In this document: one piece after another, positions 1 to 64,000 of the stretch
Position numbering within the stretch: the stretch's first letter is position 1
Layout: every line of letters begins with the position of its first letter
Position numbers and translations under genes: made by a program
Assembly (NCBI GenBank): GCA_012730045.1
Contig: JAAYBR010000001.1
Location: forward strand, 1-64,000
Direction of reading: 5' to 3'
Source: Candidatus Hydrogenedentota bacterium
Lineage (GTDB): Bacteria; Hydrogenedentota; Hydrogenedentia; Hydrogenedentales; CAITNO01
Length of the DNA: 64,000 nucleotides
Notes under the pieces: model-generated
The model's input: the letters and a program-made list of their open reading frames with translations, nothing else
Database searches by the model: none
What the model was told of the DNA's origin: nothing

Positions 1-276
1 CGGCTAATGTCCTGCATCCCTCCGGGATGCCCAAGACTTTCGCTTTCGGCCATTTCCACGTTTGGCAGAGAAAAACCGGCGGCTTGGGGCGCGGAAGAAT
101 ACGTCCACTTCATTAGCAGCGAAGCGAGGCAATCTCGTTCCCGCAATGACTGCGGTCTGCGCCTGTTCCGTCCGGCGATCAGGTGATCGGCGCGGCTTGC
201 CGGGGAGCGGGGGAGGGGGGTACAATCGCCCCTTCGCCCGGGGCATTTGGGTCCGGCGGGGCAAAGGAGCAGGCAA
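1..276. other. Non-coding leader region with half a REP-like element
   Basis: No convincing gene lies here; long reading frames on both strands are shadows of the phosphatase gene or of GC bias. Bases 111-150 match one arm of the dispersed REP-like family seen again at 970-1113 and 9471-9713 (a GCGAAGCGAGGCAATCTCG core beside a CAATGAC end). The last 80 bases hold a likely promoter, listed separately. Confidence 0.6.
197..226 (+). promoter_or_regulatory. Predicted sigma70-type promoter for the phosphatase gene
   Basis: A TTGCCG -35-like hexamer at 197-202 is followed after 18 bases by TACAAT at 221-226, about 50 bases before the start codon at 277. The spacer is G-rich. The call is by motif only. 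Confidence 0.5.
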
Positions 277-921
277 ATGAACACGTTTCTGAAGATTGTG
301 GGCGGCATTGTGGGCGTGAGCCTCGCCGTGCTGGCCATCCCGCTGTACGCCTATTTCCCCGGCCACAACTGGCGCACGGTGGAGAAGGGCGCCTTCTACG
401 GGTCGCGCCAGATGAGCGGCGCGGCCATCAAGCGCTATGCCAAGAAGCACAACATCCAGACCCTGCTCAACATGCGCGGGCAGAACCCCGGCTCGTCGTG
501 GTATGACGAGGAGGCCAGGGCCTGCGCCGAGGCGGGCATCGCCCACGAGAGCTTCGGCTGGTCCAAGAACAGCCTCCCCGATCCCGGGTCGCTGGCGCGC
601 TTCATCTCCGTGCTGGAAACGGGGCGCAAGCCCTTCCTCGCCCACTGCCAGGGCGGCACCCACCGCACCGGCGTCGCGGCGGCGGTCTACCTCCTGCTCA
701 AGGGCGCGGACGTCGCCACGGCGCGCAAACAGTTCGGCCCCATGTTCAACGACGCGCCCATCGGCGAGTTGCTGGCCCTCTACGAGCGTGGTGGCGCGGG
801 CAGGCCGTTCAAACAGTGGGTCCTGGATGCGTACCCTGCGGCCTACGCCGCGCACAAGGCGGCCAAGGACGCCGCCGCCGCCCCGGCGGGCGCCGTTCCC
901 GCCCCGGCCCCGGCCGGCTGA
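277..921 (+). CDS. Membrane-anchored dual-specificity/tyrosine phosphatase-like protein
   Basis: This 214-residue protein starts at ATG 277, chosen because AAGGAG at 264-269 is well placed and the upstream extension is not conserved-looking. An N-terminal hydrophobic helix (about residues 5-27) should anchor it in the inner membrane or act as an uncleaved signal. The rest resembles bacterial DSP-like phosphatases: a VEKGAFYGSRQ start, a LLNMRG strand, and the P-loop HCQGGTHRTG at residues 123-132, with Cys124 the expected nucleophile and Arg130 the phosphate binder. The C-terminus is an Ala/Pro-rich tail. The substrate cannot be told from sequence; the anchor suggests action at or outside the membrane. 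It appears monocistronic. Confidence 0.8.
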   Translation: MNTFLKIVGGIVGVSLAVLAIPLYAYFPGHNWRTVEKGAFYGSRQMSGAAIKRYAKKHNIQTLLNMRGQNPGSSWYDEEARACAEAGIAHESFGWSKNSLPDPGSLARFISVLETGRKPFLAHCQGGTHRTGVAAAVYLLLKGADVATARKQFGPMFNDAPIGELLALYERGGAGRPFKQWVLDAYPAAYAAHKAAKDAAAAPAGAVPAPAPAG

Positions 922-969
922 GGTCCGCCTTGATTGCTGGACAATTCAGGCGCGGGCCGGAGCCGTAGC

Positions 970-1113
970 GGGCAAGAGATTGCTTCGTTTCGCTCGCAAT
1001 GACGCGGCAACGCATGCCATTGCAGTGGCGCGCATTTTCGTGTCATTGCCTTGACCGCGGAAAGACACGTCATTGCGAAGGAGCGCAGCGACTGAAGCAG
1101 CCTCGTTCTCGCC
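970..1113. repeat. REP-like inverted pair (family A)
   Basis: A left arm (GAGATTGCTTCGTTTCGCTCGCAATGAC-like, 970-1003) and an inverted right arm (CGTCATTGCGAAGGAGCGCAGCGACTGAAGCAG-like, 1068-1113) face each other across about 65 bases. The same arms occur at 9471-9580 and 9621-9713. The structure resembles REP/BIME elements. It fills most of the gap between the phosphatase gene and ubiE. Confidence 0.75.
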
Positions 1114-1222
1114 TCGGCTTCGGCTCTCACAACGTCTTATCCGGCAATCCGGGGGCCGCGCCCCGTTTGCGCGGGCAATCCGCCCTCGGGTAGCATCAGC
1201 GGCGCCCGAAGGGAACACGCCC

Positions 1223-1954
1223 ATGCCCCCGGAACACAGCACGCCCCCCGGCCCCGCCCGCGACCATGTGCCCGAGATGTTCGACCGCATCTCCTGCACC
1301 TATGACCGCGCAAACACGGTGCTTTCCATGGGGTGCGACCGCGCCTGGCGGCGGCGGCTGGCGGGGATGGTCCCCCCCGGCGCGGCCCGCGTGCTGGACC
1401 TCGCCACGGGCACCTGCGATGTCCTGCTGACCCTGGCGCGGCGCGAAGGCGTCCGGCTGGCCGCGGGCGCCGACCTGTCGGCGGGCATGCTCCGCCGCGG
1501 CTGCTGCAAGGTGGCCGTCGCCCGGCAGGGGGGGAGGTGCGGCCTGGTCCGCGCCGACGCCACCCGCCTCGGCTTCGCCGACGGCGCCTTCGACGCCGTC
1601 ACCATGGCCTTCGGCATCCGCAACGTCACGGACACCCTCGGCGCGCTCCGGGAGATCCGCCGGGTGCTGCGCCCCGGCGGCCGCGCGCTCATCCTTGAAT
1701 TTTCCCTGCCGAAAAACGTCCTGTTAAGGGCGGGCTACCTGCTGTACTTCCGGCACATCCTGCCCCGCGTGGGCGGGCTTGTCTCCGGAGAGGCGGGCGC
1801 CTACCGTTATTTGAACAGGACTGTGGAGACCTTTCCCTACGGCGGGGCGTTTTGCGCCCTCCTGGCCGAGGCGGGGTTCTCCGCGCCGCGCGCGGTCCCG
1901 CTCACCTTCGGGATTGCGGCGATTTACGAGGCGGTCCGACCGGAAACCGGCTGA
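1223..1954 (+). CDS. ubiE: UbiE/COQ5-type quinone biosynthesis methyltransferase
   Basis: This 243-residue class I SAM-dependent methyltransferase matches the UbiE family in length and motifs. SAM motif I is DLATGTCDV at about 59-67 (family usually GTGDV), followed by the family signature AFGIRNV at 129-135, a LRPGGRALILEF strand, and a C-terminal Tyr/Phe-rich segment typical of UbiE. It would methylate the demethylmenaquinone (or ubiquinone precursor) ring. The ATG at 1223 has AAGGGA nearby; an in-frame extension to 1073 runs through REP sequence and is rejected. No other quinone genes are in the window, so whether the quinone is menaquinone is not shown here. Confidence 0.88.
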   Translation: MPPEHSTPPGPARDHVPEMFDRISCTYDRANTVLSMGCDRAWRRRLAGMVPPGAARVLDLATGTCDVLLTLARREGVRLAAGADLSAGMLRRGCCKVAVARQGGRCGLVRADATRLGFADGAFDAVTMAFGIRNVTDTLGALREIRRVLRPGGRALILEFSLPKNVLLRAGYLLYFRHILPRVGGLVSGEAGAYRYLNRTVETFPYGGAFCALLAEAGFSAPRAVPLTFGIAAIYEAVRPETG

Positions 1955-1975
1955 GATCCCCTGGAGGCACCGTAC

Positions 1976-2755
1976 ATGAAGCACCTGCTCCCTGCCCTGG
2001 CCCTGCTGCTGGGCGTTGCGCCCGCAGTGTTTGCCGAAGACCCCGCGCCGGCCGCCGCGCCCGCGGCCAAGGCCGACCCGGAAACCCTGGAGGAGTGGAA
2101 GCCGCCGCTGGCCAAGGTGCGCGAGCAGCTCGACCTGGTGGACCTCTTCGCCCAGACCACCCGTTTCGGCGGCATGACCGTGAAGGTGCCGGGGGACCTC
2201 CAGCGGGTGCCGCTGGAGCTGATCGAGGGCACTGAGGAGCTGCGCAAGCGCGACATCGAGCTGTATGTCAAGGAGCTGCGCTTCAAGGACCTGCGCGTCG
2301 CCCGCGAGCCCAAGGCCCTCTGGGTGGAGGCGGAGCGCCCCGGACTCCCCGCGCTTCTCGACTTCGCCACGCTGGGCCTGTCCATTGAGGCCAAGACCAA
2401 GATGGGGGTCATCCCCCTCGGCGCCACCTTCACGGACGGCAAGCTGCCCCTGGACTTCCTCCTGAAGCCCGAGGGCTACGACATCGGCGTGATCCCCGAG
2501 CGCCGCAAGGCCGACGCGAAGATGGACAACGTGAAGCTCGAGGTCGGCGGCCCGCTCACCAGCGGCATCGCCAACACCTTCTTCAAGAAGACCGTCGCCC
2601 AGCTCGTGATGAAATACGGCGTCGGCCAGACGCTAAAGCTCGGCGAGAAAGACCTCCTCAGCGGCGGCACCGCCGCCACCCTGCTCGACCTCAAGGCCGG
2701 CTCCGCCGAGGAAAAGGCCGTCTCCGGCGTGCTGGACCGCCTGCTGAAGAAATAG
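1976..2755 (+). CDS. Exported protein of unknown function
   Basis: The product has 259 residues, starting at ATG 1976 with GGAGG at 1962-1966. It has a clear signal peptide (KHLLPALALLLGVAPAVFA, cleavage probably after Ala21) followed by an Ala/Pro linker. The mature part has charged amphipathic stretches and no Cys; I recognise no catalytic motif. It starts 21 bases after ubiE and on the same strand, so it may be cotranscribed, but nothing links it to quinones. The region around 90-180 alternates hydrophobic and charged residues, consistent with beta structure. Function is unknown. Confidence 0.7.
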   Translation: MKHLLPALALLLGVAPAVFAEDPAPAAAPAAKADPETLEEWKPPLAKVREQLDLVDLFAQTTRFGGMTVKVPGDLQRVPLELIEGTEELRKRDIELYVKELRFKDLRVAREPKALWVEAERPGLPALLDFATLGLSIEAKTKMGVIPLGATFTDGKLPLDFLLKPEGYDIGVIPERRKADAKMDNVKLEVGGPLTSGIANTFFKKTVAQLVMKYGVGQTLKLGEKDLLSGGTAATLLDLKAGSAEEKAVSGVLDRLLKK

Positions 2756-2917
2756 CGGGGGCAACGCGACCCCATCCGACCGATCCGACGGATCCGACCG
2801 ATCGGTCCGATGGTTGGCGGCTGCGCTGCGGTGTTGTCCGGCGGGCGGCTGTTCTGTAGCGCAGGCGTCCCGCCTGACCGGTCTTCGTTTACCCGGCTTC
2901 CGGCCTCGTGCGGGAAA

Positions 2918-2946
2918 AAGACAAGGCCGCCGGGACGGCGGCGCTA
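2918..2946. repeat. Dispersed repeat family B copy 1
   Basis: The core AAGGCCGCCGGGACGGCGG plus CGCTAT is repeated almost exactly at 18438-18466 and 18502-18530. The CCGCC/GGCGG arms form a short hairpin. It lies immediately outside the left edge of the thiF fragment. Confidence 0.7.
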
Positions 2947-2958
2947 TGGAGTCGCCCG

Positions 2959-3062
2959 TTTCCCCCTACTCCTCCGCCGGGTCCTCTCCGAGGAGGAGGC
3001 GCACGACGGCGTTGGCCTGGTGGTCGCGGGGGGCCATGAGCCCCCGGCCGGGTTCTGCGGCG
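2959..3062 (-). pseudogene. Duplicated, truncated 3' end of the thiF-like gene (left island flank)
   Basis: This 104-base segment copies bases 6681-6799, the last part of the thiF-like gene plus seven bases beyond its stop. On the minus strand it still reads AAEPGRGLMAPR...DHQANAVVRLLLGEDPAEE followed by TAG, the same C-terminus as the intact protein. It carries one 15-base in-frame deletion (it lacks the VGVAA codons) and a few substitutions. It has no start and no upstream thiF sequence, so it is a fragment. Together with the intact gene it forms a direct repeat around the kinase island. Confidence 0.85.
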
Positions 3063-3245
3063 CGCCCTGTCAGTGGATCAGAACATTGCATACGGCAGGG
3101 GGATATGGATACTATCACTGTGGCGTTGGTCGTTTGGACTGGATCTGACCGACTCAAATGGATGGCGTCCCAAAAGAAAGGTTCTTGCTTGATCGTTGAT
3201 CTTGGTGGTAGCATAGCCATACAGTCAGCAAAGAGGAGAAAAGTT

Positions 3246-3935
3246 GTGGAACAAACCCCTTTCAGTGATGTAACTTTCGCGGATAACCCGGAGCAACGGT
3301 GTCCAAGCCTGCTCCTTCTGGACGTTTCAGGCTCGATGGCCGGAGAACCGATCACAGAGCTTCAGGCAGGACTTGAGGGTTATTGTGACGAACTAGCCGC
3401 AGACCCATTGGCACGCAAGCGTGTGGAGATTGGGATCGTAACATTCGGCGGCCCCCCACGTGTTGTTCAGCCTTTCAGTACGGCTGATGCGGTATCAGTG
3501 CCACAGCTCCAGGCCAGAGGAGACACACCCATGGGGCAGGCTGTCAATATGGGCCTAAGCCTCTTGGACGAACGCAAGAAGGAGTATAAGCAGCACGGAA
3601 TACCTTACTATCGACCCTGGGTCTTCCTGATTACTGATGGTGCGCCCACGGATGACTCTACCCCAGCGTGGCAGGAGGCTGTGGCGCGCCTGCGCACAGG
3701 GCAAGAGGAACGAGCTTTTCTGTTCTTTGCCGTGGGGGTAGAACGCGCCAACATGGACGTTCTGAAGCAACTGAGTGTTTCACGCGATCCTTTGAAGCTC
3801 AAGGGCCTTCGGTTTCGAGATCTATTTTCTTGGCTGTCAAATTCACAACAGGCGGTATCTCGGTCTATTTCTGGCGAAACAGTGCCCCTTGAAGACCCAA
3901 CGGGGCCGACTGGATGGGGTGAGGTTAACGTCTAG
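3246..3935 (+). CDS. vWA-domain protein, YegL/TerY-like
   Basis: This 229-residue protein is a nearly bare von Willebrand factor A domain. The MIDAS metal site is visible: DVSGS at 26-30, a later Thr in RGDTPMG, and an Asp in LITDGAPTDD. The start is GTG 3246, chosen for GAGGAG seven bases upstream and because the frame before it runs back through repeat DNA. Length and position match E. coli YegL, and the next two genes match YegK and YegI. In such trios (also called TerY-phosphatase-kinase triads) the vWA protein is thought to be the phosphorylated adaptor; that role is inference here. The gene is AT-richer than its surroundings. Its stop overlaps the next start by one base. Confidence 0.85.
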   Translation: MEQTPFSDVTFADNPEQRCPSLLLLDVSGSMAGEPITELQAGLEGYCDELAADPLARKRVEIGIVTFGGPPRVVQPFSTADAVSVPQLQARGDTPMGQAVNMGLSLLDERKKEYKQHGIPYYRPWVFLITDGAPTDDSTPAWQEAVARLRTGQEERAFLFFAVGVERANMDVLKQLSVSRDPLKLKGLRFRDLFSWLSNSQQAVSRSISGETVPLEDPTGPTGWGEVNV

Positions 3936-4702
3936 TGTGGAAGACCATTTCCGCAAGTGTCGCAGGCTCAGCACACAGTCGACGGGCTGTAGAATGCCAA
4001 GATAAGTCCGAGGTCCTTGTCTATGATGTTCAAGGGTCGTGCCATCTCGTTGCCGCCGTTGCCGATGGGGCAGGCTCTGCTCTTCATGGAGCCCTTGGAG
4101 CCCAAATTGTTGTCACAGAAATGGTAAGAACTCTAATTCAATGCGCAGATGCAGTTACACCTCCTAGTGAAGTTGACGCTAGACAATGGATAAGCAACCT
4201 TCAAGGGATTCTTGATGAAAGGGCGGCGGAAATATCTGAAGAGATTGGGGCGCTTGCCTGCACTCTCCTAGCGTGTCTAATAGGTCCAATGCATTCAGTA
4301 TTTATTCATATTGGGGATGGAGGTTGGATAGCAAAGGTTGATAATGAGTTGCAGGCTGTGACCTATCCGTACTCTGGAGAATACGAAAACGAGACCGTTT
4401 TCATTACTACACCAACATGCGTAGACAAGCTTCAATTCGTTTGCATTGAAAGGCCTGTCGAGATGGTTGCCGCCTACACAGATGGCCTTCAGCACCTATG
4501 CCTCGATTACAGATCTAGGCGTCCGCACGAGGGATTCTTTGGCCCAATCATGCTTAGACTCAGCGAGACGAAGAACGTGGATGCTCTCAACGAGAGCCTG
4601 GTGGCATTCCTGAATTCGGACGCTATCAACGAGCGCACAGATGACGACAAGACTCTCTTCATGGCGGTGCGCGATGAGGCATATCAGAATACATGCTTCT
4701 AG
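3935..4702 (+). CDS. PP2C-family Ser/Thr phosphatase, YegK/PphC-like
   Basis: The product has 255 residues with the PP2C metal-binding pattern: QD at 22-23, ADGAGSA at 43-49 (Asp44-Gly45), a central IGDGG strand, and a C-terminal DDDKTLF motif. These Asp residues bind the two Mn/Mg ions that activate water. It is the short, minimal form without sensor domains, as in E. coli YegK (PphC), which reverses phosphorylation by its partner kinase YegI. The start GTG overlaps the upstream TAG (TAGTG), and the 3' end overlaps the kinase gene by 10 bases, so the three genes should be translationally coupled. Codon use is AT-richer than the chromosome around it. Confidence 0.85.
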   Translation: MWKTISASVAGSAHSRRAVECQDKSEVLVYDVQGSCHLVAAVADGAGSALHGALGAQIVVTEMVRTLIQCADAVTPPSEVDARQWISNLQGILDERAAEISEEIGALACTLLACLIGPMHSVFIHIGDGGWIAKVDNELQAVTYPYSGEYENETVFITTPTCVDKLQFVCIERPVEMVAAYTDGLQHLCLDYRSRRPHEGFFGPIMLRLSETKNVDALNESLVAFLNSDAINERTDDDKTLFMAVRDEAYQNTCF

Positions 4703-6648
4703 TTTCTGACATGGGTAGAGAGCATCACCTTGGCACCAGACTGGGCCGGGGAGGGGAGGGTGCTGTATTTAGAATATCCAATCGTCCTGGGTTTGTTGCC
4801 AAAATATACCACAAGGCTCTAGGACGCGATCGAATAGAGAAACTGCAGCACATGGTGGTCTTGAACGATAATGAGCTCGCTGCAAATTCTGCATGGCCAT
4901 GTGAGCTGTTGTATCGCAAGCAGACTGAGCCTCCATGTGGATTCGTTATGCAGGCAGTACCATGTGGACACGAGCTCCATGAATTATATGGACCGGCATC
5001 TCGAAAAAGGCTGCTGCCAAACGCAACATGGGCATATTTGGTTCATGTCGCGCGCAACTTGGCGTGCGCCTTTTCTGTGCTTCACGCGCGAAACATCGTT
5101 ATCGGCGACGTAAACCAGAGCAATGCTTTCGCGTGCTTGGACGGAAAAGTTATCCTTGTAGACTGCGACTCGTATCAAGTGACGAGTAGTACCCGATGCT
5201 ATCCCTGCCATGTAGGAGTTCCAATGTACACTCCCCCAGAACTGCAGGGAATGAGCTTCAGAAACAGATGCCGCTCGCCTGAACACGATGGATTTGGGCT
5301 TGCTGTTCTCATATTCCAGCTTCTCTTCATGGGTAGGCATCCATTTGCCGGCATTGGTAAGATGGCCCAGCATCTTTCGCTCGAAAATGGCGAGGCAATT
5401 CGCAGAGGGCTGTACGTGTATGGCCAGCTTGCTCATCAGTCTGGAATGCGTGTTCCTCCTAATACACTGCCAATTAATTCTGTGCCTCCCCGTGTGCAGT
5501 CACTGCTAGAGGCAGCGTTTGTAAACAAAGGAGGACTGTTTCGCCGGCCACAGGCTACGGATTGGGCAACTGCTCTGGATCAACTGAAGAAGGGTCTAGT
5601 TATATGCCGTAGAAACAGTTGTCATGTGTACTCGAACCATCTCAAGAGTTGCCCTTGGTGCATGCTCGCACAGAACATGGGTACAGTGTTCTTTGGCCGA
5701 GCGTCCTTTCACGAGACATCAGGCTTTTCCATCAACAGCAGTTTGAACTACCGAGCTAAGGTAGATGCGCACGTTCTCCAGCTTTCGGCATATCACGATT
5801 TGAATGTATATGTGATGCGATACCACTATGAAGGAACCCCTTTGCCTGCTGCGTGCCGCGGAGTCGCTAATGACTTTATCGCTGGTGTTGTAATAGCATC
5901 TTGTTCTATACTGGCCGCTTATGCGTTTTCGGGTTTCTTTCTATTTGGAGTCCTCTTTGGTTTAGGTGGAATCATGCAAGGTTGGCGTAAGCCAGAGTAC
6001 TATAACCAGCATATAGAAAGAAAAGCACGTCTTAATGTAAGTGAGAAACGTGCTAGGAGTGAATATCAATCCATGCGTGGCCTCCACGAGTCTCTAATGT
6101 CAAAGCATGCGAAAATGAAAACAAGTGCACTGCGAACCGTGTTGGAATATGAGCAGCTGGAATCAGTTTACGATTCTGAAATGCGCTCCCTAGTGCAAAA
6201 GAAAAGAACGCTTCAGTTAGAAGAATTCCTGAAGAGATATATGATTTGCTCTAGTTGTATTTCTGGCATAGGACCTGCTCGAAAAAATAGTTTATTAGCA
6301 TATGGAATCGAAACTGCATCAGATATAGTTGCATCAAAAGTCCTGTTGGTTCCCGGAATCAAGGAACACTACTACCAAGTCTTGTCTCAGTGGAGGCGGG
6401 AATGTGAGAAGAAGTTCATCTACGATCCTAGTCTTCCAGTTCCTGCCGAGGAAATTGACCGATTCAACCGCAGGATGTTGGCGCGTAGAGACAACCTTCA
6501 GGAGCGCATTAGGAAGGTGTTGCACGAACTTGATTCCTTTGAGGCTTCAGCTTCGAAGGATATGAGTGAATCTATACGAGCAGTTGAGGTCGCCTGTCAA
6601 GAGTGGAAAAAGGCCGTTGCAGACTATCGTGTTATGGAAAACACATAG
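4693..6648 (+). CDS. Membrane-associated protein kinase with helix-hairpin-helix domain, YegI-like (COG4248 type)
   Basis: This 651-residue protein has a kinase domain at about 10-300: Gly loop GRGGEGAV (18-25), Lys37 in VAKIY, a catalytic loop IGDVNQSN (137-144, Asp139) replacing the usual HRD, and DCDSYQ (Asp157) replacing DFG. Next comes a Cys cluster C305-C310-C320-C323 likely to bind zinc, one or two membrane segments near 395-427, a charged coiled coil (about 435-515), and a helix-hairpin-helix around 519-545 (SGIGPARK). This order fits the COG4248 kinase/HhH family that includes E. coli YegI. ATG 4693 is used; ATG 4711 is a possible alternative and would remove the overlap with the phosphatase gene. 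It ends 32 bases before the right thiF repeat. Confidence 0.85.
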   Translation: MLLVSDMGREHHLGTRLGRGGEGAVFRISNRPGFVAKIYHKALGRDRIEKLQHMVVLNDNELAANSAWPCELLYRKQTEPPCGFVMQAVPCGHELHELYGPASRKRLLPNATWAYLVHVARNLACAFSVLHARNIVIGDVNQSNAFACLDGKVILVDCDSYQVTSSTRCYPCHVGVPMYTPPELQGMSFRNRCRSPEHDGFGLAVLIFQLLFMGRHPFAGIGKMAQHLSLENGEAIRRGLYVYGQLAHQSGMRVPPNTLPINSVPPRVQSLLEAAFVNKGGLFRRPQATDWATALDQLKKGLVICRRNSCHVYSNHLKSCPWCMLAQNMGTVFFGRASFHETSGFSINSSLNYRAKVDAHVLQLSAYHDLNVYVMRYHYEGTPLPAACRGVANDFIAGVVIASCSILAAYAFSGFFLFGVLFGLGGIMQGWRKPEYYNQHIERKARLNVSEKRARSEYQSMRGLHESLMSKHAKMKTSALRTVLEYEQLESVYDSEMRSLVQKKRTLQLEEFLKRYMICSSCISGIGPARKNSLLAYGIETASDIVASKVLLVPGIKEHYYQVLSQWRRECEKKFIYDPSLPVPAEEIDRFNRRMLARRDNLQERIRKVLHELDSFEASASKDMSESIRAVEVACQEWKKAVADYRVMENT

Positions 6649-6680
6649 TATCACGTGCGCCTGCTGCCCTCCGACATGTG

Positions 6681-6799
6681 TTTCCCCCTATTCCTCCGCC
6701 GGGTCCTCGCCGAGGAGGAGGCGCACGACGGCGTTGGCCTGGTGGTGGGCGGCCACGCCGACGCGGGGGGCCATGAGCCCCCGGCCGGGTTCTGCGGCG
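6681..6799. repeat. Right flank of the kinase island: direct repeat of the thiF 3' end
   Basis: This is the intact copy of the segment duplicated at 2959-3062. It includes the TAG stop of the thiF-like gene (6688-6690) and about 36 codons upstream of it. The two copies lie in the same orientation about 3.7 kb apart and enclose only the vWA-PP2C-kinase trio. No integrase or transposase lies between them. Confidence 0.85.
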
Positions 6800-7503
6800 G
6801 CGGTTCCGTCGCCCACGAGGTACAGGTGGGGCGCGGCGCGGCGGGTGCGGACCGTGTTGGCGGGGCCGTGGCCCGCGAGGCCGGACGCGGCGACGATGGG
6901 GACGCCGGGGAAGGCGCGGGCGTAGGCGGCCACAAGCAGGGCCTTCTGGTCGGCGCGGTCGAAGGCCTCCACCAGCACGTCCATGTCCCGGAAAATGCCC
7001 GGGATGTTCGCCTCCGTGAGGCGCACGGCGTGGGCGGTGAGGGCGACCCCCGGGTTCACGCGGCGCAGGGTGTCGCAGAGCGCTTCGGTCTTCAGCATCC
7101 CCAGCTGGTCCGTGAAATACTGCTGGCGGTTCAGGTTGCTCGGCTCCACCACGTCGAAATCCGCCAGCACGAGCCGGCCCACGCCCATGCGCGCGAGGGC
7201 CACGGCGACGGCGGAGCCCAGCCCGCCGAGCCCGGCGATCCCCACTGCGGCCGCCTTGAGCCGCCGGTGCACGCCGGGCGTGTGGCGCGCGGCCATGAGC
7301 GCCTCCAGCTCCTCCGGCGGCGGGGTTTCCCCCCGGCGGATGAACACCACGGCGTCCCCCTCGCGGAGCGGCAGGTCCTCCGTGACGGCCGCGCCGTTCA
7401 CCACCACCACGTCGGCGCCGGGCTTGACGGCGTCGCGCAGGGAGAAGGCCGTCGCCCCGTCGGGGGCGTCGTGGGGCTGTTCTGACAGCAGAATGCGGGG
7501 CAT
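6688..7503 (-). CDS. thiF: ThiS-like domain fused to ThiF-type adenylyltransferase
   Basis: The 271-residue product has an N-terminal ubiquitin-like ThiS-type segment (about 1-57, with VVVVNGAAV and REGDAVVFI) fused to an E1-like ThiF/MoeB Rossmann domain. The nucleotide loop is GLGGLGS (91-97), with ADFDVVEPSNLNRQ at 114-127 providing the acidic and Arg/Gln residues of the ATP site. There is one cysteine (143), so the zinc CxxC pairs of classical MoeB/ThiF are absent, as in ThiF family 2 proteins. It would adenylate a sulfur-carrier C-terminus in thiamine (or related) biosynthesis. The ThiS segment here lacks its own free Gly-Gly end, so it is probably structural. Start at 7503 has GAGGGA upstream. 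No other thi genes are nearby. Confidence 0.75.
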   Translation of the reverse strand: MPRILLSEQPHDAPDGATAFSLRDAVKPGADVVVVNGAAVTEDLPLREGDAVVFIRRGETPPPEELEALMAARHTPGVHRRLKAAAVGIAGLGGLGSAVAVALARMGVGRLVLADFDVVEPSNLNRQQYFTDQLGMLKTEALCDTLRRVNPGVALTAHAVRLTEANIPGIFRDMDVLVEAFDRADQKALLVAAYARAFPGVPIVAASGLAGHGPANTVRTRRAAPHLYLVGDGTAAAEPGRGLMAPRVGVAAHHQANAVVRLLLGEDPAEE

Positions 7504-7607
7504 GGGCGAATCCCTCATTGCGCGCGGGCGGTCCAACTTGGTAGAGTCAGCGGGGGCGCGGGACACCCCGGTCCCCCACGGAACAACCTCCCAAGGAGAG
7601 ACACACG

Positions 7608-8606
7608 ATGCGGCGCATGACTGTTCTTTCGGGCCTTCTCATTGTAGCACTCGCGGCGGCCGCCGCCCTTCCCGCCATGGCGGCGGACGACGACAAGGTG
7701 ATGGGCGTGTACGAGGGCGCCTTTGACGGCGGCGGCTGGGACGGGAAGACGATCCGCGCCCAGGTCCGCGCCGAGAGCAAGTTCGCCCAGACGGCGGTGA
7801 TCAAGATCGGTGACGGGACGCAGGAGGTCCGGGTCGAGGTGCCGGGCAAGGGCCGTGAGGGCCGTTTCACCTTCACCGGCGAAGTGGACCTCGGCGCGCT
7901 GGGCGGCAAGGCGGAGGTCTCCGGCAAGATCGCCAGCGAGACCTTCACGGGCGCAATCAAGACCAAGAAGGAGGCGGCCTTCACCCTGAAGCGGAGCTTC
8001 CCCGAGCCGCCGACGCGCGGCATGGCCGCCCCCGAGGGCGCCGTGGCCCTGTACGACGGCACGAACCTCGACCAGCACTGGAACCTGGTGCCCCACTGGT
8101 GCCCCCAGCCCGACGGCTCGGTCCAGATCTGCAACACGAACCTCCAGACGAAGGAGGAGTTCGGCTCCGGGCTCTACCACATCGAGTTCATGACGCCCTT
8201 CCTGCCCGAGGAGCGCGGCCAGGGCCGCGGCAACAGCGGCTGCTACATCCTGGGCCGCTACGAGGTGCAGGTGCTCGACAATTTCGGCTGGGCGCCCAAG
8301 GACAACCTCTGCGGCGGCATCTACCAGAAGGCCGTCCCCATTGCGGACGCCGTGCTGCCGCCCCTCCAGTGGCAGACCTATGACATCACCTTCACGGCCG
8401 CGCAGTACGACGCGGCGGGCAGCAAGACGGCCAACGCCCGCATCACCCTGGTGCACAACGGCGTCACGGTCCACGACGACGTGGAGCTGGACAGCCCGAC
8501 GCCGGGCGGCGTGAGCGACCAGGACGCCCCGAAGGGCCCGCTCTTCTTCCAGGACCACGGCAACACCGTGAAGTTCCGGAACATCTGGTTCAAGCCCGCC
8601 GGCTGA
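7608..8606 (+). CDS. Exported DUF1080 (3-keto-disaccharide hydrolase-like) protein
   Basis: This 332-residue protein has a signal peptide (cleavage probably near Ala25-Ala26). Residues about 30-130 form a small beta-rich domain with no clear relatives. Residues about 140-330 match the DUF1080 concanavalin-like fold: GAVALYDGTNLDQHW, the Gly-rich RGNSGCYILGRYEVQVLDNFG strand, and the final GPLFFQDHGNTVKFRNIWF segment. DUF1080 proteins in Planctomycetes and Lentisphaerae act on or bind glycosides; 3-keto-disaccharide hydrolysis is known for some members only. It is divergent from the thiF-like gene and followed 48 bases later by a glycosyltransferase. Confidence 0.8.
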   Translation: MRRMTVLSGLLIVALAAAAALPAMAADDDKVMGVYEGAFDGGGWDGKTIRAQVRAESKFAQTAVIKIGDGTQEVRVEVPGKGREGRFTFTGEVDLGALGGKAEVSGKIASETFTGAIKTKKEAAFTLKRSFPEPPTRGMAAPEGAVALYDGTNLDQHWNLVPHWCPQPDGSVQICNTNLQTKEEFGSGLYHIEFMTPFLPEERGQGRGNSGCYILGRYEVQVLDNFGWAPKDNLCGGIYQKAVPIADAVLPPLQWQTYDITFTAAQYDAAGSKTANARITLVHNGVTVHDDVELDSPTPGGVSDQDAPKGPLFFQDHGNTVKFRNIWFKPAG

Positions 8607-8654
8607 GCCGCGCGGCAACCCAACGGGGGCTCCGGCCCCGGGGAGGCATGAGGC

Positions 8655-9380
8655 GTGCGTCTTTCGCTGGTGATACCCGCCTACAACGAGGCGGCCCGCA
8701 TCGGGCCGACCCTCGAGCGGGCGCGGGACTATCTCCGCAGGCAGGAGGGCGATGCCGAGATCGTCGTGGTGGACGACGGCAGCACGGACGGCACGGCGGA
8801 TGTGGTCCGCGGATTCGAGGCCGACGACGGGCCCGCTGTGCGCCTGCACGTCTTCCCGGAGAACCGGGGCAAGGGCGCGGCGGTGCGCGAAGGCATGCTC
8901 CGCCAGGCCACCGGCGCCTTCCGCTTCTTCACCGACGCCGACGGCTCCACCCCCGTGGAGGAGATGGAGAAATGCGGTGCCCTCTTCGGCGGGGAGGCCG
9001 ACATCGTCATCGGGTCGCGCGCCCTGCCGGAATCGCGCATCGAGATCCACCAGGCGTGGCACCGCGAGCGCATGGGCCGCGTGTTCAACACCCTCCTGCG
9101 GACCGTCCGCCTGACGCGGTTCCGCGACACCCAGTGCGGCTTCAAGGGCTTCACCGCCGGCGCCGCGGAGCGCTGCTTCTCCCGCCAGACCCTCGACGGC
9201 TTCTCCTTCGACGTGGAGGTGCTGTTCATCGCGGGGCTCCAGGGCCTGCGCGTCCGGGAGGTGCCCGTGGTCTGGCGCAACAGCCCGCAGTCGCGGGTCC
9301 ACGCCTGCACCGACTCCACCCGCATGTTCCGCGACGCCCTGCGCATCCGGCTGAACGCGGGCGCGGGGAGATACCGATAA
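8655..9380 (+). CDS. Family 2 glycosyltransferase, dolichyl-phosphate glucosyltransferase-like
   Basis: A 241-residue GT-A enzyme with the GT2 signature: LSLVIPAYNEAARI at the N-terminus, DDGSTDGT at 40-47, and the metal-binding DAD at 94-96. The downstream RDTQCGFKGFT and DGFSFDVEVLF motifs are typical of the polyprenyl/dolichyl-phosphate beta-glucosyltransferase subgroup (DPG synthase-like). It would transfer a sugar from a nucleotide donor to a polyprenyl phosphate at the inner membrane face; no membrane helices are present. The start is GTG 8655 with GGAGG eight bases upstream; ATG 8648 is out of frame. Confidence 0.82.
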   Translation: MRLSLVIPAYNEAARIGPTLERARDYLRRQEGDAEIVVVDDGSTDGTADVVRGFEADDGPAVRLHVFPENRGKGAAVREGMLRQATGAFRFFTDADGSTPVEEMEKCGALFGGEADIVIGSRALPESRIEIHQAWHRERMGRVFNTLLRTVRLTRFRDTQCGFKGFTAGAAERCFSRQTLDGFSFDVEVLFIAGLQGLRVREVPVVWRNSPQSRVHACTDSTRMFRDALRIRLNAGAGRYR

Positions 9381-9759
9381 GAAGACGAGGACGCGTTTGC
9401 CGGATACGGAAACGAGAGAACGGCTGGCTGCGGGAAAACGCGCCCGCCAAAGGAAGACCGGAGGCCTTCCGACAAGAGATTGCTTCGCTACGCTCGCAAT
9501 GACGCGGGGACAAAAGCCGCTGTAATGACGCAAGAACACCCGTCATTGCGAAGGAGCGAAGCGAGGGAAGCAATCTCGTGCTGGAACCGCCTCTGCGGGC
9601 ACAAAAGGAATGAAGGTTTGGCGGGCACGAGATGGCTTCGCTTCGCTCGCCATGACGCGCCGCCGCCCGTCATTGCGAAGGAGCGAAGCGACTGACGCAA
9701 TCTCGTGCCCGGAAGACACCATGGGCGGGCTTCCAGCCCGTGATTAAGGAGCACTCACC
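9381..9759. repeat. Gene-free region with two REP-like inverted pairs (family A)
   Basis: Two complete inverted pairs sit head to tail. Pair 1 (9471-9580) and pair 2 (9621-9713) each consist of a GAGATTGCTTCGCTACGCTCGCAATGAC-like arm and its inverted CGTCATTGCGAAGGAGCGAAGCG arm. A short CGGGCTTCCAGCCCG palindrome follows at about 9725-9742. No gene is seen. The sulfatase ribosome-binding site AAGGAG ends the region. Confidence 0.8.
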
Positions 9760-11163
9760 ATGAAGACAACCCGCAGAGCCTTCCTGGGCATGGCGGGGGC
9801 GGCGGCGCTGGCCGCCGCGCGGCGGCCAGCGCCCGCCCACGCCGCGGCGAAGCCGCCGAACATCATCTTCATCCTCGCCGACGACCTGGGCTACGGCGAC
9901 CTGGGCTGCTACGGGCAGGAGCAGGTGCTCACGCCGCGCATTGACGCCATGGCCGCCGGGGGCGTGCGGTTCACCCAGTGCTATGCGGGCAGCACGGTCT
10001 GCGCGCCGTCGCGGTGCTGCCTCATGACGGGGATGCACACGGGCCACGCCCGCGTCCGCGGCAACAGCCTCGTGCCCCTGGAGCCGGGCGACGCGACGGT
10101 GGCCGGGGTGCTGCGCGGCGCGGGCTACGAGACCGCCCTCATCGGCAAATGGGGCCTGGGCGAGCCGGACACCACCGGCGTCCCCACGCGCATGGGCTTC
10201 GACTATTTCTTCGGCTACCTCAACCAGAAGCACGCCCACAACCACTACCCGGATTACCTCTGGGAAAACGAGACCCGGGTGGACATTCCCGAGAACGTGC
10301 AGGACGGGAAGCACGAGGGCGTCTGCGCGCAGTGCGGCGTTTACGCCGACGACCTCTTCGCGGACAAGGCGCTGGCGTTCATCGAAAAGGACCGCGAAAA
10401 GCCCTTCTTCCTCTACCTCAGCCACGTCATCCCCCACGCCAACAACGAGCGCGGCGCGGCTCTCGGCAACGGCATGGAGGTGCCCGACTTCGGCCCCTAC
10501 GCCGACAAGCCCTGGCCCGACCCCATCAAGGGCCACGCCGCCATGATTACCCGCCTCGACAGCCACGTCGGCCGGGTCCTCGACACCCTCCGCGCGAAAG
10601 GCCTCGACCGCGACACGATCGTCCTCTTCGCCAGCGACAACGGCGTCCACAAGGAGGGCGGGGTAGACCCGGACTTCTTCAAGAGCTCCGGCCCGCTCCA
10701 GGGCATCAAGCGCAGCATGCACGACGGCGGCATCCGCGTGCCCATGGTGGCCTGGGGGCCGGGCCGCGTGCCCGCGGGCGCCGTGAGCGACCAGCTCTGG
10801 GCTTTCTGGGACTTCCTGCCCACGGCCGCCGAACTGGCGGGCGCGCAGGCCCCGGCGGGGCTCGACGGCGTCTCTGTCGCCGCCGCCCTCACCGGCGCCG
10901 CCAAGATTGACCACCCGCCGCTCTACTGGGAGTTCCACGAGGGCGGCTACTTCCGTGCCGCCCGGATGGGCGACTGGAAGGCCGTCAGCCTCAGTCCCAA
11001 CGAGCCCACCCAGCTCTACAAATTCCCCGAAGACATCGGCGAGGCGAACAACGTCGCGGCGGACCACCCCGACATCGTCGCAAAGGTGGATGCCTTCATG
11101 GCCTCCGCCCGCACCCCCTCCGAACACTGGCCGGGACGCGCGGGAAAGAAGAAAAAGAAGTAG
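9760..11163 (+). CDS. Tat-exported sulfatase (S1 family, arylsulfatase-like)
   Basis: The protein has 467 residues with an N-terminal TTRRAFLG Tat-type signal and an Ala-rich hydrophobic core. The formylglycine site is CAPSR at 81-85, so Cys81 should be converted to formylglycine by a sulfatase-modifying enzyme (none in the window). Other family features are NIIFILADDLGYGDLGCYG near 35-53 with the metal-binding Asp pair, the GKWGLG Lys motif, and FASDNGVH with the second metal-binding Asp-Asn. The Lys-rich C-terminus (GRAGKKKKK) is unremarkable. It would hydrolyse sulfate esters, probably on polysaccharides, in the periplasm. It is a single gene without partner glycosidases. Confidence 0.88.
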   Translation: MKTTRRAFLGMAGAAALAAARRPAPAHAAAKPPNIIFILADDLGYGDLGCYGQEQVLTPRIDAMAAGGVRFTQCYAGSTVCAPSRCCLMTGMHTGHARVRGNSLVPLEPGDATVAGVLRGAGYETALIGKWGLGEPDTTGVPTRMGFDYFFGYLNQKHAHNHYPDYLWENETRVDIPENVQDGKHEGVCAQCGVYADDLFADKALAFIEKDREKPFFLYLSHVIPHANNERGAALGNGMEVPDFGPYADKPWPDPIKGHAAMITRLDSHVGRVLDTLRAKGLDRDTIVLFASDNGVHKEGGVDPDFFKSSGPLQGIKRSMHDGGIRVPMVAWGPGRVPAGAVSDQLWAFWDFLPTAAELAGAQAPAGLDGVSVAAALTGAAKIDHPPLYWEFHEGGYFRAARMGDWKAVSLSPNEPTQLYKFPEDIGEANNVAADHPDIVAKVDAFMASARTPSEHWPGRAGKKKKK

Positions 11164-11185
11164 GCCGCGCCACGGAACCTCCAGC

Positions 11186-12508
11186 ATGGCACACCCCCCG
11201 CCCGGCCGCCGGGCCTGCATACACACCCTCGGATGCCGCCTGAACCAGGCGGAGAGCGCCCTGCTGTGCGACCAGCTCGCCGCGGCGGGGTATGTGGTCG
11301 TGCCTTTCGGCGAGCCCGCGGACCTGGGGGTCGTCCACACCTGCACGGTCACGCGGGAGGCGGACGCGAAGTCGCGGCAGATGATCCGGCAGTTCATCCG
11401 GGCGAACCCCGGCGCGCGCACGGTGGTCATCGGCTGCTATGCCCAACTCCGGGGGGCGGACATCGCGGCGATCCCCGGGGTGGACCTCGTGCTGGGGAAC
11501 GCGGAGAAGATGCGCCTCGCGGAGCACCTCGCCGCGCTGGACGCCGCGCCGCCGGAGGACCGCGTGCGCGCCCCGCGCCTGGGACGCGCGCCGTTCACCC
11601 TGCCCTGGACCCCGGACGGCCCGCCCGTCACGCGGCGCATGAACCTCAAGATCCAGGACGGCTGCGACTTCATGTGCAGCTACTGCATCATCCCCTTCGC
11701 CCGCGGGCGGTCGCGGTCGCGGCGGCTGGACGACCTCGTTGCCGAGGCGGCCTCCCTCGCGGCGCGCGGCGCGCGGGAGCTCATCCTCACGGGGGTGAAC
11801 CTCGGGGGCTACGCCTGCGACGGGAAGACGCTGGTGGACGCAGTGGACCGGCTGAACGCCCTGCCCGGCGTGGAGCGGATCCGCATCAGCTCCATCGAGA
11901 TGACAACGGTGCTTCCCGGGCTGCTGGAGCGCATGGCCGACCCGGCCCACCGCCTCGCGCCGCACCTGCACCTGCCGCTCCAGTCGGGGTCCGACCGCAT
12001 CCTCGCCGCCATGCGCCGCCACTACACGCGCGCGGAGTACCTGGACACCCTGCGCGCCGCCGAAGCGGCCGTGCCCGGCATTGGCCTCGGCGCGGACGTG
12101 CTCGCGGGCTTCCCCGGCGAGACGGAGCAGGACCAGGCGGACACCCTGGCCCTCATCGCCGAAAGCCCCCTGGCCTACCTGCACGTCTTCAAGTACTCCC
12201 CCCGGCGCGGTTCGGCGGCCGAGCGCCTGCCCGAGAAGGCCGACCCCGAAACGGCGAAAAGGGGAAGCGCCGCCCTGCGCGCCCTCGGCGCGGCAAAACA
12301 CCGCGCCTTCCAGGAGCGTCACTTGGGGCGGACGGTCGAGGTGCTTTTCGAGGACCGCGCGGGCGGCTGGTGGACCGGATTCACGGGGAGCTACCTGCGC
12401 GTCGGCGTCCGCGGCGGGGAAGACCTGGCCAACCGCATCGGCCGGGTGGCGGTGGAGGCCGCGCACAAGGACTTCGTCACCGGCACCCTCGACGGCCCCC
12501 TCCGCTGA
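11186..12508 (+). CDS. mtaB: tRNA ms2t6A methylthiotransferase MtaB
   Basis: This 440-residue radical-SAM enzyme has the MiaB/MtaB layout. The N-terminal UPF0004 domain begins with IHTLGCRLNQAES (Cys17) and has further Cys residues in VVHTCTVTREAD and VIGCYAQ for the second [4Fe-4S] cluster. The radical-SAM cluster motif is CDFMCSYC (Cys160, 164, 167). A C-terminal TRAM-like segment starts near 370. The CRLNQAE and NLGGYA motifs fit the MtaB branch rather than MiaB. It would add a methylthio group to t6A37 of tRNAs reading ANN codons. Start ATG 11186 is 22 bases after the sulfatase; the longer frame upstream overlaps that gene and is rejected. Confidence 0.87.
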   Translation: MAHPPPGRRACIHTLGCRLNQAESALLCDQLAAAGYVVVPFGEPADLGVVHTCTVTREADAKSRQMIRQFIRANPGARTVVIGCYAQLRGADIAAIPGVDLVLGNAEKMRLAEHLAALDAAPPEDRVRAPRLGRAPFTLPWTPDGPPVTRRMNLKIQDGCDFMCSYCIIPFARGRSRSRRLDDLVAEAASLAARGARELILTGVNLGGYACDGKTLVDAVDRLNALPGVERIRISSIEMTTVLPGLLERMADPAHRLAPHLHLPLQSGSDRILAAMRRHYTRAEYLDTLRAAEAAVPGIGLGADVLAGFPGETEQDQADTLALIAESPLAYLHVFKYSPRRGSAAERLPEKADPETAKRGSAALRALGAAKHRAFQERHLGRTVEVLFEDRAGGWWTGFTGSYLRVGVRGGEDLANRIGRVAVEAAHKDFVTGTLDGPLR

Positions 12509-12604
12509 GGGGGGGGCGCGTTTCGCGCGCTTGCAGACACCCGGGCCTTCCGCCCAAAAGGCCGTGACCCCCGTGTCCGGCGGAGCCCGGCAGCCGCGAG
12601 AAAC

Positions 12605-12634
12605 TTGACACACGGCGGGGTTAACCGCTATGCT
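12605..12634 (+). promoter_or_regulatory. Predicted sigma70-type promoter for rpsD
   Basis: A consensus TTGACA at 12605-12610 and TATGCT at 12629-12634 are 18 bases apart. This gives an untranslated leader of about 130 bases before the rpsD start, long enough for structured control. Confidence 0.7.
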
Positions 12635-12639
12635 ACCCG

Positions 12640-12771
12640 TCCTGTGCGGACGCGGTGTGTCCGCGTGCGTGTCTTTTTGCCGGAGACGGCGTCAGGCCGT
12701 TTCCCGTGAAAAACCACTGAACCCGGCGCGGGACACGTCCGCGCCGAAACGAAGGACCATCGGAAACTGAC
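12640..12771 (+). promoter_or_regulatory. Structured leader of rpsD mRNA
   Basis: Two GC hairpins can be drawn. The first pairs 12646-12651 with 12659-12664 and is followed by TTTTT at 12673-12677. The second pairs CGGCGCGG (12724-12731) with CCGCGCCG (12739-12746), ending about 25 bases before the start codon. S4 is a known autoregulator of its own mRNA in several bacteria; that this leader serves the same purpose is inference. GAAGGA at 12750-12755 lies rather far from the ATG. Confidence 0.4.
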
Positions 12772-13383
12772 ATGGCGAGATATCTCGGACCGAAGCACAA
12801 GTTGAGCCGCCGCATCGGGAAGTGCATCTGGGGCAAGCCGAACAGCCCCGCCGCGAAGCGCCCCTATCCGTCCGGACAGCACGGGCCGAACCTTCGGCGC
12901 AAGCTGTCGGTGTACGGCACGCAGCTGCTGGAGAAGCAGAAGCTGCGCATGTACTACGGCGCGATCATGGAGAGGCAGATGCGCCGGATTTTCGACAAGG
13001 CGCGGCGGCTGGGCGGCAACACGGGCACCAACCTGATGATGTTGCTGGAGTCCCGGCTGGACTGCGTGGTCTGGCGGATGGGCTTTGCGCCGACGATCTT
13101 CGCCGCGCGCCAGCTGGTCACGCACTGCCACATCCTGGTGGACGGCGAGAAGGTCAACATACCGTCCTTCCAGGTGAAGCCGGGCATGGCCGTTTCGGTC
13201 CGTCCGAAGAGCCGCAAGATTCCGATGATCATGGAAGGTGCGGAGCACCCGCCGGTGCAGATCCCCGAATTCCTGGACCGGGCGCCCAAGGCCTTCGAGG
13301 GCAAAATGATCGCCACGCCGAACGCGGCCACGATTCCGTACCAGGTGGACACGAACAGCATTATCGGTTTCTACTCCCGGTAA
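12772..13383 (+). CDS. rpsD: 30S ribosomal protein S4
   Basis: The 203-residue length and MARYLGPKHKLSRR start are typical of bacterial S4. Residues about 1-95 form the 16S-rRNA-binding N-terminal domain without the zinc-binding four-Cys motif (zinc-independent form). An S4 RNA-binding fold follows at about 95-155 (ESRLDCVVWRMGFAPT, HILVDGEKVNIPSF). The protein nucleates 30S assembly by binding 16S rRNA. It usually sits with rpsM, rpsK and rpoA; here it stands alone between mtaB and purA with its own promoter and terminator. Confidence 0.95.
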   Translation: MARYLGPKHKLSRRIGKCIWGKPNSPAAKRPYPSGQHGPNLRRKLSVYGTQLLEKQKLRMYYGAIMERQMRRIFDKARRLGGNTGTNLMMLLESRLDCVVWRMGFAPTIFAARQLVTHCHILVDGEKVNIPSFQVKPGMAVSVRPKSRKIPMIMEGAEHPPVQIPEFLDRAPKAFEGKMIATPNAATIPYQVDTNSIIGFYSR

Positions 13384-13407
13384 TCCGGTTCCGAATGCGT
13401 TATCTTC

Positions 13408-13448
13408 CTGGCGGACCGCGCCATCGGCGGTTCGCCAGCCTTTTTTTT
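13408..13448 (+). terminator. Rho-independent terminator after rpsD
   Basis: The arms CTGGCGGA (13408-13415) and TTCGCCAG (13431-13438) pair over eight positions (one G-U) and are followed by CC and a run of eight T at 13441-13448. It lies 25 bases after the rpsD stop and separates rpsD from purA. Confidence 0.85.
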
Positions 13449-13502
13449 GCGATGGAAGGGCCGTTTCCCGGCGCCGCGCGGCGCGGGGCAGGAGCTTAAG
13501 GC

Positions 13503-14783
13503 ATGAGCATTGAAGTCGTCGTCGGAGCCAACTGGGGGGACGAGGGCAAGGGGCGGATGGTGGACTACCTGGCGCAGGACGCGGATTTCGTGGTCCGGTT
13601 CCAGGGCGGGAACAACGCGGGCCACACGGTGGTCAACGAATTCGGCGAGTTCAAGCTGCACCTGCTGCCGTCGGGCGTGTTCAACCCGAACGTGGTGAAC
13701 ATCCTCGGGCCGGGCATGGTCATTGACCTCCAGGGGCTGGCCGGGGAGATTGCCGACCTGAAGGCGCGGGGCATCACGCCGAACCTGCGCGTGTCGGACC
13801 GCGCGACGATCTGCTTCCCCTTCCACCGGATGGAGGACGGCTGGGAGGAGGACCGGCTCGGCAAGAACGCCTACGGCTCCACGCGGCGCGGCATCGCCCC
13901 GGCCTACGGCGACCGCACGATGAAGAAGGCGATCCAGACCGGCGAGCTGCTGTATCCGGAGCGCTTCAGGGAGCGGCTGGCGTCGGTCTGCGAGTGGAAG
14001 CTCCAGAAGGCGGAGCGCTTCTACGGGCGCACGGGCGAGTTCACCTTCGAGGAGATGCTGGCGTGGTCGGAGGCGGCGGCGGAGACGGTCGCCCCGCTCA
14101 TCTGCGACACGTCGGTGCTGCTGGAGGAGGGCGCGCGCGCCGGGAAGAAAATCCTCTTCGAGGCGCAGCTCGGCACCCTGCGCGACCTGAGTTTCGGCAT
14201 CTACCCCTACACCACGTCGTCCTGCACGCTGGCGGCCTACGCCCCCATCGGCGGCGGGCTCTTTGGCCGTCCTGCGGACCGTGTGGTGGCGGTGGTCAAG
14301 GCGTTCTCCACCTGCGTGGGCGAGGGCCCCTTCGTCACGCTCATGGAGAAGGACCTGGCGGACCGGCTGCGCGAGTCGGCCAAGGAGTACGGCGCGGCGA
14401 CGGGCCGCCCCCGGACCATCGGCCACTTCGACGCCCTGGCCACGCGCTACGGCGCGCAGGTGCAGGGGGCCACGGAAATCGCCCTCACCAAGCTGGACAG
14501 CCTGACCGGCATGCCCTCGCTGAAAATCTGCACGCACTACACGCACGGGGGAAAGGTCTACGACCGCTTCCCCCTGAACGCGGTCCTGGAGGAGGCGGCG
14601 CCGGTGTACGAGGAGACGGCGGGCTGGTCGGAGGACATCTCCGGCGTCCGCAAGTTCGCCGACCTGCCCGAGGCCGCGCGGAAGTACGTCCTCCGCATCG
14701 AGGAGCTGGTGCGGTGCCCCATCCGCTTCGTGTCCGTCGGGCCGGAGCGGGAGGCGCTGATTGACCGGGGGGCGCGCGGCTGA
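13503..14783 (+). CDS. purA: Adenylosuccinate synthetase (divergent form)
   Basis: This 426-residue enzyme would condense IMP and aspartate with GTP to adenylosuccinate, the first step from IMP to AMP. The GTP-loop reads WGDEGKGRMVD (11-21; Lys more usual than Arg at 18) with catalytic Asp13 and His41 in NNAGHTVV. The central motif is FEAQLGTLRD where most PurA have FEGAQG, and the switch region reads GEGPFVT instead of GSGPFPT. GRPRTIGHFD replaces the usual GRPRRCGWFD. The overall length and order of motifs are intact, so it is judged a functional divergent lineage. mfd follows 22 bases downstream and is probably cotranscribed. Confidence 0.9.
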   Translation: MSIEVVVGANWGDEGKGRMVDYLAQDADFVVRFQGGNNAGHTVVNEFGEFKLHLLPSGVFNPNVVNILGPGMVIDLQGLAGEIADLKARGITPNLRVSDRATICFPFHRMEDGWEEDRLGKNAYGSTRRGIAPAYGDRTMKKAIQTGELLYPERFRERLASVCEWKLQKAERFYGRTGEFTFEEMLAWSEAAAETVAPLICDTSVLLEEGARAGKKILFEAQLGTLRDLSFGIYPYTTSSCTLAAYAPIGGGLFGRPADRVVAVVKAFSTCVGEGPFVTLMEKDLADRLRESAKEYGAATGRPRTIGHFDALATRYGAQVQGATEIALTKLDSLTGMPSLKICTHYTHGGKVYDRFPLNAVLEEAAPVYEETAGWSEDISGVRKFADLPEAARKYVLRIEELVRCPIRFVSVGPEREALIDRGARG

Positions 14784-14805
14784 GGCCGGCCCGAGAAGAC
14801 GCCCC

Positions 14806-17800
14806 ATGCCAGAGACAACCATTCCATTCCCCCCCCTCGGCGCGGTCGGGCCCCTGGTCGCCGCGCTCCGGGAAAAGGGGCGCCGCGCCGCCCTGACGGG
14901 GGCGTGGGGCTCGGCGAAAACCCTGGCGGCCGCCCAGGCCGCCGAGGCCCTGGGCGCGCCCCTGTTCGCCGTGGCCCCCGGGCGCGTCGAGGCCGAGGCG
15001 CTCCACGACGACCTCTGCACCCTCTTCGGCGAGGAGCGCTGCGCCCTCTTCCCCGCGTGGGAGGTGCTTCCCACGGACCTCATGAGCCCGTCGGACGACA
15101 TCGTGGCGGAGCGCATGAACACCCTGGAGCGCATGCTCGCCGCCCGCGACGCGGGCGCGCCGCTGCATGTGGCGGCCCCCTTGCGCGCGGTCATGCAGTA
15201 TGTGGCCGACCAGCGCCGGCTGCGCGCGGACACGCTCACCCTGCGCGAGGGGGAGGAGCGCGACCTGGACGACCTGCTGGCGCAGCTGGTCAAACTCGGC
15301 TACGAGCGCGATGTGATGGTGGAGCGGCGCGGGGATTTCAGCCTGCGCGGCGGCATTCTGGACGTGTTTCCCATCTCCTCCGAGCTGCCCTTCCGCCTGG
15401 AGTTCTTCGGCGACCGCATCGAGTCCCTGCGCCTCTTCGAGCCCGAGACCCAGCGCAGCGTGGGCAAGGCCGTCTCCGTCACCCTGGCGCCCCGGTCGGA
15501 GAAGGCCCTGCTGGCCGAGGGCCTGCGCGCCGGACGCCACAAGGCCGCCCTCACGGAGTACCTGCCCGGCAACACGCTGGTGCTCGCGGACGAGCCCGTG
15601 TCCCTCGCGGAGAAGGCCGCGGAGATCGCGGAGCAGTCCCGGAACAACCCCTTCTTCATGTCGCCGGAGGACCTGGAGAAACGCCTCGGCGCGTTCCGCC
15701 GCCTGGACGCGGCGCAGTCGCCCTTCGACCCCCTTCCGGGCGTGAAGCCCGTGCGGATGGCCACACTTTCGGTCATGAACTTCAGCGGGCGCGGCCCGGA
15801 GTTCTGGGAGCAGATGCGCCGCTGGGAGCAGGAGCGCTACGCCGTCACCCTGTTCTGCGTGAACACGGGCGAGCAGCGCCGCCTGCTGGAGCTGCTGGAG
15901 GAGCAGGGGTTCATGCCGGGGCGCGGCGGGGACTTCGACCTGCGCGTGCGGGTGGGGCGGCTTCGGGCGGGTTTTGTGTCGCCCGCGGACCGGCTGGCCG
16001 TCCTGAGCGAGGGCGAGATCTTCGGCCGCCACTACGTGCGCCGCCGCCGCCGCCGCTTCGAGGCGGGGGCCGCGGTCACGCAGTTCAGCGACCTGAAGGC
16101 GGGCGACTACATCGTCCACGAGGTCCACGGCGTGGGCCGCTACCTGGGTCTGAAACGCTTCGCCGGGAAGGCGGGCGACTACATGGCCCTTCAGTACGCG
16201 GGGGGCGACACGGTCTACGTGCCCATCACGCACATGGACCAGATACAGAAGTTTGTGGGCGGCGAGGGCGCGCTGCCGAAGATGGACCGCATCGGCGGGG
16301 CGAGCTGGGCGCGGCGGCGCGCGCGCGTGAAGAAGGCGGTCCGCGAGATGACGGACGCGCTGGTGCGGCTCTACGCCGCGCGGGAGACCGTGCGCGGCCA
16401 CGCGTTCGGCCCGGACACCCCGTGGCAGCACGAGTTCGAGGACGCCTTCGAGTACACCGAAACGCCGGACCAGGCGCGGGCCATCGCGGAGACCAAGCGG
16501 GACATGGAGTCGCACCGGCCCATGGACCGGCTCATCTGCGGCGACGTGGGCTACGGCAAGACGGAGGTGGCGCTGCGGGCGGCGTTCAAGGCCGCCATGG
16601 ACGGCAGGCAGGCCGCCGTGCTCGCGCCGACGACCGTGCTCGCCCAGCAGCACTACAACACCTTCCGCGAGCGCATGGCCGACTACCCCGTGCGGATCGG
16701 CCTGCTCAACCGCTTTCGCACGCCCGCCCAGATCCGCGAGACGGTCCACCAGCTCCGCGACGGCGAGCTGGACATCGTCATCGGCACGCACCGGCTCCTG
16801 TCCAAGGACATCGTGTTCCGCGACCTGGGCCTCGTGGTGATTGACGAGGAGCAGCGCTTCGGCGTGGCGCACAAGGAGCGGCTCAAGCAGCTGCGCACGC
16901 ATGTGGACGTGCTGACGCTGTCGGCCACGCCCATCCCGCGCACGCTCCACATGTCCCTCATCGGCATCCGCGACATGAGCGTCATCAACACGGCGCCCAA
17001 CGACCGCCTGCCGATCCACACCTGCGTGGAGGCGTGGGACGCCAACCTGATCCGCGAGGCCGTGGAGCGCGAGCTGGCGCGCCAGGGCCAGGTCTTCTTC
17101 CTGCACAACCGCGTGCAGACCATCGAAAAGGCCGCCGCCTTCGTCGGCAAGCTCGTGCCGCGCGTGCGCGTCGGCGTGGGCCACGGCCAGATGCCCAAGC
17201 ACGCCCTGGAGGAGGTCATGACGGCCTTCGTCAACCGCGAGCTGGACGTGCTGGTCTGCACGACCATCATCGGCTCCGGCATTGACATCCCCAACGCGTA
17301 CACGATCATCGTGGACCGGGCGGACCATTTCGGGCTCAGCCAGCTCTACCAGATCCGAGGCCGCGTGGGCCGCTACAAGCACCGCGCCTTCGCCTACCTC
17401 CTCGTGCCCGGAGACCGCGCCCTCACCGAGGACGCCCAGCTCCGCCTCAAGGCCCTGGAGGACTTCTCCGCCCTCGGGTCGGGCTACCGCATCGCCATGC
17501 GCGACCTCGAAATCCGCGGCGCCGGCGACCTCCTCGGCGCGGACCAGGCCGGGCACATCGCCGAGGTCGGCTATGAGACCTACCGCCAGCTTATCGAGGA
17601 CGCCGTGGCCGAGGCCCGCGGACGCCCCGCGCGCCGCCGCCAGCTCCCGCCCCTCGACGCCCCCGTGGACGCCCACATCCCCGAGGACTACATCCCCACG
17701 GGCCAGCAAAAGATGACCATGTACCGGCGGCTGGCGGGCGTCGGCTCCGTCGAGGAGCTCCGCGAACTGCGCGACGAGCTGCGCGACCGCTTCGGCCCGC

Positions 17801-18111
17801 CGCCCGCGCCCGTGGACCGCCTGCTCCAGGTGATGGAGGCCCGCGTGCTCGGGCTGGACGCGGGGGCCACCGCCGTCCGCGCCGGCCGCGCGGAGATCTT
17901 TGTGGCATTTGAAAGCGCCGCCACGCTTCCCCAGGCCGGCGAGGCGCGGCTCCGCCGCCTCTTCCAGGGAAGGCTCCGCCTCGACCTCCACGACAAGCCC
18001 GCCGCCGTGCTCACCCTGCCCCCCGCCGCCGACCCCCTCCGCGAATGCCTCGACTTCCTCCAAGTCCTCGCCCGCGAACGCGCCGGAGAGGGGGACGGGG
18101 AGGAGGAGTAG
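14806..18111 (+). CDS. mfd: Transcription-repair coupling factor Mfd
   Basis: The product has 1101 residues, within the usual Mfd range. Domains in order are the UvrB-like N-terminal module (about 10-380, FPAWEVLPTDLMSPSDD), the CarD/RID RNA-polymerase-binding domain (about 430-495, starting GDYIVHEVHGVGRYLG), the RecG-like translocase with Walker A GDVGYGKT (579-586) and DEEQ at 680-683, and the C-terminal TRCF domain (about 950-1070). Mfd removes RNA polymerase stalled at lesions and recruits UvrA. The start ATG 14806 is chosen at MPETTIPF; a longer frame overlaps purA. A 1192-residue frame on the other strand is a shadow. Confidence 0.94.
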   Translation: MPETTIPFPPLGAVGPLVAALREKGRRAALTGAWGSAKTLAAAQAAEALGAPLFAVAPGRVEAEALHDDLCTLFGEERCALFPAWEVLPTDLMSPSDDIVAERMNTLERMLAARDAGAPLHVAAPLRAVMQYVADQRRLRADTLTLREGEERDLDDLLAQLVKLGYERDVMVERRGDFSLRGGILDVFPISSELPFRLEFFGDRIESLRLFEPETQRSVGKAVSVTLAPRSEKALLAEGLRAGRHKAALTEYLPGNTLVLADEPVSLAEKAAEIAEQSRNNPFFMSPEDLEKRLGAFRRLDAAQSPFDPLPGVKPVRMATLSVMNFSGRGPEFWEQMRRWEQERYAVTLFCVNTGEQRRLLELLEEQGFMPGRGGDFDLRVRVGRLRAGFVSPADRLAVLSEGEIFGRHYVRRRRRRFEAGAAVTQFSDLKAGDYIVHEVHGVGRYLGLKRFAGKAGDYMALQYAGGDTVYVPITHMDQIQKFVGGEGALPKMDRIGGASWARRRARVKKAVREMTDALVRLYAARETVRGHAFGPDTPWQHEFEDAFEYTETPDQARAIAETKRDMESHRPMDRLICGDVGYGKTEVALRAAFKAAMDGRQAAVLAPTTVLAQQHYNTFRERMADYPVRIGLLNRFRTPAQIRETVHQLRDGELDIVIGTHRLLSKDIVFRDLGLVVIDEEQRFGVAHKERLKQLRTHVDVLTLSATPIPRTLHMSLIGIRDMSVINTAPNDRLPIHTCVEAWDANLIREAVERELARQGQVFFLHNRVQTIEKAAAFVGKLVPRVRVGVGHGQMPKHALEEVMTAFVNRELDVLVCTTIIGSGIDIPNAYTIIVDRADHFGLSQLYQIRGRVGRYKHRAFAYLLVPGDRALTEDAQLRLKALEDFSALGSGYRIAMRDLEIRGAGDLLGADQAGHIAEVGYETYRQLIEDAVAEARGRPARRRQLPPLDAPVDAHIPEDYIPTGQQKMTMYRRLAGVGSVEELRELRDELRDRFGPPPAPVDRLLQVMEARVLGLDAGATAVRAGRAEIFVAFESAATLPQAGEARLRRLFQGRLRLDLHDKPAAVLTLPPAADPLRECLDFLQVLARERAGEGDGEEE

Positions 18112-18600
18112 GCCGCCGCGCTGGTGACATGCGCCAGAAGGCCAGGCTAGAGCCTGGCGCTCCCAGGGGGCGCGATGGGCCGGTCATCCAACGGCCGCCG
18201 CGCTCCTGCAACACCACGGCTTCGACGTGTCCCTTACCCCGAAAGGACAGATACCCGCCGGTCAGTGCGCCCTGCCCCCCCCAGCGCACGGATAGCCGCC
18301 GGTCAGTGCACCCTGTCCCCCCAGCGCACGGGTAGCCGTCGGTCAGCGCACCCTGGGATCGCCAGGCTCCAGCCTGGCTGGGTCCACTCCACGGCCCAAG
18401 TACGGCGCGTTGACCCAAGAACATGCCTGGAGAGCGAAGACAAGGCCGCCGGGACGGCGGCGCTACGGGCGCGCTGACCCAACATGGAGCATGGAAGGCG
18501 AAGACAAGGCCGCCGGGACGGCGGCGCTACGTGGGCGTCGTCCACCGGTTGTCTCCGTAGGGGCGAATCATCCTTCGCCCTCTTTCCGGGAACGCCAATC
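18112..18600. repeat. Gene-free intergenic cluster of repeats
   Basis: Between convergent mfd and ygiQ lie a family C palindrome at 18140-18175 (CCAGGCTAGAGCCTGG with GCTCCCAGGGGGCGCG), a 40-base tandem repeat at 18250-18357, a second family C copy at 18352-18386, and two family B elements at 18438-18466 and 18502-18530. No gene is seen, and reading frames across it follow the repeat units. Confidence 0.8.
18250..18357. repeat. Tandem 40-41 base repeat, 2.7 copies
   Basis: Units begin at 18250, 18291 and 18331. Each has the frame GATAGCCGCCGGTCAGTGC, then CCCTG, a run of C, and AGCGCACG. Copies differ by a few bases. There are no spacers, so it is not a CRISPR. Confidence 0.8.
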
Positions 18601-20436
18601 TCACCCCCTGCCGGGTTTCTCCTCCCCCAGGAGGATGCGGTGCTGGCGGAGGCGTTCGGCGTCGGTGCGGGCTACGGGGAGGGGGTTCCCCTGGGGGTCT
18701 ATGCCCGCGTAGTACATGGCGGTGGCGACGGTGCCGGGGGTGGGGATGAAGCACTGGACCTGACGGGGCCGCCAGCCGCGGGCTTCCAGCCAGCCGGCGA
18801 GGGCGCGCATGTCGTCGTCCGTGCAGCCGGGGAAGGCGGTGATGAGGTAGGGGATGACGTACTGCTCCTTGCCCGCGCCGCGGGTGCCCTCGTCGAAGAG
18901 GCGCAGGAATTCCTCGAAACGGGCGAAGGGGGGCTTGCGCATGAGGCGCAGCACCTTGTCGTCGCAGTGCTCGGGGGCCACCTTGAGCTGCCCGCCCACA
19001 AACTCACCCACCAGCGCGCGCAGGAAGTCCCCGTCGTTGTCGGCGAGGTCGTAGCGGATGCCGCTGGCGACGCGGACATGGCGGACGCCGTCCAGGGCGG
19101 CGATCCGGCGCAGGAGGTCCAGATAGGCGTTCTCGTCGGGCCGGAAATGGCGGCAGACCCGCGGCGTGAGGCAGTCGGGCCGGGCGCAGGCGTCGGGGTC
19201 GGCGGCGCAGCGGGCGCGCCACATGTTGGCCGTGGGTCCGCCCACATCGCTGATGGACCCCTTCCACGCCGGGTGCCGCGTGAGGGCGCGCGCCTCCTCC
19301 AGCAGGGAGTCCGCGCCGCGCGACTGGATGCGGCGGCCCTGGTGCAGGGCGATGGAGCAGAAGGTGCAGCCTCCGGCGCAGCCGCGGTGCGCGGTCATGC
19401 TGAAGCGGATCATCTCGGCGGCGGGCACGGGCTCCCGGTGCGAGGGGTGCGGGTCGCGGGTAAAGGACAGGCCGTGGAGCCGGTCCATCTCCGCCTCCGA
19501 CAGGGGCACTGCGGGGGGCGTAAAGACGACCTGCCGTTTTCCGCAGGCCTGCACGGCCCACTGGACGCCCTGGTGGGTCTGGCGCTCCAGCGCGAGGGTG
19601 GCGCGCATGAGCGCCTTGGGGTCCGCGAGGATGTCCTCATGCGACGGCAGGCGCACCCAGTCCGCCGGGGGCGGCGCGCCGGGCAGGTCCCCCAGCCGCT
19701 CCTCCGACGCCGCGCAGCACGCGGTGCCCGGGATGCCCGCCAGCGCCTCCGCAGCCGGGGTGTCCGGCGCGCGCGCCTCCAGCCGCCGCGCAACCTCCAG
19801 CACGGCGCGCTCGCCCATGCCGCAGACCACGAGGTCGGCCTTGCTGTCGAGGAGAATCGGGCGGCGCAGGCTGTCGCTCCAGAAGTCGTAGTGGCTGGCG
19901 CGGCGCAGGGACGCCTCGACGCCCCCCAGCACCACGGGCAGGCCGGGGAAGGCGTGGCGCACGAGGCCGGTGTAGACGATGCACGCGCGGTTGGGCCGCG
20001 CGCCGTGGCGGTCGCCGGGGGTGTAGGCGTCGTCGTGGCGGAGTTTGCGGAAGGCCGTATAGTGCGCGAGCATCGAGTCCAGCGCGCCCGCCGTCACCCC
20101 GGCGAAAAGTCGGGGCCGCCCGAGGCGCAGGAAGTCCTCCGGCGTGTCCCAGCGCGGCTGGGCGATGATGCCCACGCGGTACCCGTGGGCCTGGAGCCAC
20201 CGGCCGATGAGCGCCGCGCCGAACGACGGGTGGTCCACATAGGCGTCCCCCGTCACCAGCAGCACGTCCAGCGCCTCCCAGCCGAGGCGGTCCATCTCCT
20301 CCCGCGACACGGGCAGCGGCGCGGGCCCGGCCTCCCGCGGCGGACGCGCGCGCCCCCCGCCCCCGGACCGTGCCGGGGCGGGGGCGGGTCCGCGCGGCGG
20401 GCCGCCGCGTTGGGGGGGACGCTGTCCGCGCATCAT
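18601..20436 (-). CDS. ygiQ: YgiQ-family radical SAM protein
   Basis: The protein has 611 residues. The N-terminal 60 residues are a low-complexity Gly/Pro/Arg tail, followed by the YgiQ N-terminal domain ([20 protein letters not shown]), a conserved [11 protein letters not shown] stretch, and the radical-SAM motif CAGGCTFC with Cys353, Cys357 and Cys360. The C-terminal part has the KVAPEHCDD and [10 protein letters not shown] motifs of the family. YgiQ proteins are conserved but their reaction is not established. The start at 20436 (ATGATG) has GGGAGAG upstream. It follows the PhoPQ-related gene by 19 bases on the same strand. Confidence 0.85.
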
Positions 20437-20455
20437 GCTCTCCCGTGGGTGGGCC

Positions 20456-21826
20456 CTACTTCTTCGGCGGGTAGGCGTCCGGCAGGATGCTCACACCCGT
20501 GGTGAAGACGAAGGGGAAGGGGAAGTCGCCGTTGGGGAACTCCATCTCCAGGAAGAAGGCCGTCCAGCCCTTTTCCGGGGCTTTGACGTCCGTGGTGTAG
20601 ACGCCGTCTGCGGACAGGGGAAACTCGACGGCCTCGTGCTTCTTGCCGAGGGTTTCCAGCCGGAAGTCGCGGGCGTCGGGGTTCACGGCCTTCCACAGGC
20701 GCACCGCCGTCGGCTTGGTCTCGCAGCGGACCGTGAGCGATCCGTCCGTGGCACGGTCCCAGGCGAACTTCGGACGCGGCGTGCCCGCCATGAGGGCGTG
20801 GTAGAAGCCCGCGATGCGGAAATAGGCGTCGGCGTTCAGGCCGTGGTCCGTGTTCGGGAAATAGCAGAGGAACTTCTCGTCCTTCAGCCCCTCCCAGTAA
20901 AAGCGCCAGGAGTCCGCCGGGAAGAACTGGTCGCCCGCGGAGTTGCAGACGTACTTTGGCATGGTCAGCCGGTCGCGGTAGCTGTACGGGTCCACGACGT
21001 CCAGCAGCGCCTTCATCTCCGGCGTGTGCAGCCGGTCCGTGATCTTCATGTCCACATAGTCGGAGACCGAGGGCGCCCAGAACCCGTAGGCGTTGATGTG
21101 GTTTTCGAGCGAGGGGATGAAGTTGAGCACGTCAATGACCGCCGGGGCGATGCCGATGACCCGCTTGTCCACCGCCGCGACGGTCCAGGTGGTCCAGCCG
21201 CGTTTGGACCCGCCCGCCACGAAGAATCCGTCCGTCTGCGGGAACTCCTTCTGCACGAGGTCCATGGCGCGGACCACGGCCTTCGTCATGGGCAGCCGCG
21301 CCAGCCAGACCGGGTCGCCGCCCTGGAGGAACTTGTCCCACCCGTAGGTGATCAGCTCGTCCTCCTTGCGGCCCTTCTCGGCATAGCGCGGGTCCGTCTC
21401 GTCCGGGAAGCGCAGGGGCTGGTTGGGGATCTGCCTCACCTGCGCCACAATGGACTTTGTCGCCAGGGCGATTTTGTCAAAGGGGTCGTTCTCCGGCGAG
21501 GGCTCCGCCTTCAGCGGGTTGCCGCCGCCGCCGATGAACATCATCGCCTTCGTGAACGCCGTCTCCTTCGGCACCGTCACCACCACCTCGTGCTCCCACA
21601 GCGGGCGGTCCACCTGCGACGCGTCCAGCCACGTCTGCGAGACCATGTGGTAGAGGTAGGTGGTCGCCGCCGCACTCTCGGACTTCCCCGCCAGGGTGTA
21701 CTTGAACGCCGGGTCCGGCGCCGCCACATAGTCGTCCAACGGCGTCGCAACCGCCACCGCGCACCCCAGCATGCACACCGCCGCCGCCAGGACAAGCCGT
21801 CCAAACATCATCTGCCTGCGCGTCAT
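20456..21826 (-). CDS. Exported PhoPQ-activated pathogenicity-related (PqaA-like) protein
   Basis: This 456-residue protein has a signal peptide (hydrophobic core at about 8-26) and matches the PhoPQ_related family, an alpha/beta-hydrolase fold. The expected nucleophile elbow is GGSKRG with Ser207, in [14 protein letters not shown]. Conserved landmarks include [28 protein letters not shown] and the His in FPNTDHGLN, which would complete a Ser-Asp-His triad. Homologues are common in Planctomycetes and Lentisphaerae; the substrate is unknown. It would act in the periplasm or outside the cell. Start 21826 has AGGAGA upstream. Confidence 0.82.
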
Positions 21827-21921
21827 CGGAAATCTCCTGTCCGGCGGGAAGCCGGTCTGGTTGCCTCGGGAAGGCGGTCAGTGTGACACACTCTCCCTGA
21901 AAACACAACATGCGGGCGGTT

Positions 21922-22002
21922 CATCGGTGTTCATCCCTGTTCATCGGTGGTTCTCCTTAGAGGAGGGAGGCAACCACCGATGAACACCGATGAACACCGA
22001 TG
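21922..22002. repeat. Large inverted repeat of GATGAACACC units
   Basis: Two 31-base arms (21922-21952 and 21972-22002) are inverted copies with two mismatches. Each arm consists of repeats of ACCGATGAAC. The 19-base loop is purine/pyrimidine rich. It lies between the 5' end of the PhoPQ-related gene and the 3' end of the AAA ATPase gene, and could form a stable hairpin in either strand. Confidence 0.85.
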
Positions 22003-22074
22003 AGGAAGGAAGATGCCGCAGCGGCCGGGGAGAGGGCAGGAGCGGAGGGCGGCGAACCGCACGGGCGGCTTTCC

Positions 22075-22809
22075 TCACTCGCCCGTGAGTTCGCGCAGGA
22101 TGCCCTCCCGGTGGGCGAAGAAGTCGCTGGCGACGCGGTAGTGCTCGGTCTCCTCGTAGGGCGTCACGGTGATGCCGTCCGCGGACAGGACGTGGATGCG
22201 CGCGCGGGGATAAGCCATGAGTATGGGCGAGTGGGTGGCGATGATGAACTGGGAGTTCTCCCGCGCGAGCCCGGCCATCAGGGACAGCAGCGCCATCTGG
22301 CGCGTGGGGGAAAGCGCGGCCTCCGGCTCGTCGAAGACATACAGGCCGTTGCCCCGAAGCCGCTTCGTCATGAGGGTCATGAACGCCTCGCCGTGGGAGC
22401 AGGCGTGGAGCGACTCCCCGCCGTAGGGAACCAGCCCGCCGTCCGCTTCCAGCGACTCGAGGTAGGTGGCGGCGTTGTAGAAGGTCTCGGCGCGGAGAAA
22501 GAAGCCGTCCCGGGGTCGGCGCACGCCGCGCACGAGGCGGAGGTGCTCATGGAGTCCGGCGTGAGTCTCCCTGGTCGAGAAGTTGAAGTTGCGGCTGCCG
22601 CCCTCCGGATTGAAGCCTGCGGCCACCGCGAGGGCCTCCAGCAGGGTGGATTTACCCGTGCCGTTCTCCCCCACGAGGAAGGTGACCTCCGGATGCAGGT
22701 CAAGGGTGTCCAGATGCCGGACGGCGGGGATGTTGAAGGGGTACTCGGCGAACGAGGGCACCCCCTCCCGCTTCAGGGACACGCTGCGGAGGAACTGGTC
22801 TGAAAGCAT
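22075..22809 (-). CDS. AAA/ABC-type ATPase of the SMC-like predicted ATPase group (COG3910-like)
   Basis: A 244-residue ATPase has Walker A GENGTGKST at 47-55, a Walker B with FDEPEAALSP, and an H-loop ATHSP. It is nearly a bare head domain with the short insert FYNAATYLESLE. The DEPEAALSPTRQ signature and IPAVRHLDTLDLHPEVTFLVGENG start match small predicted ATPases often found singly. Some relatives are parts of defence or DNA-repair systems, but there is no nuclease partner here, so I do not assign such a role. It is divergent from the Gly-repeat membrane protein gene by 131 bases. Confidence 0.8.
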   Translation of the reverse strand: MLSDQFLRSVSLKREGVPSFAEYPFNIPAVRHLDTLDLHPEVTFLVGENGTGKSTLLEALAVAAGFNPEGGSRNFNFSTRETHAGLHEHLRLVRGVRRPRDGFFLRAETFYNAATYLESLEADGGLVPYGGESLHACSHGEAFMTLMTKRLRGNGLYVFDEPEAALSPTRQMALLSLMAGLARENSQFIIATHSPILMAYPRARIHVLSADGITVTPYEETEHYRVASDFFAHREGILRELTGE

Positions 22810-22841
22810 GGCGCGCGGACTCCCGGCCCCTTCCGGGGCGG

Positions 22842-22871
22842 TTGATTTTCCGCCGGAGGCGCGCCTATAGT
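22842..22871 (+). promoter_or_regulatory. Predicted sigma70-type promoter for the Gly-repeat membrane protein
   Basis: TTGATT at 22842-22847 and TATAGT at 22866-22871 are separated by 18 bases, about 70 bases upstream of the start at 22941. Confidence 0.6.
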
Positions 22872-22940
22872 CAATTCATGGTTCGGTGACCGGCCCGGGG
22901 GCTGGAACCGGACACCACCCGGACGGGCCGGAGAGGTGTC

Positions 22941-23831
22941 ATGGGCGCATGGTTTTTGCCAACCTTCGAGGGGGAGCTGGAAACGCCGGAGGGGGCGGAG
23001 GAGGCGCTGGCGCGGGTTACGCGCGCCTTAAAGGAGCGCCGCCTGTTCCCCTTCACGAGCCCCCGCTGGCGGTATGAGATTGTGGAGTCCAGCCGGAACC
23101 GCCTGCGGTTCCGCGCGGCAAATCTGGCCACGGAAATCACCATCGGCCTGAACGACGTCTTCATGGAAACCTACGGCGGCAGGGCGCTGCGCTACAGCGT
23201 TTCGTCCTTCAAGTGGATTCTCTATGTCGTCGCGCTGGCGGGGGGCATCATGGCTTTCCAGGGCGCGCTGTTTCTGGTGCTGCCGTCTGTTGGCAACGGC
23301 ATGACCGGCGGAAACCCGGGCGCGCCCGTCTGGCTTCTTGCCGTGTCGCTCTTCTTCTTCCTCGTGGTGTTTTCCATGATCATGCTCCTGGTGCACCGCC
23401 CCATGGCCCGCCGGATGCTCGAGGCGCGGCTGCGCGCGGTCATTGCGGGGACGGATCCGGACGCGTCGCCGGAGGGGCGATTCATGACCAACAACGGCTA
23501 CCGGTACCGGTCTGAGGCGACCGTCTGGGGGCTGCCGCTGGTCAGCATCGCCGTCGGCCCCAAGGACGGAAGCCTGCGGGGGGTCGCGAAGGGGGTTATC
23601 GCCGTCGGCGACGTGGCGGTGGGCGTGGTGGCCGTGGGCGGGGCGGCGTTCGGTGGGGTGGCGCTTGGAGGGCTGGCCGTGGGTGCCCTGGCCGTGGGCG
23701 GGGCGGCGCTCGGCCTGACGGCCTTTGGCGGCCTGGCCGTGGGACTCCTCGCGTTCGGGGGGCTGGCCGTGGGGGTCGGTGCCGTGGGCGGACTCGCCAT
23801 TGGCATTTCGACTTTCTCCCCCGGCCCTTAA
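22941..23831 (+). CDS. Membrane protein with C-terminal five-residue Gly repeats
   Basis: The product has 296 residues. An N-terminal soluble part (about 1-88) is followed by two transmembrane helices (about 91-117 and 131-153), a linker, and a tail at about 222-292 made of roughly 13 tandem five-residue units with pattern [VLA]A[VFL]G[GVLA]. The period and aliphatic position recall pentapeptide-repeat beta helices, but Ala directly precedes the central residue and Gly follows it, so it is not the standard A(D/N)Lxx form. Start ATG 22941 has GGAGAGG upstream. I recognise no function. Confidence 0.75.
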   Translation: MGAWFLPTFEGELETPEGAEEALARVTRALKERRLFPFTSPRWRYEIVESSRNRLRFRAANLATEITIGLNDVFMETYGGRALRYSVSSFKWILYVVALAGGIMAFQGALFLVLPSVGNGMTGGNPGAPVWLLAVSLFFFLVVFSMIMLLVHRPMARRMLEARLRAVIAGTDPDASPEGRFMTNNGYRYRSEATVWGLPLVSIAVGPKDGSLRGVAKGVIAVGDVAVGVVAVGGAAFGGVALGGLAVGALAVGGAALGLTAFGGLAVGLLAFGGLAVGVGAVGGLAIGISTFSPGP

Positions 23832-23886
23832 TGCTAAGATGACCCCGCATGCGCGGCGGGATGCGCCGGCGCGGGGAGTCTTCCTT

Positions 23887-24810
23887 ATGGCGCAAAAAAT
23901 CGTGGTCACGGGCGCGGGCGGGTTTGTGGCGGGGAGCATTCTGGCGCAGGCGGGGTCGGCGGTGGGACTGCATGCCGTCACGCGGGGAAAACCGCTTCTG
24001 GAGCGGCCCGGCATCGTGTGGCATGCCGTGGACCCCGGCGACGGGACCCCGGTGGCGGAGCTCATCCAGGCCCTGCGGCCGGACGCGGTGATCCACACCG
24101 CCGCCATCGCGGACATTGATTATTGCGAGGCCCACCGCGACGAGGCGGAGCGGGTGAATGTCGCGTACACGCGCGCCGTGGCGCGCGCCTGCGCCGCCAC
24201 CGGCGCCCGGCTGGTCCACTGTTCCACGGACACGGTTTTCGACGGGGAGACGGGCCAGTATGCCGAGGACGCCCCGGTCCACCCCCTGAACTTCTACGGC
24301 GAAACCAAGGTGCGGGCGGAGGAGGCGGTGCGCGCGGCGCTGGCGAACGCCGTGGTCGCGCGGGTCTCGCTGGTGATGGGCCTGCCGGTGCTGGGGGTCG
24401 GCAACTCGTTCCTCGCAAAGATGATCGCGGCGTTCAAGGAGGGCCGCGAGGTCGGCGTGCCGCCGAACGAGATCCGCAGCGCCGTGGACGTGGCCACGCT
24501 GGGCCTCGCCCTGCTGGAGCTGGCGGGCCACCCCTTCACGGGGACGATGCACCTGTCGGGCAACGACCGCCAGAGCCGGGTGGACCTGGTGCGGCGGGTC
24601 GCCCGCCATTTGGGGTATCCTGAAAGCCTCGTGGTCCCGAAGGACCCGGGGAACATCCCCGGCCGCGCCCCGCGGCCCCGGGACGTGTCGCTGGACAACA
24701 CGCTCGCGCGCAGGACCCTCTCCACGCCCATGGCGGGCACGGAGGAGGGGCTGGACCGCGTGCTGGCACTGGAAAGGAAGACGAGACGTGGTGCCCAAGA
24801 TTCTGTTTGA
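23887..24810 (+). CDS. NAD(P)-dependent sugar reductase/epimerase (RmlD-like SDR)
   Basis: This 307-residue extended short-chain dehydrogenase starts at MAQKIVVTGAGG. The nucleotide loop is GAGGFVAG (9-16), the catalytic pair is Tyr137 and Lys141 in FYGETK, and the VHCSTDTVFDG and NVAYTRAVARAC stretches resemble dTDP-4-dehydrorhamnose reductases. It would reduce or rearrange a nucleotide sugar. The start at 23887 is chosen over an upstream frame because that frame runs into the Gly-repeat gene. Its 3' end overlaps the aminotransferase gene by 23 bases, so the two are coupled. Confidence 0.8.
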   Translation: MAQKIVVTGAGGFVAGSILAQAGSAVGLHAVTRGKPLLERPGIVWHAVDPGDGTPVAELIQALRPDAVIHTAAIADIDYCEAHRDEAERVNVAYTRAVARACAATGARLVHCSTDTVFDGETGQYAEDAPVHPLNFYGETKVRAEEAVRAALANAVVARVSLVMGLPVLGVGNSFLAKMIAAFKEGREVGVPPNEIRSAVDVATLGLALLELAGHPFTGTMHLSGNDRQSRVDLVRRVARHLGYPESLVVPKDPGNIPGRAPRPRDVSLDNTLARRTLSTPMAGTEEGLDRVLALERKTRRGAQDSV

Positions 24811-25987
24811 GCTGGAGAGCAAGTTCGGCTCCACCTACGGCGAGGAGGAGCAGGCCGCGATGATGCGGGTCCTGCGCGAGAACGCGCCCACCTCGGGCGA
24901 CCACTGCATCGCCTTTGAGCGGGCCTTCGCGGAGTACTGCGGCACCGCCCACGCGCGGGTCGTCTCCAACGGCACCGCCGCCCTGTTCCTCGCGCTCCTG
25001 GGCGCGGGGGTCGGCCCGGGCGACCGCGTGCTGACGACGCCCCTCACCTGGATCGCCACGGCGGCGGCGGGCGTCACCCTCGGCGCCGAGGTGGACTTCG
25101 TGGACATTGACCCCGACACCTACAACATGGACCCGGCCCGGCTGGCGGAGAAGATCACGCCGAACACGAAGGCCGTGCTGCCGGTCCACCTCTACGGCCA
25201 GTGCTGCGACATGGACGCGATCCTCGGCCTCGCCCGGAAGCACGGTTTCGCGGTGATTGAGGACGCCTGCCACGCCGTCGGCGCGGAGCACAAGGGCCGC
25301 AAGGCGGGCAGCATGGGCGCGGCGGGCTGCTTCAGCTTCCACGAGCAGAAGAACATGTCCACCCTCGGCGAGGGCGGCGTCATCACCACCAGCGACCCGG
25401 AACTCTTCGAGCGCGCGGCGCTCTACCGCTCCCACTGCACGCGGGTCTACGGCAAGAGCACCAAGTATTGCAGCCTGGACGAGGCGAAACTGCCCATGGG
25501 CAAGCGGTTCTGGTGGCAGGACTTCGACGACTGCGGCTACAACTTCCGCATGACGGACATGCAGGCCGCCGTGGGGATCGTGCAGCTGGCGAAACTGGAC
25601 GCCCTCAACGCCCGCCGCGCCGAGGTGACCGCGCAAATCCAGGAGGGGCTGGCCGGGGTGCCCGGGCTGAAACTGCCCAAGGCGCGCCCGGAGAACAAGC
25701 ACGTGTGGCACCTGTGCCCCATGGAGATTGACGCCGCCGCCTTCGGCATGGGCAAGGACGACTTCGTCTACGCCATGCGCGAGGAGCACGGCGTCCGCAT
25801 CGGCACGCACTACATCCCCCTGCACTGGACCACGGCGTTCCAGAAGCGGGGTTTCCGGCGCGGGCAGTTCCCCGTGGCCGACGCCGCGGCGGAGCGGCTG
25901 GTCACCCTGCCGATCCACCCCCGGCTGACCGACGAGGGCATCGCACACCTTGTTTCGAGCATCAAGGCCCTGTGCCGCCGTGGATGA
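24788..25987 (+). CDS. DegT/DnrJ/EryC1/StrS-family sugar aminotransferase
   Basis: The 399-residue PLP enzyme has the family fold: TAALFLALLGAGVGPGDRVLTTPLTW, DVDP-like VDIDPDTYNMD, VLPVHLYGQCCDM, VIEDACHAVGA, and FSFHEQKNMSTLGEGG where Lys188 is the expected PLP-binding residue. Members aminate nucleotide 4-keto sugars for surface glycans or antibiotics. The start is GTG 24788 with AAGGAAGA upstream. It lies between a sugar reductase and a polyprenyl-linked glycosyltransferase, which suggests synthesis of an amino sugar for the cell surface. Confidence 0.88.
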   Translation: MVPKILFELESKFGSTYGEEEQAAMMRVLRENAPTSGDHCIAFERAFAEYCGTAHARVVSNGTAALFLALLGAGVGPGDRVLTTPLTWIATAAAGVTLGAEVDFVDIDPDTYNMDPARLAEKITPNTKAVLPVHLYGQCCDMDAILGLARKHGFAVIEDACHAVGAEHKGRKAGSMGAAGCFSFHEQKNMSTLGEGGVITTSDPELFERAALYRSHCTRVYGKSTKYCSLDEAKLPMGKRFWWQDFDDCGYNFRMTDMQAAVGIVQLAKLDALNARRAEVTAQIQEGLAGVPGLKLPKARPENKHVWHLCPMEIDAAAFGMGKDDFVYAMREEHGVRIGTHYIPLHWTTAFQKRGFRRGQFPVADAAAERLVTLPIHPRLTDEGIAHLVSSIKALCRRG

Positions 25988-28409
25988 CCGTCCGGAGGTG
26001 AGCCCGCGCACGGCGGCCCTGCTGGCCGCGTTGCTGCTGTGCCTCGCCGCCGCGAATCTCTGGTGGCTTGCGAACGACCGCCATCCGTGGTGGCTCGACG
26101 AGCAGGTGCATCTGGAGAAGACCCGCGAGGTCTACCAGGCCCTGTTCCTCGATGATGCCCCCCTGCCCGCGCGCGTCGCCGCCGCGTTCCGCGTGCCCCC
26201 GGGCAACCCCGCGCATCCGCCGCTCCTGTACTGGTCCGGCGCGCTGCTCATGGGTGTCTTCGGCTACCACCCGGACATCATGACCGCCGCGAACACCCTG
26301 TGGTTCCTCCTGCTGCTGCTGGGGGTGTTTGCGCTTCTGCGGACCTGGCTCCCGCCGGGGGAGGCCCTGTGGGGCACCGCATTGGCCGGGCTCACGCCCG
26401 GCGTCTTTGCGCTGTCGCGGTATTTCATGACCGACTACCCCGCCGCGTGCCTCGTTGTGTGGGGCGTGTGCGCCCTCGCGCGGAGCGAGGGCTTTGCCCG
26501 CACGCGCTGGGTCCTGCTCTTTGCCGGGGTGAACGCCCTCGCGCTCCTCGCGCGCACCGTCGCCCCGGCGTATTACCTCGCGCCGCTCCTCTGGGTGCTG
26601 GCGGCGGGGGGCTGGGCCGCGCTGAGGGGAACACGGACCAACACGGACCGACACGGACGGAACACGGACGAAGCAGGCAGCGAGGGCCCGGGGTCCGCGC
26701 CCCCTGGGACCGCCAGGCTCCAGCGGGACCGGGCCGGGGGATGGCGCCCCGCGCTGCGCTTCGCCCTCCACCTGATCCTGCCCCCCCTGGCGGCGCTCCT
26801 GCTGGCCGGGCCGTGGTATGCCGTCCACCGCGACGCCTTCCTCGGCTACTGGACCGGTCACCGCGCGGCGGACACGCCGCCCTTCGCCTTTGTGGAGACG
26901 TCCGCCCCCGCCGCCCCGCGCGCGGGCCTCACGCTCATGGCCGAGCAGGCGCAGGGCGCGAAGGACCAGAAACCGGCCGCCACAAAGCCGAAACCCCAGC
27001 CCCCGCGCGGTCCCCTCGACCCCGTCCTGCGGCCCGCCGTGCCGTGGTCGCGCTATCCCGTCTTTGTCATCAACAACGGACTCTTCCTGATCCCCTTCCT
27101 GCTGGCGCTGGCGGGGGCTGTCGCCGCTCTGGCCGTGCCCCGGTTCCGGCGGATGGCGGGCTTTCTCGGCCTGTGGATCCTGGGATCGTGGGTGCTGTTC
27201 ACCGTGCTGTTCCGTTTTGGAACCCCGCGCTACGCGCTCCCCGTGCTGCCCGCGCTGGCCGCCTTTGCGGCCCTGCCCGCGCTCCTGCCCCGGCGGCGGG
27301 CGGTGCGGTGGGCCTGCCAGGGCGCCTGCCTCGCCGTGTTCGCCGTGCCATGGTTCGTGCTGACAGTCCAGCCCGTGCCGGGGCTGCGCGGTCTCTGCCT
27401 GCCCCTCACCCCCGACGCCGGGTCGCTGGCCCGGTATGACGAAAAGGGCCTCTACCTCTGCAAGGACCGCCTGAGCATGGGGTTTGCCTATTCCTGGCTC
27501 GGCGCGCCGCAGCGCGACAACTATGTGGAGCGCATCTTCGCCGTGATGGCCGCCGAAACCGCCGACCGTCCCGATGCGCCGGGGCAGGACGCCCTCTACG
27601 CCGTGGTCAACCTGCGCGGGTTCGGGTTCCAGGACGCCCATTACCGCCCCGGCGACCCCTTCCGCCTCGCGGGCCTGCCGGAGGCGCGGCTGCGCCTCGG
27701 CGCGCACCGGAGCACGGTGGAGGAGCTGGAGCCGTTCCTGTCCAGCCTGCGCTTCGTCATCTTCGCCCTGGAGACGGGCCGCGAGGGCGGCGAGGCCGCG
27801 TGGACCGAATGGCTCACCGGGCGGGGTTTTCATCTGCTGGACCGCTTCGAGGAGCCGCGCCGCGCCACCGTGCCGGGGTATCTGGTCGCCGTCTTCGCGC
27901 GGAACCCCGAGCCCGGCACGGGGCCCGTGACGCCGGAGCAGGTGGAGGCGGCGGACATCCCGGCCCTTTTCACCGCCCTCAACACCCCCGGCGCGCTCCC
28001 CGCGCGCGCCGACGCCGACCGCGCCGCCGCCCGGCTCACGGCGCTCCTCGCCGAAGCCGACAAAACCGCCCAGCCCCTCGGCAGCGCGCTGGGGCTCACC
28101 GCCCACGCCTGGGAGCCGCGCCCCGGCGGCGGCCTCCGGCTCACCCTGGTCTTCCGCGTGGCCGCGGCGCCCGGCAACGGCACCATCGCCCTCGCCCCCC
28201 GCGACGCGGCGGGCGCCGCCCTCGCCCCCGCCCAGTTCCGCCCCGCCCCCCCCATGACCGAATGGCTCCCCGGCGACTACCGCATGGTCCGCCACGACTT
28301 CCCGGCGGACACCCCCGCGCCCGCCCAGGTCCAGGTGGCCCTCATCGGCCCCACCGGCGCCCCCGAGCCCCCCGCCGCCACCATCCCCGGGCCGCCGCCG
28401 CAACACTGA
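25980..28409 (+). CDS. GT-C family membrane glycosyltransferase (ArnT/PMT-like, GT39/GT83 type)
   Basis: A protein of about 809 residues has an N-terminal membrane domain of about 10 helices (roughly 10-480) and a soluble C-terminal part. The first periplasmic loop carries WWLDEQVHLEKTREVY with the Asp-Glu pair typical of GT-C enzymes, followed by HPPLLYW. These enzymes transfer a sugar from polyprenyl phosphate to lipid A or protein on the periplasmic side. GTG 25980 overlaps the previous stop by 8 bases; GTG 25998 is an alternative. Residues about 217-252 are encoded by intergenic-type repeat DNA inserted in frame in a cytoplasmic or periplasmic loop. Confidence 0.82.
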   Translation: MDDRPEVSPRTAALLAALLLCLAAANLWWLANDRHPWWLDEQVHLEKTREVYQALFLDDAPLPARVAAAFRVPPGNPAHPPLLYWSGALLMGVFGYHPDIMTAANTLWFLLLLLGVFALLRTWLPPGEALWGTALAGLTPGVFALSRYFMTDYPAACLVVWGVCALARSEGFARTRWVLLFAGVNALALLARTVAPAYYLAPLLWVLAAGGWAALRGTRTNTDRHGRNTDEAGSEGPGSAPPGTARLQRDRAGGWRPALRFALHLILPPLAALLLAGPWYAVHRDAFLGYWTGHRAADTPPFAFVETSAPAAPRAGLTLMAEQAQGAKDQKPAATKPKPQPPRGPLDPVLRPAVPWSRYPVFVINNGLFLIPFLLALAGAVAALAVPRFRRMAGFLGLWILGSWVLFTVLFRFGTPRYALPVLPALAAFAALPALLPRRRAVRWACQGACLAVFAVPWFVLTVQPVPGLRGLCLPLTPDAGSLARYDEKGLYLCKDRLSMGFAYSWLGAPQRDNYVERIFAVMAAETADRPDAPGQDALYAVVNLRGFGFQDAHYRPGDPFRLAGLPEARLRLGAHRSTVEELEPFLSSLRFVIFALETGREGGEAAWTEWLTGRGFHLLDRFEEPRRATVPGYLVAVFARNPEPGTGPVTPEQVEAADIPALFTALNTPGALPARADADRAAARLTALLAEADKTAQPLGSALGLTAHAWEPRPGGGLRLTLVFRVAAAPGNGTIALAPRDAAGAALAPAQFRPAPPMTEWLPGDYRMVRHDFPADTPAPAQVQVALIGPTGAPEPPAATIPGPPPQH
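26627..26735 (+). repeat. Intergenic repeat sequence inserted in frame inside a glycosyltransferase gene
   Basis: The bases run GGAACACGGACCAACACGG (ACACGGAC units) and then GCGCCCCCTGGGACCGCCAGG with CTCCAGC. The second part matches the family C palindrome that is otherwise intergenic (18140, 18352, 39765, 51703). It encodes a hydrophilic Thr/Asp/Gly/Pro stretch unlike the membrane helices on either side. Confidence 0.7.
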
Positions 28410-28580
28410 GCCCCCGCACGACTCCCGGCAGAAAAGACATTCATCCGCAGATTGCGCAGATGACGCAGAGGGTTGATTTCAAAGGACATAGGCGCGACCC
28501 ATTCCCCCTGTCCATCTCGTCCATCCTGTCCATTTCGTCCATCCCTCCGCCGCATTCCCCAAAAAACCTTTCCGCCCCCC
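28410..28580. other. Intergenic region with TCCGCAGATGACGCAGAG (family E) and GTCCATC repeats
   Basis: Bases 28441-28470 carry a family E element (ATCCGCAGATTGCGCAGATG then ACGCAGAG) also seen at 39494 and 39664. Bases 28505-28545 are a degenerate GTCCATCCTGTCCATCTC tandem. No gene is seen. Confidence 0.65.
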
Positions 28581-28619
28581 TTGACAAACGGCCAAACTTG
28601 TGTTAGTTTATTGATACAA
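28581..28619 (+). promoter_or_regulatory. Promoter and candidate operator of the GntR-ABC operon
   Basis: TTGACA at 28581-28586 is a consensus -35; TAGTTT at 28604-28609 is a weak -10 at 17 bases. An AT-rich dyad TTGTGTTA-N6-TGATACAA (28598-28619, six of eight positions symmetric) overlaps the -10 and is a good candidate site for the GntR/YtrA regulator encoded 21 bases downstream. GTTA/TATC content stands out from the GC-rich surroundings. Confidence 0.5.
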
Positions 28620-28639
28620 TCAGGCAAAGGAGCGGCCCC

Positions 28640-29056
28640 ATGCTCATCACCATCAACCAGAGTGACGGAACCCCGATCTACTTCCAGATCGTCCGTCACA
28701 TCAAGCACCTGATCGCCACGGGGCGTCTCGGGCCGGGGGACGAGCTCCCCACGGTCCGCGCCCTGGCCCAGCAACTGGTGATCAACCCGAACACCGTGGT
28801 CCGCGCCTACCGCGATCTGGAGGCCGCCGGGCTCATCTCGTCGCGGCGCGGCGCGGGCACCCGGGTGGCCGACCGTCCGGTGCCCTATTCGGAGGACGAG
28901 TGCCGCCGCATCCTGTCGGAGCGGCTGGACGGCGTCATTGTGGAGGCGAGAAACCTGAACATCCCCCTCGGGAAGGTTGTCGAACTGCTGAAAGAACGCG
29001 ACCGGGCGCTGCGTCCGGCCGGAAACACAACGCGCAAGGAGGAAGGTCATGAGTAA
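28640..29056 (+). CDS. GntR-family transcriptional regulator, YtrA subfamily
   Basis: This 138-residue regulator has an N-terminal winged helix (about 10-78: PIYFQIVRHIKHLI, ELPTVRALAQQLVINPNTVVRAYRDLEAAGLI) and a short helical tail of about 50 residues, as in YtrA-type repressors that sit in front of ABC transporters. AAAGGAG lies eight bases upstream of ATG 28640. Its 3' end overlaps the ABC ATPase start by 8 bases. By analogy it represses its own operon until a membrane-active or antibiotic-like stress appears; that is inference. Confidence 0.88.
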   Translation: MLITINQSDGTPIYFQIVRHIKHLIATGRLGPGDELPTVRALAQQLVINPNTVVRAYRDLEAAGLISSRRGAGTRVADRPVPYSEDECRRILSERLDGVIVEARNLNIPLGKVVELLKERDRALRPAGNTTRKEEGHE

Positions 29057-29948
29057 CGGGAACGAGTCGGCGCCGGTGATCGAGGTGACGGGGCTGGGCC
29101 GCAAGTACGGCAAAAAGGAGGCGCTCCAGGACGTGAGTCTGCGCGTCGGGTCGGGCGGCGTGTTCGGCCTGGTGGGCGAGAACGGCGCGGGCAAGACCAC
29201 GCTGATCCAGCACCTGCTCGGGGCGCTGCGGCCCCAGTCGGGCACGGTGCGCGTGTTCGGGGCGGACCCCGCCTACGACCCGCCCGCCGTGCTGTCCCGC
29301 ATTGGCTACCTTTCCGAGGACCGCGACCTGCCCGGGTGGATGCGCGTCGGCGAGTTTCTCCGCTACATGCGCGCCTTCTACCCCGGGTGGGACGCCGCCT
29401 TCGCGGAGCGCATGGTCGGCGAGTTCGGCCTGAACCCCGCCGCGAAGATCCGCAGCCTGTCGCGGGGCGAGCAGGCGCGCACGGGCCTGCTGGCCGCCGT
29501 CGCCCACCGGCCCGAGCTGCTGCTCCTCGACGAGCCGTCGTCCGGCCTGGACGCCGTGGCGCGCCAGCAGATCCTCGCCGCCGTCGTGCGCACCGTGGCC
29601 GAGGAGGGGCGCACCGTCGTCTTCTCCTCCCACCTCCTCGACGAGGTCGAGCGCGTCGCCGACCACGTCCTCATGCTGCACCAGGGCCGCGTGGTCATGG
29701 ACATGCCCATGGACGAGGTCAAGGCCCGCCACCGGACCCATCTCCTCCGCTGGGCCGAAGTCCCCGCCGCAGACGCCCCCGCCCTGCCCGGCATGCTCCG
29801 CGCCGAGCGCGACGGCCGCGAATGGCGCGTCCTCTGCGATGGCGACCCCGAAGCCCTCGCCGCCGCCGTCCGCGCCGCGGGCGGGGAAATCCTCGAAACC
29901 GCCCCCGCCACCCTTGAGGCCGTTTTCGTCGCCCGCGTCGGCGCGTAG
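29049..29948 (+). CDS. ABC transporter ATP-binding protein
   Basis: A 299-residue ATPase with Walker A GENGAGKTT (43-51), an LSRGEQAR signature in place of LSGGQ, Walker B LLLLDEPSSGLD and an H-loop SSHLLDEV. The C-terminal 80 residues form a small extra domain as in BcrA/YtrB-type ATPases. It would power the membrane proteins encoded just downstream. It overlaps the regulator gene and is followed by the first permease after 15 bases. Confidence 0.9.
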   Translation: MSNGNESAPVIEVTGLGRKYGKKEALQDVSLRVGSGGVFGLVGENGAGKTTLIQHLLGALRPQSGTVRVFGADPAYDPPAVLSRIGYLSEDRDLPGWMRVGEFLRYMRAFYPGWDAAFAERMVGEFGLNPAAKIRSLSRGEQARTGLLAAVAHRPELLLLDEPSSGLDAVARQQILAAVVRTVAEEGRTVVFSSHLLDEVERVADHVLMLHQGRVVMDMPMDEVKARHRTHLLRWAEVPAADAPALPGMLRAERDGREWRVLCDGDPEALAAAVRAAGGEILETAPATLEAVFVARVGA

Positions 29949-29963
29949 GGAAGGGAACGCATC

Positions 29964-32900
29964 GTGGTGGGTAACACGAAAATGCGCGCCCTCCTCTGGG
30001 AGGAGGCGCGGGTTGCGGGCAGCATCGCGGCGGCCATGCTTGCCGTCGGGGTTGTCGCGCTGGTGCCCCTCCGTCTTTCGTACATTGGGCAGCACAACCT
30101 CTGGCACCATGTGGGGGATCATGTGCGGGCCGTGGTCATTCTCGTGCCGGCCCTGACGGCGCTGCTGCTGGTGCTGGGCATGGGGAACTCCGGACAGATG
30201 CGGGGGGGCGGCTTTCCCCGCCGACTGCTGCGGCTGCCGGTGCGCACCCGCACGCTGGTCACCCTCGCGCTGGTCTCCCGGACGGCGCTGCTGCTCCTTG
30301 TGTCCGCTCTGCTTGTGCTGTGCGCGAACCTCCTGTTTGGACAACGGCTGGATTACTCGCCGGTCCTCCTCATTGCGGCGGGGTATCTCGTCATCCAACT
30401 GGCCGACTGGGTGCGCCCCGTCGCGCCGATGCTCGCCGTGGCCGCCGTTGCGGCGCTGGCCGCGCTGCTGCCGCAGGCTGACGCCCTGTCCCTGGGTGTC
30501 GCGGGGAACGCCCTGCCGTGGACCGCGCTGGCGGCGGGGGGGGCGGTGCTGGCCGGGGCGGTGTGGGGGCTGGGGCTGTGGGTGGTGGACCTCCACCGCC
30601 ACGGCGAAACGGTCCGCTGGCTGGCCCTGCCGCGCTGGCGGGAGCCCTGGGAGGGGCACTGGACCCCAAAGGCCACCCCCTTCAAATCCCCCTTCGCCGC
30701 CCTGTTCTGGTTCGAGATGCGCCGCACAAGCCTCTTTCTTCCCCTCGCGACGGCTCTTTTCTGGGTGCTCGGGGCCGCTCTCATAGCCGGGCTTCAGTGG
30801 CCGAAGGGGGACGAGAATTCTTTTGTCATGCCCCCCGACGTCTTTGTATTCCAGATACTGCCCTTCGCGGCGCTGATTCTGGCCGCCTTCGTATGGCACG
30901 GGTTTGCTTTTCTCCCCAGCATCTCGGCCAGTGGAAAACGAGGGTTCGCAGGTCCTTCGCCGGTGCTGCCTGCCCCCCCCGGTGCCCTGGGGTCAGCGCG
31001 TCTCGCTGGGGCCGCCCTCAATCTGTCCCTGGCCTTGGGTATGGCCTGGACAACGCAGGTAGTGCATTTTTTGGTCATGGACGGGGGCCGCTATGGCCAA
31101 ATGCTGGCGCGGGGACTGGCCGAGGACACCGTGAGCGTCCGCGAGGCGGTGATTAGCCTGCTGGGGCCCGGGCTGGTGGTGGCGGGCGCGTGCTGGGTTC
31201 TGATGACGTCCTTCTACGGGATCGTGTTTCTTTTTCTGGCAAGGCATGTGCTGTTCATTTCGCCCGACTTGTACGACTACTATTCGCTCGGTCTGTTTCT
31301 CTTCTTGATCATCGTTCTGCCGTTTCCCGCACTTTTTCTTGCCGAGGCCTGGGCAGGGCGCCATGCCCGCCGGACGGTTGCCGGGGTGATGCTGTTCTGG
31401 GCGCTGCTGGCAATGGCCCTCTTTCCCTTTTCCAACGCCGCGCCGCAACGCCAGATACTCGACGTCCTTTTCTGCCTGGGCCTTTCCGGGGCGCTGGTGT
31501 CGTGCTGGCCGTTCAGCCTCATCAACCGCTGGGGCTGTACAGGACACCGCGTGCCCGCGTTTCACCGATGCAACCATCCGGCTGTCGGCGGGCGAAAGGC
31601 GACGCCCAGAGTCCCGCGTGCGCTTGCGGTGGCGGCAGTGGCCTTGCTCTGTCTCACGGCCTGGCTGCGCTGGCCCTTTGAGCCCGCCTGGCAGAAGGAA
31701 TTCCGCGACCAGGGACTCCCGGTGACCCTTGAGGAGCTTGAGGCCGCGCACCCGCCCGTCCCGAAGTCGGAAAACCTCGCGGAGCTTCTCCTGGCCGCCG
31801 CAGAGGCGGCGTGGCGGATGGAGGAGGAATGGGTGCGCACCCAGCCGGAGTATGGCACTCTGAAGTGGACTTTTCGGGACAGGCAGCCCCTCCGGGGGGA
31901 AGTCTCCGTGGAGCGGCGCTCAAAGGTGCCGGCCGACGCCCTGGAGATAACGGCGGCCTACCGCGAAAACGTGGGCAGGCATGTTTCCGCAATGGTGCAT
32001 GAGGCCGTGACCTCCGGACTGACCCGGAGCCGGTATCCGATGAACATCCGGAAGTTGCTTGAAGACGACAGAAACCATCTCAGCTTTCTTTTTGAGCTGT
32101 CCAGGAACCAGTTGGTGGAGGCGTTTCTCGCGGTGATGGAGGGGCGCAATCAGGATGCCGTCACCGCGCTGGCCGACACACTCGGCATGGCGGATTCCCT
32201 GCGAGAGGACCCCTTTCTCATATCCCAACTGGGGCGCGGGCGCCTCCTGCAGCAAACGACAAGCGACTTGGAACTGGTGCTCAACCGGACGATCTTGAGC
32301 GAGGAGCATCTTGCGCGCCTTCAGACTGCCCTCTTCCATGCCCTGCCGCCAAGGTCGGAGCCCCCCTTCATGGAGCCGTCCTTCCATTTCGAGACCGTTA
32401 TTGCCATGCACCAGTTGGAGAAGATGCTCGACGGACTGTTCGGAGTCTCAGACAAGCTTGTCATTGTTGACGATTACAGGGAACGGCGCGATTGGGCGCG
32501 CGCGATTCTGCGGACTCGGGCATTTCCGGACCGTTCAAAGGGCCATGGGTCACGCGATCTTGTTCCCCGGACTATCCCGCTCATGATGTACGGCATGCTC
32601 AGAGGCGCCTTCACCCGCGCCCAGGAGGCCGAATTCCGATTTCGAACCCACGTGAACCTGGCCCGCACCGCGCTGGCAGTGGAGCGGTTCCGGGGGGCGA
32701 CTGGGCGTTTACCGGAACGGCTGGAGGAGCTGGTGCCGGAATGGCTGGACGAGGTGCCCGCCGACTATTGGAACGAGGGCAAGCCCCTGTCCTACCGCGT
32801 GCGGCAGGATGGGGAGTATGTGGTGTACTCCTTCAGTCAGGACCGGGAGGATGACGGCGGGGACGAGGTAAAGAAATGGTGGCGGGACGGCGACATGACC

Positions 32901-32969
32901 TTCACCGTCGCGCCGCCGGAGGCGCGGGCGGAACTGCGGGTGCCCGCAGTGGAAGGCGCGGAATCATGA
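29964..32969 (+). CDS. ABC-2-type permease fused to a large soluble C-terminal domain, copy 1
   Basis: This 1001-residue protein begins with an ABC-2-like motif (MRALLWEEARVAGSIAAAM) and has about 12 hydrophobic helices to about residue 525, then one more helix near 555-575 followed by a soluble region of about 425 residues. That region is helical (AYRENVGRHVSAMVHEA, EAFLAVMEGRNQDAV) and ends in a small motif ARTALAVERFRGATGRLPER ... EDDGG, seen at the ends of many Planctomycete proteins and reminiscent of pseudopilin tails. GTG 29964 is used; GTG 29967 and ATG 29982 are alternatives. AAGGGA lies upstream. The N-terminal half is nearly identical in sequence to copy 2. Confidence 0.8.
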   Translation: MVGNTKMRALLWEEARVAGSIAAAMLAVGVVALVPLRLSYIGQHNLWHHVGDHVRAVVILVPALTALLLVLGMGNSGQMRGGGFPRRLLRLPVRTRTLVTLALVSRTALLLLVSALLVLCANLLFGQRLDYSPVLLIAAGYLVIQLADWVRPVAPMLAVAAVAALAALLPQADALSLGVAGNALPWTALAAGGAVLAGAVWGLGLWVVDLHRHGETVRWLALPRWREPWEGHWTPKATPFKSPFAALFWFEMRRTSLFLPLATALFWVLGAALIAGLQWPKGDENSFVMPPDVFVFQILPFAALILAAFVWHGFAFLPSISASGKRGFAGPSPVLPAPPGALGSARLAGAALNLSLALGMAWTTQVVHFLVMDGGRYGQMLARGLAEDTVSVREAVISLLGPGLVVAGACWVLMTSFYGIVFLFLARHVLFISPDLYDYYSLGLFLFLIIVLPFPALFLAEAWAGRHARRTVAGVMLFWALLAMALFPFSNAAPQRQILDVLFCLGLSGALVSCWPFSLINRWGCTGHRVPAFHRCNHPAVGGRKATPRVPRALAVAAVALLCLTAWLRWPFEPAWQKEFRDQGLPVTLEELEAAHPPVPKSENLAELLLAAAEAAWRMEEEWVRTQPEYGTLKWTFRDRQPLRGEVSVERRSKVPADALEITAAYRENVGRHVSAMVHEAVTSGLTRSRYPMNIRKLLEDDRNHLSFLFELSRNQLVEAFLAVMEGRNQDAVTALADTLGMADSLREDPFLISQLGRGRLLQQTTSDLELVLNRTILSEEHLARLQTALFHALPPRSEPPFMEPSFHFETVIAMHQLEKMLDGLFGVSDKLVIVDDYRERRDWARAILRTRAFPDRSKGHGSRDLVPRTIPLMMYGMLRGAFTRAQEAEFRFRTHVNLARTALAVERFRGATGRLPERLEELVPEWLDEVPADYWNEGKPLSYRVRQDGEYVVYSFSQDREDDGGDEVKKWWRDGDMTFTVAPPEARAELRVPAVEGAES

Positions 32970-32988
32970 GCATCGGGAGGGCGGGGCG

Positions 32989-35900
32989 ATGAACCCAAAG
33001 ACACGGGCGCTGGTGTGGGAGGAGGCGCGGGTCGCGGGCAGCATCGCGGCGGCCATGCTTGCCGTCGGGGTGTTCATTCTGGCAAGCCTCCGCGTTTCCC
33101 ATGGCTTCGTGCAGAATCCCTGGAATGTTTTGGGGGACACAGCGCGGGCTGTGGTCATTCTCCTGCCGGCCCTGACGGCGCTGCTGCTGGTGCTGGGCAT
33201 GGGGAACTCCGGACAGATGCGGGCGGGCGGCTTTCCCCGCAGGCTGCTGCGGCTGCCGGTGCGCACGCGCATGCTGGTCACTCTGGCGCTGGTCTCCCGG
33301 ACGGCGCTCCTGCTCCTTGTGTCTGGTCTGCTTGTGCTGTGCGCAAACCTTCTGTTCGGCCAACGGCTGGATTACTCGCCCGTCCTGCTTGTCGCGGCGG
33401 GGTATCTCGTCATCCAATTGGCCGACTGGGTGCGCCCCGTCGCGCCGATGCTCGCCGTGGCCGCCGTTGCGGCGCTGGCCGCGCTGCTGCCGCAGGTGGA
33501 CCCCCTTTCCCTGGGTATCGCGGGGAGCGCCCTGCCGTGGACCGCACTGGCGGCGGGGGGGGCGGTGCTGGCCGGGGCGGTGTGGGGACTGGGGTTGTGG
33601 ATGGTGGACCGCCACCGCCACGGCGAAACGGTCCGCTGGCTGGCCCTGCCGCGCTGGCGGGACCCCTGGGAGGGGCACTGGACCCCCACAGCCGCGCCTT
33701 TTAAATCCCCCTTCGCCGCCCTGTTCTGGTTCGAGATGCGCCGCACGAGCCTCTTTCTTCCCCTGGCGACCGTCTGTTTCTGGGTGCTCGGGGCCGCTCT
33801 CATTGCCGGGCTTCAGTGGTGGGTGGGGGATGAGGACCACATGCTTGCGCCCCCCGAGGCCCAGGAAATCCTCTTCCAGATGCTGTCCTTCGCGGCGCTG
33901 ATGCTGGCCGCCTTTATGTGGCAAATGATCTTCCATCGTCCTGATCGCGCGTCCAAGGGAAAGCGCCGGTTCGCTGGTCCCTCACCGGTAGTGCCCGTGC
34001 CCCCCGGCGCGCTGGGGTCGGCGCGCCTTGCTGTGGCCGCCCTCAATCTGGCCCTGGCTTTGGGAATCGCCTGGACGGTGCAGGTCGTCCACTTCTTGGT
34101 CCTAGACGGGGGCGTTTATGGCGAAATGCTGTCGGGAGGACTGGCCGAAGGCACCGTGAATTTCCGCGAGGCGGTGATTGTGCTGCTGGGGCCCGGGCTG
34201 GTGGTGGCGGGCACCTGCTGGGCGCTCATGACCACCCCCTATGGAATCATGGGCCTTCTTTTCATGGCCCAGCATCTCATCCTGATGTTCGCACCGGAGC
34301 GCGTATGGGTCCCCATCCTGATCCTTACCTTTTTCGCCCTCCAGTTCCCTGCGGTCTTCCTCGCCGGCGCCTGGGAGGGACACTACTCCCGACGGACAAC
34401 CGTGGGTGTCATGGCCTTCTGGGTGTTGATGTCGGTGGCCCTTTATCCGTTTTCCAAGGGGCTGCCGGAGGCGCAGGTCGTGAACGCCCTTCTTTGCCTG
34501 GGGGTTTCAGGGGCTCTGGCCGCCTGCTGGCCGTCCAGTCTTGGGCAAACGTGGGCAATCGGGAGGCGCGGCATGCCTCTTCTTTACCGGTTCGAGCGCC
34601 CGGACTGCGGACACCGGAAGGCAACACCCACCATCCCGCGCGGGCTTGCGGTGGCGGCGGTGGCGGCCCTCTGTCTCGCCGCCTGGCTTCGCTGGCCCTT
34701 TGAGCCCGCCTGGAGGCGGGATTTCCGCGCCCAGGGGCTTCCGGTGACCCTGGAGGAGTTCGAGGCCGCCTATCCGCCCGTGCCCAAGGCGGAAAACCTA
34801 GCGGACCGCCTCCTGGACGCCGCAAGAGCGGCGAAAGAAATGGAGGAGGCTTGGGTGCGCACCCTGCCGGAATACGGCGATCCGGGGTGGAATCCGCAGG
34901 ACAGGCAGCTCATCCGGGGGAAGGTGTTGGTGGAGCGGCGCGAAAAGGTGACGGCCGACGCACTGAAGATAACAGCCGCCTACCACGAAAACGTCGGCAG
35001 GCATGTGTCCGCGATGGTGCATGAGGCGGTGACCTCCGGACTGACCAGGAGCCGGTATTCGCTGAGCTTCAGGAGGGGGTATGGTCCAGACAGCAGGGAT
35101 CCTTTCTCCGCTCTTTTTGATCTGTTCCAGATCCAGTCGCTGGAGGCCTTCCTGGCGGTGATGGAGGGGCGCAACCAGGACGCCGTCACCGCACTGACCG
35201 ACATCCTCGGCATGGCGGACTCCGTGCGGCAGGAGCCCCTCCATTTCGCCCAGATGATTCACGGAGACCTATTGGGGTGGGCGGCAAGCAACGCGCAACG
35301 GCTGCTCAACCGGACGGTGTTGGGCGAGGAGGAGCTCGTCCGCCTGCAAGAAGCCCTTTCCCGCGCGCTGCCCCCCGAAGTGGAAGGCCCGTTCAGGGAG
35401 ACCGCCCTTTATACGGAAACAATTCTGCAATGGGACTACTGGGAGAGGATTTATGGATTGCCCGGTGTCACGGAACAGCTTGTCATGATTGATTACTTCA
35501 GGAAATGCCGTGACCACGCCCGAAAAGCGCTGGATCGCCGGGTGCTGTCCGATTTTCCCCGGTGGAACTACTCCAGCAGTCTCTTTCCACGAACGTCGTT
35601 CCTCCCGATCTATGTGTCCGGACCTCACCTTGCCTTTTCCTATGAGAGGGAGTTCAGTTGCCGTACCTGGGTGAGCCTGGCCCGCACCGCGCTGGCGGTG
35701 GAGCGGTTCCGGGGAGCGACTGGCCGCCTGCCGGAACGGTTGGACGACCTGGTGCCAGAATGGCTGGACGAGGTGCCCGCCGACTATTGGAACGACGGCG
35801 AGCCCCTGTCCTACCGCGTGCGGGAGGACGGCGCCTTTGTGGTGTATTCCTACGGCGAGAACCGGACGGACAACGGCGGCGTCGAGGTGGACACAAATTG

Positions 35901-35991
35901 GCGCCGGGACGGCGATGTGACCTTCACCGTCGCGCCGCCGGAGGCTCGGGCGGAACTGCGTATGCCGGCCGCCGCAGAGGCGGCGTCATGA
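32989..35991 (+). CDS. ABC-2-type permease fused to a large soluble C-terminal domain, copy 2
   Basis: The 1000-residue product has the same plan as copy 1: MNPKTRALVWEEARVAGS, about 12 helices, a last helix near 560, and the soluble tail ending in ALAVERFRGATGRLPER and a NRTDNGG motif. Its first 270 codons are almost the same as copy 1 at the DNA level; the region of about 275-390 and the middle of the soluble domain (about 690-890) diverge strongly. Start ATG 32989 follows GGGAGG. It begins 19 bases after copy 1. Confidence 0.8.
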   Translation: MNPKTRALVWEEARVAGSIAAAMLAVGVFILASLRVSHGFVQNPWNVLGDTARAVVILLPALTALLLVLGMGNSGQMRAGGFPRRLLRLPVRTRMLVTLALVSRTALLLLVSGLLVLCANLLFGQRLDYSPVLLVAAGYLVIQLADWVRPVAPMLAVAAVAALAALLPQVDPLSLGIAGSALPWTALAAGGAVLAGAVWGLGLWMVDRHRHGETVRWLALPRWRDPWEGHWTPTAAPFKSPFAALFWFEMRRTSLFLPLATVCFWVLGAALIAGLQWWVGDEDHMLAPPEAQEILFQMLSFAALMLAAFMWQMIFHRPDRASKGKRRFAGPSPVVPVPPGALGSARLAVAALNLALALGIAWTVQVVHFLVLDGGVYGEMLSGGLAEGTVNFREAVIVLLGPGLVVAGTCWALMTTPYGIMGLLFMAQHLILMFAPERVWVPILILTFFALQFPAVFLAGAWEGHYSRRTTVGVMAFWVLMSVALYPFSKGLPEAQVVNALLCLGVSGALAACWPSSLGQTWAIGRRGMPLLYRFERPDCGHRKATPTIPRGLAVAAVAALCLAAWLRWPFEPAWRRDFRAQGLPVTLEEFEAAYPPVPKAENLADRLLDAARAAKEMEEAWVRTLPEYGDPGWNPQDRQLIRGKVLVERREKVTADALKITAAYHENVGRHVSAMVHEAVTSGLTRSRYSLSFRRGYGPDSRDPFSALFDLFQIQSLEAFLAVMEGRNQDAVTALTDILGMADSVRQEPLHFAQMIHGDLLGWAASNAQRLLNRTVLGEEELVRLQEALSRALPPEVEGPFRETALYTETILQWDYWERIYGLPGVTEQLVMIDYFRKCRDHARKALDRRVLSDFPRWNYSSSLFPRTSFLPIYVSGPHLAFSYEREFSCRTWVSLARTALAVERFRGATGRLPERLDDLVPEWLDEVPADYWNDGEPLSYRVREDGAFVVYSYGENRTDNGGVEVDTNWRRDGDVTFTVAPPEARAELRMPAAAEAAS

Positions 35992-36010
35992 ACCACGGGA
36001 GGTGTGAGCG

Positions 36011-39000
36011 ATGAACCCCAAGATACGTGCGTTGATGTGGGAGGAGCTGCGGGCGGGCGGGGCGATTGCCGCGGTGAGCCTGGCCAGCGGGATGCTCTGC
36101 GTGGCCGTGGCGCGGGTGCATGTGCAGATAACGGTGATGAACGCGAAGACCGCGGTGGACGCGCTGCGCCTGCTCGCCGGGCTCCTGTCGGACTTCGCGG
36201 AAATCCTCCAGGTGTTTACGCTGGGCGTGCCGGCGATGTGCGCGCTGCTGCTGATTTTCAGCGTGGGCAACTCGGGCCACCTGTCGGGCGGGTTTTCCCG
36301 GCGGGTGCTGCATCTGCCGGTGACGACGCATTCGGCGGTGGCGGTGTCGCTGTTCCTGCGGCTGGTCGGGGTGATGCTGTTGACGGTTGCGCTGATGCTG
36401 TTCGCGGCGCTGCTGGGCTTTCCGCTGTCCGCGCCGGTGGACCCGGAGCTGCTGGGGCATGCGGCGCGCACCGGCGCGCGGATGCGCGTGGCAGTGCCGA
36501 CTCCCCTTCGCCTGTCGGCGGACCCCGCCGAAGCCCTGCCGTGGTTTTTCGCGCAGGCCACGGCGCGGCCGTGGTCGTCCGTGCTGCTGCTGGGGCTGTT
36601 CTATCTGGCGGTGCAGCTCTTTGACTGGCTGCGCAAGATGAGCCTGCCCGTGGCGGCGGCAACCTTTGTGACCGTGTTCGCGGTGCCGTTCAACCCCACG
36701 GCGATGACCTGGCTGGCCACCCATTCGGGCGCGCCCGGCAGGGGCATGCCCCCTGCCTTCGCGCTGTTTTTCCTCGCCGCCGCGGCGGTGTCCTATGTGG
36801 CGGGGTGGGGGATGGTGCGGCAGTACCGCTGCGGCGATGGGTTCCCGGGATACATTTTGCCGCGCGTGCGGGACTATGTCCCCGACCTGCATTTCGGGAC
36901 CGCGCGCCCCCTGCGGTCGCCCGCGTCGGCCCTGTTCTGGCACGAGGTGCGCCTGTCGCGCTGGTTGATGCCGGCGCTCACCGTCCCTTTCACGGTGGTG
37001 TTCGTCGGAATCATCGCGCTGGCGGGCCCCCAGGGCGGCCGGCTCACGCAAATCACCGTCTTCGCGCCCCTGCTGGGGCTGCTGGCGGCGGCCTTCGTGT
37101 GGAACCTGCGCATGACCTGGCGCAACCGTCCCCGAAAAATCCGGCGGGCGGATTTCGACATGCGGCTCCCCGTGCCGCGGGCAGAAGTGGCGCGGGCGCG
37201 CATGATGGCGGCGCTGGCCAACCTGGCGGCGGCGGTCGGGCTGCTCTGGGCGGCGCACACGGCGGCGTTCCTGTTCATGGACGGCACACTGGTGCCCCGG
37301 CTCTTCTGGGAGGGGCTCGCGTCGGGCGCGACCAGTCCGCGCGAGGTGGCGACCCTGCTCTTCGCCCCCTTCCTCCTCGCGGCGGCGGCGGCTTGGCTGG
37401 TCATGCACCTGCCCACGCGCCTGCTCCTGCCCGTGCTGGTCTTCGGCACCGTGGGCTTCCTCATCGTGTCGCTGTACCAGGACCGTTCCGACCTGCTCAT
37501 AAGTCTGGCGGCGCGCCGGGACCTGCGGCACGCCGTTAATTGGGCGCTGGACCGCATTCCCTTCTTCCTGATGGTGCTGGCCGTGGTCGGGCTGCCGGTC
37601 ACGGCGGCCGCGGGGGGCCGGATGGGGCGCCTCGCGCCGCGCCGCGCGGCGGTCATGCTGGCCCTGTGGGCGGCGCTGGCCGTCGGGCTGTATCCCTTCT
37701 CCCTGGGGCTCACGGGCACGGACGCGCGGAGCGCCGCCTTCCTGTGCCTGGCCCTCGGCGCGGCGCTGGTGCTGCCGTGGCCCGTGGTGACGCTGACCCT
37801 CGGCCGCGAGGGTTTCCGCACGCGCATGGACCTCGAGAACCCGGCGCAGCACGCCCGTTTCGCCGCCGGAGAGCCCGGCCCGGTCCGCCTGCGGCGCGCG
37901 GTGGGGGTGCTGCTCCTGTTCGGCCTGCTCGCGTGGATGCGCTGGCCCGCCGACCCCGCGTGGAAGACCCTGCTGCAGGAGCACGGGCTGCCCACGAGCT
38001 GGGAGACCCTGAACACCTGGTATCCGACCGTGCCTCCGGAAAGGAATCTGGCCCGGCTCTATGTGCAGGCGGGGGCAAACCTGATGCGCGGCGACGCGGC
38101 GCATATCAAGGAGAACGCGGAAAGGGACATGAACACCCTCATCGTCGGCCAGGCCACCCTGAAACGGTGGGAGCCTGTCCCGGAGGAAGTGCTGGCCAGC
38201 ACGCGGGAGTATTACGCGCGGGTGGGCGCGCCGACGGCGGAGGCGCTGCACGCTGCGGCGCGGTCCGGCCTCACGGAGAGCCGCCACGATGTGGACCTGA
38301 GCGCGGGCTACAGCATGCTGCTCCCGCATCTGGCCAAGATGCGCCAGCTCGCCCGCGTCCTCTCCGTCGAGTCGCTGCTGGCCGCGATGGACAACCGGGG
38401 CGCCGACGCCGTCACGGCGGTCCTGGACATGGTGCCCATCGCGCATTCCCTTGCCCAGGAGCCGGTCCTCATCTCGCAGCTTGTGCGGGCAGCCATCCTC
38501 GGCATTGCGGTGGACGCGTCGCAGACCGCGATGAACCGCGCCGACCTGTCCGACGCCGACCTGCTCCGGCTCCAGGAGGGGCTGGCCGCCGCCGTGCCGC
38601 CCATGGACCGCGAGCCCATGTTCCGCCGCGCCCTGCTGGCGGAGTACATCATGAGCCTCCCGGCGCTGGAAGTGATGGCGCGCCGGGAAATCTCGGCGAA
38701 GAGCCACGAGCATCCCCCCACCATCCTGAACCTCCTTCGGGACGAGACGGCCGGAAGGCCGGGGTTGTGGCCTTTTTCACATAAACCCTGCACCAGGTAC
38801 TGGCAGAGCCTCGCCCAGGGTGTGGGCGAGGGATTCTCCGGCATGCGGGAGATGGGCGCCCTGGTCACCTGCTGGACCATAAACCGCCGCATGGGCCTGC
38901 TGGAGGAGCGCAGCGCCGCCGCGGCGCTGGAGGACCACATCGCCTGGCTGAAGTCCCTGCCCAAGCGTAGCACCCCCCTGGGAGAGACCGCTCTTCCGCA

Positions 39001-39508
39001 ATCCGACATGCTCGCCGCGCGGGCGGTCGTCGCCTACATCACCCTGCCCGCCCTGTCCCGCGCCTTCGAGGCGGAGTGGCGCATCCGCACCCAGCTTGGC
39101 CTGGCGCGGACGGCCATCGCCGTGGAGCGGTTCCGTCTGGCCAACGGCCGCCTGCCGGAGCGGCTGGAGGAGCTGGTGCCCGCCTTCCTCGACCGGGTGC
39201 CCGCAGACCCCTGGAACAAAGGCGCCTCCGTGACCTACAAAGTCCGGAAGGCGGGGGACTTCGTGCCCACGGGACACGCCATCAGGAACCGACAGGAGGC
39301 GCGGCAGGTGAGGGAGGACGGCGAGTTCGTGGTGTACTCCTACGGCCAGAACCTCAAGGACGACGGCGGCGGGGAGATGGACAGCTGGTGGTACGAGGGC
39401 GACATGACCTTCACCGTCGCCCCGCCGGGGCTCCGCGCCGAACTGCGCATTCCCCGTCCGCCGGAGGAGAAGAAGAAGGCGGAAGAGGAAGAGTTTATCC
39501 GCAGATGA
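36011..39508 (+). CDS. ABC-2-type permease fused to a large soluble C-terminal domain, copy 3
   Basis: The 1165-residue third paralogue keeps the plan (MNPKIRALMWEELRAGGAI start, about 12 helices, EAALHAAARSGLTESRHDVD-like soluble domain, ALAVERF-type end as IAVERFRLANGRLPER, then NLKDDGG) but is diverged throughout. It has extra segments at about 140-180 (RMRVAVPTPLRLSADPAEAL) and a longer insert before the C-terminal motif (FVPTGHAIRNRQEARQV). Its last six codons and the TGA stop come from a family E repeat (39494-39515). GGGAGG precedes ATG 36011, 19 bases after copy 2. Confidence 0.8.
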   Translation: MNPKIRALMWEELRAGGAIAAVSLASGMLCVAVARVHVQITVMNAKTAVDALRLLAGLLSDFAEILQVFTLGVPAMCALLLIFSVGNSGHLSGGFSRRVLHLPVTTHSAVAVSLFLRLVGVMLLTVALMLFAALLGFPLSAPVDPELLGHAARTGARMRVAVPTPLRLSADPAEALPWFFAQATARPWSSVLLLGLFYLAVQLFDWLRKMSLPVAAATFVTVFAVPFNPTAMTWLATHSGAPGRGMPPAFALFFLAAAAVSYVAGWGMVRQYRCGDGFPGYILPRVRDYVPDLHFGTARPLRSPASALFWHEVRLSRWLMPALTVPFTVVFVGIIALAGPQGGRLTQITVFAPLLGLLAAAFVWNLRMTWRNRPRKIRRADFDMRLPVPRAEVARARMMAALANLAAAVGLLWAAHTAAFLFMDGTLVPRLFWEGLASGATSPREVATLLFAPFLLAAAAAWLVMHLPTRLLLPVLVFGTVGFLIVSLYQDRSDLLISLAARRDLRHAVNWALDRIPFFLMVLAVVGLPVTAAAGGRMGRLAPRRAAVMLALWAALAVGLYPFSLGLTGTDARSAAFLCLALGAALVLPWPVVTLTLGREGFRTRMDLENPAQHARFAAGEPGPVRLRRAVGVLLLFGLLAWMRWPADPAWKTLLQEHGLPTSWETLNTWYPTVPPERNLARLYVQAGANLMRGDAAHIKENAERDMNTLIVGQATLKRWEPVPEEVLASTREYYARVGAPTAEALHAAARSGLTESRHDVDLSAGYSMLLPHLAKMRQLARVLSVESLLAAMDNRGADAVTAVLDMVPIAHSLAQEPVLISQLVRAAILGIAVDASQTAMNRADLSDADLLRLQEGLAAAVPPMDREPMFRRALLAEYIMSLPALEVMARREISAKSHEHPPTILNLLRDETAGRPGLWPFSHKPCTRYWQSLAQGVGEGFSGMREMGALVTCWTINRRMGLLEERSAAAALEDHIAWLKSLPKRSTPLGETALPQSDMLAARAVVAYITLPALSRAFEAEWRIRTQLGLARTAIAVERFRLANGRLPERLEELVPAFLDRVPADPWNKGASVTYKVRKAGDFVPTGHAIRNRQEARQVREDGEFVVYSYGQNLKDDGGGEMDSWWYEGDMTFTVAPPGLRAELRIPRPPEEKKKAEEEEFIRR

Positions 39509-40024
39509 CGCAGAGGAGAACTCTTTGAGAGGCGCATCTGGGGTCGCGAAGGCCACGGGGCAAGCAGCGCGCGAAGCGCCTTGGAGTGCGGCAGCTTGCT
39601 GCCGCCTTCCAGACCGGGGCGCCGGGCTGACCTTCGGGGGAAGGCAGGGAGAAGACGGAAGCGTTCATCCGCAGATGACGCAGATAAGCGCAGATGACGG
39701 CCTGGTAACGGTCCCCACGGAAGAGAATGAAGAGCGTGGACGCGCGCATGGGGCGCGCGGTGCCAGGCTGGAGCCTGGCGGTCCCAGGGGGCGCGGACCG
39801 CAGGGTATGCGCGCGCGGAGCGCGCCTTGGAGTGCGGCAGCTTGCTGCCGCCTTCCAGACCGGGGCGCCGGGCTGACCGCGGGCGAACGCCCAAGCCGCG
39901 CGCGGGCAAGCCCGCGCGAAGAAAGGCGGTGGCAAGCCGCCGCACTCCAAGGCGCTCCGCGCTGTGCAAGACTGGGGCATTCGGGAAATCAGGGGGGGCA
40001 TTTCCGCACCCTCCCGCGGCCCCG
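39494..40024. repeat. Mosaic of dispersed repeats between convergent genes
   Basis: Family E elements lie at 39494-39515 and 39664-39699. Family D units (TTGGAGTGCGGCAGCTTGCTGCCGCC with CAGACCGGGGCGCCGGGCTGACC) lie at 39580-39632 and 39825-39878, with an inverted partial copy at 39925-39955. A family C palindrome (CCAGGCTGGAGCCTGGCGGTCCCAGGGGGCGCG) lies at 39765-39800. No gene is seen; the reading frames here follow the repeats. Confidence 0.8.
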
Positions 40025-40597
40025 CTATTTCTTCGTGAAGCCCATGAAGTTGCGGATCATGGTCTTGCCGCAGGGGGTGAGGATGCTCTCGGGGTGGTAC
40101 TGCACGCCCCAGATGGGGAACTCCCGGTGCGCCACGGCCATGATGACCCCGTCCTCGGTCTCGGCGGTGATGTCGAGGCAGGGGGGGCAGGTGTCGCGCT
40201 TGATGACCAGTGAGTGGTAGCGCGTGGCGGTGAAGGGGTTGTCCACCCCGGCGAAGAAGGGGTTTCCGTTGTGGCGGATGGTGCTGACCTTGCCGTGCAT
40301 GATGACGCCCGCGCGGACGACGTCGCCGCCGAAGACGGCGCCGATGCTCTGGTGGCCGAGGCACACGCCGAGGGTGGGGTAGCGGGGGCCGAGCTCGCGG
40401 ATGACCTCCATCGAGATGCCCGCCTCGTAGGGCGTGCACGGCCCGGGCGACACGACGATGCCGTCGGGCCGCAGCGCGTCAATGCCCGCGACGTCAATGG
40501 CGTCGTTGCGGAAGACCCGCACGTCGTTGTCCAGCTCGCCAAAGTACTGCACCAGGTTGTAGGTGAAGCTGTCGTAGTTGTCCACGATGATGATCAT
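40025..40597 (-). CDS. trpG: Anthranilate synthase component II (TrpG/PabA)
   Basis: This 190-residue class I glutamine amidotransferase has the nucleophile Cys79 in GVCLGHQ and His168/Glu170 in YHPES. It supplies ammonia from glutamine to the synthase subunit. The ATG overlaps the trpE stop by 4 bases (ATGA). It may also serve para-aminobenzoate synthesis, as no separate pabA is seen. Confidence 0.92.
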   Translation of the reverse strand: MIIIVDNYDSFTYNLVQYFGELDNDVRVFRNDAIDVAGIDALRPDGIVVSPGPCTPYEAGISMEVIRELGPRYPTLGVCLGHQSIGAVFGGDVVRAGVIMHGKVSTIRHNGNPFFAGVDNPFTATRYHSLVIKRDTCPPCLDITAETEDGVIMAVAHREFPIWGVQYHPESILTPCGKTMIRNFMGFTKK

Positions 40598-42081
40598 GAC
40601 TCGAGCCCTTTCTCGGCGAAGTCCACGGCCTTGAACAGCGCCATCGCCTTGTTCACCGTCTCCTCGTACTCGCGGTCCGGGTCGCTGTCGTAGACGATGC
40701 CCGCGCCCGCCTGTAGGTAGGCCGCGCCGTCCTTGACGACCATGGTGCGGATGAGGATGCAGGTGTCCATCTGGCCGTCGTAGCTGATGTAGCCGCAGCC
40801 GCCCGCGTAGGGCCCGCGCCGCTCGGGCTCGAGCTCGTCAATGATCTCCATGGCCCGGATCTTCGGCGCGCCGCTCACGGTGCCCATGGGGAAGGTGTGC
40901 GCCAGGGCGTCGAAGGCGTCGCAGTCGGCGCGGAGCCTTCCGGCGACCTCGCTGACGATGTGCATGACGTGGGAGTAGCGCTCGACGACCATGAGCCGCC
41001 CCTCGACCGGCGCCACGGTGCCCGGGTCGCTGATGCGGCCGATGTCGTTGCGCCCGAGGTCCACCAGCATGATGTGCTCGGCGCGCTCCTTCTCGTCGGC
41101 CATGAGCTCGCGCTCGAGGGCGAGGTCCTCCTCCGGCGTGGCGCCGCGCCGGCGGGTGCCCGCGATGGGCCGCACCATGGCGGTGCCGCCGGTGGCCCGG
41201 GTCATCACCTCGGGGCTCGACCCCACCAGGGCGAAGTCGGGGAACTGGAGGAGCAGCATGTAGGGGGACGGGTTGATGCAGCGCAGGGCGCGGTAGAGGT
41301 TGACGGGGCTCGCGCCGACGGGGCGGCGGAAGCGCTGCGAGAGGACGACCTGGAAGATGTCGCCCGCGCAGATGTACTCCTTCGCCTTCTCTACGGCCTC
41401 GCAGAAGGCCCCGCGGGTGAAGTTGGACTCCACCGGCACGTCGCCGACCGCGTTGTGCAGGCGCTCGGTGCTCACCACCAGCGGCCCGCGCAGGCGCTGC
41501 TCGATCTCGTGGATCTTGCGCAGGGCCTCGTTGTACACCGCGTCCGCCGGGCCGTCCACATGGGCGTTGGACACGATCTGGATCTTGTTCTTCACATGGT
41601 TGAAGATCACGATGGTGTCCGTGATCATGAAGCAGAGGTCGGGCAGGTTGAGCGGGTCGGGGTTGGCGTCGGGCAGCTTCTCGAAGAAGCGCACCTGGTC
41701 GTAGCCGATGTAGCCGACCGCGCCGCCGTGGAAGGCGGGCAGCCCCGGCACGGCCACGGGCTCGTACTGTTTCAGCAGGGCGCGCAGCTCGTTGAGCGGG
41801 TTGTCGGACGTGAAGCGCTCCTCTTTGCCGTCGCGCAGAATGACGCCGTCGCGGCCCTTGGACCGGAACACGATGGACGGATGCGCGCCGAGGAAGGAGT
41901 ACTGGCCGATGGTGTCGGCCTTCTCCACGCTCTCCAGGAGGAAGGAGAAGTCCTGGCCGCGCGAGAGCTTGAGGTAGGCGGTGACGGGGGTCTCGAGGTC
42001 CGCGAGAATCTCGCGGCAGACCGGGATCACGGCGTTGGGGCGGGCCAGGCCGCGGAAGGTTTCGAGGTCGGGGTAGGTCAT
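40594..42081 (-). CDS. trpE: Anthranilate synthase component I
   Basis: A 495-residue chorismate-binding enzyme. The N-terminal LLESVEKADTIGQYSF carries the LES motif linked to tryptophan feedback. The C-terminal chorismate-binding half has AGDIFQVVLSQRF, IAGTRRRGATPEED, LMADEKERAEHIMLVDLGRND and HTFPMGTVSGAPK. With TrpG it makes anthranilate, the first step to tryptophan. The other trp genes are not in the window. Start ATG 42081 has AAAGGAA upstream. hisF lies 193 bases upstream on the same strand. Confidence 0.94.
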   Translation of the reverse strand: MTYPDLETFRGLARPNAVIPVCREILADLETPVTAYLKLSRGQDFSFLLESVEKADTIGQYSFLGAHPSIVFRSKGRDGVILRDGKEERFTSDNPLNELRALLKQYEPVAVPGLPAFHGGAVGYIGYDQVRFFEKLPDANPDPLNLPDLCFMITDTIVIFNHVKNKIQIVSNAHVDGPADAVYNEALRKIHEIEQRLRGPLVVSTERLHNAVGDVPVESNFTRGAFCEAVEKAKEYICAGDIFQVVLSQRFRRPVGASPVNLYRALRCINPSPYMLLLQFPDFALVGSSPEVMTRATGGTAMVRPIAGTRRRGATPEEDLALERELMADEKERAEHIMLVDLGRNDIGRISDPGTVAPVEGRLMVVERYSHVMHIVSEVAGRLRADCDAFDALAHTFPMGTVSGAPKIRAMEIIDELEPERRGPYAGGCGYISYDGQMDTCILIRTMVVKDGAAYLQAGAGIVYDSDPDREYEETVNKAMALFKAVDFAEKGLES

Positions 42082-42274
42082 GGCGATGTTCCTTTACGGG
42101 ATGTCCACGCCGGCGGCGGGGCCGCTCCGGGGCGCGGGGGGTGCAAGCAACGCAACAAACGGAGACAGACTTCGGGGGTCAGATACTGGGGCCGCACCAT
42201 CGGCGGACGCGCTGCTCGTGATGGAACATCTCTTTCCGTCTCCTTGGGCGGCCGGGTCCCCGGCCGCGCGGTGG

Positions 42275-43051
42275 TTACAATCGCACAGACACGCCGTGCC
42301 GTGCAAGATATTCCTTCGCCTCCCGGATCGTGTGCTCCTGGAAGTGGAAAATCGAGGCGGCCAGGGCGGCGTCCGCCCCGCCCTCCTGCAGCGCCGCGCG
42401 CAGGTGGTCCAGGTTTCCCGCGCCGCCGCTGGCGATCACGGGGATGCCCACGCTGTCGGCGACTTCCCGCGTCAGGGCGATGTCGTAGCCGTCCTTCATG
42501 CCGTCGCAGTCCATGCAGGTGAGCAGGATTTCGCCCGCGCCGCGCCGCTCGGCCTCCTTCGCCCAGGCCACCGGCTCCAGCCGCGTGGCCCGGCCGCCGT
42601 CGCGCCCGCCGTGGCTCTTCACATAGTAGCCGCCGCCCTCCTCCGGGGCGCGCCTCTTCGCGTCAATCGCCACGACGATGCACTGCGCGCCGAATCGGGA
42701 CGCGGCCCGGTCAATGAAGTCCGGGTTCTCGATGGCCGGCGTGTTGATGGAGACCTTGTCCGCCCCGGCGTTCAGCATGCGGCGGATGTCGTCAATCGTG
42801 CGGATGCCGCCGCCCACGCACAGGGGCATGAACACCTGCTCCGCCGTGCGGCGGACCACGTCGAGCATGGTCTCCCGGTTGTCCGTCGAGGCGCGGATGT
42901 CCAGGAAGACGATCTCGTCCGCCTTCTCCTCGTCGTAGCGGCGGGCGATCTCCACCGGGTCCCCGGCGTCGCGCAGGCCGAGAAACTGGACCCCCTTGAC
43001 GACGCGGCCGTCCGCGACGTCAAGGCAGGGAATGACACGTTTGCAGAGCAT
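42275..43051 (-). CDS. hisF: Imidazole glycerol phosphate synthase subunit HisF
   Basis: A 258-residue (beta/alpha)8 barrel with catalytic Asp11 ([14 protein letters not shown]) and Asp130 (VVAIDAKRR). The half-barrel phosphate sites GGGIRTIDD and [10 protein letters not shown] are intact. One motif is unusual: LLTCMDCDG where the family usually has LLTSMDRDG; both Asp residues are kept. It forms imidazole glycerol phosphate with HisH, which is not in the window. Start 43051 has GAGGAA upstream. Confidence 0.95.
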
Positions 43052-43463
43052 GGCAAGGGTTCCTCAAAAGATGCGGAAAAACCCGCGTATTGTACACCAC
43101 CCCCCCGCCCCCGCGCACGGGAAGGCGCGCCGAAGCGCATCGCAGGCGTTTGCCTTTACGGATTGCCGGGCAAGCGGCGGGGCGGATCCGGGGCATTCCC
43201 GGAACACGATCGCATCCCTCGCTTGCGCCCCTTCGCGATGATGTTGCCCCCTTCGTTGTCGCGGGCCCCTGACCGCCGTGGGCGGGAATTCTGCCTATGA
43301 AATGGGGTTTGCGGGAGGGCAGGAAACGTAGACGCGGCATCTTGCCGCGTTCTTGGGTTTTTCGTTGGCCCAAAGAACGCGGCAAGATGCCGCGTCTACT
43401 GTGCGGGCGCGCGGCCCGCCACCCTCCGGTCGGGGCGTTGCCGTCCGCGGGGGTCGCGGCGCG
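43052..43463. other. Gene-free region with a large inverted repeat
   Basis: Bases 43328-43357 and 43369-43399 are inverted copies of GTAGACGCGGCATCTTGCCG plus CGTTCTTGGG with one bulge; each arm contains its own GCGGCATCTTGCCGC palindrome (family G). The remainder is unremarkable. TACAAT on the minus strand at 43094-43089 could be the -10 of hisF, but no -35 is evident. Confidence 0.75.
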
Positions 43464-44321
43464 CTATTTCCCCGCGCGCGGCGCGCGGCGGAGAAGGCGC
43501 GGGGCGAGAGCCGCGACCAGGTAGGCGGCCCCGGCGATCAGGATGATCACGGGGCCCGCGGGCCAGTCGGGGCGGTAGCTGACGGTGAGTCCGGCGACGC
43601 AGAACAGGGCGCACAGGACCGCGGCCCCGGCCATCATCTGGAGGAGGGACCCGGCGAAGCGGCCCGCGGCCGCCGCGGGCAGGGTGAGCAGGGCGATGAC
43701 CAGCACGACGCCGACGACCATGGACAGGGCGACGACGGTGAGGGCGGTCATGGCCAGCAGCAGCAGGTAGTAGGCGTCGGCGGGCAGGTTGCGCAGGCGC
43801 ACAAACTCCTCGTCGAAGCACACGGCGAGGAAGGGGCGGAAGAAGAGGGCCGCCAGCCCGAGGATCACCGCGTCGAGCAGGAGCAGGAACCAAAGCCCGC
43901 GCCCCGTCACGAGGAGGATGTTTCCGAAAAGATAGCCCATGAGGTCCTGGTTGTACCCCGGCGTGGCGTGGAGGAAAAGGATGCCCGCCGCCATGCCCAC
44001 GCTCCACACGGCGCTGATGACGGTGTCCTCGCGCTCGCGGTGGCGCAGGGAGATCCACCCGATGAGCCCCGCCGCCGCCAGCGCCGCCGCCAGCGCGCCG
44101 TATTCCGGGCGCAGCCAGTCCCACCCGCGCGTCACGCTGAGGTACCGCGCCGCGCCGAGCCCGCCGAGCACGCAGTGCGCGACCCCGGCGGCGATGTAGG
44201 TGATCCGCCGCACCACGACATAGGACCCCACCACGCCGCAGGCCACGCTGACCAGCAGCGCGGCCAGCAGGGCGTTGCGCGCCAGGGGATACGCCGCCAC
44301 AGCCAGCCAGAAGTCACCCAT
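43464..44321 (-). CDS. znuB: Zinc/manganese ABC transporter permease
   Basis: The 285-residue protein has about eight membrane helices and the ABC-3 permease pattern: SVACGVVGSYVVVRRITYIAAGVAHCVLGG near the N-terminus and VVGVVLVIALLTLPAAAAGRFAG near the C-terminus. The ATPase gene overlaps its start by 8 bases. It forms the inner-membrane channel of the metal uptake system. Confidence 0.88.
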   Translation of the reverse strand: MGDFWLAVAAYPLARNALLAALLVSVACGVVGSYVVVRRITYIAAGVAHCVLGGLGAARYLSVTRGWDWLRPEYGALAAALAAAGLIGWISLRHREREDTVISAVWSVGMAAGILFLHATPGYNQDLMGYLFGNILLVTGRGLWFLLLLDAVILGLAALFFRPFLAVCFDEEFVRLRNLPADAYYLLLLAMTALTVVALSMVVGVVLVIALLTLPAAAAGRFAGSLLQMMAGAAVLCALFCVAGLTVSYRPDWPAGPVIILIAGAAYLVAALAPRLLRRAPRAGK

Positions 44322-45057
44322 GGCCGCACCCCCCGCCGTCCGCGGCCGCGCTGCCCGGAAGACCCAGCCCCGTGATGTGGCGCATGAGGTCCTCGTCCAC
44401 CCGCGCCGTGGGCGGGTGGACGTGCACCGTCCGGTTCACACAGTAGATGACGTCGAGGAAGCGCGAGGCCACCTTCGCGTGGTGCGTGATCAGCAGCACC
44501 GTCAGCCGCCCCCGCAGCCCGTCCAGCACCTCCAGCACCGCCTCCTCCGCCGTCGCGTCCAGGTTCGACGTCGGCTCGTCCAGCAGCAGCAGCTCGGGGT
44601 CCGTGGCCAGGCCGCGCGCGATGAGCACGCGCTGGCGCTGGCCCCCCGACAGGTCGTTGAACCACCGGCCCGCCAGGTCCGACAGCCCGACCGTCGCCAG
44701 CGCGCGGTCCACCCGCGCCGCCCGCTCGCGCCGCGGCTCCCGCGCCCCCAGCCGCCCCATGGCCGCCACCTCGCGCACCCGCACGGGGAACAAGGGGTCG
44801 GCGGTGAACTGCTGGGGCACGTAGCCGACGCGGCGGCGCGCGGCCTCGGGCGGCCCGCCAAAGAGGCGCACCTCGCCGGAGGCAACGGGCAGCAGCCCGA
44901 GCACGGCGCGGAAGAGGGTGGTCTTGCCGCCGCCGTTCGGGCCGACCACCGTCACAAACTGGCCCGGCATCACCGTCATGTCCACCTCCCGCAGCACCGG
45001 CTCGGCGCCGTAGCCGCAGGTGACGCGGCGCAGGGAGACGGCGGGGGAGGGGGTCAT
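44314..45057 (-). CDS. znuC: Zinc/manganese ABC transporter ATP-binding protein
   Basis: The product has 247 residues with Walker A GPNGGGKTT, signature LSGGQRQRV, Walker B LLLLDEPTSNLD and H-loop ITHHAKV. It overlaps the binding-protein gene by 4 bases and the permease gene by 8 bases. Confidence 0.92.
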   Translation of the reverse strand: MTPSPAVSLRRVTCGYGAEPVLREVDMTVMPGQFVTVVGPNGGGKTTLFRAVLGLLPVASGEVRLFGGPPEAARRRVGYVPQQFTADPLFPVRVREVAAMGRLGAREPRRERAARVDRALATVGLSDLAGRWFNDLSGGQRQRVLIARGLATDPELLLLDEPTSNLDATAEEAVLEVLDGLRGRLTVLLITHHAKVASRFLDVIYCVNRTVHVHPPTARVDEDLMRHITGLGLPGSAAADGGGCGHG

Positions 45058-46034
45058 CGCGCGAGCCCCTCCGCCAGCGCGCGGGCCATGCGCTCCAGAT
45101 TCTCCGCATAGTCCGGCGCCAGGTCGTCCAGCACCACCAGGCGCGCCCCCACGGTCTCGGCCAGCGCCGCAGCCTCCCCCTGCGTGAACTGGGGCTGGGT
45201 GAAGACGGTTGCCACGCCGGCGTCTTTCATGGCCTCCGCCAGCTCGTTAATCCGCCGCGCGCCGGGACTCTTCCCCGCGCTCTCCAGCGCCTCCTGTTTC
45301 AGGCCGTAGCGGTCGCAGAAATAGCCGAAGGCCGGGTGGTGCACATGCATCACCCCGCCCCGGAACGGGGCCAGCACCTCCGCCACCCGCGCGTGGACGG
45401 CCTCCAGCTCCGCGTCGAGGGCGGCGCGGTTTGCCGCAAAGGACGCCGCCTGCGCCGGGAACGCCTCCGCCAGCGCCGCCTCCATGGCCGCCGCCACCCG
45501 CTTGACCCGCAGGGGGTCCATCCAGTAGTGCGGGTCCGGCCCCTCGTGGGAGTGATCATGGCCGTGGTCATGGCCGCCGTGCCCCCCTGTGGACGGGGTG
45601 GACTCAATGGACGCAGTGGACGTGTGCCCATGGGGGCCGTCTTCTGCGCCGCAGTCGAAGTGCAGCAAGTCCACATGTTCCCGAAGGTCAACGATTTTCG
45701 GCGACCCCGGCATGCCGCGCAGCTTCCCCGCCAGTGCCTCCTCGAACGGCATCCCCGCCAGGAAATACACCCGCGAACGGCTCAACTCCTCCATCTGGCG
45801 CGGAAGCACCTGGAAGGTCTCCGCCGCCTGACCCGCCGGCACCAGCACCGTCACCGTCACCGCCCCCCCCCCGATCCGCTCCAGGAAATGGCCGAGCGGG
45901 GCGATGGATGTGGCCACCCGCACCGACCCGGCATCCGGGGACGCCCCGCCGTCCGGAGACGGCGCGGAACCTCCGCACCCCGCCAGGCATGCGGCCAGCA
46001 GCCCCGTCCACACCAAGCCACGCCATCCGCGCAT
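45054..46034 (-). CDS. znuA: Zinc/manganese ABC transporter substrate-binding lipoprotein
   Basis: The 326-residue cluster A-I binding protein starts at MRGWRGLVW with AAAGGAG upstream, and has a lipobox LAGC with Cys20. A His/Asp-rich loop at about 145-175 (GGHGGHDHGHDHSHEG) precedes DPHYWMDP, a zinc-chaperoning feature of ZnuA rather than of Mn-binding relatives. The other metal ligands are the conserved His in MHVHHPAFGYF and a Glu/Asp near the C-terminus. The upstream frame extension to 46187 is rejected because the lipobox is then misplaced. Confidence 0.9.
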   Translation of the reverse strand: MRGWRGLVWTGLLAACLAGCGGSAPSPDGGASPDAGSVRVATSIAPLGHFLERIGGGAVTVTVLVPAGQAAETFQVLPRQMEELSRSRVYFLAGMPFEEALAGKLRGMPGSPKIVDLREHVDLLHFDCGAEDGPHGHTSTASIESTPSTGGHGGHDHGHDHSHEGPDPHYWMDPLRVKRVAAAMEAALAEAFPAQAASFAANRAALDAELEAVHARVAEVLAPFRGGVMHVHHPAFGYFCDRYGLKQEALESAGKSPGARRINELAEAMKDAGVATVFTQPQFTQGEAAALAETVGARLVVLDDLAPDYAENLERMARALAEGLAR

Positions 46035-46079
46035 CCAGTCTCCTTTCGGCGGTGAAGCCGTCGGCAGCACCTCGTAAAA

Positions 46080-46095
46080 TGATAATCCATTATTA
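46080..46095. promoter_or_regulatory. Zur-like operator upstream of the znuACB-type operon
   Basis: TGATAAT-CC-ATTATTA is an AT-rich dyad (6 of 7 positions symmetric) 46 bases before the znuA start in GC-rich surroundings. It resembles Fur-family (Zur) boxes of the TGATAATNATTATCA type. No zur gene is seen in the window. Confidence 0.6.
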
Positions 46096-46171
46096 CCAAG
46101 GGCGTCAACCCCGGCAGGACCACAGGGTGGGTGGGACGGTTGCCCGTTTTTAAGAGAGCCTTCCGGGGGGA

Positions 46172-46217
46172 TTGACACGGGCGGCAAGAAATGCTATCAT
46201 ACCGTTAGAGTTCTAAC
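46172..46217 (+). promoter_or_regulatory. Promoter with a perfect palindrome just downstream, ahead of the DUF2339 gene
   Basis: TTGACA (46172-46177) and TATCAT (46195-46200) are 17 bases apart, near consensus. The palindrome GTTAGA-GT-TCTAAC (46204-46217) begins four bases after the -10, where a bound protein would block initiation. AAAGGAG at about 46259-46265 is the ribosome-binding site for the start at 46272. Confidence 0.65.
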
Positions 46218-46271
46218 AATCATGCCGGGTCTGAGGCCCACGCGGGGTGGGAACAGGGAAAGGAGACGGTC

Positions 46272-49200
46272 ATGGGTGCCGCGATCTTGCTGGCGCTGGT
46301 CGTTGTGGGCGGACTGGTGGCGGGATATGTGGGCATGTTCCGGTCGTTCTCGCTGGGCCGGCGCGTGAAAGAACTGGAAGACGCCCTGCGGATCCTGGAA
46401 CAGCGGGAAGACCGGCAGACGGTGCCCGCGCCGGAAACGCGGGCCGAATCTCCGCCGGCGTCTTCAGCGCCTGCCGCGCAGAGGGCGCCCATCGCGCCGC
46501 CGCCGATGCCGGCGGAGCCGGTGGTCACGGGGCCGCGGCCCGTGCCGACGCCCCCTCCCGCGCCTGTGACGGTGCGCGTGGAAACCCCCGCGACGCTCCC
46601 CCCCGCGCCTGTGACGGCGCGCGTGGCCCCCTCCGCCGCGCCCGCCCCCGCCCTTTCCGCGGCGGCGCGGGTGGAAACCGCGCCCCCCGGAGCGCCCAAG
46701 CCGCCGGCGATGTCCCCGGAGATCACGGGCCGCGGTCTGGAAATGATGCTGGGGATGCGGGGCATCGTGTGGGCCGGGGTGGCGATGATGCTGGTGGCGT
46801 CGGCCTTCTTCCTCAAGATGGCCTTCGACAACGCGTGGATCGGCCCGGCGGGGCGTCTGGCCATGACGGCGGCGGCGTCGCTCGCGGCGATGGGCCTGGG
46901 GCAGCTCGGTCGGCGGCGGGGGTACCGCGTGATTTTCTACAGCCTTTCCGGCGGCGGACTGGCGGGGCTCTATGGGGCGGTCTTCGCGTCCGTGCACCTG
47001 TACAGTCTGCTGTCGCCGGGGGCGGCGCTGCCGCTGGCGGTATTGGTGACCCTGGGGGCGGTGGGGCTTTCGGTGTGGAACGGGGCGGAGGCGTTGGCGC
47101 TCATCGCGCTGCTGGGCGGCTACGCAAGCCCGGTGCTGCTCTCCACGGGGGAGAACCGGCCCGACGCCTTCTTCCCGTACCTGTTCGTCCTGTCGCTGGT
47201 GGCCTTCGGCACCTCGCTGGCGCGGCGGTGGCGCTGGGTGAACGTGACGGCCTTCACCTGCGTGACGGCGCTCTACCAGATGTGGCATGTCTCCTCGTTC
47301 TCGGCGGAGTTTCAGCGGCCGGCGGTGATGTACGCCATGCTGTTCTATGTCTTCTTCCTTCTCGTGCCGACGGTGTTCGGCCTCGTGCGCCGCGCGCCGG
47401 GGCGCGTGCCGGAGATGACGCTGGTGGCGGTGAACGCCGCGCACGGGTTCTACGCCCTGTACATGAGCCTGCACACCCTGAACCCCGGGGTGCTGGGGTG
47501 GCTGCTGGCGGCGCAGGCGCTGTTTGCCTTGGCGCTGTACCTGCTGTGGACGGTGCGCGTGCGGGGGGACCGGCCCATGGCCGAGTGCCTGCTCGTGGTG
47601 GCGATCCTCCTGATGCTGGCGGCGGTACCCGTGCAGATGCGGGTCTACGGCATCCCGCTGATGTGGGCGCTCCAGGGCTTCGCGCTGGTCTTCATCGCGG
47701 GGCGTTTCCAGAACTTCTTTACCCTGGCGGGCGGGGCGCTCGCGCTGCTGCTGGCGGCGGGCGGGCTGCTCTACCGCCTGCCGATGCACGACGCGCCGTT
47801 CCGGCTGGCCTTCAACGCGCCCTTCGCCTCGTGGATGCTGGTGACGGCGGCCTGGGCGGCGGCGGCGGTTTTCGCCGGTCTCAGGCCCGTGCGCGACTGG
47901 ACGGGGGAAAGCCGCGCGGCGGCGGGAGGCTTTGCCGTGGGCGCGCTGGCCCTGCTCGGCGCGGCCCTCAGCCTGGAGTTCGCGCTGGCGTGGGAGTTTA
48001 ACGGGGCACACCTGCCCCTGTGGCCGCGCCACCGTGTGGAGACGCTGATCGCGCTGTGGTCCGTGATGACGCTGGTCACCGCCGGGATGGGACGCCGCGC
48101 GGGCGGCCCCTGGCGGTGGGCGGGACTCGCGCCGGTGGTGGTGGCGCTCGCGGCGGCGCAGCTGGGCTTCCGCCACTGGGACTCAGCCTTCACGCTGCTC
48201 TTCCTAAATGAGGCCTTCCTGCCGTATCTTCTGCTGATGGGGGTCCTCCTGGCAATGGCCGGGATCCGGTTCCGGTCCAGGGACGCTGAGGAGGCGGCGC
48301 TCGCCGCCGTGCTCGAATGCGCCGCCGTCGTGCTGCTCGCCGTGACAACGCGGCTGGAGTTCATCCGGTGGGCGGGCACGCTGGAGGGGTCCGCGCCGAA
48401 CGCCGGGCCAATGCTTGCGGGGGCCGCGTGGGCGGTGGAGGGGCTGACTCTCACGGCGCTGGGCCTGCGGCCCGGCCGGGCGCACCGCGCTGTCGCGGGC
48501 CTGCTGCTGCTGTCCCTGGCGGTGGGCGGCCTGTTCACCGCCCTGCCCATGCACGCGGACATCTTCCGGCCCCTGGCCAATCTGCCCTTCCTCTGCTGGG
48601 TGGCGGTGGCGGCGTGCTGGGGCGTGGCGGCGCGGCTGCTGCGCCGCAGCGCGGAGATCGGCGGTCCGGCGTCCAACGCCCAGGCCGGCAACGCGGCGGC
48701 CTTTGCCTGTCTCATGCTGTGCGGGTTCGCGCTCCACTTCGAGGCGGACGCCTTCTGGCGGCATGTGCTGCCGCAGGCCGGGGTCCGGGCGCACAACGCC
48801 CGCCTGTACGCGTCCATGCTGGTGATCTGGCCGGCCATCGCGTTGACGGCCGCACGCACCGCCCGCGACCGCGGCGTGGTGTGGCGCGGCGCGGCCCTGG
48901 TGCCCGCCGCCATCGGCGTGCTCGCGGCCCTCGGCATGCTTTTCGACAGGGCCTACCTGCCCGCCTCGTCCTGGCTATTCCTCAACGACGCCTTCCTGCC
49001 CTGGATGGGCTTGGTGGCGGCGCTCTGCCTGCTGGCCCGGGCGGACTACGGGAACGCGGGGAAAGCCGCCGCCCCGGCGCTGGGGCTGGGGGCGGCGGTT
49101 TTGGCGGCGGCGGCGCTGGCGCTGGAGATGCCCCGCTGGGCGGGCACCCTCACCAGCCTCGACAGCCGCGTGGGGATCAGCCTGGTGTCCGCCGCGTGGG

Positions 49201-49457
49201 CGGTGGAGGCCTTCGCGCTGATCTGGCTGGGCCTGCGGTTCCGGCGGGTGTCCCTGCGCGCGGGCGGCATGGCGCTCTTCGCCGTGACCATGGGGAAGGT
49301 CATCCTCTTCGACACGTCAACCCTGCTCCAATACCAGCGCGTGCTGTCCTGGATGGCCTGCGGCATGCTCCTCGTGGTGGCGGGCTGGGTCTACCACCTC
49401 TTCAGTGCGCGGCTCCTGGAGGAAGACGCGGCGGGCTCAGGCCACGCCGAGCAGTGA
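46272..49457 (+). CDS. DUF2339 multi-spanning membrane protein
   Basis: A 1061-residue protein begins with a membrane helix and a short coiled coil (VKELEDALRILEQRED), then a long Pro/Ala/Val linker (about 58-150). The rest is about 28-30 hydrophobic helices, starting RGIVWAGVAMMLVASAFFLKMAFDNAWIG, the hallmark of DUF2339 proteins. Three internal segments repeat a pattern (AGAAWAVEGLTLTALGLRPGR and SAAWAVEAFALIWLGLRFRR), showing internal duplication. Function is unknown; homologues are widespread in Gram-negative bacteria. The last 21 bases overlap a small gene on the other strand. Confidence 0.85.
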   Translation: MGAAILLALVVVGGLVAGYVGMFRSFSLGRRVKELEDALRILEQREDRQTVPAPETRAESPPASSAPAAQRAPIAPPPMPAEPVVTGPRPVPTPPPAPVTVRVETPATLPPAPVTARVAPSAAPAPALSAAARVETAPPGAPKPPAMSPEITGRGLEMMLGMRGIVWAGVAMMLVASAFFLKMAFDNAWIGPAGRLAMTAAASLAAMGLGQLGRRRGYRVIFYSLSGGGLAGLYGAVFASVHLYSLLSPGAALPLAVLVTLGAVGLSVWNGAEALALIALLGGYASPVLLSTGENRPDAFFPYLFVLSLVAFGTSLARRWRWVNVTAFTCVTALYQMWHVSSFSAEFQRPAVMYAMLFYVFFLLVPTVFGLVRRAPGRVPEMTLVAVNAAHGFYALYMSLHTLNPGVLGWLLAAQALFALALYLLWTVRVRGDRPMAECLLVVAILLMLAAVPVQMRVYGIPLMWALQGFALVFIAGRFQNFFTLAGGALALLLAAGGLLYRLPMHDAPFRLAFNAPFASWMLVTAAWAAAAVFAGLRPVRDWTGESRAAAGGFAVGALALLGAALSLEFALAWEFNGAHLPLWPRHRVETLIALWSVMTLVTAGMGRRAGGPWRWAGLAPVVVALAAAQLGFRHWDSAFTLLFLNEAFLPYLLLMGVLLAMAGIRFRSRDAEEAALAAVLECAAVVLLAVTTRLEFIRWAGTLEGSAPNAGPMLAGAAWAVEGLTLTALGLRPGRAHRAVAGLLLLSLAVGGLFTALPMHADIFRPLANLPFLCWVAVAACWGVAARLLRRSAEIGGPASNAQAGNAAAFACLMLCGFALHFEADAFWRHVLPQAGVRAHNARLYASMLVIWPAIALTAARTARDRGVVWRGAALVPAAIGVLAALGMLFDRAYLPASSWLFLNDAFLPWMGLVAALCLLARADYGNAGKAAAPALGLGAAVLAAAALALEMPRWAGTLTSLDSRVGISLVSAAWAVEAFALIWLGLRFRRVSLRAGGMALFAVTMGKVILFDTSTLLQYQRVLSWMACGMLLVVAGWVYHLFSARLLEEDAAGSGHAEQ

Positions 49458-49553
49458 CACGATGAGGGCCAGGGCGCCCGAAATGATCATGAGGATTTCC
49501 CCGATCTTCTCCTCGCCGGAAACGTACAGCCCGAGACCGATCGCAAAAATCAC
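49437..49553 (-). CDS. Small membrane peptide, 38 residues, not recognised
   Basis: GTG 49553 is preceded by AGGAGGA seven bases upstream. It encodes 38 residues: a hydrophobic start (IFAIGLGLYVSG), a short charged turn (EEKIG), and a second hydrophobic segment (EILMIISGALALIVSLLGVA). The composition is unlike a random reading frame. It overlaps the 3' end of the DUF2339 gene by 21 bases, tail to tail. A paired-helix peptide of this kind could be a small membrane subunit; function is unknown. A TAGACT at 49631-49626 may be its -10. Confidence 0.6.
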   Translation of the reverse strand: MIFAIGLGLYVSGEEKIGEILMIISGALALIVSLLGVA

Positions 49554-49834
49554 GGTTCATTCCTCCTGTTGAAGGCGGCGGGCCGCCTGTGCGTCCCGGC
49601 GCCGGATTCCAAGAATGTCCGCCGAAGTCTAGCACGCCCCCGAAGGCCCGTTCATCCCGTGCGTGCCCCCGCCCGCTTCGCCCACGCCTGTCCGGGATTT
49701 CAACTTTCCTTTCAAACATGAGATTTCAAATCACAGAAAGAACGGACGAGGCAAGGCGTCCGTGCGGGAAGCCGCTGCGGGGGGGCGGACGGAGAGCATC
49801 CGGACAGTTGCTGAAGAAAGCCGCGGGTGGACGG
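49554..49834. other. Gene-free gap between the small peptide gene and the DUF4091 gene
   Basis: No gene or clear repeat is seen. The region near 49690-49740 is AT-richer than its surroundings and may hold promoter sequence for the minus-strand small gene. Confidence 0.5.
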
Positions 49835-51496
49835 CTATTCTGAGAGTTTCCGGAGCAGGTCGCGGCGGGCGGCGCGGAAGGCCGGGATGCCGGTGTCGTA
49901 GCTGTCAAAGTCTTTGACGAGGCGCGCGGCGATCTCCTTTGCGGCGTCGGGGTCCCTCTCCGCGAGCTGGGCGAGGAGCTCGTAGTCGGCGACGCCGTCG
50001 CGCATGGCCTCATGGCGGAGGGAGTCGAGGGGGCCGTTCTTGCCGGGGTAGACGATCCATGGGTCGCCCGCGGGCAGGTAGGGCGGGCCGCCGTGGGGGC
50101 GGGTGGTGTGGGTGACGGGGTCGTCGCTGGCCCAGTGGTTGTATCCCCAGTGCAGGTAGCCGGTGATCCCGTAGCGGAAGTTGATCCAGTGGAGGAGCCG
50201 GGTCTTGATGAGGGGCTGCTCAATGAAGCGGTTGGCGTACTCGCCCTGGGGGAAGACGCAGGTGTAGAACCACACCTCCTCGCCGGCGGCCTGGCGCGCC
50301 TGGTAGTGCGCGAAGTCGTCCTTGAGGAAGTTGAGCTGGGGCACCCAGACGTCCATGGCGCCGACGAGGTCCTTCTCGTGGCAGGCCTCCACGATCCTCA
50401 GCTCCGGCGCGTGCTTGCGCAGGAGCGCGGCGAGGGCGCGGTAGGAGGCCTTGTTGGTCGGCGTGGGCTCGTCGGCCAGATGCTGGAGGTAGATGTCCAG
50501 CCAGCCGTTCTCCTTGAGGTGCGCCACGAGTTTCGGCAGGAACCACGCGTGGAAAGTCTCCGCCCCCGGCGCATCGGGGGCGACATGTTCACCCACCACC
50601 TTGCCGTCGCGCACGACGCGGATGCTGGCGCCAAAATCGGAGTCCCAGCCGCCGGTGCGGCCGCCGAGGTGGCCGCCCTCGATGCGGCCGATGACACCCT
50701 CCTCCTGGAAGATGCGGACCCAGCGGTCGAAACGGCTGAAGTCCACGGTCAGCCCGCCGTCGGCGCCCACGCCGAATTCGGCCAGGCCCAGGGGGGAGAT
50801 GAGCGCGACGTTCTGGCGGTGCTCCGCCATGTTCCGCGCGAAGCGGCGCAGGAGGGCGTAGTACTCCTCCGACTCCGGCTCGGGCGAAATATCCATGTGG
50901 TTCCAGTTCACGGAGAACCAGTTGGTCACCCACAGGCGCGACGGCCCGGCGGCGGCGGCGAAGACCTCCAGTTCCAGCGGCACGGCGGCGTTGAACCCGC
51001 CGGCGGGCGTCATGGCGGACACGCGCGCCATGCCCCGGTAGAGGCCGGGGGCGGCGTCCATCGGCACGTCCACGGTGATCCAGACGGGCCGCGCCTGCCC
51101 CGGCCCCAGGTCCATCGTGTCCGTTTCCATCAGCACGTCGGGATAGTCGGCGGGCGGCTTGCGCAACTGGTCATTGGAGGGTTTCTGCGAGGGCCGGTCC
51201 ACGTAGACGTAGCCGACCACGCGCGGCGCGCGCGCGGTGAGGACCGCGCCGGAGGGGCCGGTCATCGGGTCCGCGGCCACGCGTACCGCGGTGAGGGGGT
51301 GTTCCGCGCGGACGACCACCTGGAAGGTGGCCTGCTCGCCCCGGGCGGCCTCCAGGGGCGGCACGGGTTCGGCGCCGGGCCGCGCGTCGGCGAAGACTTT
51401 TTCCAGGGGGTCAACGAGCCAGACCGCGACGGGATCGGCGGCGGCGGACACGGCGCACAGCGCCATCGCGCACAGGCACAGGAACGGCTTCATCAT
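49835..51496 (-). CDS. Exported DUF4091 (GH123-like) protein
   Basis: The product has 553 residues starting MMKPFLCLCA, with a signal peptide ending near Ala20. A beta-sandwich N-terminal part (about 25-185) is followed by a TIM-barrel-like DUF4091 region. The expected acidic pair is in YLQHLADEPTPTN (Asp342-Glu343), as in GH123 beta-N-acetylgalactosaminidases. Other landmarks are SVNWNHMD, VWVPQLNFLKDDFAHYQARQ, YTCVFPQGEYANRFIE and GITGYLHWGYN. It probably acts on a glycan containing amino sugars, but activity is inferred. AGGGAGAG precedes the start. Confidence 0.82.
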   Translation of the reverse strand: MMKPFLCLCAMALCAVSAAADPVAVWLVDPLEKVFADARPGAEPVPPLEAARGEQATFQVVVRAEHPLTAVRVAADPMTGPSGAVLTARAPRVVGYVYVDRPSQKPSNDQLRKPPADYPDVLMETDTMDLGPGQARPVWITVDVPMDAAPGLYRGMARVSAMTPAGGFNAAVPLELEVFAAAAGPSRLWVTNWFSVNWNHMDISPEPESEEYYALLRRFARNMAEHRQNVALISPLGLAEFGVGADGGLTVDFSRFDRWVRIFQEEGVIGRIEGGHLGGRTGGWDSDFGASIRVVRDGKVVGEHVAPDAPGAETFHAWFLPKLVAHLKENGWLDIYLQHLADEPTPTNKASYRALAALLRKHAPELRIVEACHEKDLVGAMDVWVPQLNFLKDDFAHYQARQAAGEEVWFYTCVFPQGEYANRFIEQPLIKTRLLHWINFRYGITGYLHWGYNHWASDDPVTHTTRPHGGPPYLPAGDPWIVYPGKNGPLDSLRHEAMRDGVADYELLAQLAERDPDAAKEIAARLVKDFDSYDTGIPAFRAARRDLLRKLSE

Positions 51497-52357
51497 GGCG
51501 GACTCTCCCTCGTTTCGCGGCGGCAGCCGCGCCGGGGTCCATGATACCCCCCGTTCCACGAAAAAAGCGAACGGGAAACAGTCCCTGGGTCGCCGGATAA
51601 GGAATGACCGTTGGCTCATTGGATGCGGGGAACCTGGGGCGTTCTGACAAGAGGTTGCTTCGCTTCGCTGCTAAGAGAGTACCGGGTTCGCTGGAGAGGC
51701 CGCGCCCCTGGGATCGCCAAGCTTCCCCTTGGCTTTCGGGGAAACACGGATCGAACAGGCCCGCGCGGAAGAACCCAAGAGGCCAAGCTGGAGCTTGGCG
51801 AGCCCAGGGGGCGCGCGGTTTGGGCGATGGAGGGAGCCGAAGCCGCGGCGAGACGGGAGGGGCGCGCGGCGTCTCCTTTTGGAGTGCGGCGGCAACGACG
51901 CCGCTTTGGTTCCCGGAAAAGAGCTGCCGGGAGGGGTGCGGCATGGATCATCCCCGGGAAAAGCGGTGTCGCCGCTTCGCTCTGCCACCGCACTCCATAT
52001 AACAGACGGACCCGCCAAGGACGTGCGGGGGCTCCCGCGACGTCTGACGCCTGACCCGCCTTTCTTCAACGACATTCCCGCCGCCGGGCGGTCTGGGGCT
52101 CGCAATTGCGAGGCGGCCGCCCCGGGCCGCCGCGGCAATCTCTTGTCGGAAGGCCTCGGGTTCTCCACATCTCATGGGTGAACGCACACCTTTCGCACCG
52201 CCGAGGCATTCAGCGCGAACCCCCAAGGGGTGCGGTCCCTCGAACACGTCCACGACCGTTTCTTATCCGGCGATTCGGGATCCCTGACGCGTTTGCTTTC
52301 CCCCCTCTCCTGTGGCAGACTGGGACACCAGCGGACGACACCTTGGAGGGTTTGACG
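51497..52357. repeat. Long gene-free region with repeat remnants
   Basis: About 860 bases without a gene. A REP-like half element lies at 51643-51670. An inverted pair of family C sequence (GCGCCCCTGGGATCGCCAAGC at 51703 and AAGCTGGAGCTTGGCGAGCCC at 51783-51812) encloses about 60 bases. A degenerate GGAGTGCGGCGGCAACGACG element near 51880 and an inverted mate near 51970 repeat. Bases 52098-52160 match the flank of the REP pair at 9455-9480 in inverse orientation (GGAAGGCCT with TCTTGTC). The last 40 bases carry the heparinase gene's ribosome-binding site GGAGGG. Confidence 0.65.
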
Positions 52358-54265
52358 ATGCGCGTGTTTCTCCGGCGGTTCTTTGGGTGGGCGGTTCCTG
52401 CGGTGTGCGCGGCGGCGCTGCTGGTTTCCGCCGGCTGCGCCACCTCCTCCAAGCCCGCGCGGGAGGACGCCGTGGCGCGGCGGATCGCGGCGGCGGAGAT
52501 GCACCCCCGGCTGCTGATGACGGCGGCGGGGGGGGAGGCCGTCCGGGAGCGCATCGCGCGCGACAAGACGGCGGCGGCGCTCTTCGCGGCGGTGCGGGCG
52601 GACGCGGACGCGCTGCTGGACGCGCCGCCGGTGGTCTACAAGAAGGACGGCAAGCGCCTGCTGTCGGTGTCGCGCGAGGCGCTGGTGCGGGTGCTGTGCC
52701 TGGCGTTCGTCCACCGCATGACGGACGACCCGAAGTACGCGGCGCGCGCGCTGGCGGAGATGGAGGCCGCCGCCGGGTTCAACGACTGGAACCCGTCGCA
52801 CTTTCTGGACACGGCGGAGATGGCCGCGGCCCTGGCCATCGGCTACGACTGGCTCTACCCGCTGCTGTCACCCGAGCAGGAAAGCATGATCCGCCGGGCG
52901 ATCCTCGACAAGGGTATCCAGCCCTCCTTCGAGGATAAGCGCGGATGGGTCACCGGGAACAACAACTGGAACCAGGTCTGCCACGGCGGCATGGTCTTCG
53001 GCGCGCTGGCCCTGCTGGAGCGCGAGCCGGAGCTGGCGGAAAAGGTCGTGACCCGCGCGCTGGACGGCCTGCCCCACGCGATGGACGTGCTCGCCCCGGA
53101 CGGCGTCTACCCGGAGGGGCCGTCCTACTGGGAGTACGGCACCACCTACAACGTCCTGCTCATCGCCGCGCTGGAGTCCGCCCTGGGCACCGATTTCGGC
53201 CTGAAGCGCCGCCCCGGTTTCCGCGAGACGGGCGCGTATCCCCTCCTCATGACCGGCCCCACCGGCGGCGTCTTCGGCTTCTCCGACAGCGGCCAGACGT
53301 TTGGCCTCTCCCCCGCCGTGTTCTGGTTCGCCCGCGAGAACCGGGACCCCGGCCTCGCCTGGGCCAACCACGCCCGCCTCGGCGAGATGCTGGCAACGGA
53401 GGGAACCGGACGGAGAAGCCGCTTCCTGCCGCTGCTGCTGGTCTGGTGGGACGGCAAGCCCGCCGCGGAGCCGCGCCAGCCCCTCGCCTGGAAGGGCGAG
53501 GGCATCAACCCCGTGGCCGTGTTCCGCACGTCCTGGACCGACCCCGGCGCGGCCTTCCTCGCCGTGAAGGCGGGCACGCCCGCGGCCAACCACGGCCACA
53601 TGGACACCGGCTCGTTCATCTACGAGGCCGACGGCGTCCGCTGGGCCCTGGACCTCGGCTCGGAGAACTACGGCAGGCTGGAGGCCCGCGGCATGGACAT
53701 CTGGAACAGGAAGCAGGGCTCCGACCGCTGGCAAATCTTCCGCTACCACACCCTCAGCCACAACACCCTCACGGTGGACGGCGCGGAGCAGGTGGTGGAG
53801 GCGCGGGCGGACTTCACCCGCTTCTCCGCGCGGAAGGCCCGCGCCGTCATGGACCTGTCCGCCGTCTACGGCGGCCGGCTCGCCCGCGCGGAGCGCGGAT
53901 TCACCCTCCTGCCCGACGGACGCGTCCTCATCCAGGACGAGATCACGGCGGGCGACGCCCCCGCCCGCGTGCGCTGGGCCATGACCACCCCCGGCGAGGT
54001 GGCCGAAACCGCGCCGGGCCGGGCCCTGCTCACCAAGGACGGGAAACAGCTCCGCGTCGAGGTGCTGTCCCGCCCCGACGCCGTGATGGAAACCTTCCCC
54101 ACGGACCCGCCGCCCAGCGAATGGGACACTCCCAACCCCGGCACCCGCCAGATCGGCTTCCACACCGACCTCGCCCCCGGCGCGTCCGCCACCCTGGCCG
54201 TGCTCTTGACGCCGGAAAGCGCGGGAACCCCGCCGCCACCGGAACTGCGCCCGCTGTCCCGGTGA
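52358..54265 (+). CDS. Heparinase II/III-like lipoprotein
   Basis: This 635-residue protein has a lipobox LVSAGC (Cys27), so it is anchored in the outer or inner membrane facing the periplasm. The N-terminal part (about 45-340) is an alpha/alpha toroid with RGWVTGNNNWNQVCHGGM and YPEGPSYWEYGTTY, and the C-terminal part (about 385-580) is the heparinase II/III beta-sandwich with ANHGHMDTGSF, which includes a likely catalytic His, and RYHTLSHNTLTVDG. Such enzymes cleave uronate-containing polysaccharides by beta-elimination. GGAGGG is at the right distance from ATG 52358. Confidence 0.85.
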   Translation: MRVFLRRFFGWAVPAVCAAALLVSAGCATSSKPAREDAVARRIAAAEMHPRLLMTAAGGEAVRERIARDKTAAALFAAVRADADALLDAPPVVYKKDGKRLLSVSREALVRVLCLAFVHRMTDDPKYAARALAEMEAAAGFNDWNPSHFLDTAEMAAALAIGYDWLYPLLSPEQESMIRRAILDKGIQPSFEDKRGWVTGNNNWNQVCHGGMVFGALALLEREPELAEKVVTRALDGLPHAMDVLAPDGVYPEGPSYWEYGTTYNVLLIAALESALGTDFGLKRRPGFRETGAYPLLMTGPTGGVFGFSDSGQTFGLSPAVFWFARENRDPGLAWANHARLGEMLATEGTGRRSRFLPLLLVWWDGKPAAEPRQPLAWKGEGINPVAVFRTSWTDPGAAFLAVKAGTPAANHGHMDTGSFIYEADGVRWALDLGSENYGRLEARGMDIWNRKQGSDRWQIFRYHTLSHNTLTVDGAEQVVEARADFTRFSARKARAVMDLSAVYGGRLARAERGFTLLPDGRVLIQDEITAGDAPARVRWAMTTPGEVAETAPGRALLTKDGKQLRVEVLSRPDAVMETFPTDPPPSEWDTPNPGTRQIGFHTDLAPGASATLAVLLTPESAGTPPPPELRPLSR

Positions 54266-54316
54266 GCGCCCGCAGAAAAACCCATAAAGTGCCAAACTGT
54301 GCTGCTTCTGCGGAGG

Positions 54317-54345
54317 TTGCATCCCGTGTCCGGCCCCGCTATATA
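54317..54345 (+). promoter_or_regulatory. Predicted promoter for the 54399 lipoprotein gene
   Basis: TTGCAT (54317-54322) and TATATA (54340-54345) are 17 bases apart. The same GGTTGCATC -35 context occurs at 56408-56416 ahead of the MarR gene. Confidence 0.6.
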
Positions 54346-54398
54346 CTCACTTTGAAACAACAATCCCCATGCCGTGCATGGGCATAAGGAGCCGCGGG

Positions 54399-56294
54399 AT
54401 GAAGAAAGGTTTGGTTTTCTTGTGTCTCGGGATGGCGCTGGCCGGATGTTCGGGAAACGTGCTGGTAACCGGTGTCGCCTCGACGGAGGATCCCATCACC
54501 GGGGCGGATGTCTCCCTGGTCTCCCCCAAGGGCCGGGTACTGGCCAACTATCTGGAGGAAACGCAGCAGGGGGGCACCTTCGTGGTGTCCGTGCCGCCGC
54601 GGCTGCTTCGGGACGGGTACCGGATCGTGGTGTCCGGCGGCGTCTTCGCGTCCACCGGGGCCCCCTCGCCGCATGTGCTTTCCGCCTTTGTGCCTCCTGT
54701 TGAGGATGGACGGCCGGGGTTCGTCCATGTCGGATTCCTTTCGACGCTGACGGACGCGCTGTTGGAGCGGCGGCCGGGCATGACGCCGGAGGAGGCCGAG
54801 AACGCGGTCGGCGCCTACCTGGGGCTGCCGGAGACGCTGGACCTGCACCGCGACGGGTTCTTCAACGACGATTTCTTCGACCATGACGTGTTTGCGGAGG
54901 CCGTCGGAGAGAACGGGCTGAACGCCTTCGTGGACGGCCTGCTGGACGAACTGGAGGCGGACCCCGGCACGACGCGCACCTTTTTGGGCACGCCTGCGGA
55001 CGAAACCCCCGAAAAGGGGCTGGCGGGGACTTTTCTGAACGGGCTGGTGGAGGGCGCGGGCCAGGAGGTGGGCAGCCGTGCCGCCGGCTGGGCGATGGAC
55101 CAGATCTTCGGCAAGGCAGACACCCCTTCCGCACCGACGGACCCCGTGGTGTTGGCGGCGCTCCAGGAGAACGCCCAGCAGTTGAAGGCCATCGCGGACG
55201 CCCTGGAGGTGTTCCAAAGCCGCACCAGCGCCATGCTGCTCCAGATTCTGACCACCGCCGAGCGGACCCAGTACCTCACCCTGGTCGCCCCGCTGGGTTC
55301 GGAGATCGCCCTGCTGGAGACGCTGCAGGACCAGCTCTGGCTCCTGTGCGAGCACGTCCACGACAACGACCCGGACTATGCGCAGCTTGCCACAGACCTG
55401 AACGCCTCGCTGAACTCCATCCAGATCAAGACCATCCTGAAACACATGCAGGATGTGCTCGGCGGCACGGCGTCCACGCCGGGCGCCATTGACACCTGGG
55501 GCTTCCTCCAGGCCCGCTACGCCACGCGCGCGCAGAACCACAACGCGCTCTTCGGCCAGTTCCAGTACTACGCCAACATGCAGATCACGGCGCTCAACCT
55601 GCTGCTCGAGCGGACCCACAAGGACGCTGCAAAGAGCCTGGGGGACATCTACGTGGCGGACTACCTGCGGGGCATGGAGGTCCAGGCGGACGCCTTCCTC
55701 GCCCGCGTCGAGGGCATGATGGCCCTCATGCAGAACTATGGTGAACTCCCCGCGTACATGTCCTATGTGCGCGAATGGAACGCGTACAACGGCGACGTCC
55801 TTCTAAAGAGCCCCACCCGGGAATCGGCGGTGCTGGCCCAGGCCGACGCCATCGCGCTGGAGGTCCAGAACACGTCCGGCGCGCTGGTCATCCGGCTGGC
55901 CAGAGGCATGTACGCCGACAAGCCCCACACGCCGTCGTGGCTGGCCACGGTGCCCGTGACCATTCAGAACGTGAACACCGGGGCCGAGTATGTCCCGGAC
56001 AAGGTTTACCGGCGCCGCATCAACCAGCCGGACATCGTCAGCTCGGGGCAGACGACCCATGCCTGGCAGTTGGGACTCTGGGACGTGAACCGGTACGTCT
56101 TCACCACCCTGCCCCAGGGCGCCTACGCGGTGAAGAACATCAACATCGCCTATCCCTGCCCGGACCCAACGTTTCGCAAAGCCGGAAACGAGTTGTTCCA
56201 TCCGGTCTATCTGAACACCCAGACCCCCATGGTTCCGGGGGAATTCCACAACCTGCTGGTGACCGCCTACGCCAATCCCATGGCCCCCGTGTGA
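54399..56294 (+). CDS. Large lipoprotein with Ig-like start and helical body, function unknown
   Basis: A 631-residue protein starts at MKKGLVFLC with AAGGAG upstream and has a lipobox ALAGC (Cys17). Residues about 22-85 (VTGVASTEDPITGADVSLVSPK) look like a carboxypeptidase-regulatory/Ig-type beta domain. The body from about 110 to 500 is strongly helical with long stretches rich in Leu, Gln and Glu (ENAQQLKAIADALEVFQ, LLQILTTAERTQY) that suggest a coiled coil, and the last 120 residues are beta-rich. No enzyme motif is visible. It stands alone between heparinase and the MarR operon, with its own promoter and terminator. Confidence 0.75.
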   Translation: MKKGLVFLCLGMALAGCSGNVLVTGVASTEDPITGADVSLVSPKGRVLANYLEETQQGGTFVVSVPPRLLRDGYRIVVSGGVFASTGAPSPHVLSAFVPPVEDGRPGFVHVGFLSTLTDALLERRPGMTPEEAENAVGAYLGLPETLDLHRDGFFNDDFFDHDVFAEAVGENGLNAFVDGLLDELEADPGTTRTFLGTPADETPEKGLAGTFLNGLVEGAGQEVGSRAAGWAMDQIFGKADTPSAPTDPVVLAALQENAQQLKAIADALEVFQSRTSAMLLQILTTAERTQYLTLVAPLGSEIALLETLQDQLWLLCEHVHDNDPDYAQLATDLNASLNSIQIKTILKHMQDVLGGTASTPGAIDTWGFLQARYATRAQNHNALFGQFQYYANMQITALNLLLERTHKDAAKSLGDIYVADYLRGMEVQADAFLARVEGMMALMQNYGELPAYMSYVREWNAYNGDVLLKSPTRESAVLAQADAIALEVQNTSGALVIRLARGMYADKPHTPSWLATVPVTIQNVNTGAEYVPDKVYRRRINQPDIVSSGQTTHAWQLGLWDVNRYVFTTLPQGAYAVKNINIAYPCPDPTFRKAGNELFHPVYLNTQTPMVPGEFHNLLVTAYANPMAPV

Positions 56295-56334
56295 CCTTGA
56301 ATCGGGGTGAAAACGCCCCCGCACCCGTCCTCCC

Positions 56335-56377
56335 CGCCGGGCGGAAGCGGCTGCCGCTTCCGTCCGGCGCCTTTTTT
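56335..56377 (+). terminator. Rho-independent terminator after the large lipoprotein gene
   Basis: Arms CGCCGGGCGGAAGCGG (56335-56350) and CCGCTTCCGTCCGGCG (56354-56369) pair over 16 positions with one G-U and a three-base loop, followed by CC and six T (56372-56377). Confidence 0.9.
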
Positions 56378-56409
56378 CCAGAAACCGGGGGCGCCCCCGC
56401 GCCCGAAGG

Positions 56410-56438
56410 TTGCATCGGGCCCCCGCACCGGATATACT
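56410..56438 (+). promoter_or_regulatory. Predicted promoter of the MarR-RND operon
   Basis: TTGCAT (56410-56415) and TATACT (56433-56438) are 17 bases apart, about 50 bases before the marR-type start. The palindromic arms TTCGCG and CGCGAA around 56437-56467 could be an operator but are widely spaced. Confidence 0.6.
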
Positions 56439-56486
56439 TCGCGCCTCGAACGGTTTGACACGCGAACTTTCAGGGACAACCCAAAG

Positions 56487-57011
56487 ATGAACAGCAGGGA
56501 ACGGATGGAGACCGCGCGGGTGGTGTACGCCGCGGAGCGGATGCTGCACCGCCACTGCGTGGCGCGGTTCACCTCGGAGTCGCCGAGGGCGAAACGGTCG
56601 CCGGCCCTCACCTTTCCGCAGGTGAACATGATCATGACGATCCGCGCGGGCGGCGGCATGACGGTCACGCGGCTGGCGGAGGAGCTGCGTGTGAAGGCGC
56701 CGGCCGTGTCCGCGATGGTGGACCGGCTGGTCGAGATGGGGGTGCTGACGCGCACGGCCAACCCGGAGGACCGCCGGGAGGTGATCATCCGGGTGTCCGA
56801 CCGGCATGAGGCCTGGGTGGCCGAGCTGGAGCGGCGCAAGCTCCAGACCTTTGCGGAGCTGGTGGACCGCGTGGGCGACGACTGCGCCCGCACCTGGGCG
56901 GAGGTGGCCCTTCGCATCCGGGAGGCGCTGCGGGAGGAGGACGCGGGGGCGGGGAAACGGCGGGAAACAGGGGCGCGCGGCGCGCGTCCGGCGAAAGGCG
57001 GCACTCTATGA
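56487..57011 (+). CDS. MarR-family transcriptional regulator
   Basis: The 174-residue protein has a MarR winged helix at about 45-115: LTFPQVNMIMTI, VTRLAEELRVKAPAVSAMVDRLVEMGVLTRTANPEDRREVIIRV. The wing DRRE is typical. It starts at ATG 56487; an upstream frame runs through the terminator and is rejected. The gene ends in the first codon of the membrane-fusion protein gene (ATGA overlap), so it probably controls the efflux operon. Confidence 0.88.
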   Translation: MNSRERMETARVVYAAERMLHRHCVARFTSESPRAKRSPALTFPQVNMIMTIRAGGGMTVTRLAEELRVKAPAVSAMVDRLVEMGVLTRTANPEDRREVIIRVSDRHEAWVAELERRKLQTFAELVDRVGDDCARTWAEVALRIREALREEDAGAGKRRETGARGARPAKGGTL

Positions 57012-58174
57012 AACGCGCGGCTGGACTCCTGGCCCTTTGGATGGTTCTCGCGGGCGCGGCCCCGCTGTTCGCCCAGGGCCCGCCGGGCGGGAAGAAGATG
57101 CCGCCGCAGGTGGCCCTGGCCCCGGCGGCAGTGAAGACCGTCCCGGTCGCCTTCGAGTACGTGGGCCTCACGGAGGCGTCGAAGGCCGTCGAGGTCCGCG
57201 CGCGGATCCAGGGGTTCCTCGAAACCCGCGAGTTCCAGGACGGCGCGTTTCTGGAGGAGGGCGCGCGCCTGTTCACCATAGACCCGCGCCCCTTCGAGGC
57301 GGACCGCGACGTGGCGGCGGCGCAGGTGGCCGAGGCCGCGGCGCGGCTGCGGCTGGCGGAGCAGGAGCTGGCGCGGCTGAAGGCGGTGCGGACGCCGGGG
57401 GCGGTGGCCGCGGCCGACGTGGACCAGCGCGAGGCGGAGGCGGCGGGGGCGGCGGCGTCGCTGCGGCTGGCGGAGGCCCAGCTCAAGAAGACGGAGCTGA
57501 ACCTGGACTACACGAAGGTCTCCGCGCCCCTGACCGGGTTCATCGGCAAGGCGCAGAAGGAGGCCGGGAGCTATGTGGACAGCGCGCAGAACAGCCTGCT
57601 GGCCGTGATGCACCAGGTGGACCCGCTCTATGTGACCTTCAAGGTCAGCGAGTCGGACTTCCTCGCGTGGCGGCGCGGCGAGAAGGAGGGCACGCTGGCG
57701 CTGGCGGGCGGCAGGACCGTGCCGGACGTGGCGATCACGCTGCTGGACGGCACCCCCTTCGGCGAGCCGGGCGCGCTCGACTACGAGAACACCGGCGTGG
57801 ACACGCAGACGGGCACCGTGGAGCTGCGCGCCACGTTCAAAAACGCCGACCGGACGCTCAAGCCGGGCCAGTTTGTGAAGGTAAACCTGTCGGGCTGGGA
57901 GCGGCCGAACGTGCTGACAGTGCCCCGCCGGGCCGTGGGCCAGACCCCCAAGGGCCCCGTGGTCTACCTGGTGGGTCCGGACAGCAAGGCGCAGGAGCGC
58001 GTCGTGAAGACCGGCGAGTGGTCCGGCGACGACTGGATCATCCTGGAGGGTCTTGAGGCGGGGGACCAGGTCATCGTGGAGGGGCTGACGAAGGTCCGCG
58101 AGGGGACCGAGGTGTCCACCGGCCCGCCGCCGGGCGCGCCGGACGCCCCCAAACCCGCAGCCCCGGCCAACTAG
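57008..58174 (+). CDS. RND efflux periplasmic adaptor (membrane fusion protein)
   Basis: A 388-residue HlyD/AcrA-type protein with a signal peptide (cleavage near Ala21) and no lipobox. It contains the barrel-sandwich hybrid halves (VEVRARIQGFLETREFQDG and LDYTKVSAPLTGFIGKA), a helical hairpin between them (about 95-160), and a beta-barrel with VPRRAVGQTPKGPVVYLV. It joins the inner-membrane pump to the outer-membrane channel. Confidence 0.9.
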   Translation: MKRAAGLLALWMVLAGAAPLFAQGPPGGKKMPPQVALAPAAVKTVPVAFEYVGLTEASKAVEVRARIQGFLETREFQDGAFLEEGARLFTIDPRPFEADRDVAAAQVAEAAARLRLAEQELARLKAVRTPGAVAAADVDQREAEAAGAAASLRLAEAQLKKTELNLDYTKVSAPLTGFIGKAQKEAGSYVDSAQNSLLAVMHQVDPLYVTFKVSESDFLAWRRGEKEGTLALAGGRTVPDVAITLLDGTPFGEPGALDYENTGVDTQTGTVELRATFKNADRTLKPGQFVKVNLSGWERPNVLTVPRRAVGQTPKGPVVYLVGPDSKAQERVVKTGEWSGDDWIILEGLEAGDQVIVEGLTKVREGTEVSTGPPPGAPDAPKPAAPAN

Positions 58175-58184
58175 GGGCGCGCGC

Positions 58185-61100
58185 ATGATCTCCCGATTCT
58201 TCATAGACCGTCCGATCTTCGCCACCGTGGTGGCCGTGGTGATCGTGCTGTGCGGCCTCGTGTCGCTGTTCTCGCTGCCCGTGGAGTCGTCCCCGCAGAT
58301 CACGCCGCCGACAGTGGTGATCAGCACGTCGTATCCGGGGGCCGACGCGCAGACGGTGATGGAGAGCGTGGCCACGCCCATCGAGCAGGAGCTCAGCGGC
58401 GTGGAGCACCTGCTCTATTACCAGTCCTCCAGCGCGAACGACGGCAGCCTCTCGATCACCCTCTCCTTCGAGATCGGCACGGACCTGAACATCGCGGCGG
58501 TGGACGTGCAGAACCGCATCAAGCGCGCCGAGCGCCGCCTGCCCGAGGAGGTCATGCGCCAGGGCATGAACGTCAGCAAGCGCATGAGCACCTTCCTCGG
58601 GATCATCGCCCTGCAGTCGGACAAGCCGGAGCACGACACGCTCTTCCTGAGCAACTACGCCACGATCCACATGGTGGACGCCCTGGCGCGCGTGCCCGGC
58701 GTGGGCCAGGTGCGCATCTTCGGCAACAAGGACTACTCGATGCGGGTCACCCTCGACCCCGACCAGCTCGTGCTCAAGGGGCTGACGGTGAACGACGTGG
58801 CCCAGGCGATCCGCGAGCAGAACGGGCAGTACGCGGCCGGCGAGATCGGCGGCGCCCCGAACCCGGAGCCGGTGGACTTCACGTTCCCCGTGCTGGCGCC
58901 GGGGCGGCTCACCACCCCGCAGCAGTTCGAGGAGATCATCCTGCTGGCGCGGCCCGACGGCTCCCGCGTGCTCCTGAAGGATGTGGCAAAGGTGGAGCTG
59001 GGAACCCTCAGCTACGGCACCGAGGGCCGCTACAACGGCAAGGCCACGGCCATGATCCCGGTGTCGGCCCAGCCCGACGCCAACGCGCTGGAGACGATGA
59101 ACGGGGTGAAGGAGGAGCTGGAGCGGCTGGCCGGGGACTTCCCGGAGGGCGTCCGGCACATGGTCCCGCTGGACACGACCACGTTCATCACCGTGTCCAT
59201 CCAGGAGGTGGCCAAGACCTTCCTGGAGGCCACCATTCTGGTGACCATCGTCGTGCTCCTGTTCCTGGGGAGCTGGCGCGCCGCGGTGATCCCCATGGTC
59301 GCCGTGCCGGTGTCCATTGTGGGCGCCTTCATGGGCCTGCTCGCCCTGGGGTTCTCCGTCAACTCGCTGACCCTGTTCGCGCTGGTGCTGGCCATCGGCA
59401 TCGTGGTGGACGACGCCATCATCGCCGTGGAGAACGTCGAGCGGCTCATGCACGACGAGCGTCTGGCCCCGCGCGAGGCGACCATCAAGGCCATGGGCCA
59501 GGTGCAGGGCCCCATCATCGCCAGCGTGCTCTCCCTGGCCGCGGTCTACCTTCCCGTGGCCTTCGTCGGCGGCAGCACGGGCGTCATGTACCGCCAGTTC
59601 GGCATCACCATCACGCTGGCCGTGGCCATCTCCGGCACCATCGCCCTGGTCCTGACCCCGGCGCTGTGCCGGCTCCTGCTGCGGCCCAACCACCGCAAAC
59701 TCTTCCTCTTCCGCTGGTTCGACGCGGGCGTGCGCGGGTTCACCGCCCTCTTCGCCTTCAGCGCGCGCTGGATGATCCGGCTGGGCGTCGTCTCCATGGT
59801 GCTCTTCGGGGTGCTCGTCTGGGCCACCTACTCCCTCTTCATGCGGGTTCCGTCGGCCTTCGTGCCCCAGGAGGACCAGGGCTACCTCATGATGGTGGCG
59901 CAGCTGCCGAAGGGGGCCTCCCTCGACCGGACCAAGGCGGTGGTCTCCCAGATCGAGGAGTTCATGCTGGCGCAGCCGGAGGTCCGGGGAATCACCGCCA
60001 TGTGCGGGCAGGACCAGCTCTCGAACGCCGCAGTCTCCTCGTCGGCCAGCATGTTCGTCAGCCTCAAGGACTGGGCGGAGCGCGTCGGGCCGGAGCACTC
60101 CGCCGACGCCCTGGTGGCGCGCGTCTTCCAGCGCTTCGGCGGGCTCAAGGAGGCGACGGTCCTCGCGTTCGTGCCGCCGCCCATCCGCGGGCTGGGCATG
60201 CGCGCGGGGTTCGAGGCGCAGCTCGAGACCCGCGGCGGCGACGACCTGGCCTCCCTGGCGCGGGTCATGTCCGAGTTCATCGCCGAGCTGAACAAGGACC
60301 CGATGTTCAGCGGCGTGTCCGGCACGCTGGACGTCACGCAGCCGAAGATCCGGGTGAAACTGGACCACACACGGGCCAAACTGCTGGGCATCCCGGTGGG
60401 CGAGGTGTACAACACGCTCCAGGCGCTGCTCGGATCCTTCTACGTCGACGACTTCAACATCTACGGGCGCGTGTACCGCGTGCAGCTGCAGGCGGAACCG
60501 CAGTACCGCGACGAGCCCTCCGACATCCGGAAGATTTACGTGCGCAACAACGCGGGCGAGATGATCGAACTGTCCGGCGTGGTGGACGTTTCCATTGAGG
60601 CGGGCCCCAGCGTGGTCGGACGGTTCAACAGTTTCACGTCGGCCCAGATCACCGGCGCGCCCGCCCCGGGCATCAGCACGGGGCAGTGCATCCGGCGCGT
60701 TGAGGAGATCGCCGCGCGCACCCTGCCGCCCGGCTACACCGTCGAGTGGAGCTCGGGCTCGTACCAGGAGGTGCGCACGGGCAACCAGTCCTACTACGTC
60801 ATGCTCTTCGGCCTGGTCATGATCTTCCTCGTCCTCGCCGCGCAGTACGAGAAGTGGTCGCTCCCCCTCGCCGTCCTCATGGCCGTGCCCTTCTGCGTCT
60901 TCGGCGCCTTCGCGTCGCTGGTCCTGCGCGCCGCCCCCGCCGACATCTACTTTCAGATCGGCCTGCTCACCCTCATCGGCCTGTCGGCCAAGAACGCCAT
61001 CCTCATCGTCGAGTTCTGCTCCAAGATGCGCGCCGACGGCGCGGGCATCCTGGAGGCGGCCATCGCCGCCGCCCGCATCCGCCTGCGCCCCGTGCTCATG

Positions 61101-61370
61101 ACCGCCATCAGCACCATCCTCGGCGCGCTCCCCCTGGCCCTGAGCCAGGGCGCGGGCGCGGCCGGACGCCACTCCATCGGCAACAGCGTCGTGGCCGGCA
61201 TGATCACGGCCACCTTCCTCGCCGTGTTCTTCGTGCCCCTCTTCTTTGTCATCATCCAGTGGCTCAGCGAGCTGGGGTCGCGGAAGCCGGCCCCCGCGGC
61301 GGCTGAGGCGCCCCCGCCCCCCGAAGCCGTCACGGAACCGGCCGCCCCCGCCGGGGAGGATCAGGCATGA
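58185..61370 (+). CDS. RND multidrug efflux permease (HAE1 family)
   Basis: The 1061-residue AcrB-like trimeric pump has 12 helices and two large periplasmic loops. The proton-relay Asp409-Asp410 lie in IGIVVDDAIIAVENVE and Lys936 in GLSAKNAIL, matching AcrB D407, D408 and K940. It starts MISRFFIDRPIFATVVAV, 10 bases after the adaptor gene. Length and motifs indicate an intact pump, likely for hydrophobic or amphiphilic compounds. A 1033-residue frame on the other strand is a shadow. Confidence 0.94.
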   Translation: MISRFFIDRPIFATVVAVVIVLCGLVSLFSLPVESSPQITPPTVVISTSYPGADAQTVMESVATPIEQELSGVEHLLYYQSSSANDGSLSITLSFEIGTDLNIAAVDVQNRIKRAERRLPEEVMRQGMNVSKRMSTFLGIIALQSDKPEHDTLFLSNYATIHMVDALARVPGVGQVRIFGNKDYSMRVTLDPDQLVLKGLTVNDVAQAIREQNGQYAAGEIGGAPNPEPVDFTFPVLAPGRLTTPQQFEEIILLARPDGSRVLLKDVAKVELGTLSYGTEGRYNGKATAMIPVSAQPDANALETMNGVKEELERLAGDFPEGVRHMVPLDTTTFITVSIQEVAKTFLEATILVTIVVLLFLGSWRAAVIPMVAVPVSIVGAFMGLLALGFSVNSLTLFALVLAIGIVVDDAIIAVENVERLMHDERLAPREATIKAMGQVQGPIIASVLSLAAVYLPVAFVGGSTGVMYRQFGITITLAVAISGTIALVLTPALCRLLLRPNHRKLFLFRWFDAGVRGFTALFAFSARWMIRLGVVSMVLFGVLVWATYSLFMRVPSAFVPQEDQGYLMMVAQLPKGASLDRTKAVVSQIEEFMLAQPEVRGITAMCGQDQLSNAAVSSSASMFVSLKDWAERVGPEHSADALVARVFQRFGGLKEATVLAFVPPPIRGLGMRAGFEAQLETRGGDDLASLARVMSEFIAELNKDPMFSGVSGTLDVTQPKIRVKLDHTRAKLLGIPVGEVYNTLQALLGSFYVDDFNIYGRVYRVQLQAEPQYRDEPSDIRKIYVRNNAGEMIELSGVVDVSIEAGPSVVGRFNSFTSAQITGAPAPGISTGQCIRRVEEIAARTLPPGYTVEWSSGSYQEVRTGNQSYYVMLFGLVMIFLVLAAQYEKWSLPLAVLMAVPFCVFGAFASLVLRAAPADIYFQIGLLTLIGLSAKNAILIVEFCSKMRADGAGILEAAIAAARIRLRPVLMTAISTILGALPLALSQGAGAAGRHSIGNSVVAGMITATFLAVFFVPLFFVIIQWLSELGSRKPAPAAAEAPPPPEAVTEPAAPAGEDQA

Positions 61371-62983
61371 GCCCCCGCGCGTTTTCCACCGCCGCCGCCC
61401 TGCTGGCCCTGCTCCTCTCAGGGTGCGTGGTCGGCCCGGACTATGAGAAGCCGTCGCCGCCGGTGCCGGACGCCTGGAGCACCCCGCTGGAGGGCGGCGA
61501 GGCCGCCGGCGAGCCCGATATCGCCGAATGGTGGCGCGTGTTCGGCGACCCCGCCCTGGACGCCCTGGTGGCCCGCGCCCTGGAGGGAAGCCTCGACCTG
61601 CGGATGGCGGAGGCGCGCATCCGCGAGTCCCGCGCCGCGGAGGAGATTTCCGGCGCGGACCTCTGGCCCGCCCTGAACGCCTCGGCGGGCTACAAGCGCC
61701 TCCAGAACAAGAAGGCGGCCTCCACCGGCATCTCGTCCAGCTCGTCCACCGGCCTCTCCGCCCAGGGCGTCTCCCGGTCCTACTCCCTCTCCGCCGGCGG
61801 CACCTCTGTCTCCGTCGCGCCGGACCTCACCGGCGCGGGCAATTCCCGCGTCACGGTGAACCGGGGGCAGGCCGCGTCCGCGCCGTCGCGCTGGGACGAC
61901 CTTTTCCAGGCGGGCTTCGACGCGCGCTGGGAGCTGGACGTCTTCGGCGGCACGCGCCGCGAAATGGAGGCGGCCCGCGCGTCGCGCGAGGCGGCCGAGG
62001 AGGACCTCCGCGCGGTGCGGGTGTCCCTCGCCGCCGAGGTGGCCCGCAACTACTTCACCCTGCGCGAGGCGCAGGCGAGCCTCGACATCGCGTCGCGGAA
62101 CGCCGCCCTCCAGCGCGACAGCCTGGACCTCGTGCGCGCGCGCTTTGAGGCGGGCCTCACCAACGAGCTCGACATCCGCGCCGCCGAGACCCAGCTCGCC
62201 GTCACCGAGTCGGGCCTGCCCGGCCACGCCGCCCGCGTGCAGTACGCCATCCACCGCCTCGGCGTGCTGATGGGCCGCGCGCCCGGCGCGCTCCAGGAGG
62301 AGCTGGCCCCCGCCGCCGACCTGCCCCCCGCGCCGCCCACGGTGCCCGTCGGCCTGCCCTCGGACCTCCTGCGCCGGCGACCCGACGTGCGCGCCGCCGA
62401 GCGCGACCTCGCCGCCGCCACCGCCCGCATCGGCGTGGCCACGGCGGACCTCTTCCCCAAATTCGCCCTCACGGGATCGCTCTCCGGGCAGGACGACGCC
62501 CTCTACGGCCTCAAGCGCGGCGCGAACCTGCTCTGGTCCGTCGGCCCGACGGTCCAGTGGCCCGTCTTCGACGCGGGCCGCATCCGCGCCAACATCCGCG
62601 TCCAGAACGCGCGGCAGGAGCAGGCGCTCACGGCCTATGAGAAGGCGGTCCTGACATCGCTGGAGGAGGCCGAAAACGCCCTCGTCGCCTACGCCCGCGA
62701 GCAGAACCGCCTCGCCTCGCTGGACCAGGCCGTGACCGCCGCGAACGGCACGCTCACCCTTGCCAGCGACCTCTACGCCCAGGGGCTCACGGACTACCTG
62801 CGCGTTCTCGACGCCGAGCGCTCCATCGCCTCCGCCGAGGCCCAGCGCGCCCAGAGCCGCGCCGCCGTCCTCACCAATCTCACCGCCCTCTACAAGGCCC
62901 TCGGCGGCGGCTGGAATCCCGAAGAGACGACACCGCCCGCACCGGCGGACGTCGAAGAGGCAAAGGCCGCACCGGCGTCCTGA
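61367..62983 (+). CDS. RND outer-membrane factor lipoprotein (NodT family)
   Basis: This 538-residue TolC-like protein starts MSPRAFSTAAALLALL with lipobox LLSGC (Cys20), then GPDYEKPSPPVPDAW, typical of NodT-family efflux lipoproteins. Two OEP domains repeat the NELDIRAAETQLAVTES and DYLRVLDAERSIASAEAQRAQ helical pattern. It has an insertion rich in Ser/Gly at about 115-170. It overlaps the pump gene by 4 bases (ATGA) and completes the tripartite system. Confidence 0.92.
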   Translation: MSPRAFSTAAALLALLLSGCVVGPDYEKPSPPVPDAWSTPLEGGEAAGEPDIAEWWRVFGDPALDALVARALEGSLDLRMAEARIRESRAAEEISGADLWPALNASAGYKRLQNKKAASTGISSSSSTGLSAQGVSRSYSLSAGGTSVSVAPDLTGAGNSRVTVNRGQAASAPSRWDDLFQAGFDARWELDVFGGTRREMEAARASREAAEEDLRAVRVSLAAEVARNYFTLREAQASLDIASRNAALQRDSLDLVRARFEAGLTNELDIRAAETQLAVTESGLPGHAARVQYAIHRLGVLMGRAPGALQEELAPAADLPPAPPTVPVGLPSDLLRRRPDVRAAERDLAAATARIGVATADLFPKFALTGSLSGQDDALYGLKRGANLLWSVGPTVQWPVFDAGRIRANIRVQNARQEQALTAYEKAVLTSLEEAENALVAYAREQNRLASLDQAVTAANGTLTLASDLYAQGLTDYLRVLDAERSIASAEAQRAQSRAAVLTNLTALYKALGGGWNPEETTPPAPADVEEAKAAPAS

Positions 62984-63001
62984 TTCCGCGCGCACGCAAG
63001 G

Positions 63002-63016
63002 ACAGCCCGGGGCTGT
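63002..63016. terminator. Weak bidirectional hairpin between convergent genes
   Basis: ACAGCC (63002-63007) and GGCTGT (63011-63016) form a six-pair stem followed by TTT on the plus strand. It lies between the outer-membrane factor gene and the isomerase-like gene. Confidence 0.4.
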
Positions 63017-63017
63017 T

Positions 63018-64000
63018 TCAGGCGTTGGTGTTGAGCGTGAGGCCGTGGAGTCTCGCGAAGGTCTTCGCCCGGCGGGCAAACTCCCCGCAGTACAGGACCG
63101 GATGGGGGCCGGGGTAGACGGCGCAGACGTCGGCGACGCCGCGGATTCTCACCAGCACGCGGGTGGCGCAGCCGCCGGCGGGCGGGCACGCGGGGGAGTT
63201 CACCACCTCGCCCGCCCACGCGTCCAGCTCGGGGGTCTCGGTGCGGTACTTGAACAGCGTGACGGGGGCGCCGGCGGGCCACTGCACGTCGAGGGCGAGG
63301 GTCTTGGGCATCTGGTGGAAGAAGGGGCGCAGGCGGAAGGGGGCCTCGGGCCTGTCCGGCCCGGCGAGGCGCGGGGTGCAGGTGCAGTGGGACCCGTAGT
63401 ACAGGTTCTCCACCGTGTCGAAGTCGGGGTTGTGCTGGAAGCCGCCGACGCCGAAGAGCTGCGCCCCGAGCATGAGGGACACCGTGGCGTTCAGGTCGTT
63501 CTCGCAGCCGCAGGGCACAAGCGCGCCGTTGTTGATCGCGAAGCTCAGGCAGGGCTTGCGGTGCTTGAGGAAGAGGCACTCGATGGTGACGGCGTCCGCG
63601 TCGTGGCGCGCCATGAGCTGAAGCACCGCCCCGTGGGCGCGCACGGCGTCCTCGAAGGCGTTGTCCGCGAGATCCGTGACCGCCCCCGCGTTCTTCCGCA
63701 CCGCATCCGCCAGCCGGCGCATCTCGTCCGTGACCTCCATCCCGTCGTAGAGGTCGTTGAAGTGGGCGGCGGGCACGCCATGGATGGGCAGGCCGAAAAA
63801 GGGCTCCGCGGCGTCCGCCTCCTGCTCCAGTTTTCCGCTCACGCGGAGGAGGCGGCTGCTGGCCATGCGCGCCCGCGCGTGGACCGCGCGCAGGCCGTCC
63901 TCCAGGGCGGCGAAATTCTCGATGGAGTGGATGTAGTGGAGGCGCGGGCTTGTGCGGAAGCGCTCCGGCGGGAGCTGGTGGCTCGACCCCACGGGGTGGT
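63018..64000 (-). CDS. Sugar isomerase-like protein, 3' part (FucI/AraA C-terminal-like), 5' end outside the window
   Basis: The reading frame is open to the window edge with no stop, so this is the C-terminal part (about 327 residues seen). NDLNATVSLMLGAQLFG, a metal-like CENDLNA segment and the LYYGSHCTCTPRL motif resemble the C-terminal half of L-fucose/L-arabinose isomerase-like proteins (a Glu-Asn-Asp site and a conserved His-Cys). The GTG at 63992 is not taken as a start. The substrate sugar is not identifiable. The end of the gene faces the efflux operon. Confidence 0.6.
   Translation of the reverse strand, partial: HPVGSSHQLPPERFRTSPRLHYIHSIENFAALEDGLRAVHARARMASSRLLRVSGKLEQEADAAEPFFGLPIHGVPAAHFNDLYDGMEVTDEMRRLADAVRKNAGAVTDLADNAFEDAVRAHGAVLQLMARHDADAVTIECLFLKHRKPCLSFAINNGALVPCGCENDLNATVSLMLGAQLFGVGGFQHNPDFDTVENLYYGSHCTCTPRLAGPDRPEAPFRLRPFFHQMPKTLALDVQWPAGAPVTLFKYRTETPELDAWAGEVVNSPACPPAGGCATRVLVRIRGVADVCAVYPGPHPVLYCGEFARRAKTFARLHGLTLNTNA

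Follow-up and report, generated by a model that had tools for sequence, protein, structure and literature searches.

A vWA, PP2C phosphatase and kinase trio of the YegL-YegK-YegI kind acquired as a self-contained block at the thiF 3' end in a Candidatus Hydrogenedentota bacterium

The window, as we call the whole 64-kb stretch of DNA analysed, contains three genes encoding a vWA protein, a PP2C-type phosphatase and a protein kinase, situated between an intact thiF gene and an orphan copy of its 3' end. The features of the locus are as follows.

1976-2755, + strand: native flank gene with no Pfam match; its stop abuts the thiF stop in the sister genome
2958-3062, - strand: left direct repeat, an orphan thiF 3' end from which 15 bp are deleted in frame
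About 3063-6679, no strand: foreign AT-richer block of about 3.6 kb holding the trio only, set off by its GC contrast with 2757-2957
3246-3935, + strand: vWA protein, YegL/TerY-like, 229 aa, GTG start; Pfam VWA 3.3e-10; 56.6% identity to E. coli K-12 YegL over 226 aa
3935-4702, + strand: PP2C-type Ser/Thr phosphatase, PphC/YegK-like, 255 aa; Pfam PP2C_2 6.3e-41; 33.5% identity to E. coli K-12 PphC over 251 aa
4693-6648, + strand: YegI-like kinase, 651 aa; Pfam Pkinase 4.5e-9; 30.6% identity to E. coli K-12 YegI over 670 columns
4729-5592, + strand: protein kinase domain, with K37, D139 and D157
5605-5661, + strand: putative zinc site C305-H311-C320-x2-C323 (CPWC)
5863-5985, + strand: predicted transmembrane hairpin, helices 391-411 and 413-431, from hydrophobic sequence and predicted helices
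6241-6411, + strand: helix-hairpin-helix (HHH) region, residues 517-573, aligned to the HHH of YegI; sub-threshold for Pfam HHH_5
6680-6799, - strand: right direct repeat, formed by the 3' end of the intact thiF
6688-7566, - strand: thiF, encoding a ThiS-like/ThiF fusion, an intact vitamin-biosynthesis gene and the apparent target; identified by NCBIfam PRK08644.1 (5e-82) and Pfam ThiF (1.7e-33) and ThiS-like (3e-15)

The initial annotation had described a trio of overlapping vWA, PP2C and kinase genes, likened to TerY-P triads, and a MIDAS of the DxSxS type in the vWA protein, all of which is borne out by the open reading frames and Pfam matches. As in TerY-P, the three genes share a single operon. 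The vWA and PP2C genes share 1 base and the PP2C and kinase genes 10 bases in the ORF list. The HMM search that it had proposed places the vWA and PP2C proteins firmly in their families, with the kinase domain above its cut-off. The MIDAS is complete (D26-x-S28-x-S30 ... T94 ... D131) and the phosphatase bears the motifs VADGAG, IGDGG, YTDGLQ and ERTDDD. Pairwise alignment with YegI runs through both the transmembrane region and the HHH. Judged by full-length homology for all three proteins, the trio is a YegL-YegK-YegI set.

The kinase is the most elaborate of the three proteins, its parts following in the order kinase domain, zinc site, transmembrane hairpin, coiled coil, HHH and coiled coil. 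An alignment of 35 kinases shows the catalytic Lys, Asp and Asp and the four putative zinc ligands to be invariant. The AlphaFold model (pLDDT 90) contains the kinase domain, helices at 391-431, long helices and the HHH; on the strength of this model we read the long helices as coiled coils and the hydrophobic pair at 391-431 as a membrane hairpin. Foldseek searches with the model return protein kinases and confirm the kinase fold only. As to the C-terminal HHH that had been noticed at the outset, the kinase domain is secure and the region aligns both with YegI and with other kinases of the family, but the HHH_5 match in Pfam (E 0.031) lies below its cut-off.

Comparison with E. coli yegL-pphC(yegK)-yegI shows the same three proteins at full length (57%, 33% and 31% identity) and in the same order, YegI sharing the transmembrane and HHH architecture. 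The order was correctly recognised in the initial annotation but the overlaps were not: in K-12, yegL and pphC share 4 bp, and a stretch of 725 bp with yegJ on the opposite strand separates pphC from yegI, although naive ORF calls give a pphC-yegI overlap of 13 in two other Escherichia loci. K-12 yegI also adjoins yegD. At thiF the window trio has neither yegJ nor yegD for a neighbour and runs uninterrupted as a foreign block, its genes touching or overlapping on one strand in the vWA-PP2C-kinase order by which YegLKI loci are defined. With the TerY-P triads (Anantharaman 2012; Gao 2020; PMC10889362) the trio shares a TerY-like vWA protein, a PP2C and a Ser/Thr kinase and, with the ZnR type of these (PMC11090510), a zinc site after the kinase. 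For the stand-alone anti-phage TerY-P modules, however, a kinase bearing an OB fold has been described (PMC11090510); the window kinase lacks this fold and ends instead in the predicted transmembrane, coiled-coil and HHH segments. No ter or CoCoNuT genes adjoin the trio, and its three proteins matched none of the TerY models in the copy of PADLOC used.

In composition the trio stands well apart from its surroundings. GC3 is 0.54, 0.47 and 0.46 for the vWA, PP2C and kinase genes, against 0.90-0.96 in flank genes read in the correct frame (a miaB-like flank gene, in the wrong frame, was left out), and RSCU distances to the flank genes are 0.25-0.29 for the trio vs 0.06-0.10. The early impression of A/T-ending codons between G/C-ending flanks is thereby upheld, as it is by the composition scan, in which, in 1-kb steps, GC drops below 62% nowhere in the window but at 3001-7000. 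GC is 0.48-0.56 in the trio genes and 0.49 at 3063-3245 but 0.70, the native value, at 2757-2957 immediately to the left, and the shift falls sharply at the thiF-tail repeats. Short sequences at 2773-2813, 2918-2950 and about 1045-1170 are found many times over in the sister genome and are, for that reason, taken as dispersed native repeats.

The borders of the block, overlooked in the initial annotation, have an att-like layout: direct repeats of the 3' end of the target gene lie at both, with the intact gene on one side. The two thiF-tail copies are 97% identical over 67 nt, with two substitutions, the 15-bp gap falling further on. In the orphan copy, frame and stop are kept and the missing 15 bp fall in the conserved RVGVAAHHQA region. 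A genome of the same genus, the sister genome, provides the empty site, where the thiF stop comes straight after the gene corresponding to 1976-2755 and the trio is absent; its contigs held no relative of the kinase beyond one weak match. Both window copies of the thiF tail are closer to each other than either is to the tail in the sister genome, and since they are, the duplication probably arose in this lineage, although the region compared is short and the indication correspondingly weak. Acquisition of the trio was horizontal, and the 3.6-kb block that entered at the thiF 3' end is self-contained. Transfer had already been proposed from codon usage, and the presence/absence check suggested at that time agrees, given the empty site and the finding of a full-length kinase in only 1 of 68 genomes of the phylum, that of the window itself. 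The block contains only the three genes and no integrase or recombinase; all seven PF00589 matches in the genome lie on other contigs.

Relatives of the kinase are remote and widely scattered. No relative was found in genome or viral contigs with the single window kinase as query, but a profile search of genome contigs with the kinase alignment did find them, yielding 80 retained loci from many phyla, methanogens included. Across genome, plasmid and viral loci, the vWA, PP2C and kinase genes are contiguous in 64 of 91 (naive ORF calls); these range from Pseudomonadota to Planctomycetota and methanogens, with several on plasmids. With each of 34 homologues the window kinase shares 28-34% identity, and it occupies a long branch in the tree. 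Two other genomes of the phylum (G052 and G022) match the kinase part only. The former, which belongs to the same order, has a trio (L043:4856-7741) whose 390-aa kinase stops after the zinc site, lacks transmembrane and HHH segments and falls apart from the window kinase in the tree. Two weak kinase matches were found among phage records, and IMG/VR yielded two trio contigs and one fragment; as none is close to the window trio, a phage origin of the block is unsupported.

When trio loci were scanned for flanking direct repeats, in comparison with placements in control regions, tight repeats were seen in two: the window and a contig (L076) of a Fimbriimonas MAG. In the latter, perfect 32-bp direct repeats at 8289-8320 and 12017-12048 flank a lower-GC trio segment. 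One is the last 32 nt of an SDR gene, stop included; the other, beyond the kinase, is an orphan copy, and the 32-mer occurs only these two times in the Fimbriimonas genome. By naive ORF calls this block too contains the trio only, with no integrase. A clean empty site was not found for it; a relative has the SDR gene without a trio but with other DNA downstream. The ends of the two blocks have no sequence in common above shuffles, and convincing terminal inverted repeats were seen in neither. The near-equal distance from repeat to vWA start (183 and 184 bp) was taken as coincidence. By their gene and repeat layout, both blocks resemble cis-mobilizable elements (CIMEs) in anatomy. As in CIMEs, the window block lacks an integrase and is framed, where a gene ends, by att-like direct repeats; unlike them, it bears no evidence of ICE ancestry, relaxase or recombinase, its repeats being att-like by position only. 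Tentatively, the YegLKI trio alone might be a mobile unit, inserting at the 3' ends of protein genes by recombination in trans and leaving a duplicated tail, although we think this the less likely case. If it were so, the thiF and SDR insertions, in the window's phylum and in Fimbriimonas, would both stem from a single cassette mechanism that lacks an integrase and would spread a defence module.

What the trio might do is suggested by its relatives and their surroundings. TerY-P triads are active against T7-like phages, as PMC7699616 relates of the work of Gao et al. 2020, and a three-gene TerY-P variant of P. aeruginosa acts against Autographiviridae, most of the cells surviving (PMC10889362). 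For 20 trios we compared the genes up to about 10 kb away with those of 20 control regions at least about 30 kb away in the same 19 genomes. At E 1e-20, PADLOC matches numbered 93+72 models for 213 ORFs near trios vs 16+4 for 223 control ORFs, figures that count overlapping models rather than systems or loci and come from a small sample. Gabija, type I RM, ThsA and OLD are among the matches listed near trios; one control region contains Zorya III. From the published phage activity of TerY-P and this PADLOC context, defence therefore seems the best-supported role, and would by extension apply to the window copy. Our preferred reading, to which we give a probability of roughly 0.6, is that the trio is an accessory module for phospho-signalling, of the YegLKI/TerY-P kind, which was acquired at the thiF 3' end and is most likely defensive.

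Such a module can be pictured as follows. The kinase would sit on the inner membrane by its transmembrane hairpin and autophosphorylate, while the PP2C protein would keep it off; in E. coli, YegI autophosphorylates and is dephosphorylated by PphC, as reported in PMC13232886 (its refs 81, 82). The vWA protein would bind a divalent metal and serve as adaptor or switch, and through the HHH and zinc site the kinase may detect nucleic acid or gain access to it. The trigger, for which infection by a phage or some nucleic-acid stress related to it is the likeliest candidate, would then shift the balance to the kinase, which would phosphorylate targets and so restrict the phage or protect the cell.

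Alternatively, the trio could be a general envelope or xenobiotic stress module responding to metal, tellurite-like agents or DNA damage rather than to phage specifically; the vWA protein would sense metal, and stress genes would be adjusted by the kinase and phosphatase. The original proposal for TerY-P was a metal-sensing phospho-switch (PMC11090510, PMC4978471), genes for an S24 peptidase and a Y-family polymerase are found close to trios on Pseudomonas plasmids, and yegD, the neighbour of yegI, is an Hsp70-family gene. Yet there are no ter genes adjoining the window trio, and the phage phenotypes of related triads (PMC7699616, PMC10889362) point elsewhere, so that we regard this as possible but rather unlikely.

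Much less probable is that the trio arrived by chance and is a decaying, non-functional passenger. Its alien codon usage and the deletion in the orphan thiF tail would fit, as would the fact that a search upstream of the vWA gene found no sigma-70-like promoter, but the three frames are open with their overlaps kept, catalytic and metal residues are intact and a good ribosome-binding sequence, AGGAGA, stands ahead of the GTG at 3246. That the junctions are an artefact of assembly or binning we consider very improbable indeed. The genome is in 155 contigs and composition changes abruptly at the repeats, but the two thiF tails differ by their substitutions and gap, which makes the left copy a real sequence in its own right; next to it, 2757-2957 combines native GC with repeats dispersed in the sister genome, and the same anatomy is seen in the unrelated Fimbriimonas genome.

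Two kinds of gene recur beside other trios. DUF4236 genes lie at most 4 kb from the trio in 7 of 12 cases (19 trio genomes), with 0.025 expected and P 1e-15, a value not from a planned test as the family was picked after its recurrence had been noticed. The encoded proteins, most with an SH3 domain, occur near trios in several unrelated groups. Since the window's own genome has no DUF4236, its trio does without it. Upstream of trios, the His-Xaa-Ser radical-SAM genes hxsB/hxsC are found at 8 loci from 6 kinase groups. The positions are these.

L142:6846-7649, L137:5937-6209, L082:7642-8364, L087:398-1054, L133:6240-6965 and L069:1441-2364: DUF4236 genes near trios
L064:4404-6898, and also L055, L056, L065, L082, L095, L098 and L120: hxsB/hxsC loci

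These neighbourhoods tie DUF4236 and His-Xaa-Ser genes to YegLKI, offering concrete partners for study. The system itself was already known; what is unusual is that the trio seems to have come in so cleanly and by itself. That this copy was transferred as three genes only argues that the trio is functionally complete by itself, and the AT-rich block, together with the empty site in the same genus, forms a natural presence/absence pair for YegLKI, a set that E. coli has as well.
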